Position numbers and translations under genes: made by a program. From assembly GCF_963675165.1 (NCBI RefSeq), contig NC_087382.1:7528339-7592338 (forward strand): 64,000 nucleotides of DNA, written 5' to 3'. Position 1 is the first letter of the stretch. Every line of letters starts with the position of its first letter. Of this stretch, positions 1-64,000 are shown in pieces. A model generated the notes under the pieces. The model was not told the DNA's origin, did no database searches, and saw only the letters and a list, made by a program, of their open reading frames with translations. Source of the stretch: Halichondria panicea. Taxonomy: Eukaryota > Porifera > Demospongiae > Suberitida > Halichondriidae.

Positions 1-1
1 A

Positions 2-3000
2 GTATTGACTCTTTTCTTCTCTGAAACTGTAAACTCCTCTTCACTAGATGTCTCACAGATTTCTCTCCAACAGATTCCCAGCTATTCACTGGGCGACACA
101 CTCACGTTTATTTTCTCTCCATCAAGCAGCTTCACCACTTCACCAAACAGTGATGTCATTCTGGTGGATATTGGACTGTCTGATCTGAATGAGATAAAGA
201 GAATCCGAGGTCTAGCTACAGGAGCAAATACAACATTCATTGTCATCACAAATACAACGGTCAATGACATGAGCTCTTACCCAGTGGAGGAGATTTTGGT
301 GTCTTCAGCACAGCAAGTTGCCATCTTCACTAATGATTTCATCTCACCCGAACTCGAAGCATTTCAGCTTGATATCGATACTTCTCTACTAGTGCTCAAC
401 TTTACTGAGACAATTGACATTCTCAGCTTGAACATTAGTGAGATCACCTTCGTGCCTCATCCATCCTCCTACTTTGAGAATCAGACATACACTCTAACCG
501 CTGGAGTACCACCTAGGTACTCTTCCACCAACTCGTCAGATTCAAACTCTGTAGTGATTAACATTGGCAATGAAGATCTGAACTCAATCAAAAGAATCAA
601 AGATTTAGCTCAGCAGGTGAACTCTACATTTATTAAACTTTCTTCAGAAGCGATTTCTGACATGTTTGGAAATGGTCTTGTACCGGTTGTAAGGGAGGCC
701 GATATCTATGTAGCTGATATAAGTCCACCTGAACTATTGGCATGGACCCTCAACTTGACATCAGAATTGCTCATATTCACATTTGACGAGACTGTGGATG
801 TAAGTACACTGAATATTACGTTCTTGTTGCTCAGCTCAGAAATAACATCAGAAAGTGTGACCTCAGCCTCAGGCAGTGGTAGGATATCCGGATCTGGGAG
901 TGGATCAGCAATGGCAACGTTGGAAATTGATACTCCATCACTCTATACTTTGACCAACTTTGATAGTATTTCGCAAATCGATGATCCAATCGTGACCATC
1001 TACCTAACTGACAATGATCTCCACCAGATCAAGCTTATGAGAGGCCTGGCAAGCACAGCTAACAATACTGTACTCACAGTAGGGCTTGCAGCTTTGTATG
1101 ACAACTCTCTACTACCAAATTCTATCTTGGAGGTAACTCAAGCTGTTGAAACATTTGTGCCGGACAAGATCCAGCCAATGCTTTTAAATTTCACTGTTGA
1201 TATAAACCTTGGTACACTAACGTTGAGATTTGATGAGCCAGTCGATCGTTCCACTTTTGATCCTACTGGTTTGACTCTTCAACGATCTCAAACTTTCTTG
1301 AATCTTCAACAAAAGCTAAGGCTCACCGGTGGATTCTCTGATAGCACTGACGGTTTGGTGATTGTGATACGAATAACAATTGATGATCTCAATGAGCTGA
1401 AAAGGAAGGACATGCTGTTTACAAGTATTGACACTTCTTACCTCACAATCGATAGATTCTTTATCAGTGACATGGCAGGGAATACAATCACACCAATATT
1501 AGATGGTCAAGCTCTGCAGGCAATTCGGTATAGAAATGATACCAACATGCCTTTTTTGACTTTTTATAGCCTGAACATGGACAATGGGTTGCTCGCACTA
1601 ACGTTCTTTGAAACAGTGAATGTGTCTTCATTCAATGTGAACCAGTTGACTCTTCAGAGATATCCGAATGCCATTCCACTGAGCCAATTAACTCTAAATA
1701 GCAGTAGCCTTATATCTTTGGAGGACAGCACGATTGTGTACGTGCAGATCTCCGACAATGATCTGAACGAGCTCAAGACTAGAGAAATTGCTGATAACAA
1801 AACAACTGCATGGCTTGTTTTCCCACAAACTCTTGTTAAAGACATGAATATGCAAGATGTTGTAGAGCTTGAAAATGGAATGTCGGCAGCAATGGTGACC
1901 AACTATACAGCAGATACAACTCGACCAACCCTTGTATCATATATTTTGGACTTGAACGAAGGTACAATCCTCCTAACATACTCTGAGTCTGTTGATGTTC
2001 GAGGAACTCTAGTAGTTGAAGAGCTTGCACTACAAAATACCCGTCGTATCAATCGAGACATTGACGGGTTTAACTATCTCATGTTGACACAGAGCAGTGT
2101 AAGTATTGATGAAAACCGACCGATATTCACGATACGCTTAAGCCTGGTTGACCTCAATGCACTAAAGCAGAGGCCAATGCTTGGAACAAATGTCAATAAC
2201 ACCTTCATCAGCTACGGCTCCAACTTTATCCGCGATACTGTAGGAAATGAAGTAGTTTCCATTCCTTCTACAATTGGATTTATGGCAGACACAGTATTCA
2301 TTGATATTGTAAGACCTGAGCTAAATACATTTGAACTCGATATGAGCTTGGAAATTCTCACCCTCGTATTCTCAGAAACGGTCGATATTTCCAGCTTCGA
2401 TCTGTCACAGTTCACACTAGTGAGCTCTCCTTCTGCTGTTAGAGAGAACATACAGTCACACACACTCACTAGTGGAGCCATTCTATCTATGGATGGGCCT
2501 GTAGTGAATATTGATCTGAGTACACCTGACGTAAACCGAATCAAAGAGCTGAACGAGTTGGCTGTGAGTACAAATAGTACATATTTGGTGGTCAGTATGA
2601 CTGCTTTGGTTGACATGATTGGTCTACCTGTGGTACCGTACGAATATATCGATCCTCTACTTGTCGATATCTTCATTCCTGATTTTATCCAGCCTAGACT
2701 TGTGTCGTATAGTCTCAATTTGGATGGTTCAGCAGTGTTGATTCTAACATTTAGTGAGACAGTCAACGTGAATACCTTGGATGTGACTCAAGTCACCCTG
2801 CAAGATGACACCACTGCTAATTTTCTGTATACTCTCCGCAGTAGCAGTTTCCTTAGTACTAACACCACTGTTATAGTAATCGATCTCTCATCTGAAGATT
2901 CTAACAATGTGAATAGGATTTTGAACCTTGCAACTTCGTCTGAAAACACATATCTCACATTTACTGAATTGCTAATAATGGATATGAATAGCAACTCCAT

Positions 3001-6000
3001 TATTCCAATTTCTGATACATCAGCAGTACCTGTACTCCAGTATACTCCAGACACGACAAGTCCAGAAATTGTTGCATTTGCACTTGATCTTACGACTGAG
3101 AGTATGTCTTTTACATTCTCAGAAACAGTCCTAGCATCAAGTTTCGACCCAACAGCTCTCACTATCCAGAACTTTGTGACCTCCACTCGTGATGGACAGT
3201 ACACTCTGACCGGTGGATCAGTTCGCCAGCAGGACAATACTTCTGTCTATTTGCAGCTGATTTTTGAAGATGTGAACATGCTGAAACAACTCGAGAATAT
3301 TGCAACCTCCACCAACAATACCTTCATCACCTTCACAGCTGGTCTGGTAACAGATACAAACAACAATGAAATCATTCCATTGGTGAATGGAGAAGGTCTA
3401 CAAGGGCGCTTTGCAGGAGATGAGATCGCTCCACAGTTACTCTCTTTTGTAGTTGATCTGAATCGTGGTCTGCTGTTCTTGAACTTCAGTGAAGCTGTCA
3501 ACATCTCTTCCCTCAGGCCAGTAGATATCATTTTACAAGACTGTTGCCAAGATTGCAAATTTGGCAGCACTGAAAGTGGTAGCACTCAGCTAGTGTCCAG
3601 TGGAGGCATGAGTGGTAGTGGTCAAATTTTTCTTAGTGGAAGTAGCAGTGGAAGTGGCAGTGGAAGCGGCAGTGGAATCATGGACCCTTCTTCATTCTGT
3701 AATATGTCTGACTATCTCTACACATTGACTGGTGGTGAATGCACTGATGAGCAAAATACTAGGTTTGTTTGTGAAGTGAGTGACTTTGACTTGAATGAGA
3801 TCAAGCGACTGCCACTATGTGTGTTCAACAACCAAGGGCAGGATTGCTGCTTAGCTTTTCAGAATCAGTCGATAACAGATCAATCTGGAACTCCTATCAA
3901 TAGTTCCGTTTTTGAAGGCTGCGGATTCACTGTAACACAGTTTGTCCCTGATGTTAATCTCCCGTATTTAGTGGAATTCACTCACATGAACTTAGACTCA
4001 AGAATTTTGACTATCACTTTCAATGAAACCATTAATGCAAAAACAATCGATTCCACACAGATCACTCTGCAGTCCTTTTATAGGAATGCCCAGTTCTCTC
4101 ACACTCTTGTGGGAGGACAGGTATTGACAAATGACAGTACAATTGTCATGATTTCACTAACTAGTGAAGACCTGTTTGAAATACAGAGACAAAGAGGACT
4201 GTGTTCTGACATCAACAACTGTTGGATCTCAATAACCGATAGATTTGTGCTAGACATGTCAGACAATAGGAATGTAGAAGTACCAACTAGCAATGCTAAA
4301 GATGCTCTCAGGTTCACAGATGACTTCAGCAGGCCACAACTAGTTGCCTTTGATCTAAATCTTGATGATGATACTCTGACCCTATCATTTGGCGAGACTG
4401 TTGCTTCGTCTTCTTTTGATCCAACTGGTGCTATTATTCTAAACGCACGCTCTGACAGTGCCCTCTATGTACAACTAACTGGAGGTAGTACAACCAGCCC
4501 TGATGGCCAAGAAATAATCGTCAACCTTTTGACAGTTGATACCAATATGATCAGAGCCTCTGATGAGATTGGCACAACTCTGAACAATACTTTCATATCC
4601 ATCACAGACAACCTCATCACAGATGCTGTACGAAGAAATCCGAATCCTGTACTGAACATCAGTTTCACAGAAGCACTTCAAATTAGCCGATTAGTTGAAG
4701 ACAACCAGTCACCTCGACTGTTATCATTTGCTGTAGACTTCGTGCAGGATGTGATTTCTTTGACCTTTAATGAGCCAGTTCGTGTCTCTTCCATTCGATA
4801 CGAAACTATAACTATTCTCTCTGAGCCGTCTATCAATGCTGTTGATGCTTACAACCTAACTGGTGGTCGTAACACAATAGCTGCAAACATGAATGGTACA
4901 ATGGTTCTAACTGGTCATCTAGAGCCAGTTGATGTAAGATATTTCAAATTATCAACTCTTCTTGCTACATCCATCGTCGATACATGGCTTAGTATTCAAG
5001 CTGGTGGCATCAATGACATGGCAGGCAATTTCTTAATTGGCATACCTATCAATTTATCTCTACCTGCCTCCTCATTTGTGGCTGATACAATGCAGACATC
5101 TCTGATTGGTTTCACTGTAGACATGAATCTTGGTCTCTTGCACCTCACATTCGATGACATTGTGGATGCAAGCACATTCTTCCCAAGGGCTCTGACTCTG
5201 CAGAATGAGAGCTTCAGTAATGAACGGGATGTAGTTCAACTGTCACCAACGAGTTTTACTGAGAGTCAAGATGGCTACTTCATAACTGTGAACATATCTG
5301 TGGATGACTTGAACGCAATAAAACTAAATGACAATCTTGCAACTGGGTTAAGTAATGTCTACCTATCAATGCAAGCAGAGGCATTTGATGATAACTTTGG
5401 TAGAGACGTTGTGGCAGTAACTGCTCATGAAGCTAGGCAAGCTGATAATTTCACTGAGGATACCACTTCTCCGGTGTTAGTCTCGTTCGAGTTCAATGTA
5501 GACAGTGGATCAATTTCTCTGTTCTTTGACGAAACTGTAAGAGCAAATACGATCAATGAAGATGTCATCATTCTTCAAAATGCTCAAAATATTTCAGTTG
5601 TAACAGTGTCACAGCAACTCTCTGGAGCTAACTCTTCACAAGAAGACTCAACATTGATAACTGTGTATTTGTCAGAAGACGACTTGAACATGGTCAAAGC
5701 ATTCACAGACCTGGGAACTATTGAAAGTAATACCTTCATTTCCTTCAGCTCAAGCCTTATCAGAGATATAAACAATAATTCGGTCGTATCTCTACCAGTA
5801 GAAAGTGCACTACAAACATCACGACTGTATCCCGATGACACTTCTCCGCAAATTGTATCATTCATACTTGACCTGACTGCAGAGTTAATCCATATCACAT
5901 TCAGTGAAACCATCATGGCTAACTCTACTATGATCCCAGAATTCTCTCTTCAGGGTAGCCCGTCAAGGCAAGACTTTAGAGTGCTTCAGGACAGCACCCA

Positions 6001-9000
6001 CTCACTTCTCGACTTCAAAGTGCTCACAATATACTTAGGAATCAATGACTTGAATGAGATCAAGCGACTTACGTCAGTTGGAACTAACATCAACAACACT
6101 TATCTTACTGCCACAACATTGGCTATCCAAGACATGAATGTCAATCCACTTGTACCTACATTACCATCTCTAGCCTTGAGAGCATCAATGTTTACATCGG
6201 ATTCTATCCTTCCTACGCTACTGGGATTCAACTTAAATCTGTCTTCGGAGATACTGACCCTGTCTTTCTCTGAAACAGTGCGAGCTTCAACACACTCTGT
6301 TTCTCTCTACACCATTCAGTCAAGCATGAGCTTGGCTAACTCAGTGCAATATTACTCGTTGACAGGCGGCATCTCACAGCATTATGACAGTCATGTTATT
6401 GAAGTGGAACTGACGACTCCAGATCTGAACGAACTTAAGAGGCTGGTGTATCTTGCAATCAACAACGAGACTACATTCCTATCAGTTGATAGTGATGCAA
6501 TCTTTGACATGAACAACAATCCTCTAGTTTCTGTATTGGAGGAATCTGCATTACCTGTCTCACTATTCCATGAAGATATCATCGATCCTGAGTTACTGTC
6601 ATTCAACTTGGACATGAACAGTGGTATACTGACACTAATGTTCTCGGAAACAGTTCAAATAAGTACGTTTGGCATCATGCAAATATACTTTCAAGATTTT
6701 GCAAGGAGTGTGGATAATTACAGGCTTTCAAACAATAGCTATACTAACAACTCTGACTCAGCAATTGTTGTTATCCAGCTGCACTCAGTTGACTTAAACG
6801 AAATGAAGAGACTGTACACACTTGCGATAGATAACTCAAGCGCTTTCATTTCTTTCAATGATCAACTGGTACAAGATATGAACGAGAATAGTATTGTGCC
6901 TATTTCAAACGATGAAGCACAGCTAGTTACTATATTTGTTTCTGATCAAACACGTCCAACTCTTGCAATGTTCGATCTCAACCTAAACAGCAGCGAACTG
7001 CGTCTTGTTTTCAGTGAAACAGTCAATAGAGAGTCACTTGATGTGGAATCTATTACAATACAGAATTCTGACTTACTACTAGGGTCCCTCCAGTTGACGC
7101 AATCTAGTGAATCTTCCTCTCGAAACGATACCTATATCATAATTGACATTGGTTTGTATGACCTCAACAACTTGAAACGGCTGACTGAAGTAGCAATATC
7201 AAGAAACACAACTTATCTCTCTTTGAACTCCACAGCTATCAATGACATGAATGAGAATGCAATTCTTCAGATTCCAGGCTTCATGGCTCTGCAAGTATCT
7301 AGCTTTGTACAGGATGAAATTCGGCCAATGTTGCAAGCATTCAGCCTGGACATTGATGCTGGAATTCTACGATTGTTCTTCTCCGAGACAGTGAATGCCT
7401 CTTCATTAAATGTATCTGCCATAACGTTGCAGTCCTCAATGACCATCTTAGCAGAAGAAAGCTATAGACTACAGGATGGCATTTCACCAGAGCTGACAAA
7501 TACCAACAGCTCAGATGATGCAACCCTCACTGTACTCATAGGATCAATCGACCTAAATCTAATCAAGGCTAACTATCTTCTTGCTAACTCTAACGTGACA
7601 ATTTTCCTTTCCTTGAGTGTGTACGCTGTTATTGATATGGTTGATCTGCCAAATGAGCCTATTTTGGAAAATATGGCTGTGCAGGTGGCAGAGTTCATTG
7701 AAGACACCTCACAACCACTACTCCTTGGATATACTCTCAACCTCACTTCAGAAGAGCTTGTTCTAACATTTGACGAGACAGTCAATACTGGCAGTTTTGA
7801 AATAACGCAGTTAACTCTGCACTCAACACAAAACATCACAGTTGGCTCCTACATGATGCTAACAGATACAAGATTAGTGTCAATGATGAACAGCACAGTT
7901 GTGACAGTAACATTTGGTCAAGATGACCTCAACTTTATCAAGCTAGATACTGAACTAGCAACTGCAGATAATAACACCTATCTCACAGTCACTTCTCAAG
8001 CAATCCAGGATATGGCACTCATTCCTAACCCATTGTTACCAACCACTCTACAAGCAGAAATATTTGAAGCTGATCTAGTGAATCCACAGCTCATATCATT
8101 TGTTGTGGACATGAATGTCGGTGTACTGATTCTAAACTTTGACGAACCTGTCAATTCAAGTTCTCTGAATCCAACAGGATTTAGTCTTCTCTCAGAGAGG
8201 AATGTGTCTCTATCCATGATGATGAGTGCAAATGCTACAAATGATACATCTGGAAATGACACGAGCACCTTTGAAGCTATTTCTACCTTTACGCTGACTG
8301 GTGGTGCCACTAACAGTAGCAATGGCCTACAAATCACTCTCTACTTCACAAATGATGACTTGAATGCAATCAAAGAAGATGAAGATTTATACACGAGCAA
8401 CTTAACATCATATTTGTCAGTAAATGAATTTGCGATAGCTGACATGAATGACAACCTACTGACTGAATTAAACTCCTTTGAAGCCCTGCAAACAGCCATG
8501 TATGTCAGTGATACCACATCACCTCTTGTTCTCAGTTTTGATCTGGACATGGATGAAGGAATTCTTACCTTGAGCTTTGCTGAGACTGTGAATGTAACAT
8601 CTACAATGTTTGATGGGATTGTCCTGCAAAGAAGTTCAAATGTAACAACAGCAAGTTATTCATACATGCTAACCGGTGGTCAGCTAACAATGATGGAAAA
8701 CGGCTTGGTCGCTGTGATACAGATCTCTCTTGAAGATCTCAATGAGGTCAAACGTCGCAGGATAGCCTTGTCCCCAAATACAACATGGTTAGCAATAGAG
8801 GAGGCAACACTGCTTGATATGAGTGATCGGCCACTTCAACCTCTATTGAATGGACTGAATACCATTATCGTCACAAACTATACCTCTGACACTACTCCTC
8901 CAGTGTTGGACTCCTTCACCCTTGACCTTGATTCTGGAGTAATCACACTTTTCTTCTCAGAGACTGTCGTCACTATGACATTTAACGTGACGTTTACCAC

Positions 9001-12000
9001 TTTCCAAGATACTGCTAATGGTAGTAACTCTTTCAGTCATGTCATGCTCACCAACTCAAGCTATGTCAATGGCACCTCCTATCATATTATCCCAATCGTA
9101 CTCGGTCTGGATGACTTAAACACGATTAAACAAGAGCCATACTTGGCCACTAGTCAAAACAACACATTCCTTTCGTTTTACAGTGATCTGGTTGAGGATA
9201 TCTTTGGTAACAACATTCTTACCGTTCTACAAAATGATTCTATCCAAGCATCTGAATTTTCTCAAGATATCACCCGTCCTCAACTTGAGGCCTATGATCT
9301 TGACATGGACTCGAGGAGGCTAGTACTGAGATTCTCAGAAACAGTGAATGCCTCATCACTGCAAGTTGATGGGATCACTGTCATCAGTGACCCTTCAGTT
9401 ACCGAGAGATACATGCTCGATTCTAGCACACTGGTACTCATTTACAGCCCAGAAATTGTAGTCACCATATCCAGTGAAGATTTCAACGCTATTAAAACTC
9501 TAACAGCATTGGCAACAAATGAAAATGATACCTTCCTTGCTATTGAGATGTTTACCATTACAGACATGGCAGGCAATTTCGTAGTAAATATCAGTGAGAC
9601 TGAGCCTTTGAGAGTGAGTCGATACATCAAAGACCTTCAACCTCCAGAGCTCACTAGCTTCAACTTGGACATGGACAGTGTTGTACTCTCTCTAACTTTC
9701 TCAGAAACTGTTAATGTGAGCAGTATTGACTACACTGCAATTACAATCCTGAATCCAGATGCTCCATATCTATCGTACACTTTGTTGAGTGGTGAAACAA
9801 TTTCTCTCAATGGACCGCAGATTGTCATACAGATAACGAAAATTGACGAAGATAATATCAAGAGAATAAACAACCTTGCCACAGAGATGAATAATACATA
9901 CATCTCAAGTACATCTGAGCTGATTGCAGATATGGATGATAACACCATTCTTAATATCTCCTCATTTGATCCTCTCAAGGTTGCCAACTTCACTCCGGAC
10001 ACCACACTCCCAGCACTTATCTCATTCGATCTCAACCTCGATGCTAACAATGTCACTCTTGTCTTCTCAGAGACTGTAAATGCTAGTACCTTGGATATTA
10101 TGGGAATATCATTCCAAAGCCAAAGCAGTTTTGCTGTGAATGCAACTACTTCATATAGTCTTACCAACAGCATTGTTCAACCAGTTTCCAATGATCCCAT
10201 TGTGAGCATTCAACTGAGTCGATCAGATAGAGACAACTTTAAAGAGCTCATTGCTCTGGCGGTGGACATGAATACCACCTTTGTTGTGCTAGCTGAAGGA
10301 GTGGTTTTGGATATGGTTAGTCTTCCTATTCGTGCAATCAATGAAACTGGTGCTCAGCTGGTACAAACGTACACAATGGACATGACATCACCATACTTGG
10401 AAAGTTTCAGCTTAGACTTGAGTGCAGAGATCCTTTCATTGAACTTCTCAGAACCTATACTCATTAGTACACTCGATGTATCAGACATAAGCTTTCACAG
10501 CAGAATGTCAAGTAGTAGCTACACACTAACTGGAGGTATTGTTGTGAATGTACGTCACAGCTCCTATCTGATGATCACACTCTCCACAAGTGATCTGAAT
10601 GCAATCAAAGTGAACACTGACCTTGCTACCAGTATCAACAACACCTACATTACTTTCACTGAAGCACTGGGTGAAGACACATCATCAAATACAATCTCAG
10701 CACTTTTAGATCCGGTGCGAGCAGACAGTTTCACAGAAGATTTGGTTAAACCGACCCTCCTGAGTTTTGAACTGGACTTGACCTCTGAAGTATTGATACT
10801 GTCTTTCTCAGAGAGCGTTAATGTAGAGAGCATACATCTACCCAGCTTTAGCTTTTTATCGACCCACAATGAGAGTGTGCCTGAGTTCACATTTAGCTCT
10901 AGCAGTTATACCAATAGTGGAAATGGCGATGTGATAGTTGTCATGATTAGTCTGTCAGACCTGAATCGCCTCAAAGCTAATCCATTTGTTGCTGCAAGTA
11001 ATGATACAACATTTCTCTCAGTGCTAGAGTCTGCAATTATTGATATGAATAATAATTCTATTGTAGCAATTCCATTGTCTGCTGCTTTGCCTGTTGCTGT
11101 GTACACACCAGACCTACTTGAACCTGCACTTCTTTCATTCGAATTGAATATGAACGAAGAAATCTTGACACTTTCCTTCTCTGAAACTGTCAACGCATCA
11201 TCACTAAGAGTTGAAGAGATAGTACTACAATCAATATCAACATCACCTTTGGTTTCTGTAACATTAACTGATGCTGTGAGTGTATCATCGGAATACGACC
11301 CCGTTATTATTATAACTTTGACAAGAATCGATTTGGATAGACTTAAGAGCTTGACTGACCTGGCAACATCTGTGAATGATACCTTTATATCTTTGAGTGC
11401 TTCTACTATTCAAGATATATTCAATAATCCAGTAGTTGAAATTTCACCAACTGATGCTCTTCAATCTTCACTCTACATTGCAGATGCTACACTACCTCAG
11501 CTCAGTAATTACGACCTCGACATTGATGCTGGAATTTTAACAATGTACTTTTCCGAGTCAGTTGCAGTGGACAGTTTTGATCCCACTGGAATCACAGTTC
11601 TTTCCAGTGCTGTACAAGACAGTGGTACCTCATACTACACTCTACGAGACCGTCCTGACAATAGTATCAATGTTGTAAACAGTGAGTCGACTGTAGTGTC
11701 ATTTGAATTTTCAGTGTTCGATTTTAACAACATCAAAGCTATTGTACAGTTAGCCACTTCTGCCAGCAATACTTTCCTCTCAACCGACATGACCACAATT
11801 AAGGATCAAACAGGTAATAACATCACTGTGATTCCTGTAACTGATGCTCATCCAGTGAATAACTACACGATGGACACAACATGCCCCGTACTAAGCTCTG
11901 TATCACTAGATCTAAATGCTGGAGTACTGTTGCTTACATTCAATGAGCCTGTGAATACCAGCACATTTAATCCCACAATGGTTTCCATCTTCAATGAAGA

Positions 12001-15000
12001 GAGCATTGCTCCAGTAGAGCAATATACACTACAGACTGCAATGTACACGGAAATGGTGTATGTGACCGAATTACCTCTCTATCTATCCGAATATGATTTG
12101 AACCTCCTTAAAGCAAACAAAAATCTTGGAACAACGATTTCCGATACTTATGTATATCTCACTGAGCTGGCAATTGATGATGCAGCTATGAATGCTTACT
12201 GCAATGATACACTGCCGCTTCAAGCCACTAATGTCACTTTTGACATCACACCACCTCGTGTACTAAACTTCACCTTGGATCTCACAAGTGAAGTGCTCAT
12301 TCTAACATTTTCAGAAACTGTTCAGCTACCATTGGATGTAACAAGCATTACTATTCAAGCTAGACCTGAAGATCTTAGCAGTGGTAGTGCGACGGCAAGT
12401 GGTAGTGCGACGGCAAGTGGTAGTGTGACGGCAAGTGGTAGTGCACCGGCAAGTGGAAGTGGCTTGAATATGATTATTGAGGAAGCTATTCCTATGCATA
12501 CTTTGACTGGGGGAGTATCAAACATCAACTACACTACAGAACCTCATATTGTTATTGTGGACCTGATAACTATGGATCTCAATATCATCAAGTTTGATAC
12601 AGAGCTTGCTGTGTCACCACAAACATCATTCATCTCTATATCCAGTGAACTGGCCAGAGATTACGGCCTTACTCCCAATGATGTGATTGCCATTCCACCT
12701 TATGAAACACTTGAAGCAAGTAGCTATATTCCTGACACTGTATCTCCACAAGTGGTTTCGATAAATCTTGATATGGATGCTGGAATTCTACGCTTCACCA
12801 TGTCTGAAGTTGTCAATATTACTTCATTTGAAGTGACAGAAATAGTGATTCAGTCAATGCCATCGATCTTCAATTCCGCATTTTACCAGCTACAAAACAG
12901 TGCTGCTACTATGACCAGCTTAACTGAAGTAACTGTTGAACTTTCCGACGAAGACATTAATAGCATAAAACAAATCACAGATCTGGCTACTACCATAGAT
13001 AACACTTACATCAGTTTCAACTCTGATCTTGTTCGTGATATGTTTGAGAATAGAATTGTTAACACTTCTGGAATAAATACTGCTGGTTACAATGAAGATT
13101 CAAGTCCGCCCATCTTGGTGAGTTTCGCTCTAGATCTATCAACTGAAGTGCTCACTTTAACATTTGATGAGACCGTGAATGCAAGTTCTTTGATTGCCAC
13201 TAGAATACAATTCAGCTCAGACCTGTTTAGCTCTGATTTACTCCCTGTAACGAGTGGCACGGTGTCAACAATAGACTCAACTGTTATTGAAATTTTGTTG
13301 ATTGATGAAGATCTACACAACATCAAACGTAATCTAAATCTTGCAACAAGCCTTAACAACACATGTCTCACCTTTCTTGCACTTGGTGTCCGGGACTTAT
13401 CGACTCTTGAAACTGGAAATTTAGAGACAAGTCTTTGTGCTTCTTCATTTGCAGGAGATTTTGTTCGACCGAAACTTCTACGATTTGTTGTTGATCTGAA
13501 CAGTGAAATTCTCATTCTGAACTTTGATGAGCCTGTTGACACTGCTAAAGTAAATTTGACTTTTGTAACCTTACAATCATCACAAACCATTGGGCCTACA
13601 GTTGAAGAATTTACCCTCACGGGGGGAAATGTATCGTCTATCAATCTTCTTCAAGTAACAGTCGGTCTTAATGTAGAAGATCTCAATGGTATCAAACAAA
13701 ACCTCCGATTGTTTAGAGATGCAGAATCATCTTACCTCAGATTGGAAGCTGACTTCATCAGTGATCTGAACAATAACTCCATCGTGTCGATTAACGAGTC
13801 ATTCGCTCTTGCAGCATCATTGCCATTTGTAGACGATTCCACTCGACCAATGCTACAGGCCTTTGATATCAATATGGACAATGGATATCTGACACTGTAC
13901 TTCTCAGAGACTGTTGATGTTTCAACACTTGACATAACTCAGATTACACTTCAGGTGGACTCTGGTGTAAATGAACCACTAGACGAGCATACACTGCTGG
14001 ATGCTAATATAGTCAGTCTTAATGCACCTATTGTTAATATCGAATTGTCAAATGAAGATCTGAATATTCTCAAGACCAGGAGAATCGGCCGTACACCAGC
14101 ATCAACATGGATAGCAATCACCAATGCCACTGTGATGGACATCACTCAGCAGTCAGTTGTACCTGTCCTGAATGGTATCAACAGTATAAACGTTAACACG
14201 TACACACCGGATAGGACATCTCCTGTGCTATCATCTTTCTCATTAGATCTCACCTTAAATACGCTGACCCTGTCATTCTCTGAAACTATACACACAACAA
14301 CTCTGAACATAGCAGAAATAACACTATCCTCTGCCCCAGCAACTTTATCTCAAGATTTGATGTATACACTAACACCAGTTAGTATGTCAGTTAGCGGTGA
14401 CTTCCCAGAGATTACGATCAATTTGCACAGAAATGACCTCAATGAGTTGAAAAGAAGAACTAGCCTGACTGTTTCAAATACCACCACATACATTTCCATA
14501 TCAAGTTTTGCCATCAATGATACATTCGGTAATCCTATCACTGAAATACTGCTCTCAGATGCCTTACCAGTCACTAAATTCACTGAAGACACTATACCAG
14601 CAGTGTTTGAAATGTTTGAGCTCGATTTGGACCAAGGGACAATCACACTCTTCATTGACGAAACTGTCAATACATCTACTTTGATTACCACTGGTATCAC
14701 TCTTCTTTCTAGCTCCACACAACCAGCACCCGAAAGTTACCAGTTAGAATTTGTTCATGACAATGTGACTGCACCCTCTAACATTATCACCATCACATTA
14801 GCCAATAATGACTTGAATGAAATAAAAGTCCGACAAGTTGATTCACAAACCATTGAAGATATGAATGGAAATCTTATCACACCCTCACCGATCGTACGGA
14901 TAAGGGTAAATGGTTTCACTGAAGATACTACACCACCTGAGCTATTGACATTCAATATCGACATGGATAGTGGTGAGCTAAGGATCAACTTTAACGAGGC

Positions 15001-15295
15001 CATTTTGAGCAGCAGTCTCCAGTTTAACCATTTCGCTCTCATCAACAACGAGACATTTGTTCCCACGCCTGTTGACCCTGACGACCAGCACCAACTAACT
15101 GGAGGCACTTTGTTGTCTGGTAATGGCCCTGAGATAGCATTTCGTTTCAGTATTGAAGACTTGAATGAGATCAAAAGAAAGGATATGTGCACACGAGCAT
15201 TGGGTAGAGAAGATTGTTACATTGTATTCCGATCTGCTGCTGTTCAAGACATGAACATAAATAATATCGATGGATGCCGACAAGTAGATGCCTAG
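2..15295 (+). CDS. Giant secreted or surface protein of ~40 Ig-like repeats (5' partial)
   Basis: The reading frame is open from the window edge to a TAG at 15293, about 5,097 residues without an intron; the true start lies upstream. It is built from about 40 copies of a 125-130 residue unit. Each unit has a DTTxPxLxSFxLDM lead, a strand like LTLxFSETVNxSSL, a strand ending ITLQS, a YTLTGG element, a strand followed by DLNxIKR, then LATSxNNTFLS, and finally IxDMxxNxVxP. The lead and FSETV strand recall bacterial-type Ig-like folds (Big_5 or SbsA style), but I cannot assign a named family. N-glycosylation sequons are frequent, so an extracellular location is likely. No transmembrane segment or anchor is visible. 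The last repeat is short; CAA|GTAGAT at about 15282 could be a splice donor, so the protein may continue in a further exon. A role in adhesion or matrix is inference. Confidence 0.85.
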   Translation, partial: VLTLFFSETVNSSSLDVSQISLQQIPSYSLGDTLTFIFSPSSSFTTSPNSDVILVDIGLSDLNEIKRIRGLATGANTTFIVITNTTVNDMSSYPVEEILVSSAQQVAIFTNDFISPELEAFQLDIDTSLLVLNFTETIDILSLNISEITFVPHPSSYFENQTYTLTAGVPPRYSSTNSSDSNSVVINIGNEDLNSIKRIKDLAQQVNSTFIKLSSEAISDMFGNGLVPVVREADIYVADISPPELLAWTLNLTSELLIFTFDETVDVSTLNITFLLLSSEITSESVTSASGSGRISGSGSGSAMATLEIDTPSLYTLTNFDSISQIDDPIVTIYLTDNDLHQIKLMRGLASTANNTVLTVGLAALYDNSLLPNSILEVTQAVETFVPDKIQPMLLNFTVDINLGTLTLRFDEPVDRSTFDPTGLTLQRSQTFLNLQQKLRLTGGFSDSTDGLVIVIRITIDDLNELKRKDMLFTSIDTSYLTIDRFFISDMAGNTITPILDGQALQAIRYRNDTNMPFLTFYSLNMDNGLLALTFFETVNVSSFNVNQLTLQRYPNAIPLSQLTLNSSSLISLEDSTIVYVQISDNDLNELKTREIADNKTTAWLVFPQTLVKDMNMQDVVELENGMSAAMVTNYTADTTRPTLVSYILDLNEGTILLTYSESVDVRGTLVVEELALQNTRRINRDIDGFNYLMLTQSSVSIDENRPIFTIRLSLVDLNALKQRPMLGTNVNNTFISYGSNFIRDTVGNEVVSIPSTIGFMADTVFIDIVRPELNTFELDMSLEILTLVFSETVDISSFDLSQFTLVSSPSAVRENIQSHTLTSGAILSMDGPVVNIDLSTPDVNRIKELNELAVSTNSTYLVVSMTALVDMIGLPVVPYEYIDPLLVDIFIPDFIQPRLVSYSLNLDGSAVLILTFSETVNVNTLDVTQVTLQDDTTANFLYTLRSSSFLSTNTTVIVIDLSSEDSNNVNRILNLATSSENTYLTFTELLIMDMNSNSIIPISDTSAVPVLQYTPDTTSPEIVAFALDLTTESMSFTFSETVLASSFDPTALTIQNFVTSTRDGQYTLTGGSVRQQDNTSVYLQLIFEDVNMLKQLENIATSTNNTFITFTAGLVTDTNNNEIIPLVNGEGLQGRFAGDEIAPQLLSFVVDLNRGLLFLNFSEAVNISSLRPVDIILQDCCQDCKFGSTESGSTQLVSSGGMSGSGQIFLSGSSSGSGSGSGSGIMDPSSFCNMSDYLYTLTGGECTDEQNTRFVCEVSDFDLNEIKRLPLCVFNNQGQDCCLAFQNQSITDQSGTPINSSVFEGCGFTVTQFVPDVNLPYLVEFTHMNLDSRILTITFNETINAKTIDSTQITLQSFYRNAQFSHTLVGGQVLTNDSTIVMISLTSEDLFEIQRQRGLCSDINNCWISITDRFVLDMSDNRNVEVPTSNAKDALRFTDDFSRPQLVAFDLNLDDDTLTLSFGETVASSSFDPTGAIILNARSDSALYVQLTGGSTTSPDGQEIIVNLLTVDTNMIRASDEIGTTLNNTFISITDNLITDAVRRNPNPVLNISFTEALQISRLVEDNQSPRLLSFAVDFVQDVISLTFNEPVRVSSIRYETITILSEPSINAVDAYNLTGGRNTIAANMNGTMVLTGHLEPVDVRYFKLSTLLATSIVDTWLSIQAGGINDMAGNFLIGIPINLSLPASSFVADTMQTSLIGFTVDMNLGLLHLTFDDIVDASTFFPRALTLQNESFSNERDVVQLSPTSFTESQDGYFITVNISVDDLNAIKLNDNLATGLSNVYLSMQAEAFDDNFGRDVVAVTAHEARQADNFTEDTTSPVLVSFEFNVDSGSISLFFDETVRANTINEDVIILQNAQNISVVTVSQQLSGANSSQEDSTLITVYLSEDDLNMVKAFTDLGTIESNTFISFSSSLIRDINNNSVVSLPVESALQTSRLYPDDTSPQIVSFILDLTAELIHITFSETIMANSTMIPEFSLQGSPSRQDFRVLQDSTHSLLDFKVLTIYLGINDLNEIKRLTSVGTNINNTYLTATTLAIQDMNVNPLVPTLPSLALRASMFTSDSILPTLLGFNLNLSSEILTLSFSETVRASTHSVSLYTIQSSMSLANSVQYYSLTGGISQHYDSHVIEVELTTPDLNELKRLVYLAINNETTFLSVDSDAIFDMNNNPLVSVLEESALPVSLFHEDIIDPELLSFNLDMNSGILTLMFSETVQISTFGIMQIYFQDFARSVDNYRLSNNSYTNNSDSAIVVIQLHSVDLNEMKRLYTLAIDNSSAFISFNDQLVQDMNENSIVPISNDEAQLVTIFVSDQTRPTLAMFDLNLNSSELRLVFSETVNRESLDVESITIQNSDLLLGSLQLTQSSESSSRNDTYIIIDIGLYDLNNLKRLTEVAISRNTTYLSLNSTAINDMNENAILQIPGFMALQVSSFVQDEIRPMLQAFSLDIDAGILRLFFSETVNASSLNVSAITLQSSMTILAEESYRLQDGISPELTNTNSSDDATLTVLIGSIDLNLIKANYLLANSNVTIFLSLSVYAVIDMVDLPNEPILENMAVQVAEFIEDTSQPLLLGYTLNLTSEELVLTFDETVNTGSFEITQLTLHSTQNITVGSYMMLTDTRLVSMMNSTVVTVTFGQDDLNFIKLDTELATADNNTYLTVTSQAIQDMALIPNPLLPTTLQAEIFEADLVNPQLISFVVDMNVGVLILNFDEPVNSSSLNPTGFSLLSERNVSLSMMMSANATNDTSGNDTSTFEAISTFTLTGGATNSSNGLQITLYFTNDDLNAIKEDEDLYTSNLTSYLSVNEFAIADMNDNLLTELNSFEALQTAMYVSDTTSPLVLSFDLDMDEGILTLSFAETVNVTSTMFDGIVLQRSSNVTTASYSYMLTGGQLTMMENGLVAVIQISLEDLNEVKRRRIALSPNTTWLAIEEATLLDMSDRPLQPLLNGLNTIIVTNYTSDTTPPVLDSFTLDLDSGVITLFFSETVVTMTFNVTFTTFQDTANGSNSFSHVMLTNSSYVNGTSYHIIPIVLGLDDLNTIKQEPYLATSQNNTFLSFYSDLVEDIFGNNILTVLQNDSIQASEFSQDITRPQLEAYDLDMDSRRLVLRFSETVNASSLQVDGITVISDPSVTERYMLDSSTLVLIYSPEIVVTISSEDFNAIKTLTALATNENDTFLAIEMFTITDMAGNFVVNISETEPLRVSRYIKDLQPPELTSFNLDMDSVVLSLTFSETVNVSSIDYTAITILNPDAPYLSYTLLSGETISLNGPQIVIQITKIDEDNIKRINNLATEMNNTYISSTSELIADMDDNTILNISSFDPLKVANFTPDTTLPALISFDLNLDANNVTLVFSETVNASTLDIMGISFQSQSSFAVNATTSYSLTNSIVQPVSNDPIVSIQLSRSDRDNFKELIALAVDMNTTFVVLAEGVVLDMVSLPIRAINETGAQLVQTYTMDMTSPYLESFSLDLSAEILSLNFSEPILISTLDVSDISFHSRMSSSSYTLTGGIVVNVRHSSYLMITLSTSDLNAIKVNTDLATSINNTYITFTEALGEDTSSNTISALLDPVRADSFTEDLVKPTLLSFELDLTSEVLILSFSESVNVESIHLPSFSFLSTHNESVPEFTFSSSSYTNSGNGDVIVVMISLSDLNRLKANPFVAASNDTTFLSVLESAIIDMNNNSIVAIPLSAALPVAVYTPDLLEPALLSFELNMNEEILTLSFSETVNASSLRVEEIVLQSISTSPLVSVTLTDAVSVSSEYDPVIIITLTRIDLDRLKSLTDLATSVNDTFISLSASTIQDIFNNPVVEISPTDALQSSLYIADATLPQLSNYDLDIDAGILTMYFSESVAVDSFDPTGITVLSSAVQDSGTSYYTLRDRPDNSINVVNSESTVVSFEFSVFDFNNIKAIVQLATSASNTFLSTDMTTIKDQTGNNITVIPVTDAHPVNNYTMDTTCPVLSSVSLDLNAGVLLLTFNEPVNTSTFNPTMVSIFNEESIAPVEQYTLQTAMYTEMVYVTELPLYLSEYDLNLLKANKNLGTTISDTYVYLTELAIDDAAMNAYCNDTLPLQATNVTFDITPPRVLNFTLDLTSEVLILTFSETVQLPLDVTSITIQARPEDLSSGSATASGSATASGSVTASGSAPASGSGLNMIIEEAIPMHTLTGGVSNINYTTEPHIVIVDLITMDLNIIKFDTELAVSPQTSFISISSELARDYGLTPNDVIAIPPYETLEASSYIPDTVSPQVVSINLDMDAGILRFTMSEVVNITSFEVTEIVIQSMPSIFNSAFYQLQNSAATMTSLTEVTVELSDEDINSIKQITDLATTIDNTYISFNSDLVRDMFENRIVNTSGINTAGYNEDSSPPILVSFALDLSTEVLTLTFDETVNASSLIATRIQFSSDLFSSDLLPVTSGTVSTIDSTVIEILLIDEDLHNIKRNLNLATSLNNTCLTFLALGVRDLSTLETGNLETSLCASSFAGDFVRPKLLRFVVDLNSEILILNFDEPVDTAKVNLTFVTLQSSQTIGPTVEEFTLTGGNVSSINLLQVTVGLNVEDLNGIKQNLRLFRDAESSYLRLEADFISDLNNNSIVSINESFALAASLPFVDDSTRPMLQAFDINMDNGYLTLYFSETVDVSTLDITQITLQVDSGVNEPLDEHTLLDANIVSLNAPIVNIELSNEDLNILKTRRIGRTPASTWIAITNATVMDITQQSVVPVLNGINSINVNTYTPDRTSPVLSSFSLDLTLNTLTLSFSETIHTTTLNIAEITLSSAPATLSQDLMYTLTPVSMSVSGDFPEITINLHRNDLNELKRRTSLTVSNTTTYISISSFAINDTFGNPITEILLSDALPVTKFTEDTIPAVFEMFELDLDQGTITLFIDETVNTSTLITTGITLLSSSTQPAPESYQLEFVHDNVTAPSNIITITLANNDLNEIKVRQVDSQTIEDMNGNLITPSPIVRIRVNGFTEDTTPPELLTFNIDMDSGELRINFNEAILSSSLQFNHFALINNETFVPTPVDPDDQHQLTGGTLLSGNGPEIAFRFSIEDLNEIKRKDMCTRALGREDCYIVFRSAAVQDMNINNIDGCRQVDA
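864..915 (+). repeat. Ser-Gly-rich insert 1 in the giant repeat protein
   Basis: A run of alternating Ser and Gly lies between the LLLSS strand and the YTL element of the third repeat. Such SG dipeptide runs next to acidic residues resemble glycosaminoglycan attachment sites of proteoglycans; attachment here is inference. Confidence 0.7.
3583..3680 (+). repeat. Ser-Gly-rich insert 2 with Cys cluster
   Basis: The insert sits in the same loop (after IILQD, before LYTLTGG) of the tenth repeat. It starts after a CCQDC cluster and contains a long SG run. This repeat and its neighbours are the only strongly Cys-containing ones, suggesting a locally disulphide-bonded domain. Confidence 0.7.
12379..12462 (+). 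repeat. 18-bp tandem coding repeat, Ser-Gly insert 3
   Basis: About four near-identical 18-bp units encode SG-S-A-T-A type hexapeptides in the same loop of the 33rd repeat, before HTLTGG. The DNA-level identity shows recent expansion. Confidence 0.75.
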
Positions 15296-16200
15296 CTGAA
15301 CATGAACCCTAAAACAGACTTATATATATTGATAGAGCTAGAACTTGTAGCATGTAGCAATAGTGACGTTATAAGTTTTATGACCATACAATTTATAATG
15401 TGCTTGTAATTATATTGGTATTATAATCGTAAGAAGTTTATGAGTACCAGTATATATACCATGTACTACTATACCTCGATCATAGAATGGTGTGAGATAG
15501 TCTATTAGCTGTATATATAGGAGTACATAATTCAAACCGTCAAAACTGATTGACACATAGTAATAAGTAATGTGTAATACTTTAAGGGTATATGGTCAGA
15601 TCTAGACTCTCTTGTCACTAGCTCGATAGCACTAGGTCAATAGGGGGCTGTCTGCTGATGACTTAATTGCCCCCCCCCCCCCAATGCACATGCTGGCTGA
15701 TCTTGGAGAGAAAGAAAAAAATCTTGGAGAGCGAACGACAGTCTGCACCCTGATCCATCCCATGGTGGTTCTGTAGGGCTGATCCCATTTGTAAACAGGC
15801 CAATTTCTTGTAGGTGGAGGTAGCAGTACGTCCAAGGCCCCCAGTGCTTGGCAGGATGAGAGGAGTGAATTAAGGTAGAGTTTTTATATATATCTCTGAT
15901 TCTTTGTTCTTTTTTATGTTTTCGTGCTAGGTTGTGGAAAGTTGGTGCTGCCTGTTTGCAGGGGCCTACAGGTTGAATACTCTCTGCTTCCCCAAAAAAG
16001 CATCTGCTGGCACCATCTTGCATTGTGTGTTGGCAGATGCACCCGAAAGAATTAATTTCGCCACTAATTGTGGCAAACTTTTGATTGGCCATGAAGTCTC
16101 CTTGTCAGTCGCTTTTTTTTTTTTTTTTTTTTTTTTGTCAGTCGCGCTAGTTTGCGCATGTGTAGTGGTACAAGACACTCACAAGGTACTCACCTACAAG
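15296..16200. other. Intergenic region between giant gene and kinase gene
   Basis: AT-rich spacer with no supported gene. It holds a 14-base poly-C tract (15669-15682) and a poly-T tract of about 25 bases (16111-16136) shortly before the kinase start. Open frames on the minus strand at 15637-16092 have no recognisable domain. Confidence 0.6.
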
Positions 16201-18809
16201 ATGGCTAGAATCACAGCTCCCGAATTGGAGCAGTTCATAGTCGCTACAGTTGAGTTGACTGGACGTGTACTAGGAGCAGGTGCTTATGGTAGTGTGGAGG
16301 AGGTGGAGATACCTGGAGCAACCGTAGCTGCCAAGAAATTGCACCAACAGCTTGTCAACCTGGGCTCTCCACGACAGGTAGATCTAGATCTATCTGATCT
16401 ATATCTGTTTTTATAGCTACTAGCGCTATTCAGGCTGATTTTCCCCCACAGGTTGAGAAATGGGTGACTGATTTCGTGGAGGAGTGTAAGCTGATGAGCC
16501 AGCTCCGTCACCCTCACGTAGTACAGTTCCTGGGGGTGAGCTATCTCCCTGGAGCCCAACTCCCCGTCCTACTGATGGAGAAGCTACAAACCAGCCTTGA
16601 CAACCTTCTAGAAACCAGCCCCAACATTCCTATTGACTTCAAAGTGCACCTTCTGACGGGGACTGGCCGAGGGGTGGTCTATCTGCACAGCCGCACTCCA
16701 CCCATTGCCCATCGTGATCTGTCCGCCAAGAACATTCTAGTTGATAACGGTCTCAATGCCAAGATAGCAGACTTGGGTGTTTCTAGGATTGTGAACATTC
16801 AGCCTGGCCGGCTAGCTGCCTCGATGACTCAAATGCCAGGCACTGGTGTGTACATGCCACCAGAGGCAGCTCAAGAGGAAGGGGTCACACGATACAACAC
16901 TGCCATAGACATATTTTCCTTTGGTGTGGTATCTCTCTTCACACTGACACAAACCTTCCCCAAAGATCTCAAACCTGCAACATATCATGATCCAGTTACT
17001 AGGAGGATTGTTGGCCGATCAGAAATCGAACGCCGTGAAGAGTACATAATGCCAATGAAAACAGCTCTTGGTGAGACCCACCCCCTAGTCCAGTTGACCC
17101 TCGCTTGCCTGGAGTATGTATCTAAAGATCGACCATCTGCTGTGGTGGTGTTGAGAGGATTGGAGGAGGTTGGAACAACACTCCCTCAGAACTGCACCCA
17201 GACCAAGCTGGAACTGATTCAACAGGTTTCTGTGATGGAAGAAGAGATACAGCATAAACAAGCTCAAATTGACGCAAACAAAGCACTCCACCTGGAGGAA
17301 ATTGAACAAAGGGATGTTGGAATCAATCAACTTCAGAGAGAAATTTTTGAAATATCATGTCAATTAAATGCAAAAGATGCTCAAAACACTCGATTACAAG
17401 CATCTAACGATCGTCTTCAAGCTGAGAAACGAGAGCAAGTTCGTGGACTGGAAGAACTGACCACTCTCCAACAAGAGCAGTTGGAAGTTCAACGCAGAGA
17501 AATTGATAATCTCTCCAGTTCAGTACAGATACAGCCTCTGGAGGATACACCCAAGGGCTCAGGACAGAGAGAGGTGACTATTGTGTGAGAGGGGAGTGTA
17601 GATATGTCTTGCCTTGTAGAAATAACATGGTTGAAGTGCTTTAATTGACATGTATGTCTTGCCTTGTAGAAACAACATGGTTGAAGTGTTTTAATTTTAA
17701 TTAACATGTTTTAACTACCATACATTTGCTGGACTGGGATAACAATTTAGGTGTGGCATTATAATGCGGCAATAACACAGTCTTGTTTGCACCATTCCTT
17801 CTAATTATAGTGTTGTCAACAATTCTATTTTTATAGACAACCACAAACAAATCCACAAGGGCTGTTACAACCACAAACAAACCCATAAGAGCTGTTGATT
17901 CGAGCACTGGAAACGAATTGCTACCACACAAGTCAGCCACGCTACAACCAACTGTTCCTACTGCCATTACTTTCATCTGGATAAGATGCAAGAACATACC
18001 AGAGGAGATGATTGCGTTCGATCAACCTGTGGCTAGCAACGGGAAGCTGTACATTAGAGGCTGGAGTAACGGGACTAGGACTGTGCTAGTGTACACACCA
18101 GATCAGGAGAGCTGGGGTAAGCTGCCTCCTCCAGTGATGCACTTCACCATAGCAACACTGAGAGGTCGACTACTAGTGGTCGGAGGTGAGGACAAGTCTA
18201 CTCATGAGAAAACGAATACCATCCTAATGGGTCCAGTCACTTCCCCACATGCCAAATGCATTAACTTTTCCAAAAGTTATTGTATATCAGAACCATCTGA
18301 TCGTTATCAGTGGATATGACTCAAACGACACTAAGATAGCTGAAGTGAACATTCTGAACACAAGCAACAAATGGATCACAGCCGAACCACTTCCCAGCAC
18401 TGATGATGACTACAGCACTTGCCTAATTCGAGACACACTGTATCTTGTAGGTCAAGAAACTAAGAAAGTGTTTCGAGCTCATGTGCCCTCCCTCATATCA
18501 CAAGCCAGTTCTGGCATGTGGGAATCTGTCACAAGTGTGCCATTCTATTGGTCGTCTCCCATTGCCATTTGCAACACCCTCCTGACAGTGGGGGGTAGTG
18601 TTAAAGAGCGAGGAGGTAACGCTATCTCAAACATCCATCTGTACGATCCCACTAAAGACCAGTGGACACAATGTGGTGACCTTCCCGAGGAAATGTACTG
18701 TTGTCATTGCATTGAATTATCTGGCAAACTGTATGTACTTGGTGGTGGAATTGGTTTCACCCCTATCAGTTCTGTGTACACATCAATTACACATGCGATG
18801 CACTTGTAG
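16201..18809 (+). CDS. Kinase, coiled-coil and Kelch fusion protein (Kelch part frameshifted)
   Basis: Model: exons 16201-16377, 16452-17573 and 17837-18809. The first intron is 74 bp; both junctions are phase 0. Residues 25-32 form a glycine loop (GAGAYGSV), Lys45 lies in VAAKK, Glu70 is in helix C, HRDLSAKN is at 146-153, and DLG replaces DFG at 166-168, followed by PPEA for APE. HRDLxAKN points to the tyrosine-kinase/TKL group; target residue is uncertain. After the kinase comes a coiled coil of about 120 residues. Read without splicing, the ORF stops at 17588, but GAG|GTGACT at 17573 splices in frame to TATAG|ACA at 17836, leading through a Thr/Lys linker into at least five Kelch-like blades. 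Near 18243-18246 the Kelch frame shifts by one base at a CCCC run; frame 1 ends at 18319 while frame 2 continues to 18809. This is either a sequence error or a disabling mutation. Kinase-Kelch fusions are familiar from sponge gene sets. Confidence 0.75.
17574..17836 (+). other. Intron joining kinase and Kelch exons, with a ~49-bp tandem duplication
   Basis: Begins GTGACT and ends TTTTTATAG. If retained, the kinase ORF gains V-T-I-V and stops at 17588. Two copies of a roughly 49-bp sequence starting TATGTCTTGCCTTGTAGA lie in tandem at about 17603-17695. Confidence 0.6.
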
Positions 18810-18948
18810 TTAGAATTCCTTGTGATATAAATTTTTTATTGGGGCGAGCGAAGCGAGTCCCTATCTAGTCTTCAACGTTGTGATTCTGTCTGTCTGTCTC
18901 TGTATGTATTTTTGCAATTTTGTCTGTGTGTGTATGTGTGCACATGGA
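18810..18948. other. Short spacer with a GGGGCGAGCGAAGCGAG motif
   Basis: The motif just downstream of the Kelch stop (18840-18862), followed by TCTGTC repeats, has the look of a dispersed repeat end, but no second copy is visible here. Confidence 0.35.
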
Positions 18949-19980
18949 CCGGTGTCATAAAATTTTGGGCCCCCCCCCGGGCCTAGAATTTTAAAATTTT
19001 AAAAATTTTGGGCCCCGCCTAGAATATTAACAGTTTAGGCACCCCAGGGGTCCAAACTGTTAACATTCTAGGCCCCCCCTCTTCTGCTATCCTTTTCTGC
19101 ACAAAGTCAAAGAGATATAATAATATGGTAAGGTTAGCTCTATTAGTTGACAAAGCATCAAAGAGACTGCATGCATGCAAAGACTCTGTATCAAAGTAGC
19201 AAAAATGTTTGCATTATTATTCTATCATGGAATTCAAAGTGAAGGAAGATTTACCTTTTAAGTTACTCATGCTTTACCTATAAGAGTTAAATACTTTGAT
19301 GCAGCTCTGAAATGTTGGATCTGCCTGTAAGACAATCGATGTTGTTGCATAGCTATTGCCATAATTATTTGCAACTTCATGCTTACTTTCTCAGCCAAAT
19401 TTCAGGACAAAAAAGTATAAAGCACACAATTTCAGTGCAAGGACAACAATTCATATCTTCCTCCATGTTTTCCTATACATAGAAGATGTAAATTGTTGTG
19501 GGGATGCTCCAATAGCATCACTGGCTCAGCTCTCAAGTAATGTGGAATCATAGATAGAAGTCAAGCGAGAAACTGTTGTATCATGGTGGAATCACAATAG
19601 CAGTTTCCTTTCGGGACAAGGATAATCTTGGACAGTCCTGACCAATTCGGGACAGTTGGCACCTATGTGCTTCGTGCTGCATGAGGCCTGATTCATAGAA
19701 TGACATGGTGCAGTGTGCTGGCTGTGAGACCAGTGGTATACTACTGTACATGCATGAAATGTGTGTGTGTGAGGAGAGCTGCATTCAGTAACTGGCACTG
19801 CATAGACTGTGAAGACCATAGAAGATGTATTGGTGTATTGAGAATGCACTGTCACATAATGTTACCGCTGTTGTGCTGTTAATGGGGGGCCTAAAATTTT
19901 AAGAGGGGGCCTAAAATGTTAAAATTCTAGGCTCGGGGTGGGCCCAATCTCATGGGGGGCCTAAAATTTTACGACACCGG
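18949..19980. mobile_element. Non-autonomous DNA transposon with ~27-bp terminal inverted repeats
   Basis: The left end reads CCGGTGTCATAAAATTTTGG and the right end, reverse-complemented, CCGGTGTCGTAAAATTTTAG, each followed by a C-rich run. A second inner block of similar GGGCC/AAAATTTTA sequence repeats near both ends. The interior of about 0.9 kb carries no coding frame I recognise. No clear target duplication was found, so the superfamily is unknown. Confidence 0.7.
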
Positions 19981-21117
19981 CACGATATTTGTTTTTTGTA
20001 CTTGTGACCTTTTACCAACTTTTAGGTGAAAGCTGTGCATGGGCACAAGAGCTAGCTAACAATCAGATGAAGGCTCAGACAAGACACAGAGACTCTTGAA
20101 GCTACAAGCACGCCTACAGCAGGTCAGAGCAACTCAGATGGAGACCTTCTGAGCCTGAGATCACACAGGCACGCCTGCAGGAGGTAACAGCAGCTTACTT
20201 GCCATGTTTTACTTACAAGTCTTGTGTTTTTTGATAATAAACCTGCTAGCTCGACAGGACAACACAGAGACCAGACACTACGACATCTCAGATGGAGGCA
20301 CCTTTTTACAACATTAACAGGTTAGAGCAGCTTTTACTTGCCAAGAATTGTTCACAGTACATGGTAATACTTGTTTATTTAATGCCTTGTAGACTATAAA
20401 CCGGAGTCCAGCAAGAAACAGTACATTGTGATAATATCTCCTTCCTCCAGTCCTAACCTTCTCCTCCTTATAAGTTTTACAGACACATCTTTCCCTATGT
20501 TGTGTAAAATGTTGGGCCATATTTATTATTGATAACATGATAAACTTTCACTCATAGATATACGTTTCACTATGATTGGATGCAACTTTGGGGTTAGAGC
20601 AGTTCAAGAAGGGCTGCCTTGTTTAATAGATGAACTGGAATCTATCATCCTGTATGCTGATGTTCCTGGGCTGGCTATCACCATTGTAAAGTAGACATGC
20701 AACTGCATGGGCCACATTCATGTGTGCTTTCTTGTACTTGAGTCCAGAAGGAGTTGTTGTGGTAACCTTCATTTTCCAGACTTCCTGTTAGGCTGTCACC
20801 CAGTTCTTTTGCTGTATTAAATGGCTAGCATAGAAATCGTATAACCCATGCAGATGCACAATTCGCGCACGCTCGCCCTAAACATGCTCTGCATGCTTCT
20901 AGTACATGTATATGTGCATAATTATGTACGATAATTCGGTTTTAAGACTCATGATTCTTTACCAACTTCTACGTGATTGTTGGTGCATGCACACAATAAC
21001 CAGGAGCTTTGAGGAGATGGGACACAGAGCTCTTGGCAACATCAGAACGCTTGAAGCAGATCAGAGCAGCTCAGATGAACCATCGTGAGGTCACACAGCC
21101 ACCTGCAACAGCTCACA
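19981..21117. repeat. Spacer with degenerate copies of a ~60-70 bp repeat
   Basis: Related segments containing GACACAGAG, then GAAGC and GAGCAGCTCAGATG-like words occur around 20079-20150, 20255-20300 and 21019-21080. No gene is supported. The last copy runs straight into the truncated end of receptor gene A. Confidence 0.45.
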
Positions 21118-21757
21118 GCATCTGACTCGTCTACTACCTCAAGTAATTCATCATCATTGTTTTCATTGGCTACAAGCTGATACATTTCCCGGCCATTGTT
21201 TGCTCGTCGAAGTCTGGTGTCTGTACGAACAGCTCCTACGCTCCTTATGATGTCCTCCATTTTCAGCCATGTATTGCTCTTCTTGAGTACGAATTGGTAA
21301 AAATGGTAGCAGAGTGTTATTGCAAAGATGATACAGTATATAGCCATCGAAGTATTGGCTAGTGCTGACTGATCTTTCAAGGTATCTTTGACATAGGAGG
21401 TGCCAAATGCTAGAAAAGCAACATTGAGTAGATAGAGAGTTTCGAGGGAATCACAGAATTTGTTTTTGTACAAACGATTATTCAATTTCCATCCGATCAT
21501 CCCAACAGATAGAACCCCGGAACATAATAATAGAGAGGTGTCTGGATCGTGCATGGCAGCTACTACATTATGAGCAATCATTGTCAAAAGAAGCAGTCCC
21601 ACCCAGTAGCGATGTTTGGGAGTGAATGGAGCACGGTACACATCCATGAAACCATCGTATTTCACATTTTTAGTCCACTTCATGAGCTTCCAGTTTGAGC
21701 AGCGAGTAAACCATTGTCCAAAGAAGAGTAGTACAGTGTACAATCCACCAGCAATGA

Positions 21758-21765
21758 GGATTATG
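21758..21765. repeat. Target-site duplication GGATTATG (left) of foldback element 1
   Basis: The same 8 bases recur at 25376-25383. The uninterrupted paralog B carries a single copy at the equivalent site (about 53025). Confidence 0.85.
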
Positions 21766-24700
21766 GGCTATACCTTGGTATAAAAAGTCACAATTCATGA
21801 ATATAATTAAACTTCTATAATGAGGGTATAGGCATCAATATTATGGTTACATTCCATTCCAATAAGTGTACGTACGCATGGAGTGTAACATATAATTATG
21901 TCACTACTGTAACAACTGTAACACCAGTCACCACTGTAACAACTGTAACACATGTCACCACTGTAACAACTGTAACATCTGTCAACATTGTAACAACTGT
22001 AACAATTGTAACAACTGTAACAACTGTAACACTTGTCACCACTGTAACGCTAGTCACCACTGTAACAAGTGTAACATCTGTCAACACTGTAACAACTGTA
22101 ACACATGTCACCAATGCAACACATGTCACCACTGTAACGCTAGTCACCACTGTAACAACTGTAACATCTGTCAACACTGTAACAACTGTAACACATGTCA
22201 CCAATGCAACACATGTCACCACTGTAACAACTGTAACACTAGTCACCACTGTAACACATGTCACCACTGTAACGCTAGTCACCACTGTAACAACTGTAAC
22301 ACTAGTCACAACTGTAACAACTGTAACACTTATCACCACTGTAACAACTGTAACACATGTCACCAATGCAACACATGTCACCACTGTAACGCTAGTCACC
22401 ACTGTAACAACTGTAACACATGTCACCACTGTAACAACTGTAACATCTGTCAGCACTGTAACAATTGTAACAACTGTAACAACTGTAACACCAGTCACCA
22501 CTGTAACAACTGTAACGCTAGTCACCACTGTAACAACTGTAACACTTGTCACCACTGTAACACTAGTCACAAGTGTAACAACTGTAACACTTGTCACCAC
22601 TGTAACAACTGTAACACCAGTCACCACTGTAACAACTGTAACACCAGTCACCACTGTAACAACTGTAACACTTGTCACCACTGTAACACTAGTCACAACT
22701 GTAACAACTGTAACACTTGTCACCACTATAACAACTGTAACACATGTCACCAATGCAACACATGTCACCACTGTAACGCTAGTCACCAATGCAACACACG
22801 TCACCACTGTAACAACTGTAACACCAGCCACCACTGTAACACCAGTCACAACTGTAACAACTGTAGCACTTGTAACACTAGTCACAAATGTAACAACTGT
22901 CAACTGTAACACATGTCACCAATGCAACACATGTCACCACTGTAACAACTGTAACGCTAGTCACCACTGTAACAACTGTAACACTTGTCACCACTGTAAC
23001 ACTAGTAACAACTGTAACAACTGTAACACCAGTCACCACTGTAACAACTGTAACACTTGTCACCACTGTAACACTAGTCACAAGTGTAACAACTGTAACA
23101 CTTGTCACCACTGTAACAACTGTAACACCAGTCACCACTGTAACAACTGTAACACTTGTCACCACTGTAACACTAGTCACAACTGTAACAACTGTAACAC
23201 TTGTCACCACTGTAACAACTGTAACACATGTCACCAATGCAACACATGTCACCACTGTAACGCTAGTCACCAATGCAACACACGTCACCACTGTAACAAC
23301 TGTAACACCAGCCACCACTGTAACACCAGTCACAACTGTAACAACTGTAGCACTTGTAACACTAGTCACAAATGTAACAACTGTCAACTGTAACACATGT
23401 CACCAATGCAACACATGTCACCACTGTAACAACTGTAACACTAGTCACCACTGTAACAACTGTAACATCTGTCACCACTGTAACAACTGTAACACATGTC
23501 ACCAATGCAACACACGTCACTACTGTAACACTTTAGTCTGGCACCACTATAGACTATAAGTACTATAAGAACTAGTGTTACAGTTGTTGCATGTGTTACA
23601 GTGGTGACATGTGTTACAGTGGTGGCATGTTGTTACAGTTGTGACTAGTGTTACAGTTGTTACAGTGGTGACTGGTGTTACAGTTGTTACAGTTGTGACT
23701 AGTGCTACAGTTGTTAGAGTGGTGACTAGCGTTACAGTTGTTACAGTTGTGACAAGTGTTACAGTTGTTACAGTGGTGACTAGCGTTACAGTTGTTACAG
23801 TTGTGACTAGTGTTACAGTTGTTAGAGTGGTGACTAGCGTTACAGTTGTTACAGTTGTGACAAGTGTTACAGTTGTTAGAGTGGTGACTAGCGTTACAGT
23901 TGTTACAGTTGTGACTAGTGTTACAGTTGTTACAGTGGTGACAAGTGTTACAATTGTTACAGTGGTGACTAGTGTTACAGTTGTGACTAGTGTTACAGTT
24001 GTTACAGTGGTGACTAGCGTTACAGTTGTTACAGTTGTGACTAGTGTTACAGTTGTTACAGTGGTGACAAGTGTTACAATTGTTACAGTGGTGACTAGTG
24101 TTACAGTGGTGACAAGTGTTACAGTTGTTACAGTGGTGACAAGTGTTACAGTTGTTACAGTGGTGACTAGGTGACTAGTGTTACAGTTGTTAGAGTGGTG
24201 ACTAGCGTTACAGTTGTTACAGTTGTGACTAGTGTTACAGTTGTTAGAGTGGTGACTAGCGTTACAGTTGTTACAGTTGTGACTAGTGTTACAGTTGTTA
24301 CAGTGGTGACAAGTGTTACAATTGTTACAGTGGTGACTAGTGTTACAGTTGTGACTAGTGTTACAGTTGTTACAGTGGTGACTAGCGTTACAGTTGTTAC
24401 AGTTGTGACTAGTGTTACAGTTGTTACAGTGGTGACAAGTGTTACAATTGTTACAGTGGTGACTAGTGTTATAGTGGTGACAAGTGTTACAGTTGTTACA
24501 GTGGTGACAAGTGTTACAGTTGTTACAGTGGTGACTAGCGTTACAGTTGTTACAGTGGTGACTAGTGTTACAGTTGTTACTTACAGTTGTGACAAGTGTT
24601 ACAGTCGTTACAGTGGTGACATGTGTTACAGTTGTGACTAGTGTTACAGTTGTTACAGTGGTGACAAGTGTTACAATTGTTACAGTGGTGACTAGTGTTA

Positions 24701-25375
24701 CAGTGGTGACAAGTGTTACAGTTGTTACAGTGGTGACTAGCGTTACAGTTGTTACAGTTGTGACAAGTGTACAGTTGTTACAGTAGTCAAGTGTTACAGT
24801 TGTGACATGTGTTACAGTTGTTACAGCTGTGACTAGTGTTACAGTTGTTACAGTAGTCAAGTGTTACAGTTGTTACAGTTGTGACTAGTGTTACAGTGGT
24901 GACAAGTGTTACAGTTGTTACAGTGGTGACTAGCGTTACAGTTGTTACAGTTGTTATAGTGGTGACAAGTGTTACAGTCGTTACAGTTGTGACTAGTGTT
25001 ACAGTTGTTACTGTGGTGACAAGTGTTACAGTTGTTACAGTTGTTACAGTGGTGATAAGTGTTACCAGTTGTTACAGTGGTGACTAGCGTTACAGTGGTG
25101 ACAAGTGTTACAGTTGTTACAGTTGTTACAGTGGTGACTAGCGTTACAGTTGTTACAGTTGTTACAGTGGTGAGTTGTGACTAGCGTTACAGTGGTGACT
25201 GGTGTTACAGTTGTTGCAGTTGTTACAGTGGTGATTGATGTTACATTGGTTACAGTAGTGACATAATTATATGTTACACTTAATTATGTGGAATGGAATG
25301 TAACCATAATATTGATGACATTATAGAGGCTTAATTATATTCATGAATTGTGACTTTTTATACCAAGGTATAGCC
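21766..25375. mobile_element. Foldback element copy 1 (3,610 bp), inserted in receptor gene A
   Basis: Ends are GGCTATACCTTGG and its complement. About 130 bp of unique subterminal sequence at each end, also inverted, lead into two huge opposed arrays: 21896-23530 is made of 9-bp words GTAACAACT, GTAACACTT, GTCACCACT and variants, and 23574-25260 of their reverse complements. A central spacer of about 40 bp (23532-23573) separates the arms. The whole can fold into one hairpin. No transposase is encoded, so it is non-autonomous. Foldback structure with 8-bp target duplications fits P/Galileo-like, hAT-like or Merlin-type mobilisation; the superfamily is undecided. Confidence 0.9.
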
Positions 25376-25383
25376 GGATTATG
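25376..25383. repeat. Target-site duplication GGATTATG (right) of foldback element 1
   Basis: Perfect match to 21758-21765. Confidence 0.85.
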
Positions 25384-28300
25384 GCAGCGACAATAAATCG
25401 AAGATTGTGATCTGAAGTGAAGTATTGCACATTGCCGTCATACAACCAAACAATATCACTTGAATTACTAGGAAAATCCAAGATCTTGGTTGAACCATTT
25501 GGATAATCCAATACCCTGTATTGTAGAGCAGCAATGATAAACCGTAAAAGTTTGGAATAAGAGAGTAGGATGAGTGTGCCTAACGCAGCAACTGGGTTTC
25601 TATTTGAGAGGAGCTTTGCAAATGAGCTAAAGTACTTGCTCAAAATTATTATTACAAACATGAGAAGAAACAGGTAAACTGGGAAGACAAGTTGAAGGAG
25701 CACCTTTGCTTGAGAGTTCATTCCATTGTAAAAACATGTTTCAATACCTAAATCAAGATTCACCCACGATATGAAAACTGTCAAAGCGTTATGAAAAGGT
25801 AAGAAAATCGATTGACTTGCAGCTAGTATATTAGTGTAGCAGATCAGCCCATGGATAGTGCCTGTGGCTATGGTAAAGTTGAAAAGGAGAATAAATGCAA
25901 CTAGTAATATGCCTGCCAGAGCGAACGGAATTAGTAGAAGAAGGTAAATGTTTGAGCACTGTTCGCATCTTGACGTACCCAACACAAGACTGAAATTTGA
26001 TTTACATTCTCCACATAATACCCCACTTCGATTGAAGGCACACTGTCTATCAGGGCTGCTTAGGCTTATGTTGACTGGTCTTTGTACACAATAGTCAAAT
26101 GTACACTTACTAACAACATATCCTGTTCGGTTGGTGGTATTAGTGACTCCTATCCATATATTGCTATTACTTTCCAATGCTATAGTTCCATTTTCCTCAG
26201 AACAGTTTTTTATCTTGTATTCTTGTTGCAAGAATGGATCACAGTCACATTTGCACTCAATTGAGAACGGAATTGGCTTGAGTCCGATGGGGCATGTGCA
26301 GGAGAGAAAAGAGACACTATAAATTTGTTTTGAAATTCCCAAATTGATGCATGGACCCTCGGCATAGAGTTCCACTTGAGCAGAGCTGTCTTGTGAGAAT
26401 ACATTGTATTCTATTTTTGTGCACTGATTGCCAACTTTTTGTTCAGCCTGTCCTTCTTTGAGACGACCAACTCCACTCTCAGTGATGACAGAGCTTCGAA
26501 TTGTAGCATTCACTGGATTTCCAACTTGGTCTACGGCCATAACACTTATTGTGGACTTTTGTCCCTTTCTAACAGAAATGAACTGCGTGGTGGTGTTACA
26601 AACTTGTACTCTAACAGCCTCCGAAGCTATTGATGAAAAAAGCACAGTATTGTTCAAGTACTCAAATCCATTGTCTGATAAAGAGAGTTCGGCTGATACA
26701 TCCATCGTACACCTGTCTAACAGACCTCCGTAAATATCTGCTCCTGACTTGGAAGCTGTGTTGTTAGCCAAAAATGTGTTGCAATAGTTTTTTCTGCTCT
26801 TCAAGCATCCCGACAAATTAAACAATGTCACATCAGCCAAAATCTGTAGAAAATCTATATCAATCCCATATAGACTAAGAGTTTGAATAAAGCATTGACT
26901 TTGTGTCACCTCTCCTGTAGTAGTTATATCATCTCCTCTACATGCACCACTTTCGGTACTGTCAGCTACAAATATCCCCCCTCCATACATCAGAGCTGTG
27001 TTATCGTAAATTTCCAGCTTGACCAGTATTTTACCAAGTTTTAACTCCACTTCTTGTTTCAGAACATATATCTTGGAACTTTGTTGTAGATACATTCCAC
27101 CTCCACTGTTGTTTGCTGAGTTTAACTTGATGTGGACGTATGCGTGAGTAAAAACTTTGATGTTTGAAGCGAGTGCATAAATACCTCCACCGAGTTGAGC
27201 TTCATTTCGATCTATAGTACTCACGGATAGTTCAATTTCCATGAAAATACATGTACACAGGGTGAGCTGATTATTTAATTCACAACCAGTGATAACCTTT
27301 GGATCAAATTCGATTTCACTTGAGTACGCATAAATTCCACCACCATTTTGTGCTGTGTTATAAGAAATCTCTATGGGATAGTAAACAAAGAGTGTGCTCT
27401 CTCTCAGAAACACACCTCCTCCAAAGGTAGCTGTATTGTTAGTAATGATCACTCCTTCTGCATTGATATAGATTTGACTCTGGACTGCTCTGTTGGCTCC
27501 ACCCTGCACACCATGATTGTTACTGAGAGTCGCGGCTCCATTGAACTCCACTCGACTGCTTAAAGCATGAACAGGATTTTTATTGTTGCTAACGTTGTTA
27601 ATTCCTGTAAACAACAGATTAGAACCCACTGCGTAAATGACATCTTCACCCTTTAAATTGTCAGTTATGCTTGTATTATTAAATGTCAAAGTTGAGATAG
27701 CAACAACCATCACTCCACCTTGTTGGGTGGCACTGTTGCTTGTAAACACAGAGTCAGAAATAATCACAGTGCCATTAATAATAAAAATTACTCCACCAAC
27801 TTTGGCACTGTTATTTTTAAGCATGCTTTTGGAGATAGATATATTTCCACTATATATAAAAACCGCTCCACCAACAGTGTTAGTTCCTCCACTCTCGACT
27901 ACAGCTTTATTGTCCGTTATAGTACAATTTAAAATCGATACATTACCCCAGACATTTCCAATCACTCCACCAAAGGCTGCACTGTTGTTTGATAGCTCAC
28001 TATAGGATATCGATAACTCTCCATATAAACCAAACATCACTCCACCTGATAATTTAGCATTATTGTACGCCAGCTTAGAGTTGTGAATGGACACACTACT
28101 TTTGGAGGCGTAAATTGCTGCACCAGCAATACCAGCAATGTTGTTATGTAGCTCACAGTAGTGAATGGACACACTATTTGTGTTGGCATAAACTGCTCCA
28201 CCATAGTAATCAGCAACGTTGTTAAGTAGTTCACAGTTTTTAATGGACACACTACTTGTGACGGTTAAAATTGCTCCACCAATGTCAGCAATGTTGTTTG

Positions 28301-30506
28301 TTAGCTCACAGTTGTAAATAGACATACTGCCTTCGTTGGCATAAATTGCTCCACCAAGTTCAAAAGCGCTATTATCAGTAAATTTGCAAAAACTGATAGT
28401 CATGTGTACAGTAGCCACGTTCACTGCTCCACCAACATAAGCACTGTGGTTTGTTAGCTCACTGTTGTAAATGGAAACACTACCTACGTTGGCGTAAATT
28501 GCTCCACCAATACCAGCACTGTTGTTAAACAGCTCACAATTGTAAATAGACACACTACCTGTGACGGCGTTAATTGCTCCTCCACCACCAAACTGAGCAC
28601 TGTTGTTAAGTAGCTCGCAGTTGTAAATAGACACACTACTAGTGTCCGCGTAAATTGCTCCACCCCCACTGTTAGCAATGTTGTTAAATAGCTTACAGTT
28701 GTAAATGGACAGACTACTTGTGTCGGCATAAATTGCTCCACCAAGATCAGCACTGTTGTTTGTTATTAGCTCACAGTTGTAAATAGACACACTACTATTG
28801 AAGGCGTAAATTGCTCCACCATATTTAGCACTGTTGTTAGGTAGCTCACAGTTGTAAATGTTTGTGTCAGTGTAAATTGCTCCACCAATAAAGTCAGCAC
28901 TGTTGTTTAGTATCTCACATTTGTAAACAGATACACTACCTCCGTCAGCATAAATTGCTCCGCCAATTTCAGCACTGTTGTTTGTTAGCTCACAGTTGTG
29001 TATAGACACACTGCCTACGTCGGCATAATTAATTGCTCCACCAGCTATAGAAGCGCTATTATTTATAAAATCGCAAAAACTGATAGTCACATTTTTAGAG
29101 ACCATGTCCACTGCTCCACCATATGCAGCAGAATTGGAATTGAACCTTGAATCGTTAATAACGGATTGAGTTGATTTAATGTGAACTGCACCACCATCAT
29201 TACTGAAGAAGTTGCTCTTTTCAATGTACACATTATCAGCTTCAACATGCAATGCTCTGTTAGTGCCAGTGTTGCTCACAAAGAGAACTTGTTCGATCAT
29301 CACAGTTACCGTACCAGTGATCAGGAGTGTGCAACTTTCCAACTTCAGCAATTTTAAGTATACCGAGAAACATTCAGTAATTAATACTTTTCCAAAACTG
29401 TACATGTTTAAAATAGTTTCACCACTTTCTCCAGTGAAATGCAAACCTTTGATACTCAATAATTTCTTGATGCTGGATAGATGCATACTACCAGTTTTGT
29501 TAAATTTTATAGTAGAATTTTGGCCTGCAATAAGCACCGTCTTGAAATTACCAACGAAAAGCAATTCATTTAACACGTGATCTCCAGGTAGAAAGTTCAA
29601 GGTGAGGTTGTCTCCACCTGATAACAGGTCTGTTTGAACAAGCTGCTCAAGAGTGGAACAAGTTCCATTTTGATGGCGCTGACACAAGTCGATAGTATTC
29701 ACCGGTACAATGTGATATCGGTTGCCACTGGAGACAGTAGCTATTGACAAGACCACAAACAGCCAGCTGTGCATACTCCCGTGAAAGTGCTAGTAAAAAG
29801 AAAATAATATGCCATGCTACATTTCGTGAAGCATGCAGAAAAATGTTGTAAAAGACATCCAAAATAATGGTTATGCACAATATAGGCAGCTCCATTAAAT
29901 TAACACATATTGATGTTAGCTAGCGAGCACAGTGTTAGACTTACTTATTGTATAAAACTGCACTTTTATATTCCAGGGTTTACATAGACCACAAAAACAT
30001 AATATTATGTCAGTACAGTGAACACAGCGCACAAATCGATACAGCAGTATAGTCTAAGAGTAGAAGTGATATAGAAACTCTTCACAGAACCTTTTATATA
30101 TAATTATAGTATATCTTTGCACCATGACACTAGCTATTAATAACACTGGCCAGTTTGTCCAGAGTAATCTATACATGCATTTCCTTGGTAGTTTAAGATG
30201 TCTATATATATTATACATGTGTACGCTGTTAAAAATGGGTAGAGCTATACAATAGCTTGCACTTTGAGTGCTATGCCACGTCTGTAACTGCTATGTAAGT
30301 GTTATAGAGTAATCTACATGCACTTCCTAGTTTTCAGGGTATTTTAAGTAGATTATATATATATAATTATACATGTACACTGTTAAAATGGGTAGCAGTG
30401 CACCTTGAATGCTATGACAACACTCACCTAATGGTGCTATCATATCAGCACTACAGGTGTGCAATCGTAACAGCTATTATAAGTCTAAATGGCATACGCC
30501 CGCTAT

Positions 30507-30652
30507 AACTCCCAGGGCTCTATGATTATACACATTTCCCTATACTAGATCTAGTTGCGATTGCAATTTGTATGTACAATTGTTAGTACAATGGTTAATA
30601 AGAGGGATTGGAAACGGAAACGGTTCATGTGATATTTTACATTGAAGTCTAC
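30507..30652. repeat. Dispersed repeat R3, copy 1
   Basis: About 145 bp (containing CTAGATCTAGTTGCGATTGC and GGGATTGGAAACGG) match 51678-51830 in the same orientation at roughly 85-90 percent. At the second copy part of the sequence is followed by its own inverted complement, so it is probably one arm of a foldback repeat. Confidence 0.65.
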
Positions 30653-30945
30653 GAGTGGCTCTGGGACAATCCATGTATCTCACAACTCCCGCGAACACCC
30701 CGGAAATTCGTTGTGTCTATACAATGCATGCATCTTAAAGCGATACTCCCATCACTGAATCACATGCTTTCTGATGGTGAGAATCATTTGAAAATATGGT
30801 CTCAATTGTCATGAAGTAGCTATAGTCGAGGTACACAGAGCGCCTCTTTGAATGCTTGTGTTCCTATATTTATTATGCATGGTGTACCTATGATAAGGTG
30901 AGTAGTTGCTATAGTTGTGTTTATATATCAGCAGAGCTGCACCCA

Positions 30946-31108
30946 TTACGGCGATTACACCAAGTGATTACATCCATTACGGCGATTACATACATTATGG
31001 TGATTACGGTGATTACACTCATTACGGTGATTACACTCATGACGGTGATTACACTCATTACGATGATTACATACATTACAGTGATTATACCCATTACGAC
31101 GATTACAC
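30946..31108. repeat. 18-bp minisatellite upstream of the RTK gene
   Basis: About nine imperfect units of GTGATTACACTCATTACG. The word differs from the foldback arrays, but its half-period is also 9 bp. Confidence 0.75.
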
Positions 31109-31167
31109 AATGACATCACTGCATTCTCTTAGTGCTTTCACTTTCTAGATACACTTTACATGAGCCC

Positions 31168-31246
31168 ACTACCGTGATTTTGCCTGCATGCAGCAAAATA
31201 AAAATGTATAAATAGTAGCTTTATGTTATGTAGCTTGGCATCAGCA
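31168..31246. repeat. Fragment of dispersed repeat R1
   Basis: CCTGCATGCAGCAAA and TAGCTTTATGTTATGTAGCT match the distal part of the R1 copies at 48-49 kb, 51 kb and 62-63 kb. Confidence 0.5.
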
Positions 31247-31470
31247 CTATTAATATTAATTTTCACACTATTAATTTTCACAGACTTCCTTTCTCTGGAA
31301 TAACGTACAGCGCGCTTGTAGTAAAAAGCATGCCAGCTCAGCACATTTTTACTACGGAAGTAAAACAATTATAATTATGATGTCAGAGACCAAAATGAAA
31401 TTAATCATGGGCAACCCATAAAATATCTTGATCTACCTGAAGATTTGGCAAACGAAACTATCAAAGAGAG

Positions 31471-50400
<18,930 letters not shown>

Positions 50401-51061
50401 TTATGTTCGAGTCAGAGTGAACAGTGACTGTTGAAGCTATGTAGATGTATACATACTCTATTTACTTAACTTTTATGGGTTTACGCAAAATTCCACAAGC
50501 ACCCTAGCTACAGACTCTATAATAATTATACAAGACCCACAAAAACATTTGCCATGTGAAAAATTGCTAAGATTAGCCGAGGGAAAAGCACCAAAAAGCA
50601 GAAGGGTTGATATAGTCAAACAGAAAGGTTGATAGTCAGTTGCAAGCCCTCTCTCTTTTTATATACGCCCTTGACGGACGTTATAAGAAAGCGGACGAGA
50701 GCAACTGCCAAAAAACCTTTGACCCCAGTTACACATGGGATTCCAATAATATTTGACTTTTGATCCCATTGCTGTCTGATAATTGATACGCGAGTGACTC
50801 AGCAGAAATAATTGCTACATGGACATACAAGCGTTTTGCAACTCCAACTTATTGTCCTTACATAATTACTATGTGACTCTCAGCATATCCCCTTACAGAA
50901 GAAACAGTAGGTTTTGTGTCTGATGGTCGATTTTTGTCTGTTCTTACCGTTTATCAGACACTAGCACATTTTCAGCTCTTGAAGACTTAGTAGTTGATAT
51001 TTATCAAAAAAGAATTGCATACATGCTTGATCAAATAGAAAACTCTTTATCACTGCTTGTT

Positions 51062-51625
51062 CTAATGAAAGCACCGCAGGTGCTGATGCCTCGGTGGAGA
51101 TGCCAAAGCTACATAACATAAAGCTACTATTATAGCTTTGAACATTTTTGCAATACTGCATGCAAACTCAAAAAGTGGGTAATGATCGACTATGATTGTT
51201 GTTAAAAACGATGATGCCAAAACTTCAAGTGTAAAATTAATGGCTAGCAGAGCCTTGCAGCTCTCTTCCCTCACTCTTGCTGCCACCAATAGCTAGCTTT
51301 ATAGTGCAGAGCTAACTACTAAGTAGAGTAGTAACACTCAGTAAACAAGTTTGGCTACGTGCTCTTCTGAAAAGGCTGCAATGGCATTCCAAGTAAGCAA
51401 AACTAGGCATAACTCGAGAACGAAGCATTATTTTGCAAATCCACGAATTAAAATCAAAGTAAACATGACTAGAAGCCTATAGAAACTCTTACTTGCACTT
51501 GATTCATCCTTGAGCAGCTGTAGCAGTCTACACACACACACAGACACACATGCAGATACACAGACACACAGACACACAAACACACTACCGTATACCTCGC
51601 TTGCGCATGCGCACCGAGGCATAAT
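51062..51625 (-). repeat. Dispersed repeat R1, copy 2
   Basis: Reverse-complement match to the copies at 48 and 62 kb, including the GCATGCGC hairpin at the right end and the GATGCCTCGGTGG motif at the left. Confidence 0.65.
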
Positions 51626-51677
51626 TAGAATGAGTGTCTGAACATGCATTGTGTCTGAATATTATTATAGATGCACT

Positions 51678-51925
51678 AACTTCCAGGGCTCTATATACAC
51701 ATTCCCCCATGCACTAGATCTAGTTGTGATTGCGATTTGTATATATGTACAATTGTTAGTACAATGATATAAGAAGAGGGATTGGAAACGGAAGCGATTC
51801 ACGTGATGTTTTACATTGAAGTTATAGAGGGCAAAATACGGATTGTTTTATACTATACGTAGACTTCAATTGTAAAAGCATCACATGAACTGCTTTTCCG
51901 TTGCCTCTTCTATTATATCTATTGT
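51678..51925. repeat. Dispersed repeat R3, copy 2, with inverted second arm
   Basis: 51678-51830 matches 30507-30652. 51860-51925 is an imperfect inverted copy of its right half, forming a hairpin around about 30 bp. Confidence 0.55.
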
Positions 51926-52156
51926 CCCACCATGTAGAAACAAGTTTTATGTATATCTTAAATAAGCGATGTTCAAAAGGAAACATTACAATCACGACAA
52001 AAATCATAATAGCATGCACAGCTATAGCTATTTAGTTTTGTCTCTCTCTATAGTAAAAACAAAAAGAATATTGGAAAATCAGCTATTCTATAGAATATGT
52101 CGTGTGCACAATAAGTCATGTAGGGGTGGTACCTCAGCTAGATGTAGCTTACTTCA

Positions 52157-55100
52157 TTATGTACGGGGATCAATTTCTGTGTGTGTAACAACGGGACAAA
52201 GTTTGGATCTTGGAGGGGGGAGGGCTGGTCTGTAGTCGTCTGTGGTGAGGGGGGCTAGTTCATCCATGTAGGATAGTCTCAGCTGATCTGGCCTCGTGGC
52301 TGGTCTGATGATGGGAGGAGTGATATAGCGATCAGGGTCAGCTTCTTCCATCGTTCTATCAGTGTAAGGGGGGTACTCGAGGTCTCTTTGCTCATAATCA
52401 TCTACTGCTTCAAGTAATTCATCTTCATCGCTTTCATTGGAGACTTGATGATGCATTTCCAGGCCTTTATTAGCTCGTTGGAGTCTCTTACCTGCAAGCA
52501 CAACTCCTAAATTCCTTACGATGTTTTCCACCTTCAGCCATGTATTGCTTTTCTTGAGAACAAATTGGTAGAAATGGTAGGAGAGCGTTATCACAAATAT
52601 GATAAATGATATAGCCATCGAAATATTGGCTAGTGCTGATTGATCTTTTTTTGTTTCGTTGATATAGGAGGAGCCCATTGCTAGAATAGTAATATTGAGT
52701 AGATAGAGAGTTTCGAGAGAATCACAGAATGTATATTTATAAATACGAACATTTAATAGTTTCCAGCTGATCAGTCCAACTGATAGAATCCCACATGATA
52801 AAATAGGGAGAGAATTGTCCAAAGCCATGGCAGCTACTAGATTATGAACAATAAGAGCCAAAAGGAGCAGTCCTACCCAGTAGCGATGTTTGGGAGTGAA
52901 TGCAGCATGGAACGCATCCATGAAGCCAATGTATTTTGTGTTCTTGGTCCATATCATAACTTTTGAACAGCTCGAAAACCATTGTCCAAAGAAGAGCAGT
53001 ACAGTGAACAATCCACCTGCAATTAGGATTATGGCGGCAGCAACAAACCGAGCGATGTGATCAGGAGTAAAATATTTTACATTGCCATCGTACACCCAAA
53101 CTATATCACTTGAATTGTTGGGAAAATCCAACACCTTGGTTGCACCATCAGGATAATCCAAGACCCTGTATTGCAATGCAGCAATGATAAACCATAAGAG
53201 TTTGGAATAAGAGAGTAGGATGAGTGTGCCTAAGGCAGCAACTGGGTTCCTGTTGGAGAGGAGCTTTGCAAATGAGTTAAAGTACTTGCTCAAGATGATT
53301 ATTAAGAAGAGGAGAAGAAACAGGTAAGCTGGGAAGACAAGTTGAAGGAGCACTTTTGCTTGAGAGTCCATTCCGTCATAAAAGCATGTCTCAATACCTA
53401 AGTCAAGATTCACCCATGATATGAAAACTGTCAAAGCGTTCTGAAAAGGTATGAAAATCGACTGATTTGCAGCTAATATATTAGTGTAGAAGATCAGCCC
53501 ATGGATAGTACCAGTTGCTATGGTAAAGTTGAAAAAAAGAATAAATGCAACTAGTAATATGCCTGACAGGGCAAACGGAAATATCAGGAGAAGGTAAATG
53601 TTTGAGCATAGTTCACACCTTGACGTACCTAACACAAGACTAAGTCCTGGTTCACATTCTCCACACAAGACACCACTTCGATTGTAGGCACACTGTTCAT
53701 CAGGGTTGCTTAGGCTTATATTGACTGGTTTTTGTACACAATAGTCAAATATACAGTTACTAACGACATATCCTGTTCGGTTGGTGGTATTAGTGACTCC
53801 TATCCATATATTGCTATTACTTTCCAATTTTATAGTTCCATTTTCCTCGGAACAGTTTGTTATCTGATATTCTTGTTGCAAGACTGGATCACAGTCACAT
53901 TTGCACTCAATTGAGGACGGAATTGGTTGGAGTCCAATAGGGCATTCACACTTTTGAAAAGAGATGTTTAGAATTTGTCTTGAAATTCCCAAATTGTTGC
54001 ATGGACCATTAGCATAGAGTTCAACTTGAGTAAAGTGGTCTTGTGAGAATACATTGTACTCTAATTCTGTGCACCTATTGCCAACTTTTTGCTCAGCCTG
54101 TCCTTCTTTGAAACGACCAACTCCACTCTCAGTGATAACAGAGCTTCGAATTGTACCATTAACTGGATTTCCAGCTTGGTCTACAGCCATAACACTCACC
54201 GTGAACTTTCGTCCTTTTCTAACAGAAATGGCCTGCTTGGTGGTGTTACAAACTTGTACTCTAACAGCCTCCGAAGCTATTGATGAGAAAAGCACAGTAT
54301 TGTTCAAGTACTCAAATCCATTGCCCGATGAAGAGAATTCGGCTGATACATCCACCGTACATCTGTCCAACAAGCCTCCATAAATATCTGCTCCTGACTG
54401 GAAAGCTGTGTTGTTAGTCAAAAATGTGTTGCGATAAATTTGTTGGCTGCTGGTCAGGCATTTTGAATTATCACGTAATTGGAAATTTTTAGTCAAAGTA
54501 TAAAGAAGATTAGTGTTAAAACCATGCAGATTAAGAGTTTGAATGAAGCATTCTGTTTGCGTCACTTCTCCTACCATAGTTACATTATCTCCTATACATG
54601 CACCACTTTCGGTGCTGTCTGCTACAAATATCCCCCCTCCATACTGAGCGGTGTTATCGAATATTACTAGTTCAACCAGCATTTTACCAAGTTCGAGCTC
54701 CACTTCTTTTTTCAAAATATAAATTTTGGAACTTCGCTGTAGATATATTCCACCTCCACTGTTGTTTGCTGAGTTTGACTTGATGTGGACGTAAGCATGA
54801 GAAAAAACGTCGATGTTTGAAGCGACAGCATAAATACCTCCCCCATTTTGAGCTTCATTTCGATCTATAATACTTTCAGACAATCTAATTTTCATGATAC
54901 TACATGTACACAAGATGAGTGGATTATTAATTTCACAACCAATAGTACCCTGTGGATCAAATCCAATTTCACTTTTGTATGCATAAATTCCACCACCATT
55001 TTGTGCTGTATTGTAAGAAATCTCTATGGGATCGTGTACAAAGAGTGTACTCTCTCTCAGAAACACACCTCCTCCAAAGGTTGCTGTATTGTTAGAAATG

Positions 55101-57133
55101 ACCACTCCTTCTGCATTGATATAGATTTTACTCCGAACTGCTCTGATGGCTCCACCCTGCACACCACGATTGTTACTGAGAGTTGTGGGTCCATTGAACT
55201 CCACTCGACTGCTTAGAGCATATACAGGATTTTTATTATTGCTAATGTTGTTAACTCCCACAAATGCCAGATTAGAATGCACTACGTAAATGACATCTTC
55301 ACCCTCTAAATTGCCCATCATGCTTGTATTAGAAATTCTCAAAGTTGAGATAGCAACTGCAATCACTCCACCTTGTTGGGTCGCACTGTTGCTTGTAAAC
55401 ACGGAGTCAGAAATGATTACATTGCTCTCAAGAGAAACGATCGCTCCGCCACAGTCAGCGCTGTTGTTTATTAACATGCTCTTGGAGAGAGATATATTTC
55501 CACCATGAACTAAAACCGCTCCACCAATACTGGTACTGGTAACAGCCTGTCCACTAGCAGCTACAGCTTTATTTTCCGTTAGATTACAGTTTGAGATAAA
55601 TGCACTACTTTGGGAAATTGTAATCGCTCCACCAAGGGTTGCTTTATTGTTTGTTAGATTGCTACAAGATAATAACAAATCTCCGATGAAAACGAAAATA
55701 ACTCCTCCTGATCTTTTAGCATTGTTGTGTGCTAGCTCACAGTTGGAGATTGAGACACTGCCACCATTGCTATACATTGCTGCTCCATCCTCGGCACTAT
55801 TGTTTGTTAGGTCACAGTTGTAAATGGAAACACTGCCTCTGTTGGCGTAAATTGCTCCACCATCAGTATCAGCACTGTTGTATGTTAGCTGACAGTTGTA
55901 AACGGACACACTGCTATTGTAGGGGTAAATTGCTCCGCCAAATTTGGCAATGTTGTTTGTTAGCTCACAGTTGTGTATAGACATACTGCCAGCGTCGGTA
56001 TAAATTGCTCCACCAAGTTCAGAAGCGCTATTATCCATAAAGTCGCAAAAACTGATAGTAACATTTGCAGAGACCACATCCACTGCTCCACCATATGCAG
56101 CACTGTTGTTTGTTATCTCACAGTTGTAAATGGACATGCTACCTTTGTCGGCGTAAATTGCTCCACCATTAGAGTCAGCACTGTTGTTTAGTATCTCACA
56201 TTTATAAATGGATACACTACCTTTGGAGGCGTAAATTGCTCCACCAATTTGATAAGCGATATTATCCGTAAAGTTGCAAAAACTGATACTCATATTTGCA
56301 GAGACTACCTCCACTGCTCCACCAGTTGTAGTAGCACTGTTTTTAGAAAACTCACAGCCGTAAATTAACACACTACCTGTCTCTGCATAAATTGCTCCAC
56401 CAACAAATCGAGAAGCGCTATTATCTGTAAAGTTGCAAAAACTGATACTCACATTTGCAGAAACCACCTCCACAGCTCCACCCCTTTCAGCAGTATTGGA
56501 ATTAAACCTAGAATCGTTAATAACAATTTGATTTGAGTGAATGTGAACTGCACCACCATTGCTACTAAAGAAGCAGCTCTTTTCGATGTACACATTATCA
56601 GCTTCAATATGTACTGCTCTGTCAGTGCCAGTGTTGTTCACAAAGAGAACTTGTTCAATCGTTATATCTACCGTGCGAGTGATCCGGAGTGTGCAACTTT
56701 CCAACTTCAGCAATTTCAAGTCTACTAAATAGCATTCAGTGATTAACACCTTTTGAAAACTGACCATGCTTGAAATATTTTCATCATTTGCTACATCGAA
56801 ATACAAACCTTCAATAATCAACTTACTGATACTGGATACCTGCAAACTACCAGTTTCGTTAAAATTGATAGTAGCTTTTTGGCCGATAATAAGCACCTCT
56901 TTGAAATTCCCAATCAAAAGCTGTTCATTTAACATGTGATCTCCAGGTAGAAAGCTCAAGATGATATTGTCTCCACCAGATAAGAGGTCTGTTTGAACAA
57001 GCTGCTCAAGAGTGAAACAAGTTCCGTTTCTATAGTCATGACACAAGTCGATACAATTCACCGGTACAATGTAATATTTTTTGCCACTGGAGACAGCAGC
57101 TAGTGACAACACCAGCAACAGCCAGTTGTACAT
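52157..57133 (-). CDS. Beta-helix multi-pass receptor, paralog B (intact, 1658 residues)
   Basis: Single exon from ATG at 57133. Residues 1-17 are a signal peptide ending VSSG. About 180-850 hold many 23-25 residue beta-helix turns (GGAIYA, SVSIYNCEL, NNSA), Pmp-like in motif but heavily glycosylatable. A Cys-rich block lies at about 1070-1175 (CKCDCDP, NRSGVLCGECEPG, CELCSN). About eight or nine hydrophobic helices follow (1176-1535), among them LLQLVFPAYLFLLLFLIIIL and HRYWVGLLLLALIVHNL. The cytoplasmic tail of about 120 residues is rich in Tyr and Pro (EYPPYTD, LRLSYMDEL, ALPPPRS), suggesting signalling-adaptor binding. It is a clear paralog of A on the same strand. The ligand and mechanism are unknown; a pattern- or carbohydrate-binding receptor is a guess. 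Confidence 0.9.
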   Translation of the reverse strand: MYNWLLLVLSLAAVSSGKKYYIVPVNCIDLCHDYRNGTCFTLEQLVQTDLLSGGDNIILSFLPGDHMLNEQLLIGNFKEVLIIGQKATINFNETGSLQVSSISKLIIEGLYFDVANDENISSMVSFQKVLITECYLVDLKLLKLESCTLRITRTVDITIEQVLFVNNTGTDRAVHIEADNVYIEKSCFFSSNGGAVHIHSNQIVINDSRFNSNTAERGGAVEVVSANVSISFCNFTDNSASRFVGGAIYAETGSVLIYGCEFSKNSATTTGGAVEVVSANMSISFCNFTDNIAYQIGGAIYASKGSVSIYKCEILNNSADSNGGAIYADKGSMSIYNCEITNNSAAYGGAVDVVSANVTISFCDFMDNSASELGGAIYTDAGSMSIHNCELTNNIAKFGGAIYPYNSSVSVYNCQLTYNSADTDGGAIYANRGSVSIYNCDLTNNSAEDGAAMYSNGGSVSISNCELAHNNAKRSGGVIFVFIGDLLLSCSNLTNNKATLGGAITISQSSAFISNCNLTENKAVAASGQAVTSTSIGGAVLVHGGNISLSKSMLINNSADCGGAIVSLESNVIISDSVFTSNSATQQGGVIAVAISTLRISNTSMMGNLEGEDVIYVVHSNLAFVGVNNISNNKNPVYALSSRVEFNGPTTLSNNRGVQGGAIRAVRSKIYINAEGVVISNNTATFGGGVFLRESTLFVHDPIEISYNTAQNGGGIYAYKSEIGFDPQGTIGCEINNPLILCTCSIMKIRLSESIIDRNEAQNGGGIYAVASNIDVFSHAYVHIKSNSANNSGGGIYLQRSSKIYILKKEVELELGKMLVELVIFDNTAQYGGGIFVADSTESGACIGDNVTMVGEVTQTECFIQTLNLHGFNTNLLYTLTKNFQLRDNSKCLTSSQQIYRNTFLTNNTAFQSGADIYGGLLDRCTVDVSAEFSSSGNGFEYLNNTVLFSSIASEAVRVQVCNTTKQAISVRKGRKFTVSVMAVDQAGNPVNGTIRSSVITESGVGRFKEGQAEQKVGNRCTELEYNVFSQDHFTQVELYANGPCNNLGISRQILNISFQKCECPIGLQPIPSSIECKCDCDPVLQQEYQITNCSEENGTIKLESNSNIWIGVTNTTNRTGYVVSNCIFDYCVQKPVNISLSNPDEQCAYNRSGVLCGECEPGLSLVLGTSRCELCSNIYLLLIFPFALSGILLVAFILFFNFTIATGTIHGLIFYTNILAANQSIFIPFQNALTVFISWVNLDLGIETCFYDGMDSQAKVLLQLVFPAYLFLLLFLIIILSKYFNSFAKLLSNRNPVAALGTLILLSYSKLLWFIIAALQYRVLDYPDGATKVLDFPNNSSDIVWVYDGNVKYFTPDHIARFVAAAIILIAGGLFTVLLFFGQWFSSCSKVMIWTKNTKYIGFMDAFHAAFTPKHRYWVGLLLLALIVHNLVAAMALDNSLPILSCGILSVGLISWKLLNVRIYKYTFCDSLETLYLLNITILAMGSSYINETKKDQSALANISMAISFIIFVITLSYHFYQFVLKKSNTWLKVENIVRNLGVVLAGKRLQRANKGLEMHHQVSNESDEDELLEAVDDYEQRDLEYPPYTDRTMEEADPDRYITPPIIRPATRPDQLRLSYMDELAPLTTDDYRPALPPPRSKLCPVVTHTEIDPRT

Positions 57134-57480
57134 GTCCTTGTGAAAATGCTAGCAAAAAAGAAAATTTCACCTAACTCATTTGCATATATATCACCCATGC
57201 ACAACACGTCAGGATTATTTTGTGGCACAAGTTATGTGAGTACTACATCTATCCAGTCACAGGGCTCACCATAATTATTCACAAAATCAGAATTTACTTT
57301 GAGACAATCCTAGCTAGCACAACACTAACCTATCAGATACTATTCCAGAACCACGGACACAGTGAACACAGAGCAGAACTCGATATAGCAGTAGCTAGTT
57401 ATGAAGTTAATCCACCGAACCTTAGTATAGCCATGCAGTATGCCTGCAATATAGTTGCTTATATGGCCAGGTAGTGTTGA
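57134..57480 (-). promoter_or_regulatory. Upstream region of paralog B
   Basis: TATA-like GATATATATGC on the minus strand at about 57181-57193 lies some 50 bp before the ATG. The block at 57355-57395 is shared with the region upstream of paralog A. Confidence 0.4.
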
Positions 57481-57952
57481 CTAGAGTTATACTGCACACA
57501 GAACAAATTAAGTTAATGTTTACTGTAATGAAAATATTTTGGCTATGTGTGAACCCTACCCATTCTATATACAGAGTTACCAAAAATCCCTAAAATCTGT
57601 CATTGTCACTGTCCTTGTTTCCTACTGAAACATGCACACTTGCACTCACGACAAATCACATGCACTCACGATGAAATTTCCCTAAAGAGCTTTCAATAAT
57701 AATATTAATAATTTATTATGACTTGTACAGCCTGTAACATAATTGTTATGTAATGTTTGTGACAATGACTGGCTAGCGACAGACTGTGCAACACGGCTGT
57801 GTCACAGCTGGATAAATATGTGGTACAATCAGAGATATTCAAATATCTATGGAACAATCTGTGCATCTGTTGCATGGGCACATCATTAAGTGGTAAGTAC
57901 ATGGGTTGTCAGAGAGTTAAAGTTTTTTGTTTAAAGTGTTCCCAGAAGTAGA

Positions 57953-58325
57953 CTAGTGATAGAGGGTATTCTTGATTAGTTTTAGTAGTGCGTTGATATC
58001 CATGGTGGGCATCAATTTCCATAACCTTGCAATACGATTGAGGTAAAAGTGTTTACTTGCCCTATACTGTTTGGCTTTGACAGTGAGTTTGTTGTTGCAA
58101 CTGAAGCGGGTGCGACCAGTAACACATTTTATACGATCTTTATTGTTGAAGTTATCCGATGGTTCCTTTAATAGAAACATGTATTTCAAACTACTACATT
58201 AGAATATAGCTTCAATTTGGACAGCCTCCATCAGTATGAGCGTGAGTAATTGATGTGATGCATTTGGTGGCTCTCCTCTGGATTCTCTCCAGTTTTTGAA
58301 TATCCATATGAACCTCATGATACGG
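57953..58325 (-). pseudogene. LINE reverse-transcriptase C-terminal fragment
   Basis: On the minus strand about 58310-58250 encodes DIQKLERIQRRATKCIT, and after a frame break 58189-57953 encodes GRTRFSCNNKLTVKAKQY and FYLNRIARLWKLMP. These are hallmark C-terminal motifs of non-LTR retrotransposon polymerases (QRRATK, GRTR, FxxRIxxLWNxLP). It is truncated and frameshifted. Confidence 0.7.
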
Positions 58326-58329
58326 TATT

Positions 58330-58511
58330 CAGGGTGTCATACAGAATTTTGAAGTAGAGCTAGGGGAGAAATAAGAAAAGTAACCAGAAAATGTTGCTAA
58401 AAAAAGGTCAACTGTTATTTCAATACCCAGAATGGATCAGTTATAATTGAAAAGGGGGGGGGGATTGGAGCTAGGGGGGGATATCCCCCCTTTCCCCTGT
58501 ATGACACCCTG
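58330..58511. mobile_element. 182-bp MITE with CAGGGTGTCATACAG ends
   Basis: Perfect 15-bp terminal inverted repeats. GTATT occurs on both outer sides, a possible 5-bp target duplication. CAGGGTG ends recall hAT elements, but an 8-bp duplication is not seen. G-run and C-run blocks near 58457-58493 give a further hairpin. Confidence 0.65.
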
Positions 58512-58748
58512 GTATTGATGTACCAAACCACTTTCAATGAATGGGCATGCAGACAGAATAAGTATAGATAATTATTGTCAAACCATACCAGTGCATGTGG
58601 CCGGCTCTTAGACTGACAACATATATATAACGGCTATTGGCATTTCTTTTGCAAACAGACAAAACTAAATTGACCGTTTAATCTTGCTGTATAATTATAG
58701 GTGATCTCACAGAAGGACAGTATACGATCGGTGACTGAAGACAATATA

Positions 58749-59175
58749 CAGTAGACTCTCGCTATTCCGGCTCTCTGAAGTACGGCCACCTCGATATACC
58801 GGCCATTTGGTTGGCAGGAATGCTACCTCTATGTTTACTGCACAAAACTCACCCTGAAGTACGGCCACTCGCTATTCCGTTTACCGGCCAGTGCTGGCTG
58901 TCCCAAATAACGTTTTCAATGTAATTTTGTATGTGTATTACGGCAGGATATGATGTTTTGGGTGTGGTTTAGTAAATAAAATTGGATTACACTTAAATAG
59001 AGAGCAGAATGATTCATTATCTTTCATTATCCTCGAGACAAGAACTGCAAATCAGTGATTAGATTCGAGGTAAGGTTGTTTTTAAGCCGCGGCTAATTAT
59101 CTGAAGTACGGCCACCTCGCTATTCCGGCCAAGCTGCATGGTCCCAAGGGTGGCCGGATTAACGAGAGTCTACTG
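58749..59175. mobile_element. Pogo-like MITE, copy 2
   Basis: CAGTAGACTCTCGCTATTCC at the left, GAGAGTCTACTG at the right, TA on both sides. Same family and orientation as 44846-45273. Confidence 0.8.
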
Positions 59176-60012
59176 TACTTAACTGGGTGAAAGACTGAAC
59201 CCTGCATGTGTGTGCTGATCTGGTGGACTTTAGCTTGCCGCCCATCCTAAGTTAAAAACTGTGTGCAGGCAGACAACATGCTAATTAGTGTCATTGTTTT
59301 ACCATTCATTATACATCTCGGATGACTGACCACCATGCATGCACTCATAATAATTATTGTCTACATAGAATCAACGTACTAAATGGTTATATTAATTTGG
59401 CACTGCATGTTTACACTCATAACACACCCATGCATGCATGCACTATTTATGTTTGTGGTCCTGTATTCTACACATGTACATGTGCTATGCATGACAATGC
59501 TAACTGCTATATCGAATTGCTATCCATTCTCATGCAGGACCTCAGTCCTAGTAGATGCAACGTGTGAGTATAATCATTTCCCATTTCACGTACATGCAGT
59601 GCATGAGAATAATCCTAGTATATCATTCAGTCATCAGGATTAGCTATAATTATTATTAGCATGATGACAAACGTGATTTTGAGTAAACAATTTCACATTG
59701 CTGTCATAATTTATAACCAAAATTATTGGTAGCTTGAAAGTTTCATGTGAGTTCTTGTGCTCAATATAATATTAAATTAAGTCTGTGAAAGTCTTTCTAA
59801 ACGTATTTCCACAAAAGTTTATACCCTAGAAATATACCCACTATATATACGGTACATGTATATTAATATTTAGGGACTATATTCGAGGTTATGAGCAAAA
59901 GAGGAAAACATCTGAACCATATTCGAGTAAGCAGGATATTGTGGCAGCAGATTCTTGGCACACCTATATGATCATATTACACAGTGTACCTGAAATTTCC
60001 CAGAATAGATAT
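59176..60012. other. AT-rich spacer without a supported gene
   Basis: Contains CATGCATG-rich sequence and short open frames only; nothing recognisable. Confidence 0.5.
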
Positions 60013-60058
60013 TGCCGGGGGGGGTTAATATTGATCAATATTAACCCCCCCCCGGCCA
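60013..60058. repeat. Near-perfect palindrome with G8/C9 arms
   Basis: GCCGGGGGGGG then TTAATATTGATCAATATTAA then CCCCCCCCCGGC: two inverted arms with no spacer, resembling fused terminal inverted repeats. Confidence 0.8.
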
Positions 60059-60727
60059 TGATATGTAGTATGATTATCGGTAGTGGTCAAAACTCAAAAC
60101 CACCTTCAATGGATGGGCAGACAATCACATGCAGATGGTGGGATTCAAACCATACCAGTGTGCGCTCTTAGACTATATATGACAATTAACACAAATCATA
60201 GTTCAGGACGTTTATTTTTTGGCATTCAATGCACACATGCAGACAATACTTCTACATAATCTATTAATTTTTTGGACTGATTGTAACAGAGTTAGTCCAT
60301 GCATCACAAGGTACACATTGCTATAAAGACAGCGACCACAGCGACCACAAGGGACAGTCTTTGCATAGGAATACCTGGGGAAGGGAGTACAAGCGACGGG
60401 AATTGGATTATCTTGCCAATAATCTACTAACTATAGATCAAATTTATTATTAATAACGGGCTCAATTAATTTCTATTTTAGGGTACTCATTAATTTCTGC
60501 CATAACTTAGTATAATTATGATGGTTAAATGGAAGGTTTGGAATCATATATATTCGCTTGCTAATAAGCGTTTTATTGTAATTAAGGCGAACATAAATAT
60601 CAGTCAAATTGCTACTCAAGGTAGTTAACTGGCACCCCAAATATACTATGGGAGGTGATTACCATGTCCAACTTATGGAGAAGAAAGTAACGTTCCTAAT
60701 TCTCTTTTGTCTCCGCCACACGAGCAT

Positions 60728-60945
60728 GTGCTCTCTGAAAAATATACCTCTCTACAAAACACACCTCTCTGAAAAAATCAACCTCACCGAAAAACGCAAT
60801 TCTACAAAATGTACCTCACTAAAAAAAATTGCACCACCTATTTTTTCATAACGCACTTTTGTAAAAAATAAACAAACGGCACCACCTGTTTTTGCAAAAC
60901 ACACCTCTACTTTTAAAATACTGCTACCTCTCATAATACACAACC
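60728..60945. repeat. Degenerate ~18-20 bp repeat (ACCTCTCTGAAAAA-like)
   Basis: Ten or so loosely spaced units of A-C-C-T-C followed by an A-run. Period is irregular, so it may be an old minisatellite. Confidence 0.45.
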
Positions 60946-61238
60946 TACGAAAACGTTGAGCAAGACAAAAAATCAGGATTACGAGAGATTATACGTCAAC
61001 CGTCTGAACTATTATAACAATAGTCTAGATCTAGTATACTAGACTCATAATTATAATTACAGAAACTTATCTCAAATGCATAATTATTAGTAACTGTACT
61101 AGTGTTGGTGTATATAACATAGAAACGTGTGCACATAATTATTATGAGTACTCACCATTGCCAGTTCTGAAGCACGGGTTACTCTCAGGATCTGCTCCTG
61201 TTGTGGGGAAAGCAGGAAATAATTATACTCATACATAC

Positions 61239-61480
61239 ACAAGGCCGTAGCAAGCGGTCAGGCTGGTCAGGTTTTGGCCTGACCAGCCTGACCGCTTGCT
61301 AGTAGCTGGGTGGGTAATGGTCGTCAATATTGGAGCGATAATACGCATGCTGATTGGTGAGGAAAAGTGATGACCTTTTTTTGATAAAATTCACCACTGT
61401 ATGCGATAGTTCCAAAATCAGTTGAACTTTAAGTGTAAGTTGGCCTGACCACTTTAAACTGGTTTGCTTATACGCCCCTG
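61239..61480. mobile_element. Short element with 23-bp-arm hairpin at its left end
   Basis: AGCAAGCGGTCAGGCTGGTC and its complement form a hairpin around TTTTGG (about 61251-61303). Imperfect ends AAGGCCGTAGCAAGC and (complement) CAGGGGCGTATAAGC bound the element, flanked by ATACATAC and ATACATAG. Possibly hAT-like. Confidence 0.45.
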
Positions 61481-62230
61481 ATACATAGCCTCCTTCACAG
61501 CCTCTCCTTTTCTGTTCTTTGTCACATTAAGAAGAGAAAATTGGAGGAACAAAGAAAGAAAGAAGGAAGTGACAAAGAAAAAGGAGAGCCTGCCTTACTA
61601 AGTCGCGTGATCCCCTACTTGACGTAGACAAATTTTAACGAGCGTGGGCGAGAGAAAACCTCAATAACTGTCCTCCCACACAGTGTTTAACTTGGAGCGC
61701 ATTTACCAGGAACATAATTTGTACTGGAGTGTATAATTTTATGAACAGTAGAGTCAGCATTCGTGAGACCTTTAGTCAGTAGAGGAAGTATGAAAGACTA
61801 TAGAAAGACTAGAGTAGAGTAGACTATATCTACTAGTCAAGTGGGTCTGTTCTGAACTCAGGAAAAAACGGAGCTAAATTTAGATCTAGATCTAGATCTT
61901 AAGTCTTTAGTCTTTACTAGGTAAGCCCTCGTCTACAATGTCTCCACACTTGATTCTAGCTTACTATCTACGATGCTATAATAGCTTTTATGTTAGAGTT
62001 TGCAATGCGTAGGCATGCTGTAGCTTTTTGCTCAGGCTCCGCCCAGCTAGTGATTTCCCACGCTCATTTTCACTTGTCTACCACTTGTCTACCGTCACGC
62101 GACTTAGCAAGGCAGGCTCTTCTTTTTCTTTGTCTCTTCCTTCTTTCTTTCTTTGTTCATCCAATTCGTCCCGTATTTTATCTTATTGAACTATTTTAAG
62201 GAGAGGCTGCGAAGGAGGCTACCTGATACA
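61477..62230. mobile_element. 736-bp element with ~135-bp inverted ends and 9-bp target duplication
   Basis: Ends TAGCCTCCTTC...GAAGGAGGCTA at 61486-62221. CCTGATACA flanks both sides (61477-61485, 62222-62230). The arms (AGCCTCTCCTT, AAGAAAGAAAGAAGG, CCTTACTAAGTCGCGTGA and complements) are long but diverged. Mutator-like by duplication length. It lies next to the 61239 element. Confidence 0.75.
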
Positions 62231-62373
62231 TGCAGCACACATCATCATGACTAGGCATTCAATCAAATTAAAGAGAGGTGTGCATGTATAGCTGTAGTAT
62301 GATTTTCTTAATATAGAACTTCTACAGAGAATGGATACAATAGTACACTGAGGGGAGCATAATTTAGAGTGTT

Positions 62374-62404
<31 letters not shown>

Positions 62405-62472
62405 GTGTCTGCATGTGTGTCTGTAAACTGCTACAGCTGCATGTTCAAGGATCAATGAAGTGGAAGTATTAA

Positions 62473-63510
62473 TTATGCCTCGGTGCGCATGCGCAAGCGA
62501 GGTATACGGTAGTGTGTTTGTGTGTGTGTGTAGACTGCTACAGCTGCTCAAAGATCAATCGAGTGCAAGTAAATAGGCTTCTAGTCATGTTTATTTGGAT
62601 TTTAATTTGTGGATTTGCAAAATAATGCTTCGTTCTCGAGTTACGCCTAGAATGCCATTGCAGCCTTTTCAAGAGTGTGTAGCAAAACTTGCCCATGGAG
62701 TATTGCTACTCTACTTAGTAGTTAGTTCTGCACTAGAGCGCTAGCTATTGGTAGCTGCAACAGTGAGAAGAGCTGCAAGGCTCTACTGATATGATGCAGC
62801 CATTAATTCTTAGGCTTAAACTTTTGGCATCGATCGTTTTTAACAACAATCATGGTCGATCATTACCCACTCTTGAGTTCAGGATTCTGCCTGCATGCAG
62901 CCAATGCCAAAATGTTCATCAAATATTCATGATGATAATGATAATTTATATAATGTGTGTATAAACGGTATTAGTAGCTGTTACTAAGATATAATAGTGT
63001 GCTATACTCATCCTATAGACATCTCTAATGATATACATTAATTCGTACTTTTGTAGTGTCTGTTCAGATATACCTTAGTTGCATAAGAAGTATTCAAGAT
63101 TTTTGGTAAAGGGTTGTCAGACCTGCTGAGAATGCTGGTGTGCTTCGTTGCCAACTTGTTGTAGCTAGTCGATAATAAAATGTATGGAGGCCGATAATCG
63201 ATAGCTGCATGTGGACGATAACTAATGACGATTGTATGAACTCTTGGAGCTCGTATGGCTCCCTTTCAAGCTAGGTGAGAAAGCTTTAGGAACTACTTGT
63301 ACTTGTAGAAGAGGAGTTGACCTTCACGTAGAAACTTAAAACAAGCTTTAGAAGCCTAGTACAGTTGAGATATAACGCTAGGCGCAAACCCCGGTTGATA
63401 ATTGATGGCTTACGCTATAAGCTAATAATTATTGCTAATAGCTTTATATGTTATGTAGCTTTAACACCTTTACCGAGGCATCAGCACCCGCGGTGCTTTC
63501 ATTATACCAG
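62473..63510 (+). repeat. Dispersed repeat R1, copy 3
   Basis: Uninterrupted copy beginning GCCTCGGTGCGCATGCGC and ending about ACCGAGGCATCAGCACCC. The middle about 350 bp is less clearly shared. A partial extra head (TGTG-rich, CTGCTACAGCTGC) lies just upstream at 62380-62460. Confidence 0.55.
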
Positions 63511-63565
63511 TATAGGTTTTCTAAGTAAAATTTTTATGGCTGAGAATTGTGAATTTTTCACGTAC

Positions 63566-63733
63566 CTAGTTGTACGCTTGTGATGATGTCAGCTGTGCAT
63601 TTAGTGAGTCCTTGGACTTCTGTCAAGTTAGTTGGGTCACCAAATACATCAAAACAGTCGTAGATGATGTTTGGGACTTGAATCCCAAGGGCTGTTTTAA
63701 GACCATTCAGGGTTCCTTCACCACAACTCTCAC
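63566..63733 (-). CDS. Unassigned internal exon (partial gene extending beyond the window)
   Basis: On the minus strand a 168-bp open segment is bounded by ATGCAG| and |GTACGT and is phase 1 at both ends. It encodes a segment with SCGEGTLNGLKTALGI, NIIYDCFDVFGDP and TKCTADIITSV, with three cysteines and non-repetitive composition. I do not recognise the family. Neighbouring exons are not identified in the window. Confidence 0.4.
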
Positions 63734-63807
63734 CTGCATCGAAATAGTACACCATGTTTTTAGGAGATAATTATAATATATATTGAGTACACTGATAAAG
63801 AGGCCTA

Positions 63808-64000
63808 TATTCCGTTATAGCTGGTTATTTTCGAGGCATAACATTTTCAAGCTTTTTGAGGATTGACCCAGAAACACGAAAATAATTATGTAATACCTCA
63901 AAATTGGTTTACATCTGGTATTGGAAACCTCTCTACTGTGGGGTGTGGTCATTTGAACTTCTATCCTCGAAATGTTTAGTTCATAGGCAATCCGTGAAAA
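63808..64000. mobile_element. MITE copy 2 (same family as 49931-50124), cut by the window edge
   Basis: CCGTTATAGCTGGTTATTTT at the left and GGTTTACATCTGGTATTG, CGAAATGTTTAGTT within match the first copy. Confidence 0.7.

Follow-up and report, generated by a model that had tools for sequence, protein, structure and literature searches.

A recently mobile family of foldback transposons whose arms are arrays of nine-base words

The window discussed here, a stretch of DNA of 64,000 nucleotides, contains a genuine, recently mobile foldback transposon. The element is 3610 bp long and occupies positions 21766-25375, exactly where an initial annotation had placed it. It reads GGCTATACC...GGTATAGCC (GGCTATACCTTGG at the start and CCAAGGTATAGCC at the finish in longer form) and is bounded by two copies of GGATTATG. 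It most probably represents a non-autonomous, cut-and-paste family of foldback DNA transposons, a reading that, together with a Merlin-type mover and with the words of the arms as its sites, forms the best joint explanation. Its basis is directly observed, namely conserved 45-bp ends, 8-bp duplications, near-identical dispersed copies and empty paralogous sites. A more ambitious reading, which we regard as rather doubtful, is that this is the first Merlin-powered foldback family (and, if the host is a sponge, perhaps the first outside bilaterian animals and plants), that its arms are near-pure arrays of a 9-bp binding word and that pairs of its copies act as a composite transposon, which would recently have moved and inverted a 30-kb block of receptor-type tyrosine phosphatase and sushi genes.

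The outer 45 bp of the window copy are identical at both ends. The left terminal inverted repeat (21766..21810, forward strand) holds the interrupted palindrome TATACC-TT-GGTATA, and its equal on the right is at 25331..25375 on the reverse strand. The target-site duplications lie immediately outside, at 21758..21765 and 25376..25383, and GGATTATG is present as a single copy in a paralogous empty site at 52962-53116. Inward of each end, a unique segment of about 70-90 bp, with lower similarity between the two sides, precedes the arm (21811..21896 on the forward strand and 25259..25330 on the reverse strand, both with approximate inner borders). The left arm (21897..23529, forward strand) consists of 9-bp words with the core GT(A/C)AC, and the right arm (23577..25258, reverse strand) has the same words on the opposite strand. 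The inverted ends, the 8-bp duplication and the arms of GTNAC 9-mers that had been read from the letters alone all proved correct, and the central spacer (23530..23576), which had been put at about 40 bp, is 47 bp long. A 67-bp stretch around the spacer matches 13 of the 14 copies of the family described below and nothing elsewhere in the genome search; its identity is 97-100% in 12 copies and 92% in the copy L015. A second member of the family (L003, 3553 bp) is located in the same window at 34033..37585 on the reverse strand and has its own 8-bp duplication, GGAAATCT as read on that strand.

The words account for most of the element. GTNAC occurs 98.7 times per kb in the arms versus 3.2 times per kb in the rest of the window, with both copies excluded. 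Across 13 of the 14 copies, the step from one GT(A/C)AC core to the next is exactly 9 bp in 1817 of 2075 cases in the left arms, and the right arms give 2183 of at least 2420; the copy dropped from this count, L010, is a 1.1-kb derivative without the spacer. Read inward from either end, the central base of GTNAC is A in 2938 words, C in 1586, T in five and G in three. In each of the 14 copies, the two arms carry the words on opposite strands, with no more than three misplaced words per copy, and therefore the arms have opposite base skews (GC skews of -0.43 and +0.42 in the window copy). Tandem Repeats Finder reports both arms as arrays of 18, 27, 45, 54 or 72 bp, periods that are all multiples of nine, and the basic step is 9 bp. 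The left halves are 1.3-2.5 kb long and the right halves 1.6-2.7 kb (13 of the 14 copies); the assembled array length of a single copy may still be wrong. Long inverted arms of tandem repeats with a short middle between them, and a repeat number that varies between arms and between copies, are what places an element in the foldback class, and both features are present here.

The initial annotation described the whole element as a single potential hairpin. The inverted word arrays are there, and the match in word order between the arms is real; the arms, however, are not exact mirror images. In the eight copies tested, of the 14, the left arm is 90-94% identical to the reverse-complemented right arm and 87-92% identical to a right arm whose words had been shuffled, and for each of these eight copies the true order beats all eight shuffles. 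Much of the hairpin complementarity sits at the level of the word, and so the hairpin is real but imperfect. Compared with the left arms of three or four other copies, the left arms of the tested copies show 90-99.6% identity, more than with their own reversed right arms in every case except L015, an old copy with 94% identity to its own right arm versus 90-92% to the left arms of others. Left arms are closer to the left arms of other copies, so the inverted layout is inherited and the arms change separately.

Four pairs of copies are similar enough for the changes in the arrays to be followed. L012 and L014 have one single-base difference in 3548 aligned bases, so movement has been recent, and they also differ by four gaps totalling 350 bp. 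L005 and L006 are 99.9% identical, with three single-base differences in 4664 and two gaps totalling 81 bp. L011 has eight single-base differences with each of two other copies: in 3808 bases with L012 (one gap, 90 bp) and in 3458 bases with L014 (four gaps totalling 440 bp). These alignments show that the arms are two arrays in opposite orientation, in which blocks are gained and lost (81-440 bp in these four closest pairs) against only one to eight single-base differences. Counted as events, the gaps do not always exceed the base differences; there is one against eight in L011/L012. Pairs more than 95% identical, not counting those with L010 or L015, have 1739 gaps in total, and the length of 1245 of them is divisible by 9, an approximate count since the alignment of arrays is ambiguous.

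A period of 9 bp is also a period of three codons, and the longest open frames in the arms, which are found in all 14 copies, are 261-707 codons long. One might imagine, then, that the arms encode a Val-Thr-x repeat protein carried on a mobile gene. However, a 9-bp array that lacks stops in one phase is open by default, and here both strands and two phases are open. In addition, of the 1739 gaps, 474 have lengths not divisible by three (a number that depends on the alignment). At the third position of the would-be Val codon, where every base is synonymous, A or C is found in 4524 of 4532 cases. These out-of-frame gaps and the near-absence of G and T from the central position led us to reject the coding reading, which is extremely improbable.

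The family is dispersed in the genome. The 131-bp end used as a query of the source assembly gave 34 matches, and the 22-bp end with up to three mismatches was found at 31 places, compared to none for the reversed control. These 31 places are the 28 paired ends of 14 elements plus three single ends; that is, the family has at least 14 copies with both ends, and they are on five contigs. An exact 8-bp target duplication flanks 11 of the 14. Matches of 8 bp at other offsets in the same flanks were seen in 10 of 118,496 cases, a chance of about 8e-5 per flank pair. The three copies without a duplication of their own are L005, L006 and L015; the last has intact ends and is the most divergent member, being 90.8-92.5% identical to the remaining copies. 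Multiple dispersed copies with target-site duplications are again as in the foldback class.

Among the sequences compared, which are a subset of the genome, paralogous empty sites were found for four copies. L009 is inserted in a Merlin element; another copy of this element is 99.5% identical to the joined flanks, with 192 of 192 bases aligned. The empty site of the window copy mentioned above is 83% identical, the flanks of L010 match a paralog across the junction at 82% and those of L012 do so at 89%, reaching only 22 bases to the left of the junction. With 14 two-ended copies, 11 of them duplicated at the target, and four empty sites, the original interpretation of the element as a foldback transposon is upheld. 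Since long inverted arrays of low complexity pose difficulties for assembly, the arms might be thought to be an assembly artefact. This is equally hard to credit, as the 14 copies have distinct flanks and 11 of them exact duplications, the same spacer is present in 13, the words are strictly segregated in all, and empty sites exist.

The window copy is inserted in a coding exon of a host surface-protein gene. Upstream of the insertion is an open frame of 1482 codons (25341..29789, reverse strand) with repeats that match Pfam Chlam_PMP; its 3'-most 35 bases are within the right end of the element, and its stop is just inside it. The host gene resumes to the left of the element in the open frame at 21042..21767 (reverse strand), which was compared with the paralog, so a coding exon has been split. 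The uninterrupted paralog (52157..57148, reverse strand) is a single open frame of 1663 aa, also with Chlam_PMP-type repeats.

The initial annotation had looked to a search of the assembly with the subterminal sequence for many duplicated copies and for an autonomous one. The copies were found, 11 of 14 with the 8-bp duplication, but the end and spacer searches found no autonomous copy with the same ends and a transposase. None of the searches of the genome with the 22-bp, 17-bp and 131-bp ends and the spacer revealed a transposase between the family's ends, and all 14 two-ended copies are without one. The 17-bp end with two mismatches matched 59 places versus seven for the reversed control; the extra places were compared with the transposase matches by coordinate, and four of them plus the collapsed locus discussed below were read. 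A lone near-perfect end at C12:4486366 is beside its duplication, with no partner end within the 5 kb read, and from position 92 of this end onward its neighbourhood consists of other repeats (best 40 of 137 candidates). The single ends L017-L021 are fragments; L017 adjoins retroelement frames, and a further small element seems to interrupt L018.

Which superfamily moves these copies has to be judged from ends and duplications. The genome has at least 46 P, 53 KDZ, 24 Merlin and 31 MULE transposase-domain matches, and ends were read at 11 P, seven Merlin (loci or part-loci), three KDZ and four MULE loci. Among the resolved ends, only those of Merlin share GG and an 8-bp duplication with the family, and nothing further is shared. 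The available part of PMC8101967 attributes to Merlin elements a terminal 5'-GG and duplications of 8-9 bp. In our family, 5'-GG is present at all 28 ends of the 14 copies, and a duplication of that size flanks 11 of the 14. Merlin copies are present in this genome; the difference is that no Merlin transposase lies between the family's ends, with DDE_Tnp_IS1595 absent from that position among the domain matches, of which there are at least 24. One Merlin match, C1:12633940, does lie close to a copy of the family, but as the element that received the L009 insertion. Two Merlin copies with ends that begin GGTTAGGCTGAC have exact 8-bp duplications and GG ends, and at the other five of the seven loci, with ends that begin GGATCAGGTGTC or GGATCATGACGG, no exact duplication was found. 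The ends of these three Merlin families are unlike those of the foldback family beyond GG. From these sequence features, a Merlin-type transposase encoded elsewhere would be the best candidate for the mover, a tentative choice that does not make the family a member of Merlin.

Such an enzyme would recognise the GG... ends, and the GT(A/C)AC words would serve as many weak secondary binding sites. By analogy with Galileo, the most likely role of the words is that of secondary transposase sites whose number slippage would have increased. The arrays would grow by slippage or unequal exchange and would be kept because the extra sites would help to recruit the enzyme or to synapse the ends.

Three other sources of transposase deserve consideration. 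The first is another superfamily with 8-bp duplications, such as hAT, KDZ/Zisupton or an unnamed one, which is somewhat unlikely. KDZ-domain matches number at least 53, and two KDZ copies are 97.8% identical, suggesting recent activity; however, the three KDZ loci read (two of them extended), whose own ends were not delimited, showed no ends matching those of the family. hAT elements also make 8-bp duplications, and their ends usually start with CA or TA. The second is Mutator, to which most foldback families belong (Tm1, Phantom-type). We consider this unlikely, even if at least 31 MULE-domain matches are present, some with long open frames. The arm repeats of Tm1 are given as 13-15 bp with duplications of 8-10 bp in the available text of PMC3169594, and Tetris was put in Mutator on its 8-10 bp duplications, as far as PMC4079207 is available; the duplications in our family, however, are exactly 8 bp in 11 of 14 copies, while those of Tm1 are mostly 9. 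Only one of the four MULE loci read has a long inverted repeat, its ends are unrelated and it lacks a duplication; none of these four, from at least 31 matches, shares the family's ends.

The third possibility is the P superfamily, with THAP-type sites in repetitive inverted repeats as in Galileo and a P-type transposase as the mover. In its favour, the P transposase RNase-H domain has at least 46 matches, several in open frames of 570-683 aa, and Galileo arms hold several THAP sites (PMC3688188, in part). A collapsed copy is also relevant. C1:15035769-15035788 reads CAGAATTG-GGCTATACCAAGGTATAGCC-CAGAATTG, that is, it has 20 bp derived from the family's ends with an 8-bp duplication around them, and so retains part of both ends. 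P excisions often do the same, and a P-like staggered excision would leave a similar footprint. However, seven equivalent end-to-end splits reproduce this footprint, i.e., there is a 6-bp microhomology, and hence the loss occurred within the 6-bp TATACC repeat common to both ends. The microhomology fully explains the footprint, which looks as if it were a near-precise deletion at the base of the hairpin. Inverted arms would allow such near-precise loss of a whole element through short direct repeats in the palindromic ends. The P loci themselves also argue against P. A strict scan for ends with 8-bp duplications gave none in 11 loci, and a looser one gave candidate ends starting with CATA in three of the 11 (CATAGATAAACG, CATAGATGAAGG and CATAAGTGGAGG), while locus L038 has an exact 16-bp inverted repeat starting GGCCCATGCG without a duplication. 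These candidate ends are unlike GGCTATACC beyond GG, so that the family lacks ends like those of the P-type elements of this genome, and Galileo duplications are 7 bp in the available text of PMC2775673. Taken together, a P-type mover is quite improbable. The gapped palindrome pattern of the footprint occurs at four places, and C1:15035769 is the only one where the family's ends lie between 8-bp duplications. C5:2739397 and C15:2315459 are both within longer palindromes, C6:5991567 looks like chance, and all three were rejected as footprints.

Structurally, this is a new family of a known kind and belongs with the foldback elements FB, Tm1, Galileo and Tetris. FB of Drosophila melanogaster has long inverted arms of short tandem repeats and non-coding copies, as here, and its pairs mobilise large DNA blocks; its arms have units of 10, 20 and 31 bp and its duplications are 9 bp, unlike here. 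The TU elements of the sea urchin are foldback elements with outer-arm units of about 15 bp and 8-bp duplications. FB and TU are likened to our family by description, and ends are not part of that comparison. To our knowledge, 9 bp is the shortest foldback arm unit, FB having 10 bp. Why foldback arms contain short tandem words has been an open question since the 1980s. The suggestion that the array structure itself was undescribed does not hold, given that short tandem-repeat arms are known from Tm1, with units of 13-15 bp (PMC3169594, in the part available); the family itself is new. A search by title and abstract in the open-access literature, as distinct from subscription journals and repeat libraries, found no earlier description under foldback with sponge, with sea urchin TU or, among the matches listed, with Merlin; among the matches listed for Merlin, there was also none with kilobase tandem-repeat arms.

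Tm1 of Meloidogyne, a Mutator/foldback element, is the closest in several respects as presented in the available portion of PMC3169594. It shares short tandem units that vary in number between arms and copies, short distinct terminal motifs and mostly non-autonomous copies. It differs in a unit of about 14 bp versus 9 bp, in duplications that are mostly 9 bp versus exactly 8, in asymmetric 7-bp terminal motifs versus symmetric GG, in being judged inactive, whereas some of our copies are near-identical and thus recent, and in having a copy that encodes a MULE transposase, of which none was found here. Galileo, of the P superfamily, also has long, internally repetitive inverted repeats, arm lengths that change independently and rearranged copies without matching duplications, according to the available text of PMC2775673 and PMC3573991. 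The Galileo F subfamily of D. mojavensis, however, has a few tandem units of about 210 bp, unlike the 9 bp here (PMC3573991, same limitation), and Galileo duplications are 7 bp versus 8 bp (PMC2775673, likewise). Tetris of Drosophila virilis resembles our family as a non-autonomous foldback element with outer tandem domains, 8-10 bp duplications and no autonomous copy found, and differs in its 220-bp units and its middle domain of variable size, so far as the available part of PMC4079207 goes. The Galileo arm repeats hold demonstrated transposase binding sites, whereas the words of our family would do so by analogy; the same work, in its available part, calls the repeats of other foldback elements untested (PMC3688188). 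The nine-base word, its near-perfect phase and the near-identical copies mean that array change can be traced copy by copy and that binding can be tested on a tiny probe.

Two members of the family, L006 and L005, are 30.3 kb apart on contig C4 in the same orientation and display an unusual pattern of flanks. L006 has the octamer AATTTATG outside and ACTATAAT inside, and L005 has CAAGATTG inside and AATTTATG outside. In other words, the 8-bp duplication is at the outer ends of a 39.75-kb unit and not at the individual elements. Five frames were scanned in the enclosed 30.3 kb: three match tyrosine phosphatases, one sushi and one has no match, and we infer that they are receptor-type genes. A probe from the left end of the block has its best match at C4:2330649-2331348 (90%), and a probe near the right end at C4:2235310-2235985 (82%; best 40 of 62 candidates). 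All scored matches of at least 75% over at least 150 bases outside the block, for both probes (the right-end one with the best 40 of 62), fall on the opposite strand of C4, between 1.93 and 2.33 Mb. The two probes found no near-identical second copy of the block (again with the best 40 of 62 candidates for the right-end probe). These matches assign the block to a cluster that lies 250 kb away, relative to which it is inverted.

Composite transposition (or the integration of a circle) would best explain the 39.75-kb unit. Two nearby copies would be usable as the ends of one large unit; in this case, two copies in the cluster would have been the ends of the 39.75-kb unit, which would have inserted inverted at AATTTATG. 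PMC2775673, in its available part, cites macrotransposition by pairs of transposons in maize. It is possible, though not the reading we would favour, that a copy was already resident at AATTTATG and that a circle bearing the receptor block together with one foldback copy recombined into it by homology. The same flanks are predicted in that case, and the 99.9% identity of L005 and L006 makes homologous exchange between such copies plausible, but two rare steps would be needed, formation of the circle and then its integration. A plain inversion between the two C4 copies is excluded because the inner octamers would then be the reverse complement of the outer one, CATAAATT, and neither of them is. 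Paralogy was also rejected as the source of the shared AATTTATG: the two paralogous positions lack it, and their similarity is confined to the right side of the site.

The composite reading depends on one unit and one shared octamer. The broken surface-protein exon in the window and the apparent move of the receptor-type block on C4 link foldback activity to the turnover of gene clusters. If the unit is indeed composite and Merlin-powered, the family would be a live shuffler of recognition-gene clusters. The enclosed 30.3 kb also holds diverged internal repeats, a few shorter matches to the probes are present elsewhere on C4, and the outer flanks of the unit are a different tandem gene family.

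Eight matches in the genome to a P-type family, one of which is locus L031 (C1:5065600-5071400 of the source assembly), score identically, and an open frame of 570 aa is present in five of the eight. This suggests that P activity has been recent in the genome.

At C1:15035769-15035788 (locus L026), exact 8-bp duplications enclose a 20-bp remnant of the foldback family's ends, which we read, from the sequence, as the nearly precise loss of a foldback copy. A single near-perfect end of the family lies at C12:4486366 (L016:4967), and neither an array nor a partner end was found beside it within the 5 kb read.

The window also has a separate array at 30941-31107, likewise with a period of 9 bp, whose core ATTAC has A or G as its next base; it sits between the two foldback copies. 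The sequence GGCTATAC is contained in longer palindromes at C5:2739397 (L062) and C15:2315459 (L063), and these are probably other small inverted-repeat elements.

On contig C4 (assembly G000), the stretches 1.93-2.33 Mb and 2.58-2.62 Mb hold a large tandem cluster of tyrosine-phosphatase/sushi-related sequences on one strand together with a 30-kb outlier, which is inverted and has foldback copies at its borders.

Two large single open frames in the window, 25341-29789 and 52157-57148, are membrane-protein-like with Chlam_PMP-like repeats, and they apparently belong to an internally repetitive family of host genes.
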